Of a stretch of DNA of 48,813 bases, positions 1 through 48,813 are shown piece after piece. Under the pieces are notes generated by a model. The model ran no database searches. It saw only the letters and a list, made by a program, of their open reading frames with translations, and was not told the DNA's origin. The stretch is from assembly GCA_903850425.1 (NCBI GenBank), contig CAINLR010000073.1:1-48813 (forward strand), in the 5' to 3' direction. Made by a program: the position numbers and the translations under genes. The stretch is from an uncultured Verrucomicrobia subdivision 3 bacterium. GTDB lineage: Bacteria > Verrucomicrobiota > Verrucomicrobiia > Limisphaerales > UBA11358. Every line of letters starts with the position of its first letter. Within the stretch, counting starts at the first letter, position 1.

Positions 1-2
1 AT

Positions 3-3000
3 ATCGTCGTCGCCACCATCAATGAATCCGGCGGCGCAATCCAGTTCGATGTGCCTTGCACGCTGAACCAGCTCAATCAAACCAACGGCGATGTCCAGGG
101 CCGCAATCTCACCGTCACCAATTGGAACTGGTATGCCGGCAGTCATTATCGCGGCACGTCGGGTGTGAACACAAACGACGACCGCACCATCATTCCCGCT
201 GGCGGCACCCTGAACCTGCTCGGCACCACGGCCCGTTATTTCACCTACTACTCGGCCTCCGGACCTGGCCGCACGCTGGACAATTTCGGCGCAATCAATT
301 GGAGTGGCGCCGCGGTTTTCTACAGCTACGGCCTGCTCAATAACTACGGCACGACCACCGTCTCCGCAGTGGGCTCGCCTCAATACGCCGCCAATGCGGC
401 CAGCGTCCCGCCGACGTGGAACAACTACGGCACCTTCACCCGCAGCGCCGGCACGTATTTCTATTTCAACGACGTTTATCTCAACAACTCCGGGCTGATG
501 GACATTCAGCAGGGCACCTTGTCCATTTACAATTCCGCTTTTACCAACTTCGCTGGCGGTAGTGTGATGACCCAACTTGGCGCAATCCTCGCCAACGACA
601 ACACCTCCGTGAGTTCCTTCGAGCCAGGTTCCAGTGTGGCCTGCGCCTCGACGAATGCGTTCCAGGTCAACAGCGGCACCGTGGGGCTGGCAACCACGTC
701 GGTCACTGCGCCGTCCATCTGGATCAACGGCGGCACGTTGACCCAAAACACCAACGCGGCGGTCGCCACCATTAACGAATCCGCCGGCACCTGGCAGTTG
801 AACGTGCCCGCCGGCATTGACAGTTACAATCTGACCAACGGCGACCTGCGCGGCGCGAATCTGACGCTCAACAAAATGAACTGGCTCGGCGGCGTGCTCT
901 ATGCCGCGAACGCCAGCAACAATCTCGTGACGGTGAACAGCCAGCTCAACATCAGCGGCGCGACGGCCAAGACCATGAGCTATCTCGCCGGCCAACCCGG
1001 CCGCAGTATCATCAACAACGGCACGGCCACCTGGGGCGGCGCGAGCATCACCGGCCAGGGCGGTGCGACGATTCAAAACAGCGGCACGCTGAATCTCACC
1101 AATGACATCGGCCTCGCATGGGGCGGCTCGGGCAACGTAAGCGTGCTGCAAAACAACGGCACGTTCACCAAGAGCGGCGGCACCGGCGTGGCGGCTTTCT
1201 CCAGCACCGCCTTTACCAACAGCGGCACGGTCAACATCAGCAGCGGCGGGATCCAAATCGGCGGACCGTTCACGCAGACGACGGGCAGCGCCTTCCTCGG
1301 CACGAACTTCACCGCGAGTTCCACCGTGAACGTGCTAGCCGGTTCGCTCTCCGGCAAAGGCAGCATCGCCGGCGCGTTCTACAACAACGGTCAGTTGAAT
1401 CCCGGCGCGTCGCCCGGTTACATGAATGGCGCGTCGTTCACGAACAGCGCCGCCGGCGTTTACAACGTCGAGATCGGCGGCAACACCGGCGCGGGCACGA
1501 ACTACGACCAGTTGCGCTTCAGCGGCCCGGTCACTTTGGGCGGCACGCTCAACGTGAGTTTGTATAACAACTACGCGCTGATCCTGAGCAACCGTTTCAC
1601 CGTGCTGACGACCTCGGCGCGCACGGGCACGTTCGCCAGCGTGGTGCCGCCGCCGGGCGTGACGATCAACACGATTTACGGCACCACCAATGTCGTGCTG
1701 GAAATCGCCGGTCTCACCAACGCGCCGTTGCAGGTGCTAACCAATCTGATCAGCCAGACCATCTGGACGCCCGATCCGGTGACGTTCTCCGCCACGGTTT
1801 CCGGCGTGACGCCGATCTCTTACCAATGGCAGTTCAACGGCACGAACATCGTGGGCGCAAACTCGCCGACCTACACAATTCCGGCCGTCGCGGTAACCAA
1901 CGCCGGCCTTTACACCTTGCAAGTGACTGACGGTTACGGCGGCACCACGAACGTGTCCGCCACATTGACGGTGATTCCATTTGCCAACGTCATTACCTGG
2001 ACGAACATCGCTGGCGGCAACTGGTCCGCGCCGGCGAACTGGGTGCCAGCCCGCGTGCCCAACGGCACCAACATCGTGGTGATTGTCACTAACGGCACTT
2101 ACACGGTGATGGTGGATGTGCCGGCGGCATTGAGTAATCTCACGGTCGGCGCGGTGGGTGCGACAGGCACGCCGACGGTCAACCTTCTCTCCGGCCAGAG
2201 CCTCACGGTGAATGGTAACACGACTTGGGAGACCAACACCGTGCTGGCGCTGAACGGTCTGCTGCAAATGAACGGCGGTTCAAACAATGTGCGCGGGCAT
2301 GTTGACTGGCAGCTCGGCACACTGGCCGGCGCGGGCCGCACGGTGATCGCGTCGAACGCATCGCTGACTTTCGTCGGCAGCCTCAACCAGAAATTCATCG
2401 TCACGAACGTGCTGGAAAATTACGGCACGTTCAACTATGGCAATGACTCGTTCGGCAACGCGCAAGGGTTGCGCTTCTCCGGCGGCGCACAGTTGACAAA
2501 TTACGCCTCGGGCGTCATCAGCATTGCCTCGGCGGCGTATGATTATTCCGGCGCGCAGACACCGCGCAGTTATCTGGTGAATTACGGCACCATCAACGCC
2601 AGCGGCGCCGGCATCTATTCGCCGACTTACATCTCGATTGATTTCATCAACTACGGCACCTTGCAGGACAACGGCTATTGCTATCTGGCGCGCGGCACAA
2701 ACTACGGCACGTTCAGCTTTGCCAATGCCCTCTGCGAAGTCAGCATCTTCGGCGATCCAACCACCGGCGAGTATTTCAGTTTTGAGCCCGGCACCAGCCT
2801 CACTGGCCCGCGCCCGAACATCAACTGCGGCGGGCCGGTGCAATGGAAGGCTGCCAGCGCCGTTCACAATGGCCGGCTCTACATCGGCAGCGGCAGCGGC
2901 GGCGCGACGTATCCGAATGCGGAGTTCAAGGTGCTGGCCAACTACACCAACACTTACCAAGTGCTGCTGCAGCGCGGAGCCTTCACTGTCAACAATCCCG

Positions 3001-4445
3001 CCCTCACGACGGAGTTGCGCAATTTTGCGGATGGGGCTGCCAGCACTTGGTCCTTCGTGATCACGAATGCCGGCACGATGAATGCCGACAATCTCTCACA
3101 CGCGTATTTCGGCTTCAACAACAGCGGCTCAATTCTGGTGCGCAGCAATCTGACGCTCGCCATCTCCTCCCTGACTTACGGCGGTGGCACTATTTCGATC
3201 GCGGCCACGGCTTCAGCGACATTCTCCGGCGGCACGGTGGATGCCCAAACTGTTTTGAATCGCGGCACCAATTCCGTGACGGGGGGCATGGGGTTCACGG
3301 GAAATACGTTTTACCGCAACTACGCCGGCGCGCGGACGTATTTTGGCGGCGGCAGTTTTGTCACCGGCCCGGCCGCGTTGTTGAATGAAGGATTGCTCGA
3401 TGGCTTTGGCGGCTTGGCTATCAACACGACGAATCGCAATACCGTGCTGGCAGATGACGCGGCCGGTCGCAATCTCGCGTTGGGCAACTACGTTCAAGAG
3501 TCTGGTCTGACCGAACTCAACCCGGGTCAGGTGAGCGGCACGCTGGAAATCCTCGGCGGACAACTCACGGGCACGAATACCATCACGGGCAGTGTTCACA
3601 ACTACGCGAACTGCGCGCCGGGCCAACCGTTCGGCTTGCTGAGTGTCACCGGCAACTTCACTAACAATGCGGCGGCCACTTACCTGCTGCCGATCAGTGG
3701 TGTCAGCGCCATGACCAACTTCCCGCAGACGCGCGTGCAGGGCACGAGCTATCTGGCGGGCACGCTCTCGGTGAACTTCACCAACGGGTTCACCCCGGCG
3801 CCCGGCAATTTGTTCACCGCCATGGTCTTCACCGCGCGCTCCGGCGTGTTTGATGCCATCGTGAATGACACCTACGGACTGGAAGCTTTCTACACGGCCA
3901 CGACGCTGGTGTTGCGCGCGGAAAACCTGCTGCCGAATGTCTCCCTCACGGTCAGCGGCGGCACAACGCAACTCGTCTGCCAGCCCTTCCGCATCACCGC
4001 CACGGCCACCGATCCCGACGGCGTCGTGACCAATCTGGTCATCAGCATCAATGGCGGCATCGGCGCCAGCCAAGGTGGGGTGAACCTGAATGGCTCGCCG
4101 TTGAAGACGATGGCGGACTCGGATTTTCCGACGCAGATCACCATCGCCGCCCAGGCTACGGACGACCGCAACGGGACGCGCACGGTGTCGTTGCCGGTGA
4201 CCATTTATAACTATGCGGAAACCAATCGATTGTTCCTTGGCGGCGTGCGGACGAATGATTTCAAGCTCTGCCTGGTCGGCGAACCGGGCCGCAACTACGA
4301 GGTCTATGGTATCACCAACCTGACCACTACCAACTGGGTAGATCTGGGAACTATGACACAGTCGAATGGGACGTGGCGTTATCTGGACCAAACCACCATG
4401 ACGAATCGCAACTATCGTTTCTATCGCACCCAGCAACTTCCGTGA
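3..4445 (+). CDS. Giant repeat-rich secreted/surface protein, 5'-truncated by the window edge
   Basis: The reading frame is open from base 3, so the gene begins upstream of the window. The GTG at 51 is not a credible start, because the codons before it (ATINESGG) match an internal copy (ATINESAG) at about 768. About 1480 residues are visible, rich in Gly, Asn, Thr and Ser, with alternating short strands typical of secreted beta-solenoid or autotransporter-associated strand repeats. An Ig-like segment lies near nt 1730-1975 (SYQWQFNGTNI, then AGLYTLQV). The C-terminus carries a tail of the type 'PGRNYEVY..TNLT..NW......FYR', which recurs in two other loci of this window. No enzyme motif is seen and no membrane beta-barrel is obvious. 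The likely role is cell-surface or extracellular matrix, which is inferred only. The few Cys and the absence of a C-terminal anchor leave the export route open. Confidence 0.8.
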   Translation: MVVATINESGGAIQFDVPCTLNQLNQTNGDVQGRNLTVTNWNWYAGSHYRGTSGVNTNDDRTIIPAGGTLNLLGTTARYFTYYSASGPGRTLDNFGAINWSGAAVFYSYGLLNNYGTTTVSAVGSPQYAANAASVPPTWNNYGTFTRSAGTYFYFNDVYLNNSGLMDIQQGTLSIYNSAFTNFAGGSVMTQLGAILANDNTSVSSFEPGSSVACASTNAFQVNSGTVGLATTSVTAPSIWINGGTLTQNTNAAVATINESAGTWQLNVPAGIDSYNLTNGDLRGANLTLNKMNWLGGVLYAANASNNLVTVNSQLNISGATAKTMSYLAGQPGRSIINNGTATWGGASITGQGGATIQNSGTLNLTNDIGLAWGGSGNVSVLQNNGTFTKSGGTGVAAFSSTAFTNSGTVNISSGGIQIGGPFTQTTGSAFLGTNFTASSTVNVLAGSLSGKGSIAGAFYNNGQLNPGASPGYMNGASFTNSAAGVYNVEIGGNTGAGTNYDQLRFSGPVTLGGTLNVSLYNNYALILSNRFTVLTTSARTGTFASVVPPPGVTINTIYGTTNVVLEIAGLTNAPLQVLTNLISQTIWTPDPVTFSATVSGVTPISYQWQFNGTNIVGANSPTYTIPAVAVTNAGLYTLQVTDGYGGTTNVSATLTVIPFANVITWTNIAGGNWSAPANWVPARVPNGTNIVVIVTNGTYTVMVDVPAALSNLTVGAVGATGTPTVNLLSGQSLTVNGNTTWETNTVLALNGLLQMNGGSNNVRGHVDWQLGTLAGAGRTVIASNASLTFVGSLNQKFIVTNVLENYGTFNYGNDSFGNAQGLRFSGGAQLTNYASGVISIASAAYDYSGAQTPRSYLVNYGTINASGAGIYSPTYISIDFINYGTLQDNGYCYLARGTNYGTFSFANALCEVSIFGDPTTGEYFSFEPGTSLTGPRPNINCGGPVQWKAASAVHNGRLYIGSGSGGATYPNAEFKVLANYTNTYQVLLQRGAFTVNNPALTTELRNFADGAASTWSFVITNAGTMNADNLSHAYFGFNNSGSILVRSNLTLAISSLTYGGGTISIAATASATFSGGTVDAQTVLNRGTNSVTGGMGFTGNTFYRNYAGARTYFGGGSFVTGPAALLNEGLLDGFGGLAINTTNRNTVLADDAAGRNLALGNYVQESGLTELNPGQVSGTLEILGGQLTGTNTITGSVHNYANCAPGQPFGLLSVTGNFTNNAAATYLLPISGVSAMTNFPQTRVQGTSYLAGTLSVNFTNGFTPAPGNLFTAMVFTARSGVFDAIVNDTYGLEAFYTATTLVLRAENLLPNVSLTVSGGTTQLVCQPFRITATATDPDGVVTNLVISINGGIGASQGGVNLNGSPLKTMADSDFPTQITIAAQATDDRNGTRTVSLPVTIYNYAETNRLFLGGVRTNDFKLCLVGEPGRNYEVYGITNLTTTNWVDLGTMTQSNGTWRYLDQTTMTNRNYRFYRTQQLP

Positions 4446-4573
4446 GCGGGTCGGCAGCCGCGCAAAGGTGGAGAATTTCTGCGCCGGCACACGCGGGCGT
4501 GGATTGTTTGGAAAAATCTTAACGTGCGGTTCCCGAGGCGATTGGCTAGAGTCATTTTGCGAGTTGCAAAGCT

Positions 4574-7234
4574 ATGGCCAATTTGAACATTCCGAATTTT
4601 TCCCGTGAACCCGACTCCGTTAATCTCGTCAACGAGGCGGCGATTGCGGACATTTCTGAGGTCCTCAAACGGCACGGCACGTCGCCGAGCGGCTTGAGTG
4701 AAGCGGACGCGGCGGCACGACTGGAGCAATACGGCCCCAACGAAGTCGGCCAGGAACAAAAGCATGTCTGGCTGCACCGGCTGTGGACGGCCGTGCGCAA
4801 TCCGCTGGTGATTTTGCTGACCGTGCTGGCGTCGGTCTCCTATGCCACCGGCGATCTGCGCGCGGGCACGGTGATGCTGTTGATGGTGGTGCTGGGCGTG
4901 ACGCTGCGGTTCGTGCAGGAGACCCGGGCCGACACGGCGGCGGCCAAACTCAAGGCGATGATCAAAGTCACCGCCACGGTCGTGCGCGACGGCCAGCAAA
5001 AGGAAATTCCCCTGCAACAACTGGTGCCTGGCGACATCGTCAAGCTCTCGGCGGGCGACATGATTCCCGGCGATGTGCGGCTGATTGCGGCCAAAGATTT
5101 GTTCATCATCCAGGCGACGCTCACCGGCGAATCGTTGCCGGTGGAAAAATCCGACGCCCGCGACCCGCGCACCAACATCTCCGCCATCGAACGCCCCAAC
5201 CTGTGCTTCCTCGGCACCAGCGTCGAAAGCGGCGCGGCCACGGCCATCATTGTGGCGACCGGCACACAGACTTACTTCGGCAAGATGGCCAGCAGCCTCG
5301 CCGGCCAACAGATGGAAACCGCCTTCGACAAGGGCGTCAAAAAATACGTCTGGTTGATGCTCTCGTTCATGTTGGTGATGGTGCCGATGGTTTTTCTCAT
5401 CAACGGCCTGTTCAAGCACAACTGGAAGGACGCCTTTTTCTTTGCGATGGCGGTGGCGGTCGGGCTCACGCCGGAAATGCTGCCGATGATTGTTTCCGTC
5501 TGCCTCTCCAAAGGCGCGCTGGCGATGTCCAAGAAAAAGGTCATCGTCAAGAAACTCAATTCCATCCAGAACTTCGGCGCGATGGATGTCCTTTGCACCG
5601 ACAAGACCGGCACGCTGACCATTGATCATGTCATCCTGGAAATCCATTGCGACGTTTTTAAAAACGAGAGCGAAGAGGTGCTCCGCGACGCCTATCTGCT
5701 GAGCCATTTCCAGACGGGTTTGAAAAACGTTCTCGATCGCGCCGTGCTGAAATACAAGCAACTGCACAGCGAACTCGGGATTGATAAATACAAGATGGTG
5801 GACGAAATCCCGTTCGACTTCTCGCGGCGCATGATGTCCGTGGCGGTCGAAGGCCCGGAGGGCGAGCGGCAATTGCTCACCAAGGGTGCGCCGGAAGCGG
5901 TGTTCGCCAAATGCACGCACTTTGAAAGCGACGGGGAGATTTTTGAAATGGAGCCGATCCTCGTCGGCAATCTCATCGAACAGGTGAATTCCCTGAGTGA
6001 GGACGGGTTTCGCGTGCTGGCCGTGGCGACGAAAAAACTCGGCACGCAGACCACCTTCACCAAGGCCGACGAAAGCGAACTGGTGCTGACCGGCTATCTT
6101 GCCTTCCTCGATCCGCCGAAGGATTCCGCCGCGAAGGCTATCACCGCGCTGCGGCAAAATGGCATTACGGTCAAAGTGCTCACGGGCGACAACGACCTCG
6201 TCACGCGCAAAGTTTGCAGCGAAGTGGGCATTCATGCCGAAAAAATCTTGCTGGGTAGCCAGGTGGAAAATCTGACCGACGAGCAACTGGCCCAAGAGGT
6301 GGAGGCCACGGATATTTTTGCGCGCCTCTCGCCCGCGCACAAGAAGCGCGTCGTGCAGGCGCTCCAACGCAACAAACACGTCGTCGGCTTCATGGGCGAC
6401 GGCATCAATGACGCGCCCGCGCTCCGCGTCGCCGACGTCGGCATCTCGGTGGACACCGCCGTGGATATCGCCAAGGAATCCGCTGACATGATCCTGTTGG
6501 AAAAGGATTTGATGGTGCTTGAAGAAGGCGTGCTCGAAGGCCGCAAGGTATTCGTCAACATTTTAAAATACATTCGAATGGGTGCGAGCTCCAACTTCGG
6601 CAACATGTTCAGCGTGCTCGGGGCCAGCGCGTGGCTGCCGTATCTGCCGATGCAGCCGATTCAAGTATTGTCGAACAATCTGCTCTACGATTTTTCGCAG
6701 GTGCCGATCCCCACGGACAACGTCGGCACGGCGGTCATCTCCAAGCCGCGGCCGTGGCACATGGGAGAAATCTCGCGGTTCATCATGTTCATCGGACCCA
6801 TCAGTTCCATCTTCGATTACACGACCTACGCGGTGATGTGGTTTTTCTTCAAGTGCAGCAATGTGGCTTTGGCCGCGCCCGCGACCATGTCCGCGCGCTT
6901 CGCCAATCCCGTGGATACCGACCACACCTATGCCGCCGCACTGTTCAGCACCGGCTGGTTCGTGGAATCGCTGATGACGCAGACCCTCATCGTCCACGTC
7001 ATCCGCACCAACCAGATTCCGTTTATCCAGTCACGCGCCAGCTGGCAGTTGACGATGACGACCTTTGCCATCATGGGCATTGGTGCGTGGCTGCCGTTTT
7101 CACCGCTGGCGCAGTATCTGGGCTTTGTGCCGTTGCCGTGGGAGTTCTGGCCCATTCTCGCCGTGACCCTGCTTTGTTATGTCGGCCTGACGCAGTTGAT
7201 CAAGCAGTGGATGATCAAGAAGAACTGGATCTAG
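4574..7234 (+). CDS. mgtA: Magnesium-translocating P-type ATPase (MgtA/MgtB type)
   Basis: This 886-residue inner-membrane P-type ATPase would import Mg2+ at the cost of ATP (type IIIB family, usual length about 900). Visible motifs in order: N-terminal cytosolic region; actuator loop TGES at residues 184-187; the MgtA-typical membrane motif LTPEMLPMIV near 300; phosphorylation site DKTGTLT with Asp343; hinge motif GDGINDAP at 608-615; and a C-terminal set of hydrophobic helices. The ATG at 4574 is followed directly by family-like sequence, and there is no strong ribosome binding site. No Mg-sensing leader could be recognised in the 128 bases before the gene. It converges on the Fe-S carrier gene with a 13-base gap. 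The transported ion is inferred from the family. Confidence 0.93.
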   Translation: MANLNIPNFSREPDSVNLVNEAAIADISEVLKRHGTSPSGLSEADAAARLEQYGPNEVGQEQKHVWLHRLWTAVRNPLVILLTVLASVSYATGDLRAGTVMLLMVVLGVTLRFVQETRADTAAAKLKAMIKVTATVVRDGQQKEIPLQQLVPGDIVKLSAGDMIPGDVRLIAAKDLFIIQATLTGESLPVEKSDARDPRTNISAIERPNLCFLGTSVESGAATAIIVATGTQTYFGKMASSLAGQQMETAFDKGVKKYVWLMLSFMLVMVPMVFLINGLFKHNWKDAFFFAMAVAVGLTPEMLPMIVSVCLSKGALAMSKKKVIVKKLNSIQNFGAMDVLCTDKTGTLTIDHVILEIHCDVFKNESEEVLRDAYLLSHFQTGLKNVLDRAVLKYKQLHSELGIDKYKMVDEIPFDFSRRMMSVAVEGPEGERQLLTKGAPEAVFAKCTHFESDGEIFEMEPILVGNLIEQVNSLSEDGFRVLAVATKKLGTQTTFTKADESELVLTGYLAFLDPPKDSAAKAITALRQNGITVKVLTGDNDLVTRKVCSEVGIHAEKILLGSQVENLTDEQLAQEVEATDIFARLSPAHKKRVVQALQRNKHVVGFMGDGINDAPALRVADVGISVDTAVDIAKESADMILLEKDLMVLEEGVLEGRKVFVNILKYIRMGASSNFGNMFSVLGASAWLPYLPMQPIQVLSNNLLYDFSQVPIPTDNVGTAVISKPRPWHMGEISRFIMFIGPISSIFDYTTYAVMWFFFKCSNVALAAPATMSARFANPVDTDHTYAAALFSTGWFVESLMTQTLIVHVIRTNQIPFIQSRASWQLTMTTFAIMGIGAWLPFSPLAQYLGFVPLPWEFWPILAVTLLCYVGLTQLIKQWMIKKNWI

Positions 7235-7247
7235 CGATTCTGAAACT

Positions 7248-7592
7248 TCAAGTGGCGAACGACTTGCCGCAGCCGCAGCTTTCCTTGGCGTTGGGATTGA
7301 CGAGCTTGAAGCCGCCGCCGGTCAGCGCATCGCTGAAATCCACCGTGGTGCCGCGCAGATATTGGGCGCTAATGGCATCCACCAAAACCTCCAGCCCCAA
7401 CTGGGCCGAGACGAAATCGCCGGCGCGCGGTTCGTCGAAGACCATGCCGTATTGCATGCCCGAGCAGCCGCCCGACTCCACATACACGCGGAAATTTTTC
7501 CCCGCATTTTCCGGCTTGGTCAAAATCTCCTTCACCTCGGCCGCCGCGCGGGGCGTCAGGGTCACAATGATCTCCGTGGTCAATTCAGTCAT
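7248..7592 (-). CDS. erpA: Iron-sulfur cluster insertion protein, ErpA/IscA (HesB) family
   Basis: This 114-residue A-type Fe-S carrier would receive a cluster from the assembly scaffold and pass it to apo-enzymes. The three ligand cysteines are visible in the usual arrangement: one in ESGGCSGMQY and two in the C-terminal ESCGCGKSF. The segment VDFSDALTGGGFKLVNPNA is also family-typical. The length matches ErpA/IscA (about 105-120). The choice between ErpA and IscA cannot be made by eye; the isolated position, away from any isc or suf gene, favours ErpA or a generic HesB protein. It lies 41 bases downstream of the stop-side neighbour TPR gene on the same strand. Confidence 0.92.
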   Translation of the reverse strand: MTELTTEIIVTLTPRAAAEVKEILTKPENAGKNFRVYVESGGCSGMQYGMVFDEPRAGDFVSAQLGLEVLVDAISAQYLRGTTVDFSDALTGGGFKLVNPNAKESCGCGKSFAT

Positions 7593-7633
7593 GGGGCGAC
7601 AGTAAGTTTACTTTGCAGGGGTGTCAAACGGCG

Positions 7634-10195
7634 TCAGTTGTTGAGCGCCGCCCGTTTCTTTTCCAGTTGCTCGGTCAATTGCGGTAACTTCTGCTCCAGC
7701 CGCCGGAAAAATTTATCGAGCTTTTCCCGATCGTCCTCGCCCAATTTCAGCATCAGTGGCAACGCGGATAAACCCGCCTTTTTGGTCCAGAGATCGGCCG
7801 CCGCGTCATCGGTGCCATACAGCGCGTCGCGGTAGGATTCCAGCGCGAGTTTGAACAGCGGTTTTTGCTCGCTGACCGGGCACAAGGCGGCTTGCTTTTC
7901 CCAAGTCAGGCCCAGCCCAACCTGGGCCCGACTGCGCAGACCGGGGCGGGCATACGGTGAAGCGATCACCTGCGCATACGCGTTGGTGGCCACATCCCAG
8001 GCCCCGAGTTGCTGGGCACAGTCCCCCAGCTCGCTCCAGGCCAGCGCGCCGGTCTCGTTGGTCGGGTTGGCGGCGCACAGTTGCGCGAACACATTCGTCG
8101 CCGTCTCGAAATTAAGGAACGGCCGGTTGGTGTCCGGCGAGTCCATCCGCGTCAACACGCTGCCATAGGCAAACATGGCCTTGGTGAAAATGTCAGCAGG
8201 ACAATTCGTGATCGTCGTCAGTTTCAAAAAATAATCGGCCGCATCCCGGAAGCTCTGCCGCCCCATCGCCGCGCGGCCGGCCATCAAGCGCGCCGAATAA
8301 ATCAATTCATTCGTCGGCCAGTTCAGTTCCAGCAACTGGTAGTTCTTTTCGGCCGGCACAAATTCGCCCGCGCGGAAAAAATGATCCGCCACCCACCACT
8401 GCGCCAGCGGAGCGCTCGGATCGGCGGCATATTGCGCCACAAAATTGGTGAACTGGCCGAACGCCACCGCCTCGTGGCCGGCTTGAAAGTTGGCCTGGGC
8501 CAGGGCGAAGTCCACCTGCGGGCGCAGGGCGTTCGTCGCATAATCGCCGCGCCATTGTTCGTAAGCCGCAATGGCTGCGGGCCAGTCCGACTGCCGTTCA
8601 AACGTGCGCGCCACCGCCAGCGCCACTTGCGGCCGCAACCGGGAGTCCGGATACAGCGCGACGAATCGCTGAAAGATGGACCGCGCATTGGTGGGCGAGC
8701 CGAAATCGGAAGCCCCCTCCCCCGCGAGCAGCAGGCTCTGATCGGCCAGTTCGCTATGCGGAAAAAGAGCCAGCAGTTGTTCCATCGCCCGTTCCGCGTC
8801 CGGCTGGTCCTTTAATTCCAAACTGGCGCGCAGGCGCTGGTAAAGCGCCCGGTCTCCCAGCGACTTTGCCACGGCCGGGAACCCGGCAAACTGCGTCAGC
8901 ACGTTCGAATAACACTCGCGCGCGCTGGCAAAATTCTTTTCCAAGAACAACGCGTCGCCCGCCTTGTAGATAGCCACCGCCTGATCTTCGGAACGCGGCA
9001 ACTGCGCCGCCGCCAGTTGGAACTCCACGCGGCTCGCGGCGAAATTGGTCGCCAGCCAGAAAGTCCAGCCGCGATCCAAAAACGCCTTGCCCGCCAGCGG
9101 GCTGTTGGTCACCTGATCAAACTGCGCCTGGGCCGCCACGAGTTGGTTCGATGCGGGCTGCGCCACGAAATCCTGCAGATACAACTCGCCCAGCGTCAGC
9201 CGCACCAGACCCGCCCCGGCGTCGTCGCCGAATTGGGCCAGGAAATTTCTCAGTGCCGCCTCGGCCACGGGGGGATTCTTCTCGGCGGTCGCCAGCGCGG
9301 CGATTTTCAAAACCGCCTCGCGCTGCCGGGCCACCGGGAGATTCGTCGCCAGATTTTCCGACCACGCCGCCCGGGCTTCCGGCCACCGGCCCGCCTTTTC
9401 CAAAATCAAACCGCGCAACGCCGCGCTTTCCACGGCCAGGGCCACGCTCTTGGGCAGCCGCGTCAGGTTCGTCGCCGTGGCCCAGGCCGCGTCCCAGTCG
9501 CCCGCGCCCAACTCCACTTCCGCGAGCAGATACAAGCGCTGCCAGTTCAGCGCCGGTGCCAGCGGCGCGGGATTCACCCGGTCCAAAATCGCCGCCGCCG
9601 CCGCAAAGTGCTTCTGTGTGAACTCCGCCTGGGCCAGCAGCAAATGGCCGCGCGCCACCAGTTCATTGTCGGCATCCAGCTGGGCCGCGCGCTGAAACAT
9701 CGAGTTGGTCTCCGCCAGCAACCGGTTGACCTGCGCCCAGTCGCCCAACTGGAGATGGGCCGCCGCCGCCTCGACCACCGCTGGCAAACGCAGGGGCGAC
9801 ACAGGATAATTTTGCGCCAGCGCTTCAAACGTTCCCGCCGCCGCCGGAAAGTCGCCGCTTTGAAACTGCGCCTGCGCCCGCCAGTATTCGTATTGGTCGG
9901 CCAGATTGCCGGCCCCGGGTTCGGCGGCGGCCAGTTGGGTGAGCGCCTCGGTAAATTTGCCCTGCTTCATTTGCGCCTGCGCCTGCAAGAGCACCGCCAG
10001 CGGGGCATTGGTGGACTTGGGATATTTTTGGATAAACTGCGCGAATTCCGTTTCCGCGCGATTCCAGACCGCATCTTGGAAGGCCGCCGCCGCCGCCGAG
10101 AAGGCCCGATCTTCGCGGGAAGGCGCGGCGACCAGCAATCCGCCGCTCAGCAGGAGCGCGGACAAACTCAAAAACCATCGCCGAAAAAAAGCCAT
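7634..10195 (-). CDS. Large periplasmic tetratricopeptide-repeat protein
   Basis: This 853-residue protein has an N-terminal signal peptide (basic MAFFRRWF, then a Leu/Ser/Gly core, predicted cleavage near VAA-PSRED). The rest is almost entirely helical repeat. Repeats of the form 'A...F..AL..YP.S......L..A......G....A' (for example FIQKYPKST, LFPHSELADQ, LYPDSRLRPQ) are typical of YbgF/BamD-like TPRs. No catalytic motif is seen. Such proteins act as periplasmic or outer-membrane scaffolds in envelope assembly or gliding-type machineries, so the role here is undefined. Ala and Gln are strongly enriched. It is followed by erpA on the same strand with a short gap. Upstream is a 318-base gap to the tolC-like gene. 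Confidence 0.8.
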   Translation of the reverse strand: MAFFRRWFLSLSALLLSGGLLVAAPSREDRAFSAAAAAFQDAVWNRAETEFAQFIQKYPKSTNAPLAVLLQAQAQMKQGKFTEALTQLAAAEPGAGNLADQYEYWRAQAQFQSGDFPAAAGTFEALAQNYPVSPLRLPAVVEAAAAHLQLGDWAQVNRLLAETNSMFQRAAQLDADNELVARGHLLLAQAEFTQKHFAAAAAILDRVNPAPLAPALNWQRLYLLAEVELGAGDWDAAWATATNLTRLPKSVALAVESAALRGLILEKAGRWPEARAAWSENLATNLPVARQREAVLKIAALATAEKNPPVAEAALRNFLAQFGDDAGAGLVRLTLGELYLQDFVAQPASNQLVAAQAQFDQVTNSPLAGKAFLDRGWTFWLATNFAASRVEFQLAAAQLPRSEDQAVAIYKAGDALFLEKNFASARECYSNVLTQFAGFPAVAKSLGDRALYQRLRASLELKDQPDAERAMEQLLALFPHSELADQSLLLAGEGASDFGSPTNARSIFQRFVALYPDSRLRPQVALAVARTFERQSDWPAAIAAYEQWRGDYATNALRPQVDFALAQANFQAGHEAVAFGQFTNFVAQYAADPSAPLAQWWVADHFFRAGEFVPAEKNYQLLELNWPTNELIYSARLMAGRAAMGRQSFRDAADYFLKLTTITNCPADIFTKAMFAYGSVLTRMDSPDTNRPFLNFETATNVFAQLCAANPTNETGALAWSELGDCAQQLGAWDVATNAYAQVIASPYARPGLRSRAQVGLGLTWEKQAALCPVSEQKPLFKLALESYRDALYGTDDAAADLWTKKAGLSALPLMLKLGEDDREKLDKFFRRLEQKLPQLTEQLEKKRAALNN

Positions 10196-10513
10196 GCGCT
10201 GAATCTAAACGACGTTGCAGCATGACAAAAGCGGGAAATCCAGAAGTTTCCGGCGCCGCCCGGCCCGAGGAAGCTCGCGACGCAGTGGATGATCTTCTCC
10301 GGCGGCTCAGAGCGTGGCGCGGTTCTGGCGCGTGATGTTCCCGGACCGGGACGACATGGAAGCAGGCCACAAAAAATGAAACGCCGGTGGCACACACGGC
10401 GCAACGGCGGCAGCAATCACAGGCCGCAACAGGATTTGGTGCTCAGGCCAGACGCCGCCGGACAGCCGCAGGCTCATGGAGTGAGTGGCGGCAGGCCGGT
10501 GAGGGAGGGCGCT
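10196..10513. other. Gene-free interval between the TPR gene and the tolC-like gene
   Basis: These 318 GC-rich bases hold no open frame with protein-like composition; the short frames present are rich in Arg, Pro and Cys and look spurious. No convincing terminator for the upstream tolC-like gene was found, nor any repeat. It presumably contains the promoter of the TPR gene near its right-hand (10196) edge, but no clear -35/-10 pair could be assigned. Confidence 0.5.
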
Positions 10514-11857
10514 TTAGTTCGCCGGCGCAAGGTCGGCACCGATGGCGCGTTCGAGCCGGGCGCGGGCGGCGGTGTAATCGTGCAACGCCAGAATCTGGGT
10601 GGTGCGCGCCTGGGTGAGGGAGGTTTCGGCGTCAAGCACGTCAAGCTGGGTGCCGGTGCCGGCGGCAGTGCGGGCGTTGGCTTCGCGCAAGGCTTCGGCG
10701 GCCTGTTCCTGGACTTTGGCCTGTGAAGCCAGGACTTCCTTGGCCTCGATGAAATCGGAATAGGAGGTGCGAACAGAGAGTTCGATCTGGCGTGACCGGT
10801 CAATCAGGTCGGTCCGAGCGTGAGCGAGCTGGGCGTCGGCCTGGATGACTTTGCCGTGCGTCAGGAGGCCGTCGAAAATATTCCAGCTCAACTGCGCGCC
10901 GGCGTTCCAGCCGCGAATGTCGTGATCCAGTTCCACGGGCTTGGTGAATTGGGCGTTATACCAGTTGTAGCCGGCAAAAAGCTGCACGGTGGGTTTGTAG
11001 CCGGACTTGGCGTTGACGATGTTGAGCCGCGACAACTCCACCTGCTGGCGCAACGCGGTGAGTTCGGTGCGGCGGGCGAGGGCCTGCTGGATGGCGGCGG
11101 GCAGGTTCACCTCATAGGGCGCGGCGGCGAGCGTGTCGGTGAGATTCAGCGGGATGTCCTCCCAAAGGTCGCGCGGCAGATTGTAGCCGAGCAGATTGGC
11201 GAGCACATTTTTGGCGATGCGATACTGGTTTTTGGCGCGGATCAAACTGGGGCGTTCGTTGGCGACGGCGACTTCGGCGCGGAGCACATTGAACTTGGGC
11301 ACGGTGCCGGCGTCGAGGCGATGCTGCTGGTCTTCGAGTTCCTTTTGCAACAGCACCACCGAGGCTTCGTGGACGGTGATTTGCTGGGCGGCCAGCAGGG
11401 TGTCGTAATAGGCGAGGCGCACGAGGAGCAACGTGTCAGCGACGGTGGTCTGGTATTCGGCGAGCGCCTGCTGTTTGGTGGCGTTGGCGGCGCGGATGGC
11501 GGCCACCAGCTTGCCGCCTTCGTAAATGGATTGCACGAGCTGGAGGCCGGCGTTCCAGTTTTCGTTCGGCTGACTGGAGCCGGGGAAAAAACCTTCAATG
11601 CCGCTGGGGTCGGTGTATTTATACTGGCCGGCCGCCTTGAGTTGCGGCAGGGCCACGGCGCGCGTCTGCACGACGAGGCCGTGCGACGCTTTGAGATCGT
11701 TCTGCGCCTTGAGAATCGTGGCGTTTTGGAGGAGGGCGGTATTGAGCGCGTCGGCCACCGACAAGGGGCGCGTGAGCCAGGCGGCGGCATTGGTGTCGGC
11801 CGCCGCCACGGCATAAGTGAACCCGAGAAAGAGGGCTAAAGTCGTCAGTTTTTTCAT
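10514..11857 (-). CDS. TolC-family outer-membrane efflux protein
   Basis: This 447-residue TolC/OEP-type protein would form the outer-membrane channel of a tripartite efflux or type I secretion system. It has a signal peptide (MKKLTTLALFLGFTYAVAAA). Two OEP repeats of long amphipathic helices follow, the first starting at LSVADALNTALLQNATIL and the second at LPAAIQQALARRTELTALR, with typical segments such as QSIYEGGKLVAAI, LSRLNIVNAKSGYKPTV and LSWNIFDGL. The length is typical (420-490). No RND pump or membrane-fusion partner lies next to it, so the partner and the cargo are unknown. A perfect 6-bp inverted repeat stands just upstream of the start codon and may be an operator. Confidence 0.9.
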   Translation of the reverse strand: MKKLTTLALFLGFTYAVAAADTNAAAWLTRPLSVADALNTALLQNATILKAQNDLKASHGLVVQTRAVALPQLKAAGQYKYTDPSGIEGFFPGSSQPNENWNAGLQLVQSIYEGGKLVAAIRAANATKQQALAEYQTTVADTLLLVRLAYYDTLLAAQQITVHEASVVLLQKELEDQQHRLDAGTVPKFNVLRAEVAVANERPSLIRAKNQYRIAKNVLANLLGYNLPRDLWEDIPLNLTDTLAAAPYEVNLPAAIQQALARRTELTALRQQVELSRLNIVNAKSGYKPTVQLFAGYNWYNAQFTKPVELDHDIRGWNAGAQLSWNIFDGLLTHGKVIQADAQLAHARTDLIDRSRQIELSVRTSYSDFIEAKEVLASQAKVQEQAAEALREANARTAAGTGTQLDVLDAETSLTQARTTQILALHDYTAARARLERAIGADLAPAN

Positions 11858-11871
11858 ATCAACGCGGACAT

Positions 11872-11887
11872 CCTACCATTCGGTAGG
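11872..11887. promoter_or_regulatory. Inverted repeat upstream of the tolC-like gene, possible repressor site
   Basis: CCTACC-ATTC-GGTAGG is a perfect 6-bp inverted repeat with a 4-base centre. It lies 14 bases before the start codon of the tolC-like gene on the minus strand. Half-sites of this size and symmetry before efflux genes are typical of TetR-family operators. No tetR gene is present in the window, so the regulator would have to act from elsewhere. A short mRNA hairpin near the ribosome binding site is the other reading. Confidence 0.4.
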
Positions 11888-12006
11888 TTGAAAGTCGAAC
11901 ACTCGTTTTTCTTGGCGGGGCGCGGGTGGGGACGGCACGCGGCGCGGGATCAATGTTACATTGAAAACACGGCCAGCGCCTGGCCCCGGGAAGTTCGCAG
12001 CCGCAG

Positions 12007-13062
12007 TTATTGCAGCGTCACCAAGTCCGGCTCCGCGAGCGAAAGACCGCCTTGGACATTGTCGGTGAATTGCGCGCCGATGACGACATTGTGGACGCAG
12101 GTGGTGTTATTCACGCGGAAAGCGGCGCTGCCACAGTTGCTCGCAACGAGGTCGGTGAAGGAATTCTCCACGCACTCGGTCAGTGGCACGGCTTCCACGC
12201 CGTGCGCCGTCTGCTGGTCCGCATGCGCCATGAACACGCCGAAGTGGCGGCTGTTGCGGATGGTCACGTCTTGAAATTGATTCTCGCGGCTCGCCCGCAT
12301 GAAAATGCCCAGGTCGTTTGCGGTCAGGACGGCGTCGCGGATGACGTTGTTATTGAAAGCGAGATCCAACGAAATGCCCGCGCCGGGATTGTTGTGGAGA
12401 AAAAGGTCGGTGAAAACGCTATCCGTCGTGTCATAACAGGCGAGGCCGTCGAACTCATTGTCAAAGGCGTCCAATCCGCGAACCGTCAACCGCCGCACGC
12501 CGAGCGTGGTGACCAGGCCACCGGAACGGCAGCGCGCGGCGGTCACCTGTTCCACCGTGCAATCCCGGACACTTTGCACGGTAATGCCGTTGTTGCGGAT
12601 CTCCGAGCCTTCGCCGTGCAGCCGCCAGAGTTCGCGTTGCTGATGCGCGCGGTTGCCGTCAATGGCGAGATCGCTCACGCGCAAGTGGCGGAGGATCTGC
12701 CGGGGATGGTTGACCGGTTCGCCCATGATGAGCACCGGGCAATTGGCGCCGTCCGCCAACTGTAGCACCGTCGCCGCGCCGCCGCCGCGCAGCGTCTGGC
12801 AATTGCGTTGCAAGACAATCGGCGATTCCACGACGATGGTGCCCGCCGGCAGCACAATTTCCCCGCCGGTTTCGGGCAGCGCATCCAAGGCACTTTGAAT
12901 CTCCGCGCCCGTCACGCCGACGCGCAAGGTGACCACCAGCAGTGGCAAAACCGGCAGCATGGGAGCCGTCAAACACAAGGTCGAAGCAAGTAATATCCCA
13001 AGGAAGGCGGCGGCTTTTCCCGCCGCACCCCAGCGTCCAACCGGCTTGAAGTTCGTTTTCAT
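12007..13062 (-). CDS. Secreted right-handed parallel beta-helix protein
   Basis: This 351-residue protein has an N-terminal hydrophobic signal or anchor (residues about 15-45). Next is a pectate-lyase-like start (IQSALDALPETGGEIVLPAG, as in Pectate_lyase_3/NosD-type helices). Then come repeated short strands with Asn ladders and 'N.I.....G......' turns (NNGITVQSV, NNPGAGISL, ANDLGIFMR). Family members bind or cleave polysaccharides, but no catalytic site could be named, so substrate and activity remain open. The start overlaps a plausible Met-Lys-Thr signal sequence. It is divergent from the agmatine deiminase gene and 149 bases upstream of the tolC-like gene on the same strand. Confidence 0.8.
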   Translation of the reverse strand: MKTNFKPVGRWGAAGKAAAFLGILLASTLCLTAPMLPVLPLLVVTLRVGVTGAEIQSALDALPETGGEIVLPAGTIVVESPIVLQRNCQTLRGGGAATVLQLADGANCPVLIMGEPVNHPRQILRHLRVSDLAIDGNRAHQQRELWRLHGEGSEIRNNGITVQSVRDCTVEQVTAARCRSGGLVTTLGVRRLTVRGLDAFDNEFDGLACYDTTDSVFTDLFLHNNPGAGISLDLAFNNNVIRDAVLTANDLGIFMRASRENQFQDVTIRNSRHFGVFMAHADQQTAHGVEAVPLTECVENSFTDLVASNCGSAAFRVNNTTCVHNVVIGAQFTDNVQGGLSLAEPDLVTLQ

Positions 13063-13272
13063 AATAACGAGACCGTGGCGGTTAATCCGAGTGCTGCGAC
13101 CAATGTCGGTGAATTATTAAATTCGTCCACTAAAAAATCTAATTTTCGTCATCATTTTTTAATCGGCACGAATGACCGGTGTCTTGAAGGAATTTTTCGG
13201 CGGCCAAATTCAATTTCAAAATTCATTTCCGATTTCCTAAAAACTTCGGAGCGGTTATGCTCCGCCCGATTT
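13063..13272. other. AT-rich divergent intergenic region
   Basis: These 210 bases separate the minus-strand beta-helix gene from the plus-strand agmatine deiminase gene. They are distinctly richer in A and T than the flanks (runs of T and A near 13110-13165). A continuous plus-strand frame begins at 13075, but its first 66 codons are not protein-like. Promoters for both genes must lie here, although no clear consensus pair could be chosen. Confidence 0.45.
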
Positions 13273-14376
13273 ATGGCGCATCTAAAAACCACCAACGCAG
13301 CCACGCCTGCCGCCCTCGGCTACACCATGCCGGCGGAATGGGAACCACACGCCGCCACTTGGCTCGGCTGGCCGCACAATGCCAGCGATTGGCCCGGCAA
13401 ATTCGAGCTCATCCCCTGGATTTATGGCGAGATGGTGCGAAAAATATCCGCCGGCGAAAAGGTCCGCCTCCTCATCCGGCATAAGCTGGATGAGCAGTTC
13501 GCCCGCCAGGTGTTCAAACACGTCGGGGTGGATTTGCGGAAAATACAATTCGTCCTCCACCCCACGAACCGGGGCTGGACGCGCGACACCGGACCGATCT
13601 TCGTCAAACGCACGCTTCCCAGACCCCAGGCCCCAGACCCCAGGCCCGAGACCGCCATCGTCCATTTTCATTTCAATGGCTGGGCGAAGTATGCCAACTG
13701 GCGCAAGGACACCAAGGTGCCCGAGACCGCCGCGCGCCTGCTGGGCAAAAAACTTTTCCACGCGGAGTGCCGCGGCAAACCCTTCGTCATCGAGGGCGGC
13801 GGCATTGAATTGAACGGGCGGGGGACGCTCATTTCCACGGAAGAATGTTATCTCGATCCCAAAATCCAAGTGCGTAATCCCGGCCTCGGCAAAGTTGAAA
13901 TCGAGACGACGTTGAAAAATCATCTCGGGGTCAAAAATATTTTTTGGCTGGCGAAAGGCCCGAAGGGCGACGACACGCACGGTCACATTGACGACATCTG
14001 CCGGTTCGTGAACGCCAAAACGCTCGTGCTCGTGCGCGAAAAAAATTCCCGCGACGAGAATTACCAACCGCTCGCGGAAAACTGGGAGCGCATCACAGAC
14101 TTGCGGCTCGAAGACGGCACCAAACCCGAAGTGGTGGAACTGCCCATGCCGGCACCACTCTATTTCGATGGCGTGCGGCTGCCGGCGAGCTACGCGAATT
14201 TTTATATCTGCAACGCCGCCGTCATCGTCCCGACCTTCAACGACCCGAACGACCGCGTGGCACTCGGCATTTTGGGCGAACTGTTCAAAGACCGCCCCGT
14301 CGTCGGTATCCACGCGGTGGATCTGGTCTGGGGCTTCGGTTCGCTGCACTGCCTGACGCAGCAGCAACCGGCGTGA
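13273..14376 (+). CDS. aguA: Agmatine deiminase
   Basis: This 367-residue enzyme would hydrolyse agmatine to N-carbamoylputrescine and ammonia in polyamine synthesis (PPADI family, guanidine-modifying fold). Visible motifs: PAEWEPHAATWLGWPH at the N-terminus, RDTGPIF near residue 108, GHIDDICRF with His238 and Asp240, and the C-terminal GSLHCLTQQQP with the nucleophile Cys360. I chose the ATG at 13273 because the frame upstream lacks family-like sequence and the usual length is 340-370. Residues about 116-127 (PRPQAPDPRPE) are encoded by a five-unit heptanucleotide repeat, an in-frame insertion in a loop just after RDTGPIF. No carbamoylputrescine amidase gene is adjacent. Confidence 0.93.
   Translation: MAHLKTTNAATPAALGYTMPAEWEPHAATWLGWPHNASDWPGKFELIPWIYGEMVRKISAGEKVRLLIRHKLDEQFARQVFKHVGVDLRKIQFVLHPTNRGWTRDTGPIFVKRTLPRPQAPDPRPETAIVHFHFNGWAKYANWRKDTKVPETAARLLGKKLFHAECRGKPFVIEGGGIELNGRGTLISTEECYLDPKIQVRNPGLGKVEIETTLKNHLGVKNIFWLAKGPKGDDTHGHIDDICRFVNAKTLVLVREKNSRDENYQPLAENWERITDLRLEDGTKPEVVELPMPAPLYFDGVRLPASYANFYICNAAVIVPTFNDPNDRVALGILGELFKDRPVVGIHAVDLVWGFGSLHCLTQQQPA
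13619..13653. repeat. Heptanucleotide tandem repeat inside aguA (5 units)
   Basis: Five consecutive 7-base units: CCAGACC, CCAGGCC, CCAGACC, CCAGGCC, CGAGACC. The array is 35 bases long and encodes a Pro/Arg-rich stretch in the agmatine deiminase. The reading frame is kept only because of the flanking bases, since 35 is not a multiple of three. It resembles the short tandemly repeated heptamers (STRR) known from cyanobacteria in form, not in sequence. Confidence 0.85.
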
Positions 14377-14380
14377 TTGA

Positions 14381-14533
14381 GGTAGCACCCGCGTCGCCCG
14401 GGTGGAATTCGGCGTCCGCCGAATTTTGGCGAGCCGTGTGAACTACAAATTAACCGCCCGCACTCCAGAAATCATGTGCCGCGCCAGTTTCCGGCGCGAC
14501 GCCGGGAACGACCTGCCGGAGGCCCGTGCTACC
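14381..14533. repeat. Palindromic intergenic element with terminal inverted repeats
   Basis: The element is bounded by GGTAGCAC (14381-14388) and its exact complement GTGCTACC (14526-14533). Inside it lies a palindrome with 9-bp arms, AATTCGGCG at 14406-14414 and CGCCGAATT at 14417-14425, with a 2-base centre. A further GC-rich fold-back lies around 14480-14515. It fills the gap between the convergent aguA and HD-domain genes. It may be a REP/BIME- or MITE-like element that also serves as a bidirectional transcription stop. No transposase is encoded. Confidence 0.6.
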
Positions 14534-14550
14534 AGAATCAATTGCCGCCG

Positions 14551-15159
14551 TTACGCCACCATCGTGCAACCTTCAGCCTGCGCCGCTTCGAGAAATTGCT
14601 GCAGCACCTGCAGCCGGGGCTTGGCAAGTTGTCGCGCGCTCGGAAGTTTCAGGCGTGCCATCAGCGTGTCCGCATTCTGCTGCAACACCCGCAGCGCGTC
14701 GGGAAAAGTATTGAACCGCGTGTCGCGGCCGATTTTGCAGACCGTCCGCAGCACCGTCACCGCGCCCAGTTGCTCCAAAATATCCGCATCGCGCAGAATG
14801 ATGCCCTCGATGCTTGTGGGGTTTTCCTGCGGCTGGTGGGTGCGGATGGCCTCCACCACGGCGGAGATTTTTCCGGTGGGAAAACCAAAACGCGCGAGGA
14901 TCTGCGGCGTTTGCTTCATCGCGTAAGCCACGCAATCCCATTTCGCCAACGCCGTCGGCGCCTCGGGCCGATGGCCGACAAACACGCCGAGGTCATGCAG
15001 CCAGACGGCGGCAAACACCACGTCGTCATCGTAGCGCTGGTGCCGGCCGATGGCGCGAGTCAGTTCATAGAGCCGCGGCTGGTGGCTGAACTTGTCCACT
15101 GGTTTGGCCTGCGCGCGGATGTAATCAATAATGGCGGAACGAACATCGGGCGATTTCAC
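14551..15159 (-). CDS. HD-domain protein, predicted metal-dependent phosphohydrolase
   Basis: This protein of about 202 residues has the HD signature: SHQP with His26, AVWLHDLGV with His55-Asp56, a later His108 in RTHQPQ, and ILRDADILEQLG with Asp124/Asp126. These fit a single metal-dependent HD fold that cleaves phosphoester or nucleotide bonds. The substrate cannot be told. No ATG is available in the frame before the domain. I chose the GTG at 15159 because the frame upstream (15160-15327) encodes a perfect DNA palindrome and non-protein-like residues. It is convergent with aguA. Confidence 0.75.
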   Translation of the reverse strand: MKSPDVRSAIIDYIRAQAKPVDKFSHQPRLYELTRAIGRHQRYDDDVVFAAVWLHDLGVFVGHRPEAPTALAKWDCVAYAMKQTPQILARFGFPTGKISAVVEAIRTHQPQENPTSIEGIILRDADILEQLGAVTVLRTVCKIGRDTRFNTFPDALRVLQQNADTLMARLKLPSARQLAKPRLQVLQQFLEAAQAEGCTMVA

Positions 15160-15238
15160 GCGCCGAGTTTGCGGATCCGCACCGGAAATTCCAGCATAAC
15201 TTTGGCTTCCACTGCCGCCTTGATCCGGGGGCTGGGGC

Positions 15239-15264
15239 CTTCCACACTTTGCAAAGTGTGGAAG
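15239..15264. repeat. Perfect 26-bp palindrome
   Basis: CTTCCACACTTTG at 15239-15251 is followed immediately by its exact reverse complement at 15252-15264, with no spacer. It lies about 80 bases upstream of the HD-domain gene on its minus strand. It could be a dimeric repressor site or a member of a dispersed palindromic repeat family. Confidence 0.7.
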
Positions 15265-15512
15265 TGAATGCGCAATGCCGCTGGCGGGTGTAAGCCGGAT
15301 TCCGGCATTGAGTGTGTCACCTGCCACTTACGCCGTCGTGCTCGATTGGGACAGAACCTTCACCTTGCAGCCGGCCGCGGAGGTGATCAGCTCGTATGCC
15401 GATTCAATGACCCGTGCCGGTCCGCTGACCAACCTGTTTGCACCGGGAGAGCTTGCACCGCTACTTCCGGCTACGGATGCCGAGTCCGGAGCGCAGCGGC
15501 GCGCTGCTGTCG

Positions 15513-15675
15513 AACGGCTTTGCTTTGAGCTTCGCCGGCTCGCCGGGGCGTCGCCACCCCATCCAAACTTCGACAAATCTGCGCAACTGGACGCCACTGG
15601 TGACAGACGTATTTCCGTTTGTGCCACAAGCTTCGAGCCTCGCAAAAGTTCTATCGCACACGGCTCGCTCCCTGA
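15513..15675 (+). pseudogene. Frameshifted remnant of a secreted-protein C-terminal tail
   Basis: One plus frame reads NGFALSFAGSPGRRHPIQ, then TSTNLRNWTPLVTDVFPFV (to 15623). A second frame continues with SQKFYRTRLAP and a TGA at 15673-15675. Joined, these give the same '(F)xLxxxGxPGRxYxIQ.STNLxxW......FYRxxxxP-stop' tail that ends the giant protein at 4445 and the protein at 16651. A single frameshift near 15610-15640 separates the halves. No intact gene body is recognisable upstream (15270-15510 has only scrambled frames), so this is a decayed gene end. Confidence 0.65.
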
Positions 15676-15811
15676 GAACTGAAGGCGCCTCGGGCTGGCA
15701 ATACCCGCCCGGTAATAAGCCGATTCGGCACGCGAACGGACTGCGGCGATGAGCCCGCGCCGACGAAGATTATGTTTGCTTGTCGCTAGGTGAAGCGGGT
15801 TTAATTTGCCC

Positions 15812-16651
15812 ATGTTGACCGGAGGTTTTTCCCGCGCCTGGCTCGCCGTTGGCTGCTTGCTCGCCAATTTCGTGGACGTTTCCGCCCAAATTTATTATGC
15901 CGGATCGCTCGGTCTGCCGGCGGGGCAGGGCTGGACTTATTTCGCCACGGGCGGAATCCAGACGACGAACCTCACTGGCGTGCAACTCGACACTTCCGCG
16001 GCCAACAGTTTTCAAGCCGGCTACTCGCGCACCACGAGCCAGCTCAATCGCACCAATGGGTTCACGCTGCGGTTCACGTCGCGGTTGATTTCCGAAACGC
16101 ACGCCAACAATAATCGCGCCGGGTTTTCCGTCATCGTGCTGGCGGACGACAAGCGCGGCCTCGAACTCGCGTTTTGGACGAACACCATTTTCGCGCAAGC
16201 GGATTCGCCGCTGTTCACGCACGCGGAGGAAACGAATGTTTCGACGACCGCCTCAGTGGATTACACGCTCACCTTCCATCCCACGAACTATGTGTTGAGC
16301 GCGAACGGCACCAACATCCTGACCGGCCCGGTGCGCGACTACACGGCCTTCGTCGGCTTTCCCAATCCCTACTCCAATCCGAATTTTCTCTTTATCGGCG
16401 ACGACACCACTTCCGCCGGCGGGGCCGTCGTTTTGAATCAGGTCGTGCTGGTCACCGCGTCCCAGCTCGTCGCGTGGCCGAACCAGCTCGTCACTTGGAC
16501 GGGCGTTTCCAACCAGACTTACACCGTGCAATCCAGTTCCAACCTGATCAATTGGACCGTGGCAAGTGCCGTCACTTCCGCGAGCGCCAGTTTCACGTTC
16601 ACGAATACTGCCAGGGCGACACCGCTTTTTTTCCGCGTGGTATATCCTTGA
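15812..16651 (+). CDS. Secreted beta-sandwich protein with verrucomicrobial C-terminal tail
   Basis: This protein of about 279 residues has a signal peptide (MLTGGFSRAWLAVGCLLANFVDVSAQ is its extent; cleavage near VSA-QIYY). The middle part (FTLRFTSRLISETHANNNRA, GFSVIVLADDKRGLELAFW, TLTFHPTNYVLSANG) resembles a concanavalin/LamG-like jelly roll. The C-terminus QLVTWTGVSNQTYTVQSSSN, followed by LINWTV and LFFRVVYP, is the shared tail. No enzyme motif is seen. A TTG six bases upstream is an alternative start. It lies just downstream of the frameshifted remnant with the same tail and is convergent with a small minus-strand gene. Confidence 0.75.
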   Translation: MLTGGFSRAWLAVGCLLANFVDVSAQIYYAGSLGLPAGQGWTYFATGGIQTTNLTGVQLDTSAANSFQAGYSRTTSQLNRTNGFTLRFTSRLISETHANNNRAGFSVIVLADDKRGLELAFWTNTIFAQADSPLFTHAEETNVSTTASVDYTLTFHPTNYVLSANGTNILTGPVRDYTAFVGFPNPYSNPNFLFIGDDTTSAGGAVVLNQVVLVTASQLVAWPNQLVTWTGVSNQTYTVQSSSNLINWTVASAVTSASASFTFTNTARATPLFFRVVYP

Positions 16652-16717
16652 TCCGTGGCGATGGAGTTGCCGTTGCGGCCAACGTCCGCAGGATCAACCG
16701 TAGCCAAAAGCGGGCCG

Positions 16718-16942
16718 TTACGCGGGGGAGAATTTTGCGCGTTCGTTGCCGCTGGGGTCCCGGAAATCGCCAATGCGGCCTTTCTTCAAGGTGCCATCCG
16801 CCAATTTCAAAGTGAGTTGTGGCGGCCAGCCGGCCTGAGCTTCGGTCACTTGTTGCACGACGCCGATGGCGCGGGAAAGTTTGTGGACCATGATTTCGCC
16901 GAGAAAGCCTTCGCCAGTGGCGGGAATTTTAGTTTTGCCCAT
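16718..16942 (-). CDS. Small conserved-looking protein of unknown function
   Basis: These 74 residues begin MGKTKIPATGEGFLGEI and contain VVQQVTEAQAGWPPQLTLKL, then ADGTLKKGRIGDFRDPSGNE. The composition is balanced and strand-rich, unlike the spurious frames around it, and suggests a small SH3/KOW-like barrel. An ATG six codons upstream (16960) is also possible. No family name could be assigned. It lies between the secreted protein (convergent) and mreB (divergent). Confidence 0.6.
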   Translation of the reverse strand: MGKTKIPATGEGFLGEIMVHKLSRAIGVVQQVTEAQAGWPPQLTLKLADGTLKKGRIGDFRDPSGNERAKFSPA

Positions 16943-17143
16943 GCGGCCAGTGTGAGGCAAAAATTCCGCGCGTTCAATGTCCGATTGCCGGCATCAAAAT
17001 GGGATCGTCGAATAGGCAATAAAGTGCAGCCGCCGGGCGGACGCGTCCGGCTCAAGCGGTGGCCACAGTATTTTTGAAGATGCTCTATGACTGGTGTTGC
17101 CGGGGAAACTTAGTTCGGGCAGCGGAGTTGTTGCATTCGCCGC

Positions 17144-17172
17144 TTGACGTTTATGCGGCCAGCGGATTTACT
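17144..17172 (+). promoter_or_regulatory. Candidate sigma-70 promoter of the mre operon
   Basis: TTGACG (17144-17149), a 17-base spacer and TTTACT (17167-17172) lie just before mreB. Transcription would begin near 17179, leaving a leader of about 14 bases before the mreB ATG at 17193. The -35 matches 5 of 6 consensus bases and the -10 matches 4 of 6. It is the best pair in the 250-base gap. Confidence 0.5.
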
Positions 17173-17192
17173 TCATCCGTTAGGCGCAACTC

Positions 17193-18221
17193 ATGCTCGA
17201 GCAATTCAAAAGCCTGTTTTCCAATGACATTGGTATAGATTTGGGCACCGCAAATTCCCTTGTCTATGTGCGGGATCGTGGAATCGTCCTGCGCGAACCT
17301 TCGGTCGTGGCCATCCAAGCCGGCACCACAAATGTGCTGGCGGTCGGTGAAGAAGCGAAACGAATGCTGGGAAGAACTCCCGGCAACATCGTGGCCATCC
17401 GCCCGATGAAAGACGGCGTGATCGCCGATTTCGAAATCACCGAGGCGATGCTGCGGCATTTCATTCAAAAGGTTCATCACCGTAAATTAATCGCCCCACG
17501 CGTCGTGGTCGCGGTGCCTTCGGGTATTACGGAAGTTGAAAAACGGGCCGTGAAAGATTCCGCCCTCCACGCCGGTGCGCGCGAGGTTTATTTGATCGAG
17601 CAGCCCATGGCTTCGGCCATTGGTGTCGGTCTGCCGGTCCATGAGCCGGCAGGCAACATGATCGTGGACATCGGCGGGGGAACTTGCGAGATCGCAATCA
17701 TCTCTCTTGCCGGTATCGTCTTCAGCCGCAGCCTGAGGGTCGGCGGGGACGAATTTGACGACACGATCGTGGCCCACATGAAGCGCGCCTATAACATGAT
17801 GATAGGTGAACGCACCGCAGAAGAAATCAAAATACGCATCGGCTCCGCCTTTCCGCTGGAACAGGAATTGACCATGGATGTCAAAGGCCGCGACCTGAGT
17901 TCAGGTCTCCCCAAAACCCTGACCATTCGTTCCGAAGAAATCCGTGAAGCCTTGCAGGAACCGTTTTCGAGCATCCTCGAATCCATCCGTATCACTCTCG
18001 AACGCTGCCCGCCCGAACTCGCCTCCGATCTGGTGGATCGCGGGCTGGTCATGGCCGGCGGTGGCTCGCTGATACGCGGTATTGACCGGCTCGTGGCCGG
18101 CGAAACCGGCTTGCCCGTGCATCTCGCTGACGACCCGATGAGCGCCGTCGCCGAAGGCACCGGCCGCGTCTTGCAGGAAATCGAATTCCTCAAACGCGTT
18201 GCGACCAACGCCAAATACTGA
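17193..18221 (+). CDS. mreB: Rod-shape-determining actin homologue MreB
   Basis: This 342-residue cytoskeletal ATPase polymerises under the inner membrane and directs the elongasome. The actin-fold motifs are visible: phosphate 1 at DIGIDLGTANSLVYV (residues 12-26), phosphate 2 at IVDIGGGTCEIAI (about 155-167), the connecting segment VAVPSGITEVEKRAV, and the adenosine motif LVMAGGGSLIRGID near 285. The N-terminus MLEQFKSLFSNDIGI is typical of MreB. The length matches the family (about 340). It is the first gene of mreB-mreC-mreD-PBP2-rodA. Confidence 0.97.
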   Translation: MLEQFKSLFSNDIGIDLGTANSLVYVRDRGIVLREPSVVAIQAGTTNVLAVGEEAKRMLGRTPGNIVAIRPMKDGVIADFEITEAMLRHFIQKVHHRKLIAPRVVVAVPSGITEVEKRAVKDSALHAGAREVYLIEQPMASAIGVGLPVHEPAGNMIVDIGGGTCEIAIISLAGIVFSRSLRVGGDEFDDTIVAHMKRAYNMMIGERTAEEIKIRIGSAFPLEQELTMDVKGRDLSSGLPKTLTIRSEEIREALQEPFSSILESIRITLERCPPELASDLVDRGLVMAGGGSLIRGIDRLVAGETGLPVHLADDPMSAVAEGTGRVLQEIEFLKRVATNAKY

Positions 18222-18246
18222 TTCTTCCGCCTGCCTTCATCTGCAC

Positions 18247-18264
18247 CCCGGCTGGAATGCCGGG
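18247..18264 (+). other. Short hairpin in the mreB-mreC gap
   Basis: CCCGGC (18247-18252) and GCCGGG (18259-18264) can form a 6-bp stem with a 6-base loop, ending 11 bases before the mreC start. There is no T-run after it, so it is not an intrinsic terminator. It could affect mreC translation or mRNA stability. Confidence 0.35.
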
Positions 18265-18275
18265 ACGGTTGCAGA

Positions 18276-19079
18276 ATGTTCAAACAGAAAAATTATTTCG
18301 CGCTGGGCGCGGTGATCTTCGTGGCAGTGCTGATTTTAAGCCTGCCGGCGAGCGCTACGACCCGCCTCAAATTCGCCATCAGCAGCTGGTTTTTACCACT
18401 GTTTGGTCTCGCTGATACCGCGCAACGACTGCCCGCCGACCTCGCCGACACCGTGTTGCCGCGCCGTGAATTGCTGCAACAAATCGCGAAACTTCGCACG
18501 GAAAATCAGCAGCTCAAAGAACAGCAAATTCAGACTGCCGCCATTGCGCGCGAAAACGATCAGCTCCGCACGTCGTTGAACTGGCAGAAACAAGCGCCGT
18601 GGAAATTGAAGCTCGCCAACGTCGTCACCCGCGATCCGGCGAACTGGTGGCGCACGGTGCAGATAGATCTCGGCACGCGCGACGGCCTTCGCGAAAATCT
18701 GCCCATCCTCACCGCCAGCGGATTGGTTGGCCGCATTTCCTCCGTTAAGCAGTCGAGCGCGCAAGTGGTGCTGCTGGGCGATCCGAGTTGCCGCGTTTCC
18801 GCGCTGGTGGAAAATGCCGGGCGCGACACGGGCATTCTGCTGGCCAGCGGCCCGCTCGACACTTCGCTGGTGCAACTGACGTATCTCGCCAGCAGCGCCA
18901 ATTTGAAGTCCGGCCAAAACGTTGTCACTAGCGGACTGGGCGGCATTTTCCCGAAAGGCATTCCGATTGGACAAATCGTGGATGCGCGCTCCGTCGAATA
19001 CGGACTCTACACCGAAGCCCGCGTCAAGTTGAACGCCAGCCTCGGCTCGCTGGAGCAAGTGTGGGTGCTGTTTCCATGA
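18276..19079 (+). CDS. mreC: Rod-shape-determining protein MreC
   Basis: This 267-residue bitopic membrane protein has a short cytoplasmic start (MFKQKNY) and one membrane segment at about residues 8-30. A periplasmic coiled coil follows (RRELLQQIAKLRTENQQL, about 66-105). Then comes the double beta-barrel core with the family motifs VVTRDPANWWRTVQIDLG, GLVGRISSV, VLLGDPSCRVSALVE and VTSGLGGIFPKGIPIGQI. It links MreB to the periplasmic PBP2-RodA synthase. The spacing to mreB is 54 bases and the gap to mreD is 118 bases, the latter holding an unusual inverted heptamer repeat. Confidence 0.95.
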   Translation: MFKQKNYFALGAVIFVAVLILSLPASATTRLKFAISSWFLPLFGLADTAQRLPADLADTVLPRRELLQQIAKLRTENQQLKEQQIQTAAIARENDQLRTSLNWQKQAPWKLKLANVVTRDPANWWRTVQIDLGTRDGLRENLPILTASGLVGRISSVKQSSAQVVLLGDPSCRVSALVENAGRDTGILLASGPLDTSLVQLTYLASSANLKSGQNVVTSGLGGIFPKGIPIGQIVDARSVEYGLYTEARVKLNASLGSLEQVWVLFP

Positions 19080-19088
19080 ACATTCCAA

Positions 19089-19123
19089 AACAACCAACAA
19101 CCAACAACCAACATCCAACATCC
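19089..19123. repeat. Heptanucleotide tandem repeat, left arm (5 units)
   Basis: Five units: AACAACC three times, then AACATCC twice, starting 10 bases after the mreC stop codon. The array is the reverse complement in type of the right-hand array at 19154-19188, so the two can pair in mRNA. Confidence 0.9.
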
Positions 19124-19153
19124 AATGGTCGGATTGCGGGCGACGGTTTCATT

Positions 19154-19188
19154 GGATGTTCAGTGTTCGATGTTGGTTGTTGGATGTT
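19154..19188. repeat. Heptanucleotide tandem repeat, right arm (5 units)
   Basis: Units GGATGTT, CAGTGTT, CGATGTT, GGTTGTT, GGATGTT. These are mostly complements of the left-arm units AACATCC and AACAACC. The inner ends are extended by CCAATG (19122-19127) and CATTGG (19150-19155). The array ends 9 bases before the mreD start, where a ribosome binding site would be expected, and no Shine-Dalgarno sequence is seen there. Confidence 0.88.
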
Positions 19189-19197
19189 CTCATTCGC

Positions 19198-19749
19198 ATG
19201 AATCTCTTTCAAACCAGCTTGATTCTCGCCTTCGCGTTCCTCGCGGTTTTCGCACAGGCCGCGCTGGACGCGCCGCGCCATCTGCTCGGCGCGCAGATTG
19301 ACCTGCTGCCCGGGCTCATGATTTTCACCGCGCTCAATGCCGGCCTGCCCGCCATCGCCTTGCTCGCGGTTTTTGGCGGGCTGTGGCTCGACTCGCTGTC
19401 GGCAAATCCGCTGGGTATCAGCATTCTGCCGCTGCTTGCCATCGGCTGGCCGATTTATCTGCGCCGCGAGCTGATCTTGCGCGACCTGCCCTTCGCGCAG
19501 TTTGTTCTCGGTGCCGGCGCGAGCGCTGCCATGCCGTTGCTGACCGTCTTGATGCTCTTGAGCGGCAGCCAGGAGCCGTTGCTGGGCTGGGGCTCGCTCT
19601 GGCAGTTGGTCGTGATGACCCTCGGCGGAGCCGTCGCCACGCCGCTGGTTTTTGCGCTGATGAATTGGTTCAACCACGCGCTCGGCTATCAGGTGCGGAC
19701 GGAAAGCAGTTTCCGGCTCGACCGCGAAATCAAACGCACGAGAAGATAA
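19198..19749 (+). CDS. mreD: Rod-shape-determining protein MreD
   Basis: This 183-residue polytopic inner-membrane protein has about five hydrophobic segments (for example SLILAFAFLAVFAQAAL, AIALLAVFGGLWLDSL, WQLVVMTLGGAVATPLVF). The FGGLWLDSLSANPLG stretch is typical of MreD. Sequence alone is weakly conserved in this family, so the name depends largely on position between mreC and the PBP2 gene. The ATG at 19198 is preferred over the in-frame ATG at 19156, because the 14 codons between them are repeat DNA. It is followed by PBP2 after 4 bases. Confidence 0.88.
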   Translation: MNLFQTSLILAFAFLAVFAQAALDAPRHLLGAQIDLLPGLMIFTALNAGLPAIALLAVFGGLWLDSLSANPLGISILPLLAIGWPIYLRRELILRDLPFAQFVLGAGASAAMPLLTVLMLLSGSQEPLLGWGSLWQLVVMTLGGAVATPLVFALMNWFNHALGYQVRTESSFRLDREIKRTRR

Positions 19750-19753
19750 AACC

Positions 19754-21784
19754 ATGCTCGTTTTTGACGAACTCAAAAAGAACGACCTCCAGCTCCGCCT
19801 CGTGGCGGTGATGCTGGTGGGCGGGCTTTTGGTTTTGTTCATCGGGCTGTGGTGGGTGCAGGTCGTCTCGGCGCGCGATTATCAATCGCATCTGGAAACG
19901 CAGCAGTTTCGCACCATCCGGCTGCCGGCGGTGCGCGGAAAAATTCTGGATCGCGAGGGCCGCGTGCTGGCGGAAAATCATCCGCGCTATAACTTGAGCC
20001 TTTACCTCGACGACATGCGCGGGCCGTTCGACATGGCGTTTGGCGAATCGTTGAAAGCCGCGCGCGCCCTGCAAAAACAGCGCATCGCGGCGGCGGAGAA
20101 GAAACTGGACCGCTCCCTGACCAAGGCAGAGCGCAAGGCCTTCGCGTTCAAGCCGGAGGAATTGCAGCAGATGCGCGCGGCGGCGCGCATCCGGGTTGCC
20201 AGTGAAATCGTCGCGCAGGTCGGCCAGAAAATGGGCGAGCCCATCACGCTCGACGCCAAGAAATTTGAGCGCGCCTACCAAACGCGGCTGGCGCTGCCGT
20301 ATCCCATCTTGCCCAATTTGAACGCGTCTAACATAGCCCGTTTTCAGGAAAGCTACACCAATGGCCTCGGCGCGGATCTCGAATTGCAGTCCGTCCGGCG
20401 GTATCCGCTCGGCACCACGGCGTCGCACCTGCTCGGCTATTTGCAGCGCGATGACGAGTCGCAGGCGGGCGAGGATCCGGATTTTAATTATCGGCTGCCG
20501 GATTATCGCGGACTCGTCGGCGTCGAAGCCGGCTTCGACGCCGAACTGCGCGGGCACGCCGGCGGCGAGTCGGTGCAGGTGAACAATCTCGGTTACCGCC
20601 AGTCGGAAAACATTTGGAGCCAGCCGGCGCCCGGACAGAACCTGGTGCTGACGATTGATCTGGATCTGCAAACGGCGGCGGAGGCCGCGATGGTGAGGCA
20701 TCAGGGCGCGGAGGCACGCGCGGCGGTGGTGGTGCTGGATGTGCGCAGTGGTGACGTGCTGGCCATGGCTTCCTCGCCCACCGTGAACCCGAACGATTTC
20801 ATCGAAGGGTTTACTCCCGCTGCCATGGCGCGCAAGGATGACGAACGGTTGCGGCCGCAGATCAACCGCGCCACCCATGAAAATTACGCGCCGGGCTCCA
20901 TCTTCAAACCGGTGATTGCGCTGGCCGCATTGGAGAGCGGGCTGAACCCGAGCCGGATTTTCACCGTGCAAGCGGACCCGATGAAGCCCGGGCACAGCTG
21001 CATTTATGTGGGCAAGCGCAAAATCGAGGACACGGTGCTCCCCGGCGAATACGACCTGCGCCGCGCGATCATGCGTTCCAGCAATTCCTATTTCATCACC
21101 AACGGCCTGCTCACAGGCATTGATAAAATTATCGCGCTCGCGGAAAAATTTCACTTCGGCGATCTGGCCGGATTGCCCACGCGGCAGGAAACAAAGGGCG
21201 ATCTGCCGAGCTTGAAGCGCATCCATTCCGGCTGGCGTGAAGGCGACACGGCCAATGTGTGCATCGGCCAGGGGGAAGTCTCCGTAACCCCCTTGCAGAT
21301 GGCGGTGGCCTATGCGGCGCTTGCCAACGGCGGCAAAGTGCTCAAGCCGCGCCTGGTCGCCCGGGTGGGGCCGCAGGACGCTTCCCTCGGACAAACGGCC
21401 ACGAATTTCCCGGCGGGTGTGATTCGGGATCAGCTCGGCGTGAGCCTGCGCAGCCTGGGGATCTTATACAACGCGATGCTCGCCGAGACCGAAGACCCCG
21501 AAGGCACGGGCCATCCCGCCGTGGTTCCGGGGCTCCGGATTTGCGGCAAGACCGGCACGGCGCAAGTGCAAGACGCGGCCAACCGGCTGACCGGCTATAA
21601 TTATTGGTTTGCGTCCTTCGCGCCCTTTGAAAACCCGCGTTTTGCCGTCGTCGTGATGGTGCAGATGGATTTGCCGGCCAGCGGTTCAGGCGGAAAAACC
21701 TGCGCGCCGATTGCCCATGATATTTACGAAGCCATTTTGAAAAAACAAATCGCGGCCACGCGGACGCTCGCCACGCTGAAATAA
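19754..21784 (+). CDS. mrdA: Penicillin-binding protein 2 (elongation-specific transpeptidase)
   Basis: This 676-residue class B PBP cross-links peptidoglycan during elongation together with RodA. It has an N-terminal membrane anchor at about residues 14-36 (MLVGGLLVLFIGLWWVQVV). Next is a PBP dimerisation domain with RTIRLPAVRGKILDREGRVL. The transpeptidase domain carries YAPGSIFKP with the active Ser382, the SSNSYF motif near 450, and CGKTGTAQ with Lys599. An Ala/Lys-rich insertion (about 97-145) enlarges the dimerisation domain. The length is at the upper end of the family (about 600-700). It lies 4 bases after mreD and 3 bases before rodA, so co-translation is likely. Confidence 0.95.
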   Translation: MLVFDELKKNDLQLRLVAVMLVGGLLVLFIGLWWVQVVSARDYQSHLETQQFRTIRLPAVRGKILDREGRVLAENHPRYNLSLYLDDMRGPFDMAFGESLKAARALQKQRIAAAEKKLDRSLTKAERKAFAFKPEELQQMRAAARIRVASEIVAQVGQKMGEPITLDAKKFERAYQTRLALPYPILPNLNASNIARFQESYTNGLGADLELQSVRRYPLGTTASHLLGYLQRDDESQAGEDPDFNYRLPDYRGLVGVEAGFDAELRGHAGGESVQVNNLGYRQSENIWSQPAPGQNLVLTIDLDLQTAAEAAMVRHQGAEARAAVVVLDVRSGDVLAMASSPTVNPNDFIEGFTPAAMARKDDERLRPQINRATHENYAPGSIFKPVIALAALESGLNPSRIFTVQADPMKPGHSCIYVGKRKIEDTVLPGEYDLRRAIMRSSNSYFITNGLLTGIDKIIALAEKFHFGDLAGLPTRQETKGDLPSLKRIHSGWREGDTANVCIGQGEVSVTPLQMAVAYAALANGGKVLKPRLVARVGPQDASLGQTATNFPAGVIRDQLGVSLRSLGILYNAMLAETEDPEGTGHPAVVPGLRICGKTGTAQVQDAANRLTGYNYWFASFAPFENPRFAVVVMVQMDLPASGSGGKTCAPIAHDIYEAILKKQIAATRTLATLK

Positions 21785-21787
21785 AAA

Positions 21788-22996
21788 ATGTTCACTCCCG
21801 TTCCCAGAGAGAAGTTCGACAAGCTGCAGCTCGCAGCCTTGGCCGGATTGATGTGTCTGGGCGCGGCGTTCGTGTTCAGCGCGACGATGGTCAGTCCCGT
21901 CGAGATCGACAAAGCCTGGTTCGCCCAGACCTGGTTCCGGCAGGTCGTCTGGTATGGGCTTGGCACCGGCGTGGCGGCGGCGTTGTGCGTGCTGGATTAT
22001 CACACGCTGGCGCGCTGGTCGTTCGTGGCGTATTGGGCGGCGATCCTCTGCCTGGTGGCGGTGCTCATCCCGCACATCGGCTCGATGCGGTTCGGCGCGC
22101 GGCGCTGGATTGATCTGGGCTTCTTCCAGTTTCAACCGAGTGAATTTGCCAAGTTGGCCTTCATCCTCGCGGGCGCAAATTTCCTGAGCCGGCCGGTGGA
22201 TGAGCTGAAACAGATGGGGGTTTTCTGGCAAGGCATCGGTTTGATGATGCTGCCGTTCGTCTTGATTTTGAAGGAGCCGGACCTGGGCTCGGCGCTGGTG
22301 TTGCTGCCCACGGGACTGGTGATGATGTTCGCCGCCGGCACGCCGAAAAAATATCTGCTCCGGCTGGTCGGCGGCGTGGGCCTGCTCGCGGTCTTGTTTT
22401 TATCCAGCATTTTGTTTGCGCCGGAAGGCTGGCGGGTGCCGATCGAGCCGTATCAGCGCAACCGCCTGCTGATTTATTTTGGACGGGATTACACCCACTT
22501 TGCTCCGCTGAACGCCACTCCGGCGGAGCTGCAACGCCTCCAACAACGCCAACTGGACGACGCTTACAACGTCCGCCAAGCGTTGATTTCCGTCGGCTCC
22601 GGTGGGCTGATGGGCAAAGGCTGGCGGCAGGGAACCCAGAATGCTCTGGGCTATCTGCCGCGCGCAGTGGCACACAACGACTTCATTTTCTCGGTGATTG
22701 CCGAGGAGGAAGGCTTCGTTGGCAGCGTGTTAATACTCGCGCTGTATGCGGTGGTTCTCTTCACCGGACTGAGAATCGCCGGCTCGGCGCGCGACCGCCT
22801 GGGCAAACTCGTGGCGGTGGGCGTTGTGACGCTCCTCTTCAGCCACGTTTTCATCAACATCGGAATGAACATTCGCATCATGCCCGTGACGGGTGTGCCA
22901 CTGCCGCTGCTATCGTATGGCGGATCTTCAGTGCTCGGCTCGTTGATCGCCGTGGGCTTGATGCAAAACATATACATCCATCGTAGAGGATACTAA
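21788..22996 (+). CDS. rodA: Rod-shape SEDS glycosyltransferase RodA
   Basis: This 402-residue SEDS-family protein polymerises lipid II into glycan strands together with PBP2. It has about ten hydrophobic segments. Family motifs include SMRFGARRWIDLGFFQFQPS (lipid-facing loop), KEPDLGSALVLLPTG, GTQNALGYLPRAVAHNDFIF, SVIAEEEGFVGS and GVPLPLLSYGGSS near the C-terminus. The length is slightly above E. coli RodA (370), due to an extra stretch around residues 225-265. It is separated from PBP2 by 3 bases and from the RNase gene by 2 bases. Confidence 0.95.
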   Translation: MFTPVPREKFDKLQLAALAGLMCLGAAFVFSATMVSPVEIDKAWFAQTWFRQVVWYGLGTGVAAALCVLDYHTLARWSFVAYWAAILCLVAVLIPHIGSMRFGARRWIDLGFFQFQPSEFAKLAFILAGANFLSRPVDELKQMGVFWQGIGLMMLPFVLILKEPDLGSALVLLPTGLVMMFAAGTPKKYLLRLVGGVGLLAVLFLSSILFAPEGWRVPIEPYQRNRLLIYFGRDYTHFAPLNATPAELQRLQQRQLDDAYNVRQALISVGSGGLMGKGWRQGTQNALGYLPRAVAHNDFIFSVIAEEEGFVGSVLILALYAVVLFTGLRIAGSARDRLGKLVAVGVVTLLFSHVFINIGMNIRIMPVTGVPLPLLSYGGSSVLGSLIAVGLMQNIYIHRRGY

Positions 22997-22998
22997 AC

Positions 22999-24963
22999 AT
23001 GAGCAATAATAACTTCTCCCGGCGCCGCCGTGGAATGCGTTTCAAACCCAAAGGCGGTTTGAGCCCCGCTCAACAAAAACCCGATCGTGAAGCCATTGAG
23101 GCCCGCGCGGACGTGGTGACCGAACAGGGCGGTTCGGACCGGCTGTTCGAGAAACGCCACCAGCAGGAAATCGAACGCGCCGAGAATATCGCGGCCGGCT
23201 TGCCGCCCGAAGGCAAAGTCGAAACGCCCGCCGACGAGCAATCGCCGGCACAGGCGCACACGCACGAAACGCCGCCCGCGCAAGCCGCGCCCGTCGAAGA
23301 AAAAAAATTCGAGCCGGTGAAATTCGTCGAGCCGCCGAAAGGGTTGATCGAGACCATCACCACCGCCGCGACGAACATCTACAAAAAAGTTCAGCGTTTG
23401 ATTCGTCCGGAAAAGAAAGTCTGCAAGGAGGTCATCATCAATGCCGAAACGCTCGAAACGCGCGTCGCGGTTTTGGAGGACGGCAAACTGGAAGAGTTCA
23501 ACATCGAACGCACCACCGAGGAACGCCTCGTCGGCAGCATCTTCAAGGGCAAGGTCCGCAACCTCGAGGACGGCCTCAAGGCTGCGTTCGTGGACATCGG
23601 GTTCGAGAAGAATGCGTTCCTGCATTACTGGGACATCGTGCCCAACCAGTTTGACAGTGGCGTGGAAATCGTGGAACGCGAAGGCCGCCGGCCGTCACGC
23701 CCGAAGATCACGCAGCGCGACATCCCGCGCCTCTACTCGCCCGGCACGGACATCATTGTGCAGGTCACCAAAGGCCCGATCGGCACCAAAGGCCCGCGCG
23801 TCACCACCAACGTCGTGCTGCCCGGACGTTTCCTCGTCCTGTTGCCGAACTCCGACCAGTCCGGTATTTCGCGCAAGATCGAGAACATTGAGGAGCGCAA
23901 GCGCCTCAAGAAAATCCTGCGCGAACTCGCCATTCCCGAAAGCATGGGCGTCATCATGCGCACCGCCGGCGAGAACCAGCAGAAACGTTACTTCGTGCGC
24001 GACCTCGCGTTGCTGCTCGAAGAATGGAACGGCATTTCCGAGCGCATCAAGAAACAGCCCATGGCCACCTGCGTGTTCCAAGAGCCGGACCTGATCGAAC
24101 GCACCGTGCGTGATTTTCTCACGGAAGATGTCGAACGCATTGTGGTGGACAGCCTCAAAGCCCATGACCGCATGCGCGAGATGATCTCGAAAATCTCGCC
24201 CTTCTCGGCGAAAAAGATTCGTTGCTACACCGAAGCGCAACCCGTGTTCGACCGCTTCAACATCAGCAAGCAATTGGAGAACACCTTCTCCCGCCAGGTG
24301 AATTTGAAGGGCGGCGGCTGCATCGTCATTGATGAAACCGAGGCGCTCGTGGCCATTGACGTGAACACCGGCCGGCATAAAGGCGGCAAGGATCAGGAAG
24401 CGCTCATCCTCAAGGTCAACCTCGAAGCCGCCGAGGAAATCACCCGCCAGTTGCGCCTCCGCAACATGGGCGGCCTCATCGTGCTCGACTTCATTGACAT
24501 GAAAGGCGGGCGCGACCGTCAGCAGGTCTATAACCGCGTTCGCGACGGTTTGCGCCGCGACAAGGCCAAGACCCACATCCTGCCCATCTCGCAGCTCGGC
24601 CTCATGGAGATGACGCGCCAGCGCCACAGCGAGAGCGTCCGTTCCGCCGCCTATGACGACTGTCCGTATTGCAAAGGCCGTGGCAAAGTGAAGAACGTCG
24701 TCACCATGAGCGTGGAGATCCAGCGCAAGCTCCAGGAAATCCTGAAGAAACGCACGCGCGACGAGAACGACTTCCAGCTCCGCATCGTCGTCAATCCGAC
24801 CGTGCTGGACCGGCTCCGCACCGAAGACGAAAAGCATCTCATCGAGATGGAAAAGCGCTACTTCGGCAAGTTGTCCTTCCGGGCCGACACCGGCATGCAC
24901 GCCGAACAGTTCAAGATCGTGAACGTGGAAACGAACGCAGAACTCGTCAGCGTCGGCGCGTAA
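22999..24963 (+). CDS. rng: Ribonuclease E/G family endoribonuclease
   Basis: This 654-residue single-strand endoribonuclease acts in mRNA decay and rRNA processing. The catalytic core starts near residue 145 (EVIINAETLETRVAVLEDG). An S1-like region follows (GSIFKGKVRNLEDGLKAAFV). The DNase-I-like metal site has Asp454 (IDVNTGRHKGG) and Asp497 (VLDFIDM), 43 residues apart as in E. coli RNase E Asp303/Asp346. The Zn-link is CPYC (Cys555/Cys558), 58 residues on, again as in RNase E. The first ~145 residues are a charged, probably disordered extension unusual for RNase G. There is no long C-terminal scaffold. A Shine-Dalgarno-like AGAGGA precedes the ATG. An intrinsic terminator follows. The 3' end is duplicated about 800 bases downstream. 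Confidence 0.93.
   Translation: MSNNNFSRRRRGMRFKPKGGLSPAQQKPDREAIEARADVVTEQGGSDRLFEKRHQQEIERAENIAAGLPPEGKVETPADEQSPAQAHTHETPPAQAAPVEEKKFEPVKFVEPPKGLIETITTAATNIYKKVQRLIRPEKKVCKEVIINAETLETRVAVLEDGKLEEFNIERTTEERLVGSIFKGKVRNLEDGLKAAFVDIGFEKNAFLHYWDIVPNQFDSGVEIVEREGRRPSRPKITQRDIPRLYSPGTDIIVQVTKGPIGTKGPRVTTNVVLPGRFLVLLPNSDQSGISRKIENIEERKRLKKILRELAIPESMGVIMRTAGENQQKRYFVRDLALLLEEWNGISERIKKQPMATCVFQEPDLIERTVRDFLTEDVERIVVDSLKAHDRMREMISKISPFSAKKIRCYTEAQPVFDRFNISKQLENTFSRQVNLKGGGCIVIDETEALVAIDVNTGRHKGGKDQEALILKVNLEAAEEITRQLRLRNMGGLIVLDFIDMKGGRDRQQVYNRVRDGLRRDKAKTHILPISQLGLMEMTRQRHSESVRSAAYDDCPYCKGRGKVKNVVTMSVEIQRKLQEILKKRTRDENDFQLRIVVNPTVLDRLRTEDEKHLIEMEKRYFGKLSFRADTGMHAEQFKIVNVETNAELVSVGA
24901..24963 (+). 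repeat. Left copy of the duplicated RNase E/G gene end
   Basis: The last 63 bases of the RNase E/G gene match 25698-25760 at 59 of 63 positions. The differences are single bases, mostly at codon third positions or conservative, and the stop codon is TAA here and TGA in the other copy. The two copies are in direct orientation. Confidence 0.92.
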
Positions 24964-24999
24964 GCGATTGATTCAAAACTCGGATCAAAGTTCCACAAA

Positions 25000-25030
25000 C
25001 CGCCCGGCAAGTAATTGCCGGGCGGTTTTA
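25000..25030 (+). terminator. Intrinsic terminator of the mre-rng operon
   Basis: CCGCCCGGCAA (25000-25010) pairs with TTGCCGGGCGG (25015-25025) around the loop GTAA. TTTTA follows directly. The perfect 11-bp stem 36 bases after the RNase E/G stop codon makes this a strong Rho-independent terminator. Confidence 0.9.
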
Positions 25031-25077
25031 TCTTTTCGCATCAACACTTTGGCTGGTAGATCAGCGGCGCGAGATGC

Positions 25078-25308
25078 TTTGAATACGAATAACTCCTATT
25101 GCCGTAATAACAAATCATGTGGAGTTACCGATTAAGCATCTTAACGCATGAAGTAATTCTCTTAGCTTACCGGTTCCTTCTTTTGACGTATTATTTAATT
25201 ATATTAACGTAATGTTTAATTGTCTTGACGTATTGATACCTCCGTTACACATAACGCTTACTCCTCTTGGAGTAATGAGTATTCCTCTAAACGTAGCCTT
25301 CATTTCGC
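25078..25308. repeat. Array of eleven degenerate 21-bp units in an AT-rich gap
   Basis: Units start at 25078, 25099, 25120, 25141, 25162, 25183, 25204, 25225, 25246, 25267 and 25288, without any insertion or deletion. Within the unit, position 1 is T and position 8 is A in 11 of 11, position 7 is T in 10 of 11, position 17 is T in 10 of 11 and position 18 is a pyrimidine in 11 of 11. The core consensus is TTrACGTA at positions 1-8. Three central units (25183, 25204, 25225) are the most alike. The base composition is far below the GC of the flanks. In one plus frame each unit encodes a heptad of the type (N/D)V-x-x-x-P-L, but two in-frame TGA codons interrupt it (25080, 25149). It may be an operator or curved-DNA array, or a decayed heptapeptide-repeat gene. 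Confidence 0.75.
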
Positions 25309-25310
25309 TG

Positions 25311-25338
25311 TTGACACGGATTCCTGCGGAAATATGCT
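25311..25338 (+). promoter_or_regulatory. Promoter of the winged-helix gene, probably giving a leaderless mRNA
   Basis: A perfect -35 TTGACA (25311-25316), a 16-base spacer and a -10 TATGCT (25333-25338). The start codon ATG is at 25345, seven bases after the -10, where transcription itself should begin. The mRNA would therefore lack a leader and ribosome binding site. Confidence 0.65.
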
Positions 25339-25344
25339 GTTTCC

Positions 25345-25674
25345 ATGAATCCAGCACCGGAAACCCCCAAAAAAACCGCAACCGAGTCGTCGCTGGCGCT
25401 GCCAGGGCTGGCCAGCGCCTTGTCGCACGTCACCCGTTGGAAAATGCTCAAGGAACTGAGCGGCGGCGAGGCGCGATCCATCGAAGAACTGGCCCAAGCC
25501 GGCGGCTGCCGCTACGAAAATGCCCTCAAGCACCTCGCCATTTTGCGCGCCGCCGGCCTGGTGGTGCAGGGGCGCGGACGGCTTTATCAGATTCCCCCGA
25601 AGCATTTGACGTCGCCAGGCGAGCCGGTGGTGGATTACGGCCATTGCCTGCTGCGGCTCCACGCCGTCGAATAG
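25345..25674 (+). CDS. Small winged helix-turn-helix transcriptional regulator (ArsR-like)
   Basis: This 109-residue protein is a single winged-helix domain. LASALSHVTRWKMLKELSGG is the first helix pair, ARSIEELAQAGGCRYENALK and HLAILRAAGLVVQGRGRLYQ are recognition helix and wing, and the tail is PPKHLTSPGEPVVDYGHCLL. The fold and length fit ArsR-type regulators. The ArsR metal site (ELCVC) is absent, so a metal-independent ligand or none is expected. It stands between the 21-bp array and the second copy of the RNase E/G gene end, in a segment that looks inserted. Autoregulation through the array is a natural guess but unproved. Confidence 0.85.
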   Translation: MNPAPETPKKTATESSLALPGLASALSHVTRWKMLKELSGGEARSIEELAQAGGCRYENALKHLAILRAAGLVVQGRGRLYQIPPKHLTSPGEPVVDYGHCLLRLHAVE

Positions 25675-25697
25675 CGGCACCATCGCCCGATCAGCAG

Positions 25698-25760
25698 GCC
25701 GAACGGTTCAAGCTCGTGAACGTGGAGACGAACGCAGAACTCGTCAGCGTCGGCGCGTGA
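25698..25760 (+). pseudogene. Displaced second copy of the RNase E/G gene end
   Basis: The segment encodes AERFKLVNVETNAELVSVGA and a TGA stop. It is the same as the RNase E/G C-terminus (AEQFKIVNVETNAELVSVGA) except for two residues. It has no start of its own and follows the winged-helix stop codon by 23 bases. It is followed by its own terminator, as the intact gene is. Confidence 0.85.
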
Positions 25761-25778
25761 AGTAAATCGGCAATCACC

Positions 25779-25810
25779 AAACGCCCCGCTAGAAATTGCG
25801 GGGCGTTTTT
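25779..25810 (+). terminator. Intrinsic terminator after the displaced RNase E/G end
   Basis: CGCCCCGC (25782-25789) pairs with GCGGGGCG (25798-25805) around an 8-base loop, preceded by AAA and followed by TTTTT. It would end the winged-helix transcript and, read the other way, the facing lipoprotein gene that stops at 25833. Confidence 0.88.
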
Positions 25811-25832
25811 ATTTTTGGAAAGTGATTGTGCG

Positions 25833-26336
25833 TCATTGCTTAAATTGCAAGTGGCTGTCGAAGTCGGCACCTTCTTTAACCGACATATGTTTACGAATAA
25901 TGCGAATAGTATAGCCACCAACAATTTTACCATCTTCTAAATACATCCAATCCGATAGTTCACTGGGAGGAAATGAAACTGCATCATCAAGTTTCAAGTT
26001 CGGAATGTTAACCGGATCATCGCCAACTTTGCCGTGTAAAAGTTTGCCGTCGTAGCTAAGATGCGAAATCCAAATGTGTTCATTTCCGGCTTTCGTGGGA
26101 TATGGTCTCTTGGCAGAAAAGTCCGTTTGATTCGGTTTCGGTGCGGCTAGAACTCCCAGAAATATATTCGTTGCTTGTTGCGCTTGGCTAATTGCGGCAT
26201 TCATCTCGACGTCATCGGAATCAACGGATGTTACATCCGGTTCGCCTTCACGGTGAAGGACTCGCTGTTTCCGACCGCACCCTGCAATAAGACTTATTAT
26301 GCAAAGACAACATAAAATGATACGCAAGGAACGCAT
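25833..26336 (-). CDS. DUF2314-type lipoprotein
   Basis: This 167-residue protein starts at the ATG 26336 with a lipoprotein signal: MRSLRII, a Cys/Ile/Leu core and the lipobox LIAGC, so Cys20 would be lipidated. The mature part has the pattern EHIWISHLSYDGKLLHGKVG, then LSDWMYLEDGKIVGGYTIRI, as in DUF2314/YegJ-like proteins. The function of that family is not known. An upstream in-frame extension to 26486 is rejected because it is repeat-derived DNA. The codon use is less GC-biased than in the neighbours (many TTT, AAT, ATT), which together with the adjacent AT-rich array suggests separate acquisition. Confidence 0.75.
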   Translation of the reverse strand: MRSLRIILCCLCIISLIAGCGRKQRVLHREGEPDVTSVDSDDVEMNAAISQAQQATNIFLGVLAAPKPNQTDFSAKRPYPTKAGNEHIWISHLSYDGKLLHGKVGDDPVNIPNLKLDDAVSFPPSELSDWMYLEDGKIVGGYTIRIIRKHMSVKEGADFDSHLQFKQ

Positions 26337-26655
26337 GGAATGAATGTGGTTTAGTTTGGCATTCTGCCGCAAATCTGCGGCGCGAATGGTTTCTCGGCCA
26401 GACCCTATTTCCACCCCGCCCGCGTGTCGAGCCGAATTTCGTTCAGGCCACGCCTCCCAAAGCGCCAGAGGGCTGGCGCACTCCAAGACGCTGCGCGCTG
26501 TTCACGCCGCACTGCACCGCGCGCGAGCGTCCTGGAGTGCGGTGGCCCTCCACCGCTGTTCGGGGCGGCGTTTCAAACCCAGCCAGCGGGCCGTTTTTCC
26601 GCCGCGCCACACGGTCGCGCCGGATATATGAAGCGCACTTGATGCTCTGGCTATT
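26337..26655. other. Gene-free interval with palindromic repeat DNA
   Basis: 319 bases between the DUF2314 lipoprotein gene and the end of the sialidase-like gene. A small palindrome GCCGCA-AATC-TGCGGC lies at 26366-26381, and a long imperfect inverted repeat at 26469-26549. The open frames across it are Arg/Pro/Cys-rich repeat translations (for example VLECGGPPPL), not genes. Confidence 0.6.
26469..26549. repeat. Imperfect inverted repeat, REP-like
   Basis: A 30-base left arm (26469-26498) and a 31-base right arm (26519-26549) pair with few mismatches. The core is GCGCACTCCA-GACGCT against AGCGTC-TGGAGTGCG, with a loop of 20 bases. Frames through it give the peptide VLECGGPPPL, a phrase I recognise from repeat-derived frames in verrucomicrobial genomes. 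Confidence 0.65.
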
Positions 26656-27714
26656 TCAATTTCCCAGCCGCGCCGGATCGAGGACGACGTGCTTGATGCG
26701 CTTCCGTTCCCACGTGTAAGTGATATGCACCAGCCCATCGCGAGTCTGAATCACGGCGGGATAGGCGAAGCCGTTCGGCGCATCGGGATCATTTTCGAGC
26801 GTCAAGACCATTCGCCAATTCTTCCCATCATCCGAGAGCGCCACGTTGAGCGGACTGCGACCTTTGTTGTGCGAGCCGGTGCGGAGGTTGTGGTTGTAAA
26901 CCAAAAGCTGGCGACCATCGCGCAGCGTCACCGCGTCGGTGCCGGAATCGGGATTCGGCAAATCGGTCAGCGACACTTCGCCCCACGCTTTTCCATCGTC
27001 GCGAGATTTGATTTGGAAAACCTTCCCGTTGCGCGTGCGGCCGACGGCTTGGAGCGAACCGTCCTTCAAAAATAAAATGCTCGGCTGAATCGCGCCGATG
27101 GTTTTGCCGTCGTTGACCGGCGGCGTGGCGACCCAGGTTTTCCCGAGATCACTCGTGCGCTCGAAATGGACCTTCCAACCGTCGCCCTCGGTGCTGCTGC
27201 CACAGAGGATGTCGCCGTTCGCCAGTTGCACGGGCTTGTTCTTGATGGGACCAAGAATTCCGTCCGGCAAGCGAGTCGGCTTCGACCACGTCCTTCCATC
27301 ATCGGTGGAAGTAGTCATCATGCCCCACCAAGTCGCAGGGCTGGGGCCGACCTTGTAGAACAACATCAAGGGGCTGTTGGTGGGCTGGAACAAGACCGGA
27401 TTCCACGTTGGCAGGCGATTCGTCGCAAAGCCCACGCCATCGGCAACGGCGACGGGCGCGGTCCATTTGCCCGCTTCGTTTCGCGACACATAAATGCAGA
27501 CGTCGGGGTTCCGCTCCGCCGTTCCGCCAAACCACGCGACGACGAGGCCGGACTTCGTCTCCGCAATCGTCGAGGCGTGACACGACGGAAACGGCGCGGT
27601 CTCGTAGATGAATTCGGATTTCAGCGCGGTGGTTTTCGGCGGAGCAGTCGCGCAACCGGTGATGACGATCGCAAGTAAGAGTGTGATGAGTCCATGCGTG
27701 AGCTTCTCCCTCAC
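26656..27714 (-). CDS. BNR-repeat sialidase-like lipoprotein
   Basis: This 352-residue predicted glycosidase of the BNR/exo-alpha-sialidase fold (six-bladed propeller) has the motif FPSCHASTIAETKSGLVVAW at the start. Asp-box-like segments follow (STDDGRTWSKP, TSDLGKTWVA, SRDDGKAWGE, LSDDGKNWRM), then YPAVIQTRDGLVHITYTW. The GTG at 27714 gives a lipoprotein signal (REKLTHG, then LITLLLAIVITGC). That GTG lies inside a REP palindrome, and the longer frame upstream is REP-coded and discarded. As the last gene of the glycan operon it need not act on sialic acid; rhamnose- or uronate-containing glycans are also plausible for this fold. Confidence 0.8.
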   Translation of the reverse strand: MREKLTHGLITLLLAIVITGCATAPPKTTALKSEFIYETAPFPSCHASTIAETKSGLVVAWFGGTAERNPDVCIYVSRNEAGKWTAPVAVADGVGFATNRLPTWNPVLFQPTNSPLMLFYKVGPSPATWWGMMTTSTDDGRTWSKPTRLPDGILGPIKNKPVQLANGDILCGSSTEGDGWKVHFERTSDLGKTWVATPPVNDGKTIGAIQPSILFLKDGSLQAVGRTRNGKVFQIKSRDDGKAWGEVSLTDLPNPDSGTDAVTLRDGRQLLVYNHNLRTGSHNKGRSPLNVALSDDGKNWRMVLTLENDPDAPNGFAYPAVIQTRDGLVHITYTWERKRIKHVVLDPARLGN

Positions 27715-27745
27715 CCTGACCCTCTCCCGCTGGGAGAGGGGACAG
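27703..27745. repeat. REP palindrome, copy 1
   Basis: CCCTCTCCC (27720-27728), GCT, GGGAGAGGG (27732-27740), with the tail TTCTCCCTCACCCTGA on its left. It overlaps the GTG start region of the sialidase-like gene. It is in inverted orientation to copy 2 at 27821-27863. Confidence 0.9.
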
Positions 27746-27820
27746 CTACGATGTGTTTCGGTGTCTTTGGATACGGCGCTCGCGAATCCAGCCGCGTGAT
27801 ATTTTGAAAGGCGGAAGCAA

Positions 27821-27863
27821 GTTCTCCCTCTCCCAGCGGGAGAGGGCCGGGGTGAGGGAGAAC
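27821..27863. repeat. REP palindrome, copy 2 (inverted)
   Basis: CCCTCTCCC (27826-27834), AGC, GGGAGAGGG (27838-27846), with the tail CCGGGGTGAGGGAGAAC on its right. Its tail is the complement of copy 1's tail, so the two form a BIME-like head-to-head pair separated by about 75 bases, directly after the GH78 stop codon. Confidence 0.9.
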
Positions 27864-27884
27864 GCATCGCAGAAAACATAAACT

Positions 27885-30800
27885 TCATTCGCTGACAAAA
27901 TGGTATTTACCGCTACCAAGCTCCGCAATCCCCCGGCCATTTTCAAACTGCGAAACCTTTACGCCCTTCGCTTTGACGTTTTCCAGTTTCGTGGCCGGAA
28001 CATAAACCGTCGCGGTCGTGTTCGCGGGAATTTCAATCTGCCAGTCGAACTTGTTTCCGTCGCGATGCCATTCGCTGGAAATCTTTCCGTAAGGCGAGTT
28101 GTGCGTCGCTTTCACAAATTTCAAATCCCCCACCGGCATTGGCCGCATGATGATGTGTTTGAAGCCGGGTGCTGCGTCGTCCGGCGCGATGCCGGCGAGG
28201 TATTCATAAAGCCACACCACGAGGTCGCCGATGAGCATGACGTGGTTGCCGGAATTCATCGTCGGATCGGCGGTGTTGCCATTCCACAATTCCCAGATGG
28301 TCGTCGCACCTTGCTCCACCATGTAGCCCCAGCTCGGATAATCTTTCTGCGACGCGATGGTGTAACACAAATCCGCGCGGCCATTGTCCGAAAGCACGCG
28401 GTTCAGATATTGCCCGCCGATCAAGCCGGTGCCAATGTGTCCGTGCGTGTCGTTCTCGATCTTGTCCACGAGGTGCGCAAAAATTTTCGCGCGCATCGCT
28501 TCCGGCACCAACCCGAACGCCAAGGGCAAAACGCAGGAAGTCTGGGTGCCGTTGGCGTATTGGCCGTGGGTGCGATTGAGAAATTTTTCGTTGAACGCGG
28601 CTTTGAAATCTTCCGCGAGCCTACCCCAACGCGCCGCGTCTTCGGTTTTGCCAAGCTGCTTCGCGTATTTTTCCATCAGGCGCAGGTCGTAATAAAAATA
28701 CGAAGTGGCGAGCAGTGCTTTGTCGGTCTGCCGCGCCGGATCTTTGGAGTGAATCAATCTTGCTTCTTCGGGCGGCACGCACCAGTCGCCGTAGTTGTCT
28801 TTGCTGACGATATTGTTCGTGGCGAACGTGAGCATGTGTTCGATCCACAACTTCGCGCTGCCGTAATTTTTCCCGATGCTTGCGCAATCGCCGAATTGCC
28901 GTTCCAATGCGCTCGGCACAATGATGGCGCTGCTCGGCCACGTGACGTTGTCGGAGTAGATCGGCCAGTAAGCCGGTGCGACGTCGGGGATGACGCCGTT
29001 GGTGCGCTGCGCGTCGGCCATGTCCTGCCGCCACTTGGCATAGAGCGCCGCGATGTCGAAGAGATACGCCTCGCCTTTGCATTCCTCCGAGCGGTCGCCA
29101 AGCCAGCCTTGTCGCTCATCGCGCTGCGGACAATCCGTTGGCAACGACCGATAATTTCCGCGCGTGCCCCAGACGATGTTCGTGTAGATGCGGTTGATCA
29201 AATCGTTCGAGCAAAGAAAATTTCCAGCGCTCGGCAAATCATCATTCACCACGCGGCCTTCGAGCGAATTCAAATCCGGCTTGCCTGGAAAACCGGTGAC
29301 TTCGACAAAGCGAAAACCGTGCGTGACGAAGCGCGGTTCCCACGTTTCGTTGCCGCCGCCTTTGAGCGTGTAGGTATCCGTGACTTCAGCACCGCGCAGA
29401 TTCGCCATGTAAAGCGAGCCGTCTGGCCTCAATGTCTCGGCGTGACGCAGCATGACTTGTGTTCCCGCCGAACCGGAAACATGCAGACGACACCAACCGA
29501 CCATGTTCTGGCCCAAGTCAAAAATGAAAACACCGGGTTTGAGTTTCGTCACAGAGATGGGCTTCAAGGTCCCCGTAACGCGAATTGGTTCCTGCATTTG
29601 CGCGGACAATTCGCCGCCCGGCGCCCCGACGATGTCTGCCGCCGACCATTTTGCATCGTCGTAGTGCGGCTGGCTCCAAGCACCCAACTCCTGACACGCG
29701 TCGTATTCCTCGCCATCAAAATCGTTATTCGCGCGGATGGGTCCAGCGGTCGTGAACTTCCATGATTCGTCGCTCACGATTTCGCGCTGGGTGCCATCGG
29801 AAAATTCCAGACGCAGATTGAGCAGTAATTTCGGCCAGCCAAAACTCACCGTGCCCGCATAAACTTTGCTGCGATCCGCGTAAAAACGACCATTGCCGAG
29901 AATCACACCGAGGGCGTTCGCGCCGCGTTGTAAATGTTTGGTAACGTCGTAAGTGACGTAAAATTCGCGCTTGTCATATTGCGAGAAGGCTGGCGACAAA
30001 ACCGCGTCGCTTACTTTACGGCCGTTCACGTAAAGCTCCGACAGGCCAAGGCCACAAAACGAAACTGTTGCGTGCATGAGTTTCTTTTCGACGGAAAATT
30101 CTTTGCGCAGATAGCGGGCCGGCTGGCGGCGATCTTCCGGCACCCGCGTCTCGACCCACGGCTGCATTCCCGCCGGGCCCAGTATTTTTGCCGCGCTCCA
30201 TTTTGAATCATCAAAGCCGGCAGCGTTCCATCCCTCGTCACCGCTCTTTGAAACTTTCCATTTCTCGTCGGTCGCGATGACGAGCGGTTCGCCTTCGGCA
30301 AATTCAATCGTCAGCAAGCCGACTACGCCCGCAGGATTTTTGCTTTTGGCATCATGCACGCCCGTCAAGCCGAACAAGTAGCTCTGGCCAGATTCGAGTC
30401 GCGTCGTGATGTTGTTCCATTTGACGGTCTTGAAATTATTACGGGCGCCAAGGTCATACTGGTCAATCCAGCCGCGACCTTCGTTGTCGCCGGTGTATTC
30501 AAAAATCGCGCGCTTGATTTTACGATTGGCGGGAATGGTTACGACGCGGCGGAAATAATTGGTCGGTGTATTCGCATCGTCGGACCAGATCCAGGACGTG
30601 CCGGACAAATAGTTCGTCACCTCGGCGCTGTCTTGTCCGATCCACTTCGCATCCCAGCCAAGCGCATTCAAAATACCCATCGTCCAAAGCGCCGGCTGGC
30701 TCCAACGGGAGACTTTTCCGTTCGCCTCCCACACGCGGACTTTCCAAAAACACTGGCCGCGCGAGGCGAGCGTTTTTCCGGCATACGAGATCACGATGGA

Positions 30801-31079
30801 TTCGTCGGACGAAACCTTGCCGCTATCCCACAAATCACCTTCGCCAGCTTTCAATTTAGCTTCACTCGACGCGACGAGAATTTGATAGGCGCTTTGTTTC
30901 ACGCTGTGTGCATCCGATTGCAGCATCCAGCTCAACCGCGGCTGGGTGGTGTCAATGCCCTGCGGATTCTGCAAATGTTCGCAGCGTAATTCGCCAACCG
31001 AGGTTGCGGCGTGAAGCTGGCGGCTGGTGGCCAGCATGAAACTTAGCAGCAGGATTCTGAAAGAGATTAGGCGGCGCAT
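27885..31079 (-). CDS. Alpha-L-rhamnosidase, glycoside hydrolase family 78
   Basis: This 1064-residue secreted enzyme would release terminal alpha-L-rhamnose from polysaccharides or glycosides. It starts at ATG 31079 with a signal peptide (MRRLISFRILLLSFMLATSR, cleavage near LHA-ATS). The order fits GH78: an N-terminal Fn3-like domain (LRCEHLQNPQGIDTTQPRLS), beta-sandwich domains (FSVEKKLMHATVSFCGLGLS, ELYVNGRKV), an (alpha/alpha)6 catalytic barrel with DCPQRDERQGWLGDRSEE near residue 650, and a C-terminal beta-sandwich (PTMNSGNHVMLIG, then GFKHIIMRPMP). The length is typical of multi-domain GH78. The longer frame to 31202 adds 41 residues with no signal sequence. It lies 119 bases after the MFS gene. 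Confidence 0.93.
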   Translation of the reverse strand: MRRLISFRILLLSFMLATSRQLHAATSVGELRCEHLQNPQGIDTTQPRLSWMLQSDAHSVKQSAYQILVASSEAKLKAGEGDLWDSGKVSSDESIVISYAGKTLASRGQCFWKVRVWEANGKVSRWSQPALWTMGILNALGWDAKWIGQDSAEVTNYLSGTSWIWSDDANTPTNYFRRVVTIPANRKIKRAIFEYTGDNEGRGWIDQYDLGARNNFKTVKWNNITTRLESGQSYLFGLTGVHDAKSKNPAGVVGLLTIEFAEGEPLVIATDEKWKVSKSGDEGWNAAGFDDSKWSAAKILGPAGMQPWVETRVPEDRRQPARYLRKEFSVEKKLMHATVSFCGLGLSELYVNGRKVSDAVLSPAFSQYDKREFYVTYDVTKHLQRGANALGVILGNGRFYADRSKVYAGTVSFGWPKLLLNLRLEFSDGTQREIVSDESWKFTTAGPIRANNDFDGEEYDACQELGAWSQPHYDDAKWSAADIVGAPGGELSAQMQEPIRVTGTLKPISVTKLKPGVFIFDLGQNMVGWCRLHVSGSAGTQVMLRHAETLRPDGSLYMANLRGAEVTDTYTLKGGGNETWEPRFVTHGFRFVEVTGFPGKPDLNSLEGRVVNDDLPSAGNFLCSNDLINRIYTNIVWGTRGNYRSLPTDCPQRDERQGWLGDRSEECKGEAYLFDIAALYAKWRQDMADAQRTNGVIPDVAPAYWPIYSDNVTWPSSAIIVPSALERQFGDCASIGKNYGSAKLWIEHMLTFATNNIVSKDNYGDWCVPPEEARLIHSKDPARQTDKALLATSYFYYDLRLMEKYAKQLGKTEDAARWGRLAEDFKAAFNEKFLNRTHGQYANGTQTSCVLPLAFGLVPEAMRAKIFAHLVDKIENDTHGHIGTGLIGGQYLNRVLSDNGRADLCYTIASQKDYPSWGYMVEQGATTIWELWNGNTADPTMNSGNHVMLIGDLVVWLYEYLAGIAPDDAAPGFKHIIMRPMPVGDLKFVKATHNSPYGKISSEWHRDGNKFDWQIEIPANTTATVYVPATKLENVKAKGVKVSQFENGRGIAELGSGKYHFVSE

Positions 31080-31198
31080 GGCTTTGGTGATTGGTCCAAA
31101 GAATCTAAGCCCAGCGCAGCCGATTGACGAGTTGGGAGTTTCGGAAAACTGCCAGTTTTTTTGCGGAAAATGAGTGCCAGCAAAATCCGGCCCGCATT

Positions 31199-32620
31199 TC
31201 AATCCACCAAATCGCGCTCAATTTGCTCCAGCGTTTTGCCCTTTGTCTCCGGCAGTTTAAAAAAGATGAAGACAAAGCCCAGCACGCAGATGACGGCGTA
31301 GAGCCAGAACGTGCCGGCCGCGCCGAGCTTGGCGTTCAACATCGGAAAGGTGTAGGTCAGGATGAAGCACGCAATCCACAGCGCGCAGACCGCCACGGAC
31401 ATCGCCGCGCCCCGGATCCGGTTCGGGAAAATTTCCGCGATCACCACCCACGTCACCGGCGCGAGCGACATCGCGTAGCAGCCGATCGCCCCCAGCACCA
31501 GCAGCAGCACGGGCAAGCCTTGAACGTGCTGGTGATAACAATAGCCCATCGCAAAGTAGATCAGCGCCAGCGCCGCAGAGCCAAACAGCATCAATGGCCG
31601 GCGTCCGCCCTTGTCCACCACGCCTAACGCGACAAACGTGAACGCCAAATTCACCGAGCCAGTCCACGCGATGTTGCTCAACACGCTGGAGATGTCATAG
31701 CCAGCGGCCTTGAAAATTTCCTCCGCGTAATTGAAGATCACGTTGATGCCACACCATTGCTGGAAAACCGCCAGCACCACGCCCAGCACCAGCACCTTGG
31801 CCATTTTCGGATCGAGCAAATCGGTGAAGCGCACGCGCTGGATTTCTTCCTTCACCAGCGTGGAATTGATTTCTGCCATCGCCGCGGCGCCGTAATTGGT
31901 CCCGCCAATCTTCGTCAGAATGGTTTTGGCCTGCTCCGGCTTGCCGTTCTTCGCGAGCCAGCGCGGGCTTTCCGGCACGGCAAACATGCCAAAGAAAAAC
32001 AGCAGCGCCGGCACGGCAGTCAGGCCGAACATCCAGCGCCAGCCTTGTTGACCGAACCACGAGTTGCGGATGAATTCGTCCGTCGCGCCCGCCGGCAAAT
32101 GACGCACGAGCGACCAGTTGATGACCTGCGCCAAAAGGATGCCGACAACGATGGTGAGCTGATTGACGGAAACGAGCTTGCCGCGCATCTGTGCCGGTGC
32201 GATTTCGGCAATATACATTGGCGACAGATTTGACGCCAGCCCAATGGCCACGCCGCCCAACATGCGCCAGGCGATGAAAACGGAAAAATTATCTGCGAAC
32301 GCGTTGCCGAGCGAAGTGATCGCAAATAAAAACGCGGACAAAATCAAAAATCGTTTGCGTCCGAACTTGTCGCTCAACGCCCCGGCCACGAGCGCGCCGA
32401 CGAGACAGCCGATGAGCGCGCAACTGTTGGCCCAGCCGATTTGCGCCTCGCTGGTCAGCTCGAAGTAGCGCTGGAAAAACGGCTTCGCTCCGCCAATGAC
32501 CACCCAGTCCCAGCCGAACAGCAGGCCGCCAAGCGCGGCGACGGCGGAGATGAGCCAGATGTAGCCGAGATTCAAATCGGCCTTGAGGTTTGAGGATTCG
32601 GTTGAAACGGTGGTGATCAT
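31199..32620 (-). CDS. Major facilitator sugar porter (sugar:H+ symporter type)
   Basis: This 473-residue inner-membrane protein has twelve hydrophobic segments and sugar-porter signatures. These are GGLLFGWDWVVIGG in helix 1, the loop DKFGRKR near residue 85, PESPRWL near 218, the second repeat motif DKGGRRPLMLFG, and the C-terminal PETKGKTLEQIE. It probably takes up a monosaccharide set free by the neighbouring glycosidases (rhamnose, galactose or a uronic sugar; not determinable here). It starts 10 bases after the GH2 stop codon in the same operon. Confidence 0.93.
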   Translation of the reverse strand: MITTVSTESSNLKADLNLGYIWLISAVAALGGLLFGWDWVVIGGAKPFFQRYFELTSEAQIGWANSCALIGCLVGALVAGALSDKFGRKRFLILSAFLFAITSLGNAFADNFSVFIAWRMLGGVAIGLASNLSPMYIAEIAPAQMRGKLVSVNQLTIVVGILLAQVINWSLVRHLPAGATDEFIRNSWFGQQGWRWMFGLTAVPALLFFFGMFAVPESPRWLAKNGKPEQAKTILTKIGGTNYGAAAMAEINSTLVKEEIQRVRFTDLLDPKMAKVLVLGVVLAVFQQWCGINVIFNYAEEIFKAAGYDISSVLSNIAWTGSVNLAFTFVALGVVDKGGRRPLMLFGSAALALIYFAMGYCYHQHVQGLPVLLLVLGAIGCYAMSLAPVTWVVIAEIFPNRIRGAAMSVAVCALWIACFILTYTFPMLNAKLGAAGTFWLYAVICVLGFVFIFFKLPETKGKTLEQIERDLVD

Positions 32621-32630
32621 AAATCAAGGG

Positions 32631-35600
32631 TCATTTATCCACGGGAAGAATATCCAGTTCAGCCAGCGAAGCGTAAGGTTTTGACGGATCAAAGCTGCTG
32701 TTCGCCACCAGTTTCAAATATCGCGCCCGGACCGGTGTGGCAAATATGACCGTGTGCCATTGGGCATTTTGCGGAAATGTGCCTTGGGCCGCCGCCGCTC
32801 CCCAACGCTGGCCGTCGTTGCTGGTGAACACGGTGAAATTCTTGATCCAGCCGTTCTGATTGCCGTCCTGTCGCGGCAGACATTTGATGCCGGTCAGTTT
32901 AACCGGACTGGCCAACTCGACGATCAGCTCGTGCGGAAATTTCGGTGCGGCTCCTTCCCAAGCGGTGTGCCACATCGTGTCCGTATCGCCGTCAATGACC
33001 AGGTCCGCACCATACTCCCCGGAGGCCTGACTGTCGGCGCGAATCCTCGCGTCCAGCGCCTGAAGGTGGCTGATGATCTTTGGCACAAAAAGTTGATCCA
33101 ACGTCGCGCCGTCGAGCACCGGCTTTGGATTGAATGACACGGAGCCAAGATAAGCGTAGAGGCTTTTGGCGAACTGCCGCGCGGCCGGCCGGCGGGCGAG
33201 GTTGGAAGCGATGTCTATGGAGCAAACGAGCAGTTTTCCCTTTCCGATGCGAGCCTCGAACACGGTGCCAAGCTTGTGGTTCCGCGCGAAGTTGTCAATC
33301 ACCTGAACCAACGGGCGGAAATCCGCCGGGGTGTCATCGAGGATCATCGGACGCGAGTTCTGCGTCAGGTCATACCATTGCCAGTCGCTGTGAAAATCCG
33401 TCGGGAACTGTGCGAAAATTGCATGCTTCGGATCACACAAGATACTCATCGTGTCGGGGTGTTGCGACGGAAACCACACCGGACTCCAGAACGTCGGCAG
33501 AAAACTTCCGCCCAGCGAATTACGAAGGAACTTTTTCGCGGGCAAAAGCAAAACGGTCTTGCCGTCGGCGAGCGCGGCTTTCGTCGCCTCATCCCAAACG
33601 GTGCTGACCACCACACCGGCGGGCGCCTGCGGCGCGGCTTCGTCGGGATAAACCCAGATGTCCCACCCGTTGGAAACCTGTGTTCCCTTCAATCCCACGG
33701 TGACGGTAAGTTTGCACGGCGCGGGGGCTTTGGCGAGCGACGCGGTGATGGCGCCGAGCGGCGAGAGTTTTCCCGTGGACGCGACCAGCGAATTCAGTTC
33801 GCCGCCGGCGATGTTCTTTCCGTGGTCATCGGAGATTTTCCAGAACGGCTTGGCGCCGGCAATTTCCTGCGCGCCGTAATTGGCCAGCTCGGCGATGGCG
33901 GAAAAGGTTTCACTAGCGGTGTAGGTGCGCTTGGACATCCGCAGCAGCGGAACCACCGCGCCGCAATATTGTCTATGCTGCGCGGGTTCGATGAAGCCTT
34001 TGGAATTCCAAAACGCGTCCAGCAGGCCAATGGTTGCGGTGCCTTGCGTCGGATAATCGTGCAAGTCTAGCAGCGAAAAACCGCCGTAGCCCGGCGTGCG
34101 CAGCAGGACTTCAATTTCCTCTTTGTAAAGCAGCGTCGCCTGCCGGCCCGTTGCTTTGGCGAATTTCGGCGCCAGGTCGAGCATTCCCTTGGTCTTAAGA
34201 TCGTCGCGAATCGCCTCGTAGTTCTTCAACGCCATCACGCCGGACCATTTTTTGATCGCGGCGAAATCCGGGTAATAAACCCACTGCCCGATCTCGTGGC
34301 CGATGATTGGCCGGCGGTCGCTCGCCACCACGGCATGCAAGTCACGATCGGTGGCCGGGCCGCCAATACCGCGACCGTCAGTCATTTCGGTCCACTGGCG
34401 ATTGGTGGTGACGAGCATCGGCCAACCCGACGCGGATGAGTAAAGATGACGCGAATCGCGTTGAATCAACAGGTCCACCCAGCGCGTCAACACCGCGCTC
34501 TGGCCGCCATATTCGTTTCCAATCGTCATCAGGCAGAACGAGGGATGGTTCCCGTAGGTGTCCACCATCCGCTTGAACTCCGCCTCGATGAACCCATCGC
34601 GTTTAAGGTCCTGACCCGCGTCCACATTCGCCACCGGCCCTTCCGCCTGAATCATGATGCCTTCGAGGTCTGCCGCCGCAAACGCTGCTTCCGGCGGACA
34701 CCACGAATGAAAGCGGATGAAATTCAAGCCGTAGGATTTTTCAATCTGAAAAATTCGCCGCCACGACGCCACGTCCGTCGGTGGATAACCGGTCAGCGGC
34801 CAAACCGAACACTCCAGCGTGCCGCGCAAAAACAGCGGACGACCATTCATCGTGAACTGCGTCCCATTCGCCGCGAAGTTCCTCATGCCAAAACGCACCG
34901 TGCGTTGGTCATCGCCAAGCTTCACGGTGACTTCACTCAAGTTCGGCGAAAATTCGTCCCACAACTTCGCGTCACTCATATCTACATTCACCTCCGCGCG
35001 ACCACCAGTTTCATCCCACGTTGCTTCGACCGTCTGTTTCCCCACGCTCAATTTACCGTGCCCGGCCTGGCCGGTGGCGTTGCCAATTTTCACGGCCACA
35101 CGCGCCAGTTTTTTATCCACGTCAGGATACACCTGCACGTCGTCCATCCACACCGGCGGCGTGGCGGCCAGTTCAATGCGCCCGACGATGCCGTTCATGT
35201 TGCCCCAGGTGCCGCCGAACAAGGCCGACACGAATTCGCCGAGGTTAATCTTGACGGTGTTGTCCACACAGATGGTCAGCCGGTGTTTGCCCGGCGCGAG
35301 GCCCGTGCCGAAGTCATAAATATGCGGCGCAATCAGGCTGTCCTGCGAGCCAATGCGTTTGCCATCCAACCAGGCCGTCGTGACCCAGCGGCAGCGTTCG
35401 AGGAAAAGCGTGATCCGTTTTTCCCGCCACGCCGCCGGGATCTCAATGTCGCGCTGATACCACGCCGGCCCGGCGTAATCGTAAAGCCGGTAAGGTCCGG
35501 CGAGCACGCCGTTCTGGTTGGCACGTTCAGGCGATTTTGGATTCTTTGGGCCGAGGCCGGCGTCATCCAGCGTGCCGGGCAGATGAATCTTCTGGCGCAA

Positions 35601-35741
35601 TTCCGCCGGGCAGTTTTCTGAACTCGCACCGGCGATGTCGAACCGCCACTCGCCGGCCAGCGAAATCAAGTTTGCCGGTTGCGACAACGCCGTCTGCCGC
35701 AGACAAGCCAGCGTCAGGACGAAGAGGAATAGCCTTTTCAT
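32631..35741 (-). CDS. Glycoside hydrolase family 2 enzyme with C-terminal F5/8-type domain
   Basis: This 1036-residue secreted beta-glycosidase has a signal peptide (MKRLFLFVLTLACLRQTALS). The GH2 sugar-binding jelly roll follows (GEWRFDIAG, WYQRDIEIPAAWREKRITLF, TAWLDGKRIGSQ), then an Ig-like domain and a TIM barrel. The barrel has FLRGTLECSVWPLTGYPPTD, acid/base Glu410 in IGNEYGG and nucleophile Glu483 in GHEIGQW. The last ~140 residues form a discoidin-like carbohydrate-binding domain (VIDGDTDTMWHTAWEG, FTVFTSNDGQRWG). Whether it is a galactosidase, glucuronidase or other GH2 activity cannot be told. The start codon is 1 base after the GH27 stop, so the genes are coupled. Confidence 0.88.
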   Translation of the reverse strand: MKRLFLFVLTLACLRQTALSQPANLISLAGEWRFDIAGASSENCPAELRQKIHLPGTLDDAGLGPKNPKSPERANQNGVLAGPYRLYDYAGPAWYQRDIEIPAAWREKRITLFLERCRWVTTAWLDGKRIGSQDSLIAPHIYDFGTGLAPGKHRLTICVDNTVKINLGEFVSALFGGTWGNMNGIVGRIELAATPPVWMDDVQVYPDVDKKLARVAVKIGNATGQAGHGKLSVGKQTVEATWDETGGRAEVNVDMSDAKLWDEFSPNLSEVTVKLGDDQRTVRFGMRNFAANGTQFTMNGRPLFLRGTLECSVWPLTGYPPTDVASWRRIFQIEKSYGLNFIRFHSWCPPEAAFAAADLEGIMIQAEGPVANVDAGQDLKRDGFIEAEFKRMVDTYGNHPSFCLMTIGNEYGGQSAVLTRWVDLLIQRDSRHLYSSASGWPMLVTTNRQWTEMTDGRGIGGPATDRDLHAVVASDRRPIIGHEIGQWVYYPDFAAIKKWSGVMALKNYEAIRDDLKTKGMLDLAPKFAKATGRQATLLYKEEIEVLLRTPGYGGFSLLDLHDYPTQGTATIGLLDAFWNSKGFIEPAQHRQYCGAVVPLLRMSKRTYTASETFSAIAELANYGAQEIAGAKPFWKISDDHGKNIAGGELNSLVASTGKLSPLGAITASLAKAPAPCKLTVTVGLKGTQVSNGWDIWVYPDEAAPQAPAGVVVSTVWDEATKAALADGKTVLLLPAKKFLRNSLGGSFLPTFWSPVWFPSQHPDTMSILCDPKHAIFAQFPTDFHSDWQWYDLTQNSRPMILDDTPADFRPLVQVIDNFARNHKLGTVFEARIGKGKLLVCSIDIASNLARRPAARQFAKSLYAYLGSVSFNPKPVLDGATLDQLFVPKIISHLQALDARIRADSQASGEYGADLVIDGDTDTMWHTAWEGAAPKFPHELIVELASPVKLTGIKCLPRQDGNQNGWIKNFTVFTSNDGQRWGAAAAQGTFPQNAQWHTVIFATPVRARYLKLVANSSFDPSKPYASLAELDILPVDK

Positions 35742-35742
35742 A

Positions 35743-37743
35743 TCATTTTGCTTTTTGCAGCTGGACCAGCATCACCCCGTGGCGTGGAACTTCGACTTCG
35801 AATCGTTCGGCGAAGGTGCCAATGTCCTTTTGCCGCCACAAATCATGCACGCGCTGCCCGCCAGTCAGGCTCAGTTCCGCCCACGTCACGGACAGTTTCA
35901 TCGGGCGCTCGCTGAGATTGAAGAGGCCCACCGCCTGCGAGCCGTCGGCGAGTTCTTTGGCAAGCACGAAGTCGCCACGGCTCTGGCGGAGGAGGCGCGC
36001 CTGTTTGCCCAGCGGGTCTTGATCTACTTCGATGACCTCATGGTTGCAGAGGATATTCAGCGTGAAGGCGTCGAGCTTGGCCATGTCGCCGCTGAAAATG
36101 AGCGGCGCGGCCATGAGCGACCAGAGGCTCATGTAACTGTATTGCTCGTTCGGCGTGAGCGTCGTTTTCTTCCCCTCGCCCATGCCGTGCGCGTCGCCAA
36201 CCCAGCCGATCAGAATATAGTCGGGATCGTTCCAGGCGCCGGGTTTGGCGTATTCCCAATGGCGCGCGTTGCTGAAGGCGATGTTGTAAAACCCCGGCAA
36301 GCGCGCGCTGTTTTCGAGGCCGAGATCGCCGGTGGTGCGCCAGCAATTGCCGACTTCGCCGCCCCACTTCCAGACCGCGTCCATCCCGTATTGGCAGAGG
36401 TTGAAAACAATGTCGCGATTTTGCTTCTGGAGTTCGCCCCACATCAGGCGGTAAGGAAACTGGAAACTCACGAGGTGATTCGTCCCCTGGCCAAAGTTTG
36501 GTGCCCGCAGGTCGCCGCTCTGGGCAATTTGACCGTAGCTGCACCAGTCATATTTCAGAAAATCAAAACCCCATTCGGCGAACTTCGCCACATCGGCGGC
36601 CTCGTGCTGGTAAGCGCCAGCATAACCACCGCACGTCCAGGGGCCGGGTGATGTGTAAAGCCCGGCCTTGAGTCCTTTATCGTGGATGTAATCAGCGAGC
36701 GCTTTCATGTCGGGAAATTTCCCGTTCGGCAACACTGCGCCAGTGGCATCGCGGTAGGGTTCGTCGCCCTGCTTCTTCATCCAGCAATCATCAATGTTCA
36801 CATACTGATAGCCGTAGTCCGCCATGCCGCTTGCGATCATCTGGTCGGCGGCATTCTGCATGGTCGCCTGGGTGACACGATCGTAATGGATATACCAACT
36901 GTTCCAGCCCATCGGCGGTGTCAGCGCGAGCTTGTCGCCGACCTCGATGCGAAACTCCCGTTTGGCGCTGCCAAAGGCGTTCCGGGCAAACAGCGTCACG
37001 CGATGCGATCCGGGTTTGGCAATCTGGCCGCTGATGATGCCGCGCTGGTAATCGAGCGTCAGGCCTTCGGGCAAATCATCGGCGCGGAACAGCAGCGGCC
37101 GTTCGCCGGTGCAGGGAATGCGATACAGAAACGGCGAGCCGGGCCGCACGCCATACACCTTCGGCCCGTTGAGGCGCGGCTCGCGCGGGGCCGGGGGAGT
37201 GAGCAAAATAAATTCCTCGGCCGGCGCGGCGTGCTTCACGGTTTGCGGAAGAGCGCCAGTAAATTCAAACGTGGCCTCCGCCCAATCCGCATGGTCGTGA
37301 TTGATCCCGTTGTCGGCGTCGGTGACGACGAGTTCGAGTGACTTGATACCGTCGAGCTTCACGCGGCAATCGCGGGGCTGCTCGCCCAGTTTGCAAATGC
37401 CGCTGCGCCACAACTCGCGGCCATCGCCAGAAATGATGAATTCCACCGACGCGGTGGCATTGCTGGCGTTGTCATCCACTCCGACTTTGGCGCTGAACCA
37501 TTTTGCCTTCCCGTCGAGCCGGATGGTGACCTCGCTCTCCGCATGCGTGCCGACGCCATTTTCAAATTTTGTGCCGCCGAGGCGAATCGGTTTCTGCGTG
37601 ATGGATTGGTTGGCGCGCGGCTGCCCCCAGCCTGCGCTCATGGCGCTGACATCAAGTTCATCCAGTCGCACCGTGGCGGCGTGGGCGAAGATCGCCAAAC
37701 CAAGCGCCCCGGCGACGGCGAGTTTAATGAGGCTGGCTTTCAT
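35743..37743 (-). CDS. Alpha-galactosidase, glycoside hydrolase family 27, with NPCBM domain
   Basis: This 666-residue secreted enzyme releases alpha-D-galactose. Order: signal peptide (MKASLIKLAVAGALGLAIFA); NPCBM carbohydrate-binding domain (about 22-165, FENGVGTHAESEVTIRLDG); a putative Ig domain (GLTLDYQRGIISGQIAKPGS); and the GH27 barrel starting LTPPMGWNSWYIHYD. The barrel includes YVNIDDCWM, nucleophile Asp399 in KYDWC and acid/base Asp473 in RTTGDL. A beta-sandwich with GLFNLSERPMKLSV closes it. The active-site motifs are complete. It lies 3 bases after the DUF5107 gene and 1 base before the GH2 gene. Confidence 0.94.
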   Translation of the reverse strand: MKASLIKLAVAGALGLAIFAHAATVRLDELDVSAMSAGWGQPRANQSITQKPIRLGGTKFENGVGTHAESEVTIRLDGKAKWFSAKVGVDDNASNATASVEFIISGDGRELWRSGICKLGEQPRDCRVKLDGIKSLELVVTDADNGINHDHADWAEATFEFTGALPQTVKHAAPAEEFILLTPPAPREPRLNGPKVYGVRPGSPFLYRIPCTGERPLLFRADDLPEGLTLDYQRGIISGQIAKPGSHRVTLFARNAFGSAKREFRIEVGDKLALTPPMGWNSWYIHYDRVTQATMQNAADQMIASGMADYGYQYVNIDDCWMKKQGDEPYRDATGAVLPNGKFPDMKALADYIHDKGLKAGLYTSPGPWTCGGYAGAYQHEAADVAKFAEWGFDFLKYDWCSYGQIAQSGDLRAPNFGQGTNHLVSFQFPYRLMWGELQKQNRDIVFNLCQYGMDAVWKWGGEVGNCWRTTGDLGLENSARLPGFYNIAFSNARHWEYAKPGAWNDPDYILIGWVGDAHGMGEGKKTTLTPNEQYSYMSLWSLMAAPLIFSGDMAKLDAFTLNILCNHEVIEVDQDPLGKQARLLRQSRGDFVLAKELADGSQAVGLFNLSERPMKLSVTWAELSLTGGQRVHDLWRQKDIGTFAERFEVEVPRHGVMLVQLQKAK

Positions 37744-37746
37744 GGT

Positions 37747-40700
37747 TCAGAGCTTAATGACTTGAATTGCATCGTCCAACAAATCAGCCGCGAGTGCGTG
37801 GTTCGGGTCGCGCCGGAGCACCTTTCGCAGCAGCGCGCGAGCGTTCGTCTTATTGCCCAAACCCAACTGCGCCTGCGCTTGTAAAAATAATGCCGTGGTC
37901 TGCTGGCGAAACGATAAGTCATCGTCGAACAGCAGCATTGTCGGCAGCGATGTGGCGAAATAATCCAGCTTCGCCTCGGCTTTTTGGAGTTGCCGTGCGT
38001 AAGCCAGCAGGTTGCGCAAAAGCTTTTTGGCCTTCGCCTTTTGGCCAAGTTTTCCCAAAGCCAGGGCTGAGTAATAAGTCATCTCGGAAAAGGCACGGAC
38101 GCTCATCGCCTGGAAATCGCCTTTGAAACTGGCGGCGGCGAGCCAGTGTTCGCGCGCTGATTTGTGTTCACCGAGTTCCGCGAGCGCGTAGCCGAGCCAA
38201 TAGTGAATGTCACTCTGGTTGGCGAGCAGATGCTTGGCTTCACCGAGATTTTGCGGGGCGCTGAGCGCGCTTCGAAAACATGTAGCCGCCGACGTGAGGA
38301 GGCTCTGATTGATTGCCCATTGCCCATTGCCCATTGCCGATTGAAGCGCTTCGCGGCCGAGCGCAAGCTGCGCGCGGACGTGCTGGCCGAGCGGTCCGCC
38401 TTCGCCGCCTTCCCACGGCTGAAACCAGCGGCCGGCCAGCAATTGCCGGGCTTCCGCGTGCCGGCCGGTCTGGTTCAGCAGCGCGCAAAACTCCACGCTC
38501 AAATCATCGCGCTGCGCGACGAGGGGTGGATGTTTCTCCAGTTCGCGCAAACGTTTGGCCGGATTTTCGCCCAGCCGTTTCCAAAGCTGGTCGCGCTCGA
38601 AGAGAAGTCGTGCGTCCGTCGGATTCACGCGGCAGGCCCGATCATACGCGGCGCGCGCCTTCGCTGACTTTTTGGAAATGTTGAAATAACCAATCCCAAG
38701 GTTCCGCCAGACGATCGAGAAGTTTGGGTCGAGCTTCGCGGATTTTTCCCAAAGTTCGATGGCCTCGGCGTGGCGGCGGCGGTCGTAGAGCAAGTTGCCC
38801 AAATAATAACGGGCTTTGGCATCGCGCGGGTTGGCGCGCTGCGCGGCTTCGAGGATGGCGATTTCTTCCAGTCGCGCGGGAAAGCAATAATCCGGTGGCA
38901 GCGCGGCCGCGTGCTGGAATGATTTCAGCGCATTGGCTTTGTCACCGCGTTGTTCGTGCAGCCAGCCCAAGGTGTAGTGGAGCAGCGGCAACGCGCCCCA
39001 ATTTTGGTCGGGCAGTGCGGTGCCCACGCGGCCGCCGCATCCATTTGGCGCAAGGACGACGGTGCGGGCTGAAACCCGCGCTGCCAGTAAAGCTATGGCT
39101 GCCGCATAAAATCCGGCGCGCGCAAAGTCGTGGGCAATGTCCAGCGCGGTCTGCAAATCACCCCTTAATTCCTGCCCGGACAAGTGCCGCGCCCACCCAT
39201 CGAGTGGATCGAGCGCCAGCGTGTCGCGGAGCCCTGCGGCGGCCGCGCTGGTCTGATTCAATTGGCACCGGACGATGGCTTGGAGATTTCTGGCGCGCAG
39301 GTTGTCTGTGTTCAGGCGCAGCGAACGGTTGAGATGATCCAGCGCCTTGAGCCAATCCGATTTTTTGCAGTCCAATTCGGCCAGCGCGTGGTAACCGGCC
39401 GCCTGCCACGCTTGATTCCAGACCGCCTTGTAAAAAGCGTCGTAAGCTTCATCATCGCGACCAAGCTGGCGCAAGGTCAGGCCAAGGTGGTAATAGGCTT
39501 CGCCATCATAGGGATTGGCATTGCGCTGTGTCAGGCGCTGAATGGCCTGGCGAAAGAATTTTTCCGCAACGTGAGACTCACCACGCTTGAAATGCCACAC
39601 ACCCAGGGCCTGGTTGCAGCGCGCATCGAGCGGATCGCGTCGCAGCGCCTCGAGCCAGTAAAGGGTCGGCCAGCGGGTTGCGTGGCGGTATTGATCCAAG
39701 TGCAAACCGGTGATGAACAACTCGTCCGCGCTCGCCATTTTTTCCGGCGCGCTCGGTGCGGTCGCGGGCGGCGGCACTTGGCCTTGAACCCGCAGCTTGG
39801 GTTGATAACGGATGATTTCGCCGCCGGCCTGATCCCGCACTCGCAACACGGTTTCACCCGTGATCCACGGCTTGCGGGCTTGCGGGCTATGAAGCACAAA
39901 GGGTTTGCCTGGCCCTAGGTTCGCGGCCCACTCGGCCGCCACCGAACCGTCGGTGCGTTCGAGCCGGATCACGGATTTTGGAAAGGCTCGCGTCACAGCG
40001 ACACCGATGAAAAAATCATTCTGGCGGAGAATCAGGCGTGCCGCCGCGTCCAGATTCGCGTGCTGGGCCGGGCCGATCTGCTGGATCGGATACCAATACT
40101 GGCTCCACGATTTTGTTTCGCCCGGCTGCAGAAAACTGAAGTCCGGCTGGTTGTCCGTGAAAACGCCGGACATGATTTCAATGTAGGGGCCGTATTCGCC
40201 GCGCGCATCGGCGTCCGTCAGGTTGCGGTCCCACGCGTAGCCGAATTCGTGGTTGCCCCACGTCCACTGCTTCTTGCCCGGCGATATGTGGTGGTTGGCG
40301 ATATGGACGATGCCCGCCTGCGCTTTGAAATCGTAGCCGCCAAAAAAATCTTCCTTGCTTCCCATGCACATGTAGGAAGTTGGCACCGGAATGTTCGCGT
40401 AGAACGAAAGATCGTTCGGCGCGTAGTCCGGCAGTTTTGAATTTTTGAGTCTTGATTTTGAATTATCCGAGTGCGGCGGCACGAACTGCTGGGGGATTTC
40501 GTTCGCAGGAATCCCCTTTCGCCCCCGCTCGCCGTAGTTCACACCGTAATAAAAACCCTGCGCCAATGGATACTCGCTCATGGAACGGCGCGCGTGATCG
40601 GCGACGTAGTAAACGTCTGGCGGGAAGAAACTCTGATACGCCTCGTGCACTCGCGTGGCGACGTTGGCCCACCACAGAAACGTCTGCGTCATGGGCGTGC

Positions 40701-41247
40701 GATTGTAGGCGCGCACTTTCAATTCCACGAAGGCTTTGTGTGGATGCAGGCAAACGCCGTGCATGCCCTTCATGCGGCACATCGGATCGTGGTCGCTGCC
40801 CCAGACGGTCTTTGATCCATCCGCGTGGTCCTCAATGTGAAAATCCACCGGCAAAAACGTCGCCGGCCGATGATGCTGCGGCCAGTTGAACTCAATGCCG
40901 CCGGAAGCCCACGGCCCGGCCAGACCCACGAGCGCGGGCTTGATGACCGGCTGGTTATAAATCAGGTCGTAGCCATTCGTCTTGTCTTGAATCGCATGGA
41001 TACGGCCGCCCAGCTCCGGCAAAACGAGCACGCGGAGAAATTCGTTCTCGATCCACACGGCCTGCCACTTCCGATCCACCGGCTGTTCGGCAATGCGATC
41101 CGTGAATGGCAGTGGATACACCTTGCCGCTGCTGCCTTGATACACGCGTTTTTCCAGAAACATTGGATTCTTATCCGGTGCCAGCGGCAGATAAGTGGGG
41201 AGGACCAGTTCTTCAACGCGGCAACCAACTGTCGAGTTAGGCTTCAT
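37747..41247 (-). CDS. DUF5107 domain protein with tetratricopeptide repeats
   Basis: This 1166-residue protein has no signal peptide. Residues 1 to about 430 match DUF5107 (PLPFTDRIAEQPVDRKWQAV, VLVLPELGGRIHAIQDKTNG, ASGGIEFNWPQHH), an aldose-epimerase-like beta-sandwich. The rest is TPR helices (YDGEAYYHLGLTLRQLGRDD, AKARYYLGNLLYDRRRHAEA). Proteins of this architecture accompany glycosidase clusters and may bind sugar or act as a cytoplasmic scaffold; no reaction is known to me. Three short DNA repeats lie in frame within it: a T-rich stretch near residue 265, a REP-like segment at about 718-746 and a heptamer array at about 970-979. It is the first gene of the operon. Confidence 0.85.
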   Translation of the reverse strand: MKPNSTVGCRVEELVLPTYLPLAPDKNPMFLEKRVYQGSSGKVYPLPFTDRIAEQPVDRKWQAVWIENEFLRVLVLPELGGRIHAIQDKTNGYDLIYNQPVIKPALVGLAGPWASGGIEFNWPQHHRPATFLPVDFHIEDHADGSKTVWGSDHDPMCRMKGMHGVCLHPHKAFVELKVRAYNRTPMTQTFLWWANVATRVHEAYQSFFPPDVYYVADHARRSMSEYPLAQGFYYGVNYGERGRKGIPANEIPQQFVPPHSDNSKSRLKNSKLPDYAPNDLSFYANIPVPTSYMCMGSKEDFFGGYDFKAQAGIVHIANHHISPGKKQWTWGNHEFGYAWDRNLTDADARGEYGPYIEIMSGVFTDNQPDFSFLQPGETKSWSQYWYPIQQIGPAQHANLDAAARLILRQNDFFIGVAVTRAFPKSVIRLERTDGSVAAEWAANLGPGKPFVLHSPQARKPWITGETVLRVRDQAGGEIIRYQPKLRVQGQVPPPATAPSAPEKMASADELFITGLHLDQYRHATRWPTLYWLEALRRDPLDARCNQALGVWHFKRGESHVAEKFFRQAIQRLTQRNANPYDGEAYYHLGLTLRQLGRDDEAYDAFYKAVWNQAWQAAGYHALAELDCKKSDWLKALDHLNRSLRLNTDNLRARNLQAIVRCQLNQTSAAAAGLRDTLALDPLDGWARHLSGQELRGDLQTALDIAHDFARAGFYAAAIALLAARVSARTVVLAPNGCGGRVGTALPDQNWGALPLLHYTLGWLHEQRGDKANALKSFQHAAALPPDYCFPARLEEIAILEAAQRANPRDAKARYYLGNLLYDRRRHAEAIELWEKSAKLDPNFSIVWRNLGIGYFNISKKSAKARAAYDRACRVNPTDARLLFERDQLWKRLGENPAKRLRELEKHPPLVAQRDDLSVEFCALLNQTGRHAEARQLLAGRWFQPWEGGEGGPLGQHVRAQLALGREALQSAMGNGQWAINQSLLTSAATCFRSALSAPQNLGEAKHLLANQSDIHYWLGYALAELGEHKSAREHWLAAASFKGDFQAMSVRAFSEMTYYSALALGKLGQKAKAKKLLRNLLAYARQLQKAEAKLDYFATSLPTMLLFDDDLSFRQQTTALFLQAQAQLGLGNKTNARALLRKVLRRDPNHALAADLLDDAIQVIKL
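38312..38339. repeat. Heptanucleotide tandem repeat in the DUF5107 gene (4 units)
   Basis: ATTGCCC three times, then ATTGCCG, 28 bases in all. On the coding strand it encodes an Asn-Gly-Gln-Trp-like stretch (SAMGNGQWAIN) that does not look like TPR sequence. The unit resembles cyanobacterial STRR heptamers (ATTGCCC/CCCCAAT types). Confidence 0.85.
39010..39095. repeat. REP-like segment within the DUF5107 gene
   Basis: A GC-rich stretch including GCGGG-CTGAAA-CCCGC (39064-39079) encodes VSARTVVLAPNGCGGRVG, an Arg/Gly-rich piece out of keeping with the surrounding TPR helices. It looks like repeat DNA absorbed into the frame. The outer limits are approximate. Confidence 0.4.
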
Positions 41248-41271
41248 GGGGCGATTAAAGGTGTGCGGATT

Positions 41272-41277
41272 ATCATA
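41272..41277 (-). promoter_or_regulatory. Possible -10 element of the glycan operon
   Basis: On the minus strand TATGAT stands 24 bases before the DUF5107 start codon. A weak TTTCAA lies 16 bases further upstream. The 109-base gap to aat is the only sizeable non-coding space before the six-gene operon, so a promoter is expected here. The match is poor. Confidence 0.3.
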
Positions 41278-41356
41278 GGATTTACCCGGAAAATTGAAAT
41301 GGCTAAGTGGGCGATTGGCTTGGACAATTTACCGGTCACTGGAGGTTGGACGTTCA

Positions 41357-42031
41357 TCAAAACCGACACTCCCGGCTGACCGCGTCGGCCAGGCGGCACA
41401 AGTATTCACGCCGCGGAACTTCCTTGGCTCCGAATGACCGCGTGGCGGTGGTCACCATTTGGATATCGAACAGGCGGAATTGACGTTTCCGCAGTTGCGC
41501 CACCAGATGAGCCAGCGCCACTTTGGAGGCGTTGTCAGCACGGTGAAACATGGATTCGCCGGCGAACAGCCCGCCGATGGCCACGCCATAGATGCCGCCC
41601 GCCAAGTTGCCTTCCAGCCAGCACTCGACGCTGTGCGCGTGCCCGAGTTGATGCAGTTGAGTGTAGGCTTCGATAAAGGCGGACGCGATCCAGGTGCTGC
41701 GCCGTTTGGGCCCGGGGGCGGCACAACCTTGCATCACCTCGCGAAAGGCACGGTCGATGGTGACTTCGAATGTCTGCCGGCGAATCACTCGCGCCAGACT
41801 GTCTGAGATATGGAACTGATCCAACTCGAAGATGCCGCGCGGGTCAGGCGACCACCACGTGATGGGATCAACCGTCCACGGAAAAATTCCGTGCCGATAA
41901 GCCGCCAGCAATCGTTCCGCGCGCAAATCACCACCCACGGCCACGAGCCCTTCGGCGTCGGCACATTCAGGATTTGGAAATAAAGCTGCCTCGCCCAGCC
42001 ACACCGGCAGCGCTGGTTTCCGCTCATTCAT
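41357..42031 (-). CDS. aat: Leucyl/phenylalanyl-tRNA-protein transferase
   Basis: This 224-residue enzyme transfers Leu or Phe from aminoacyl-tRNA to proteins with N-terminal Arg or Lys, making them ClpS-ClpAP substrates. Motifs: FPNPECADAEGLVAVGGDL, YRHGIFPW, WWSPDPRGIF, CWLEGNLAGGIYGVAIGGLF, AGESMFHRADNASK and FDIQMVT. The length matches the family (about 230). The ATG at 42031 is chosen because it overlaps the DUF2017 stop codon by 8 bases and starts just before the conserved region. The longer frame to 42061 lies wholly inside the upstream gene. Confidence 0.95.
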   Translation of the reverse strand: MNERKPALPVWLGEAALFPNPECADAEGLVAVGGDLRAERLLAAYRHGIFPWTVDPITWWSPDPRGIFELDQFHISDSLARVIRRQTFEVTIDRAFREVMQGCAAPGPKRRSTWIASAFIEAYTQLHQLGHAHSVECWLEGNLAGGIYGVAIGGLFAGESMFHRADNASKVALAHLVAQLRKRQFRLFDIQMVTTATRSFGAKEVPRREYLCRLADAVSRECRF

Positions 42032-42512
42032 GACCGGGCGGCAGTTCGCCGCGGATGGCACCGAGCAAGGCCATTTCGAAAAAAGCCGCCAAGTCCATGG
42101 TCAGGACATGCCGGGCTGTTTGCTTTGTCTGGCGTTGACGAATCTCCTGCTGCTGGTCGGGCGAACCTAGTGCGATCCAACTGCCGAGGCGCACATCGTT
42201 GAACACCTGCAACAGCCATTCCAGTTCGCCCCGGCTGAAGCTGACTTGATAACCGGCCGCGCAGGCCGCAAAGCGCTTCGGCTCATTGAGCATGGCCTCG
42301 ACTTGTTTCCGATTCTCCAAGCGCTGCGCACTGAGCGCCTCATCCAACAGATGTTGATTCTCCTCGCGATTGGGAATTTGCCGATCCTTGCTCAAGCGGT
42401 AATGGGTCGCCGGCACGAGGGGATAGAGTTGGAGCAGATGAAACAGCAATCCCTTTTCACCCTCGCTGATTTCAAACTGAAACGCGTCGGCGGCGGCGTG
42501 AATGAGATTCAT
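42024..42512 (-). CDS. DUF2017-like protein between clpS and aat
   Basis: This 162-residue helical protein contains the stretch SRGELEWLLQVFNDVRLGSW, then IALGSP, typical of DUF2017, a family often found next to clpS in Actinobacteria. No catalytic residues are evident. Its start overlaps the clpS stop by 4 bases, and its stop overlaps the aat start by 8 bases. Translation of the three genes is therefore coupled, and a role in N-degron recognition or delivery is likely by context. Confidence 0.75.
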   Translation of the reverse strand: MNLIHAAADAFQFEISEGEKGLLFHLLQLYPLVPATHYRLSKDRQIPNREENQHLLDEALSAQRLENRKQVEAMLNEPKRFAACAAGYQVSFSRGELEWLLQVFNDVRLGSWIALGSPDQQQEIRQRQTKQTARHVLTMDLAAFFEMALLGAIRGELPPGHE

Positions 42513-42820
42513 TTGGCATCCCGCTCCAGGGTCGCGTGCAGCGTGTATTTCTGGAGTTGGTGAACGTAAAACTCCGCTTTCTCCAGGCTCTCGCGTTTCA
42601 GCACGCTCTTCCCTTTTTCATGCACCTCCAGCATGTGCTGCTCCGCCTTCCGCCGCTCCCAGCCGAAGACGGTCTGGAAAACATGCGTCACATACTGCAT
42701 GAGATTCACCGGGTCGTTCCAGCACACGACCAGATAGCCCGGTTCCAAGTCGGTGCTGGAATCCGTCTGCTTCTCCTGCTCGATATCTGGCAGGACTTCA
42801 GTTGTCGCCGTGGCAGCCAT
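42509..42820 (-). CDS. clpS: ATP-dependent Clp protease adaptor ClpS
   Basis: This 103-residue adaptor binds N-terminal Leu, Phe, Tyr or Trp residues and hands the protein to ClpA/ClpC-ClpP. The ClpS core is clear: VVCWNDPVNLMQYVTHVFQT, FGWERRKAEQHMLEVHEKGK with the pocket His, then FYVHQLQKYTLHATLE. In the usual NDD motif the second Asp is Pro (NDP), as in many non-proteobacterial ClpS proteins. The ATG at 42820 is chosen since the frame upstream to 42883 has no family match. It is the first gene of clpS-DUF2017-aat. Confidence 0.93.
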   Translation of the reverse strand: MAATATTEVLPDIEQEKQTDSSTDLEPGYLVVCWNDPVNLMQYVTHVFQTVFGWERRKAEQHMLEVHEKGKSVLKRESLEKAEFYVHQLQKYTLHATLERDAK

Positions 42821-42879
42821 GAAAAAAAGATAGCAGGTCTGTCCAGTGTTTCGCCATGTTTTGCGACGCGGGCCGGGGA

Positions 42880-45800
42880 TCATTTCAACTCCCGTTGCAA
42901 GGTCACCGGCCCCAGCAACCCGGACTCCAGCAACGGCGCATCGGCCGTGTAAGGATTCCTCGAAGTCCAGGTGCGCCGCTGGTCTGGGGGTAATGCCGCA
43001 TCACCAATCAACCGATTGACCCAGAGGTTTGCCACAATGACTTCCAGATCGTTCGCTCCGGGCTTCAGAGCATCCGTCACCTCCAAACGCCACGGCGCGC
43101 ACCAGACCACGCCGAGATCGCGTCCGTTCAAGCGCACGCGGGCCATGTTTTTAACAACGCCGAGATCGAGGAAGGTGCGTGCGGCGTGAAGCGTGAGGCG
43201 TGAAGCGTGAGGCACATCGAACGACTTCCGATACGTCGCCATGCCGGAAAAATATTTGATCCCGGCTTCCGGCCGCTGGCTCCAATCTTCGAGCGTCGCG
43301 AACGTCGCCTGCTCCGGCGCGCTCCACTTCGAGTCAAAGGCCACCTGCCACGGCCCGGCGATCGTTTGCACAGGTTGCACCTCGGCAAAATTACTCGGTG
43401 CTTTTTCCGGCGCAGGTGCGGCCTTGCGGAACACGATGAAATAGGATTCCAGCGGCGCGAAGCGCAACGCCAGCGTGGTGCGTCCGTCCTTCGCCGCGAA
43501 GGCCGGCAACGCGCGCCGTTCGCCAGTAACTGGGTGCCATAATTCCGGCTGCTGGCCCGCCACGCGAAAAATGCAATTCGCTTCCACGGCCTGCTCGGCG
43601 CGATTCGCGACGAAATAAATTTCCATGTCCCCGGTGGTTCGGTGCGTGTAGCGGATCGGTCCGTCGGTTTCGAAATCTGGCGGCACACCGGCGGCTTGCA
43701 GCACTTTGGCCAATGCCTCGTAGTTCGGGTAAAGCGGCTGCACGTCCTGACCCGCGCCCGACGCGCTGGGCTTACCCCAAGGCGACATGCCGAACGGCCC
43801 CAGTTCCCGGGCCGCAATGCCATCCCCATCGGGGCGCGCGGCTGCGCGCCAGGACCGATCGGTTTGCCATTGCAGCAACGTTCCGCCGCGCAAACGGACG
43901 GCGACCGTGGCAATCAATCCCGCCGGATTCGGCGCGTCGCCGTCGTTGATGGCTGTCACTGCCAGAACATTCGTGCCGGAATGAAGCAACTTCGCCAGAT
44001 CAAATCTTGAAGCTTCGTGAAAGTTGTTGCCGCTGCCAACCGCTTGGCCATTGACGGTGAGCGCGTAGCGATTGTCCGCCGAGATCAGAATTGCGGCGGC
44101 TTCGATCACTGCATCCGCTGGCAATTCAAGGTCGCGACGGAAATAGCGCGTGCCCACGGGCGCAGCAACGGAGGGGTTGCCTTCATCCAACCAAATCCAT
44201 TTCGCAGCTTCGAGCGATTGCTTTGCGGGCGTGGTCGCCCCATTCGCAAACTCCGCACCCCAGAAAATTCTTCCTTTGCCCGCGCCGCGCGGATCGCCCC
44301 AAAGTTCCGCCGCGAGCTTTTGAACTTCGGCGTCCGCCTTTGGAAAGTTGGAAAGGCTGGGCGACTTTTTCGGCGGCCCACCAACCACGGCGGCACCCGC
44401 CTGGACGAGTTCCTTGACCTTGCGCAACAGGGCCGGCGTCATGGTTTCCATTTCCGGCAGCACCAGCAGGCGATAGCTTGTGCCGCCGGGAAAAATGATT
44501 TTTCCATCGGCCACTTTTGCTTTTGCCAGCAAGGTGTCGGGCGCGCAGCCATCGAAGTTGTATTCGCGGCGATCCGGCGGGTTGCCCACGGTGGCCGAGG
44601 GCGGCGCGCGAAAAACGTGCGGCGCACCTTCGCCTGCGAGGAAGAGAATATCCGCCACCGACTCGCCTTCGCGCAGCATAACCTGACAGCGTGCGAGGTA
44701 AGTGTGATACGCCGACACCATCGGCCACCACGTTTGCGTGCGCTCCCAGTGCACGCCGTAAGGCCCCATCTGCATGCCCGGCCAGCGGTCGAGCACCGGC
44801 TGATGCTGGTAACGATGAAAGGTAATCCGGTTCACGCCTGCGCCAAACGCCCAGTCGCCGAGCGATTTCATGTTCTCCGGATACGCCTTCCAATCTTCGC
44901 CCGGGTTGGACGTGAACGATTCCGCCGCCACGATCTTGCGCCCGCCCGTGTGCGCAATGGACGCCGCTTCGATCACGCTGAAAGTGCTGTTGAAACCGAG
45001 CCACCAGAATTCGCACATCGGCACATCGGCCACCGCGCCGAGACTCAGATCAGCCGTGGGGTTCATGTCGTAAGGTTCGATCGAAAACTGCAGGCCATTT
45101 TCGTGGGCGTGGCTTCTGAGACGCGTCACATGATTCTCAATCACCAGTTCCTGCGCGGTCTGGCGCAGGTCCCAGAGAAAACGTTCGGTGGTTTCCGCAT
45201 TGTCCACAATGCGTCCAGTATAAGCCGGCAGGAAGGGAAGCGGATCGTAACCGCGCCGCCGCTGAAACTCCGCGCGGAATTTCTCCGACCAGTTTTGTGA
45301 ACTCATTTCCCAGCTATCGAAATGAAGCGTCGTCAATCCACCTTGCCCATTTTTGCGCGGGCCAATTTCTTTTAACAGCGTGCCGACGAACTGCTCGAAG
45401 TGTGCGTCAATGGCCGCAGGATCAAACTTGTCCGTCTCAAAACCCAGACCCGGCGCGGGCGCGGGCCGCGTGATCTGGCCGGTGGCCGTGCGGACAAAGC
45501 GCATAATGGTCCACTCGCCCGGCGGCACGTCCCACGTCAACCGTCCGTCCGGTGTCATCCGCGAAGTGAGTTCCACCACGCCGGTCTGCGGGACGCATTC
45601 CGCCGCCGGCCACTTCGGAAATTCCGCCGGCATGGGCAGGGAAGATTTCACGCCGGGCGACGAGGAATACGGCGCGCGATGATACAGAGCTTTTTCATCC
45701 ACCTCCGCCACGCGCCGGTTGCCTTGCGGTTTGGAAAAGGCCAGCACCGCGACGTCGCGATAAAATTCGCGCCACTCTTTCTTTAGCTCCGGGGTCAACG

Positions 45801-46281
45801 TGCCTTCGCCGAAAAACGGCGTGCGCGGTTGCGGCCGCGCCAGCACGCCGTCGAACTTTGCCGGCCCGACCACGTTCGTTTCGCTGGCGACCAGATGTTG
45901 CATGGACTGCTCCGGCTTCACCCACGGACCGCCGGTGCCGCACCAACCCGGCCCGGAGCCGAGGACGATTTCAATGCCCAGGCGTTCCGCCTCATGCACC
46001 GCGTGGGCAAATAATTGCCGCCATTCCGGACTCATGAACTTTACCGGGCCACGCGGCCGGCCAAGATCTACTTCCAGAAAAATTGCGCCGCCAATACCCG
46101 CTTCACGCATGGCTTCCAAATCCGCCGTGATGCCTTCGCGCGACAAATTGCCATCCATGAAATACCAATAAACCCACGGCCGCGCGGCGTCGGGCGGATG
46201 CGCGAAACTGGATTCCAGCGAATCGGCCGCAGCGGAAAAGGTGATCAAGCAGGCCAGCAGGGCGAACAGGTGTTTGGGCAT
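42880..46281 (-). CDS. GH106-type alpha-L-rhamnosidase-like glycosidase
   Basis: This 1133-residue secreted enzyme has a signal peptide (MPKHLFALLACLITFSAAA). The N-terminal barrel begins FAHPPDAARPWVYWYFMDGN, then LSREGITADLEAMREAGIGG, and later LGIEIVLGSGPGWCGTGGPW, the hallmark start of GH106. A long middle with HFDSWEMSSQNWSEKFRAEF and AAESFTSNPGEDWKAYPENM follows. The C-terminal part has two beta-sandwich domains, including MARVRLNGRDLGVVWCAPWR. The length fits GH106 (about 1000-1150). It likely removes rhamnose from pectin-like chains. A four-unit heptamer repeat is built into residues 1024-1033 (HASRLTLHAA). Its stop codon lies 59 bases before the clpS start. Confidence 0.85.
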   Translation of the reverse strand: MPKHLFALLACLITFSAAADSLESSFAHPPDAARPWVYWYFMDGNLSREGITADLEAMREAGIGGAIFLEVDLGRPRGPVKFMSPEWRQLFAHAVHEAERLGIEIVLGSGPGWCGTGGPWVKPEQSMQHLVASETNVVGPAKFDGVLARPQPRTPFFGEGTLTPELKKEWREFYRDVAVLAFSKPQGNRRVAEVDEKALYHRAPYSSSPGVKSSLPMPAEFPKWPAAECVPQTGVVELTSRMTPDGRLTWDVPPGEWTIMRFVRTATGQITRPAPAPGLGFETDKFDPAAIDAHFEQFVGTLLKEIGPRKNGQGGLTTLHFDSWEMSSQNWSEKFRAEFQRRRGYDPLPFLPAYTGRIVDNAETTERFLWDLRQTAQELVIENHVTRLRSHAHENGLQFSIEPYDMNPTADLSLGAVADVPMCEFWWLGFNSTFSVIEAASIAHTGGRKIVAAESFTSNPGEDWKAYPENMKSLGDWAFGAGVNRITFHRYQHQPVLDRWPGMQMGPYGVHWERTQTWWPMVSAYHTYLARCQVMLREGESVADILFLAGEGAPHVFRAPPSATVGNPPDRREYNFDGCAPDTLLAKAKVADGKIIFPGGTSYRLLVLPEMETMTPALLRKVKELVQAGAAVVGGPPKKSPSLSNFPKADAEVQKLAAELWGDPRGAGKGRIFWGAEFANGATTPAKQSLEAAKWIWLDEGNPSVAAPVGTRYFRRDLELPADAVIEAAAILISADNRYALTVNGQAVGSGNNFHEASRFDLAKLLHSGTNVLAVTAINDGDAPNPAGLIATVAVRLRGGTLLQWQTDRSWRAAARPDGDGIAARELGPFGMSPWGKPSASGAGQDVQPLYPNYEALAKVLQAAGVPPDFETDGPIRYTHRTTGDMEIYFVANRAEQAVEANCIFRVAGQQPELWHPVTGERRALPAFAAKDGRTTLALRFAPLESYFIVFRKAAPAPEKAPSNFAEVQPVQTIAGPWQVAFDSKWSAPEQATFATLEDWSQRPEAGIKYFSGMATYRKSFDVPHASRLTLHAARTFLDLGVVKNMARVRLNGRDLGVVWCAPWRLEVTDALKPGANDLEVIVANLWVNRLIGDAALPPDQRRTWTSRNPYTADAPLLESGLLGPVTLQRELK
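43184..43211. repeat. Heptanucleotide tandem repeat in the GH106-type gene (4 units)
   Basis: GCGTGAA, GCGTGAG, GCGTGAA, GCGTGAG, 28 bases. The reverse strand encodes the stretch HASRLTLHAA in the C-terminal domain. The unit sequence differs from the other heptamer arrays in this window, but the period of seven and the alternation of two variant units (as in aguA) are shared. Confidence 0.85.
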
Positions 46282-46414
46282 TTTAGTAGGCGCGTGGTTG
46301 CGGGCTCAATTTATCGCCTCGCCGACGGGCGCGACAGCGGAATCGTCGCCGATCGGCGCATCCGAGCTGACTAATCAATTTGGACTCCATTGATAATCAT
46401 ATTCAGCCGGCGGA

Positions 46415-46675
46415 TCATAAAATTTGTCGAAGATTGTTCAAGCAAGTCGTTCGCCGGGCTTTGTTCTTTGCGGCGCTCAAAGCCGGCCACAACACGGCGG
46501 CAAGCAGGGTGCTGAGGGCGATGACCACCAGAAGCTCGATCAAAGTAAAAGCCCGCGCATACTCGCGGCGTAAGCTTGAACTCCTCGACGACTTCACGTT
46601 GGCACAATCGCTAGAATTAAAATTCCATCCATCAAACACGGCGCACACCACGAGGAGAGCGGACTTTTGATCCAC
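46415..46675 (-). pseudogene. Truncated type IV prepilin / pseudopilin fragment
   Basis: The fragment encodes a prepilin N-terminus [20 protein letters not shown], then [20 protein letters not shown], followed by NLRQIL and a TGA. Full verrucomicrobial proteins of this type run 200-300 residues, so about two thirds are missing. A third frame beyond the stop reads [18 protein letters not shown] and a stop. This could be the former C-terminus joined by a frameshifting deletion. The prepilin peptidase site has Ala instead of Gly before Phe. The first codons overlap the 3' end of the phosphoesterase gene by 44 bases, so the true start may be further in. Confidence 0.6.
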
Positions 46676-48170
46676 GGGGTTTTCGCCGGTGCTGGGCCAA
46701 GAATTTCCTCACCCGCTCGGTCGCAACGGCGGTGTGAGCTTCGGCACTCTGCATGGATCGTTTAACCCGGCGAACTTTATTGGCGGCTGGCTCCGGGATC
46801 TCCGCATCCAGCACCTGGCTGAAGGTTAGCAGATTCGCCTGCAAATCATTGATCGGCCGAGGTGGTGCAGCCTTCCTCGCCCTTCGGACCGCCTTGCTTG
46901 TCGTGCCAGATACCGCCTTGAGACCAGATGGCGCCATGGTATCGGTGGATGGTTCGGGAATATTCGCCGGGGTATCCATGCGCGGGCTCGACAGCAGCAC
47001 ACTGGTGAAAGAGTTGGCCGCCGCCGTCCGCGCGCCGAGCGGTCCCAAGCCCCACTTGTCCGACACGTAACGCAGCAGGCTCGTATGGTCGAAGATGTCT
47101 GAACACACTCCTTGAGGCGCGTAAGGGGAGATCAGCAATGCCGGCACCCGGAGGCCAAGTTGCGTGAAGTCAAAACCGTCGCCTGCCAATGCATCTGGTG
47201 GCAGGGCGGCCGGCGGGGTTACTGGGTCATAAAAGCCGCCGTGTTCATCATACAAAATCACGAGCAGCGTTTTTTGCCAGAGCGCGGCGTTCGCGCGAAG
47301 CGCGTTATAGACCTTCGCGATTAACACTTCGCCGTCCAGCATGTTGGCGGGCGGATGCTGGTCATTCTCATAGCCACCAAAGTAACAAGGTTCGATGAAA
47401 GCAAACTGCGGAAAGTCGGCCTCCGATCCTTTGGCATCGGCGTAAAATGCCGACATGATCTCGTAACGCGCCCGGTTATGCGCCAGTCGTTGATGTTCCA
47501 GCATCAGGGATTGAGGGAAATCATCGAAATAGATTTTCCACGAAATCTCCTGCTCATTCAGTCGGTCATAAAGGGTTGCCTGATCGTAGTCATGCCAGTT
47601 ATGGAATAGCACTGGCATATTAACCCAGCCGTTGGACGTGCCGCTGTGGACGAAGAAACGGTTCGGCCACGTCGGTCCCGGCACACTGGAAAACCAGTGG
47701 TCGCAAATGGTGAACGACTCCGCCAGCGTGTGCAGCACCGGCAACCGATTTGCGCCCTGCCGGTCGAAATACGCCATCACCTGCGGCGCGCTCGCCTGCT
47801 TGTTCTGGTAATTACGGATGAAGTTGTGAACGAACCCGCCGCCCGGCCCGTTGAACGTGAGCTGCTCTTTTACATCCACCAGTTCATGCTTTGGATCCAC
47901 ACCGTAAGGCAGCATGAACTTCGCGGCCGGTGTCTGCGGATACGCCGTCGCTCCCTCGTTATTCACGCCGGGATTAGCCGGATCAATTCCCACCAACTCC
48001 GGGTAGAGCGATTTCAAGCTGCCGAGCAGATGATCGAAGGAGCGGTTTTCGAGCATGAGCACAACGACGTGCTCAATGCCGTCGCCGGCGAACGGCGGCC
48101 TTGATACTGCCGGTGGCGTGGTGGATGGGGTGCCTGATCTGAGGCTTGGTTTTGAGTTCTTTGTTTTCAT
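46632..48170 (-). CDS. Phosphoesterase of the phospholipase C / acid phosphatase family
   Basis: This 512-residue enzyme belongs to the PF04185-type family, which hydrolyses phospholipid or phosphomonoester bonds. The metal and nucleophile motifs are visible: [17 protein letters not shown] near residue 33, [20 protein letters not shown], and [19 protein letters not shown] near 330. The ATG at 48170 starts MKTKNSKPS. No clear signal peptide follows, which is unusual since relatives are exported. A basic C-terminal tail of about 90 residues (RRARKAAPP, then HRRKPRGSK) is not part of the family core. The 42 bases upstream in frame are rejected as an unlikely start. Confidence 0.87.
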
Positions 48171-48249
48171 AGCACGGTGTTTGAGCCTAGCGCGCTCGGG
48201 TGGCTTTGGCAACCAAGTGCGCGTCGCTGGTTTCGTTTTACCGCGCTCG

Positions 48250-48330
48250 CGAATTGTCGTTCAAGAGGAATTTCTGGCGTTGCTGAAGAAACACCGGATT
48301 GAATATGAGGAATGGTATTTGTGGAAATAA
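48250..48330 (+). pseudogene. C-terminal remnant of a REP-associated (RAYT/IS200-like) transposase
   Basis: The frame ends IVVQEEFLALLKKHRIEYEE, then WYLWK and a TAA at 48328-48330. This matches the C-terminus I know from RAYT proteins (FQEEFLALLKKHGIEYDERY, then a Trp near the end). Nothing of the catalytic HUH or Tyr region remains upstream, where the phosphoesterase gene start lies. The palindromes expected beside a RAYT gene follow directly. Confidence 0.6.
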
Positions 48331-48339
48331 AATTCAGCC

Positions 48340-48419
48340 GTCCCTGCCGGGACTCATCCCATGACACCGGCAACCCGCAGTTGAAACTGCGGGCTATTGT
48401 CAGGCTGTCCCTCGGGGAC
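48340..48419. repeat. REP cluster of three palindromes
   Basis: GTCCC-TGCC-GGGAC (48340-48353); CCCGCAGTT-GA-AACTGCGGG (48374-48393); GTCCC-TCG-GGGAC (48407-48419). The two GTCCC palindromes frame the middle one almost symmetrically. Such clusters are typical of DNA moved by RAYT transposases, in keeping with the remnant just upstream. Confidence 0.85.
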
Positions 48420-48540
48420 AAACAAAGACGTTGAATCAAGCGCGTCGTGCCGAAGATGCACGCTGGTTGAGATCCAGAACGTCGCCTTCGCTCGAAATTT
48501 TCTCGCCCGTTTCGCCATTTCACGGTTTAATCTCCGCCAC

Positions 48541-48813
48541 ATGAAGAAGCAAAAAGCTTACGCCGCCGCCGGCGTGGACATTGATCTCGGCAATAAAGTC
48601 AAAGCCACGCTGCCGCAATTGCTCGCCGCCACGCATCGCCGCGAGGTGCTCGGCAAGGTCGGCGGCTTCGGTGGCCTGTTCGCGCTGGACGTCAAAAAAT
48701 ATCGCGAGCCCATCCTCGTCTCCTCCGTGGACGGCGTCGGCACCAAGCTCAAGATCGCCTTCCAGCAGGACAAGCACGACACCATCGGCGCGGACCTCGT
48801 GAACCATTGCGTG
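48541..48813 (+). CDS. purM: Phosphoribosylformylglycinamidine cyclo-ligase, 3'-truncated by the window edge
   Basis: The first 91 codons of an AIR synthase, the fifth step of purine synthesis (FGAM + ATP to AIR). The N-terminus KKQKAYAAAGVDIDLGNKVK and the motif SSVDGVGTKLKIAF, then DTIGADLVNHCV, match PurM. The ATG at 48541 fits the usual start of the family. The rest (about 250 residues expected) lies beyond the window. It is preceded by the REP cluster. Confidence 0.92.
   Translation, partial: MKKQKAYAAAGVDIDLGNKVKATLPQLLAATHRREVLGKVGGFGGLFALDVKKYREPILVSSVDGVGTKLKIAFQQDKHDTIGADLVNHCV

Follow-up and report, generated by a model that had tools for sequence, protein, structure and literature searches.

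Arrays of direct 21-bp repeats as putative operators of small ArsR-like winged-helix genes in Verrucomicrobiota

We found that the gene of a 109-aa ArsR-like winged-helix protein in an uncultured Verrucomicrobia subdivision 3 bacterium is preceded by an array of direct 21-bp units, and that many such gene-array pairs, with differing letters, occur in Verrucomicrobia, for which reason the array is probably a row of putative docking sites. With a probability of about 0.7, we read it as a phased operator array that is private to the adjacent gene, whose product would assemble there cooperatively to control that gene; given the pitch, the position, the solitary gene and the co-divergence of protein and array, this is the simplest mechanism.

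In the window, i.e., the whole stretch of 48,813 nucleotides that was analyzed, the array occupies positions 25078..25308 of the plus strand and contains 11 consecutive 21-bp units, with a consensus of roughly TTRACGTAATGATTAATTCTC, all in register and with zero indels. At separations that are multiples of 21, identity averages 0.52, vs. a maximum of 0.35 at any period of 5–40 in dinucleotide-preserving shuffles (0/1000 above), which confirms the indel-free periodicity claimed in the first-pass annotation, made from the letters alone; shuffled upstream regions did not reproduce the 21-bp signal either (0/560 pass the array criterion). The conserved columns listed there were likewise recovered with the same counts: T at position 1 and A at position 8 in 11/11 units, T at position 7 (hence the TA step at 7–8) in 10/11 and C or T at position 18 in 11/11. 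TRF run at score 30 picks up just the middle of the array (25186–25232). The array is AT-rich (35% GC vs. 59% for the whole window), and its six frames contain 9, 2, 10, 2, 9, and 5 stops, so that the plus frame with two stops noted before is present, yet all six frames are closed. No match to a known structured RNA was obtained in Rfam at gathering thresholds for the 10 loci searched, of which the window region is one (L001). We agree with the earlier view that neither a CRISPR nor a known iteron fits. The units are only about 50% alike and stand head to tail without spacers, on which grounds a CRISPR was rejected. Plasmid iterons are tandem repeats about two helical turns apart that are bound by winged-helix proteins; here, in contrast, no replication initiator was seen, and an iteron plasmid replicon was dismissed because the array is accompanied by a protein with a single winged helix, far too small for such a role at 109 aa and devoid of matches in plasmid records.

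The regulator gene is located at 25345..25674 on the plus strand, and its product ends in DYGHCLLRL, an instance of the distinctive C-terminal motif D-x-G-H-C-L-L-R-L that alignments reveal in the family. The protein matches Pfam HTH_20 (E 2e-6, 28.1 bits, cut-off 27), but stays under the cut-offs of Pfam HTH_5 (ArsR; 19.5 bits vs. 22) and of the NCBI metalloregulator ArsR/SmtB model (38.5 bits vs. 55). In its AlphaFold2 model (pLDDT 83, pTM 0.73), the single chain shows strands and no helix after the wing, in a part where confidence is only 73–77. The best Foldseek matches of this model are of the ArsR/SmtB type and include E. coli YgaV, SmtB, NolR, CadC, and CmtR, all of them weak (best E 2.4e-3, none at or below 0.001), and a sequence search against the PDB placed a cohesin winged-helix domain on top (E 0.004), followed by ArsR proteins. 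Sequence and model comparisons together indicate that the protein carries an ArsR-type winged-helix DNA-binding domain. The genes are maintained and their products constrained, with dN/dS values of 0.20–0.39 in nine protein pairs. In PADLOC, four family proteins matched solely the Csa3, CasR, and CARF3 models, the best match being that of the window protein to Csa3 (E 3.3e-8), in an alignment that covers the winged-helix portion of the 305 model positions. Since the Csa3/CARF sensor domains were not found by Pfam in the 109-aa protein, we read these matches as shared winged-helix similarity, and an identity as a defence system was rejected. Nor do the data speak for a phage or plasmid origin, which was rejected as well: the window protein had no match in 72,556 plasmid records, the family had no confirmed relative in viral contigs, and a PHROGs search with four family proteins yielded nothing for three of them and, for L060, a weak Ren-like match (E 0.0055) and one of unknown function.

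Relatives of the regulator gene were detected in 26 of 59 related genomes at E 0.001 (own genome included), some of these being generic ArsR genes, and a profile search at E 1e-8 found relatives in 111/387 genomes of the phylum. Scanning of named genomes for the C-terminal motif returned 32 loci, of which 19 are labelled "subdivision 3" or Limisphaerales, four "uncultured bacterium" and one is a MAG labelled Akkermansia, the other eight carrying the labels Verrucomicrobia, Verrucomicrobiota or Verrucomicrobiaceae. In Verrucomicrobiota, mostly Limisphaerales, nearly all closer relatives of the regulator gene are preceded by a period-21 array, as are about half of the more distant ones. For the association count we used 274 sequences (1.24 Mb with overlaps) holding 117 distinct family matches with at least 230 bp upstream, three of the 120 distinct matches (L239, L064, L175) having been dropped for too little upstream sequence. 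The array was present in 37/37 family matches of at least 100 bits, a figure that is partly circular because the model rows were chosen partly among array-bearing genes; among matches of this strength outside the model it was present in 4/4 (L238, L241, L270, L273). At 55–100 bits, arrays were called in 17/32 non-GCC matches (15/29 outside the model) and in 1/17 GCC-type matches, and below 55 bits in 1/31; apart from one case in each group, GCC-type and generic ArsR relatives go without an array. Two of the 15/32 non-GCC relatives without an array by the criterion are 22-bp loci, and L022, L189, L219, and L255 are borderline. At the other periods tested (18, 19, 20, 22, 23, 24) there was one single call, at 22.

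Conversely, for 56 of the 64 distinct period-21 arrays in the loci examined, a family gene or a fragment of one follows downstream on the right strand at a distance of no more than 800 bp. The first-pass annotation had proposed either a phased protein-binding array or curved DNA controlling the adjacent gene; this association speaks strongly for a protein-binding array served by the adjacent 109-aa regulator, and the curved-DNA part is not supported. The eight arrays with no family gene include three in genome G019 that carry the unit of the L017 regulator, two of which were selected for matching the L017 array, as well as L108, L135, L250, L060, and L133, those of L060 and L133 being weak and located inside genes. 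Among them, L250 has a well-kept 21-bp array (1331–1540, 0.69) before a short ORF (1630–1869) with no Pfam match, which could be a second kind of partner, unless the array is a coding repeat. The array at L108 2441–2770 (G019, behind rng) is an orphan with its own unit and no family gene beside it, and the orphan array at about 4470 of L269 (= L135), also with no family gene beside it, is strongly palindromic (GAACnGGTTC).

We compared the 37 arrays whose period-21 score reached 0.43 or more (L059 is absent from alignment A2, the gene copy being short there). Homologous arrays comprise 6–17 units, with a median of 10, their GC content ranges from 27% to 67%, and their consensus units differ widely between copies. 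The pitch, in turn, is nearly fixed: the first-pass annotation had named loss of the spacing in homologues as evidence against it, and the 21 bp were kept except for two loci of genome G292 at 22 bp, one of them clear (L260, 0.59 vs. a shuffle maximum of 0.42) and the other marginal (L259, 0.44 vs. 0.43). Units within one array are about 50% identical at every separation up to 10 units, yet in register. Their register therefore seems not to stem from recent duplication, and at such identity it could scarcely have survived in a tandem repeat under neutral decay. Some arrays (L026, L263, L272) alternate two unit types with a super-period of 42 bp. Significantly palindromic units (p < 0.05) were found in 6/37 arrays, with about 2 expected by chance, and the window's unit is not among them (p 0.85); accordingly, a general palindromic operator is not claimed. 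ArsR/SmtB operators usually consist of a short imperfect palindrome or of two such elements, and such low palindromicity is unusual for the operator of an ArsR dimer.

The same comparison bears on two readings in which the adjacent protein plays no part. A pitch of two helical turns and the AT-richness of the window array would suit an intrinsic-curvature or nucleosome-like phasing element that the adjacent protein does not bind. With GC contents of 27–67%, however, A-tracts are not a shared feature of the homologous arrays, so that intrinsic curvature was rejected as one; their letters are unrelated, and it is one protein family, and not ArsR genes at large, with which they are associated, all of which makes this reading highly improbable. 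The other, a decayed gene for a heptapeptide-repeat protein, which the first-pass annotation had offered as its alternative, draws on 21 bp being seven codons and on 22/37 arrays being open in one or more frames. These open frames follow no consistent frame, however, and 15/37 arrays, that of the window among them, have stops in all six, for which reason coding sequence was rejected and the chance of a decayed gene is negligible. As a separate observation, the best-kept array of all (0.84), at L072 1193–1402 (= L053) in the MAG labelled Akkermansia, is open in at least one frame and reads as a heptapeptide repeat.

Protein and array diverge together. Unit similarity averages 0.67 for protein pairs of at least 70% identity (n = 10, with shared members, so that not all are independent), 0.36 at 60–70% identity (n = 12) and 0.28–0.31, i.e., background, below 60%. 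Protein and unit similarity are correlated on the gene's strand (Mantel r 0.33, p 0.0002) vs. r 0.05 (p 0.16) on the reverse strand, although common descent alone could yield part of this correlation. L039 and L046 share an orthologous RNA-metallohydrolase/YajQ locus in which the neighbours differ by dS 0.29 and 0.22 and the regulator genes by dS 0.84, with arrays that give no alignment; the module has thus been exchanged there, or evolves far faster than its flanks.

As for the privacy of the arrays, a search for the unit pattern that allowed at most 2 mismatches gave 6 matches in the window's own genome (96% complete), 3 in the window array and 3 scattered, vs. 8+8 for the reversed-pattern control; a diverged array would escape this pattern, which recovers just 3/11 of the window array's own units. 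In BLAST searches, the L072 array in G326 and the L043 array in G025 each retrieved the query alone, and the L043 array gave nothing in G026 and one short match in G023, where the related L041 array was missed. Such single-array searches are a blunt test of privacy, since related arrays known to be present (G019:C78, G023:C165) escaped them. Privacy is clearly broken at least once, in G019, where three further arrays (L274 337–546; L276 about 1480–1720; L277 about 1458–1690) repeat the unit of the L017 regulator, with similarities of 0.77, 0.73, and 0.83 vs. means of 0.26–0.29. No family gene was detected in these three loci, and a RuvX gene (Pfam E 1.8e-43) begins about 55 bp behind the end of one of the arrays. 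The extra arrays and the bluntness of the privacy tests slightly lower our estimate for the private operator and slightly raise that for a centromere-like function, considered below. A bolder and rather improbable idea is that array and protein are a minimal selfish pair, a mobile, centromere-like piece of chromosomal DNA together with its cognate coating protein. The specificity of this protein would diversify so fast that the letters become unrecognizable between modules at one genomic position, with the two-turn pitch locked, and extra arrays such as the three of G019 would spread without the gene, bringing, e.g., ruvX under the same protein.

The position of the modules points to the target of the putative operator. 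By a simple ORF rule, applied to 37 modules that form a different set from the 37 arrays above (chosen by score plus flank length), the upstream neighbour is co-directional in 29/37 and divergent in 8/37, and the downstream neighbour is convergent in 22/37. Most modules follow the 3′ end of the gene before them, so that their own promoter is the only nearby one that the array can serve; a divergent partner gene as the target was rejected on the count of 8/37. In the window, a −35-like box TTGACA (25311..25316, plus strand) stands just behind the array, and a −10-like box TATGCT (25333..25338, plus strand) lies 6 nt before the ATG. TTGAC recurs in 13/37 array-to-gene gaps (2.0 expected; absent in 24/37), in all 13 at 34–36 nt from the ATG and in 12/13 within about 20 bp of the array end. 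No Shine-Dalgarno-like column enrichment was seen in 37 ATG-anchored upstream stretches, and the placement of the −10-like box and of TTGAC suggests a leaderless mRNA. The 30 largest clusters of ORFs from the flanks contain no shared NTPase, TubZ or recombinase partner, and the families common to the flanks are the regulator family itself, its frame shadows and orthologous flanks of a few loci.

We propose the following course for the private operator. The 109-aa ArsR-like protein would bind the units side by side on one DNA face, two helical turns apart, and probably form a cooperative nucleoprotein filament that reaches up to the promoter of its own gene. This filament would control the gene's own leaderless mRNA, most likely by repressing or else by tightly metering it. 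The pitch would be fixed by protein-protein contacts and the letters would drift quickly along with the specificity of the protein, and array, promoter and gene would be passed on, duplicated and relocated together as a single small unit, in most cases behind the 3′ ends of other genes. Binding, cooperativity, the sign of regulation and the mechanism of movement are what we infer here.

Several known systems resemble this layout. TubR is a small winged-helix protein reported to bind direct repeats upstream of its own operon, to repress itself and to form a filament on DNA (PMC5016525), and a winged-helix gene with direct repeats upstream is likewise what the window holds. TubR-tubC, however, is a plasmid system that includes the motor protein TubZ, whereas here the gene is solitary and chromosomal, with no NTPase or TubZ neighbour, and the TubR topology ends in a helix 5 that the window protein appears to lack in its model. 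For StbA of plasmid R388, one DNA-binding protein and two phased direct-repeat blocks around its own promoter are described (PMC3098194), with 9-bp units, 2-bp spacers and an stbABC operon, unlike the 21-bp units and the lone ArsR-like gene found here. BldC and RdfS are small winged-helix proteins that assemble head to tail on direct repeats or extended DNA, with one DNA turn between bound molecules of BldC (PMC11963761; PMC5859096); they are of the MerR/Xis type, whereas the window protein is ArsR-like, and the portions of these papers that we consulted describe no private, fast-changing array of about ten units tied to each gene copy. The ArsR/SmtB autorepressors, characterized by a C-terminal helix 5 that serves dimerization and has metal sites, share the fold and the sequence of the DNA-binding domain with the window protein, which, in turn, scores under the metalloregulator cut-off and seems from its model to have no helix 5. 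In our comparison, the module would work like TubR/tubC, StbA/stbDR or BldC in layout and yet be a member of none. No description of such arrays or operators was found in a subset of PubMed Central, as judged by titles and the starts of abstracts, nor did the part consulted of a 2014 Methylacidiphilum paper (PMC4210602) contain anything on 21-bp arrays. In this family, a small DNA-binding protein and its presumed site array occur as dozens of natural pairs, near-fixed in geometry and free in their letters. They can serve directly as a data set on the evolution of winged-helix specificity, and as a test of why a bacterium would devote about ten sites to a single autoregulated gene.

The likeness to TubR/tubC and StbA/stbDR, a small DNA-binding protein with direct repeats by its own promoter, together with the length of the arrays and with the four dispersed arrays of one unit type in G019, might also be taken to mean that the array is a centromere-like (partition) or chromosome-anchoring site, whose DNA the protein would coat for positioning or segregation, with autoregulation as a secondary effect. 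We consider this unlikely: no NTPase-like neighbour is shared in the 30 largest clusters, the window protein and its family lack plasmid and confirmed viral-contig relatives, respectively, and genomes carry several non-identical arrays each.

Evidence for movement of the module comes from close pairs of loci. Five of eight such pairs (L044/L047, L043/L041, L057/L061, L057/L063, L005/L058) share the module alone, with homology that begins in the array or the gene and stops within 11 bp of the end of the stop codon; the other three (L062/L066, L037/L054, L046/L044) share their flanks too, and so vertical inheritance is also common. From these sequence comparisons, gene and array move together. 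Direct repeats of 39–139 bp flank 6/51 modules, that of the window included, vs. 9/600 control placements. In four of the six, the repeat is the 3′ end of a neighbouring host gene (rng, beta-CASP RNA metallohydrolase, ychF, purQ; rng and purQ being the usual gene names for the Pfam families found); the repeats of L044 are fragments of a metallohydrolase gene whose parent is absent from the locus, and the sixth module is that of L073.

In the window, where the neighbours of the regulator gene are RNase E/G and DUF2314, array and gene are enclosed by a 65-bp direct repeat (94%) of the 3′ end of the upstream rng gene (RNase_E_G by Pfam), with a proximal copy at 24897..24961 and a distal one at 25694..25758, both on the plus strand. 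The proximal copy is followed by a terminator-like hairpin (24997..25028, plus strand), a 14-nt perfect inverted repeat and then T-rich DNA, and the distal copy by a terminator at about 25781–25809. The rng terminators of eight relatives (L102, L103, L105–L109, L116) resemble the distal one and are unlike the proximal one; with the native-type terminator behind the distal copy, the proximal rng end, its terminator, the array and the gene look inserted, and of the two rng copies, the proximal one with its terminator appears to be the one that arrived. In the set of 30 rng loci compared, own genome included, the module stands at rng in the own genome alone, and the G019 rng locus carries at the equivalent place the orphan array with a different unit.

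The flanking repeats, most of them host gene 3′ ends, could be accounted for if the protein were an Xis-like recombination directionality factor, whose filament beside the duplicated 3′ end would steer excision or insertion of the cassette by a recombinase acting in trans. Winged-helix factors of this kind, such as RdfS, do oligomerize on DNA (PMC11963761). The Xis/RDF proteins of integrative elements, however, have an integrase and att sites nearby, whereas no recombinase neighbour is shared among the 30 largest clusters and 45/51 modules have no flanking repeat; toxin-antitoxin pairs lie between like repeats at L047 and L144 with no array of their own seen, which implies that the mobility is not peculiar to the regulator. 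We therefore regard such a helper role as very unlikely. The arrangement at L047 (468–2130) consists of the purQ 3′ end, the array and regulator, a copy of the purQ end, HigB with a small partner ORF and a second purQ-end copy, i.e., two small cassettes in a row separated by the 3′-end repeats of one host gene. In L144 (oriented, about 488–1260), 3′-end fragments of a beta-CASP metallohydrolase gene, the parent of which is not in the locus, bracket ParD/ParE, and in L159 (oriented, about 480–780) two such fragments lie about 180 bp apart. Second rng 3′-end copies around other inserts occur downstream of rng in L119 and L115, the insert of L119 resembling a REP-type palindrome. Further downstream in the window, a 42-nt imperfect inverted repeat (74%) with arms 33 nt apart is found in GC-rich DNA at 26451–26567.
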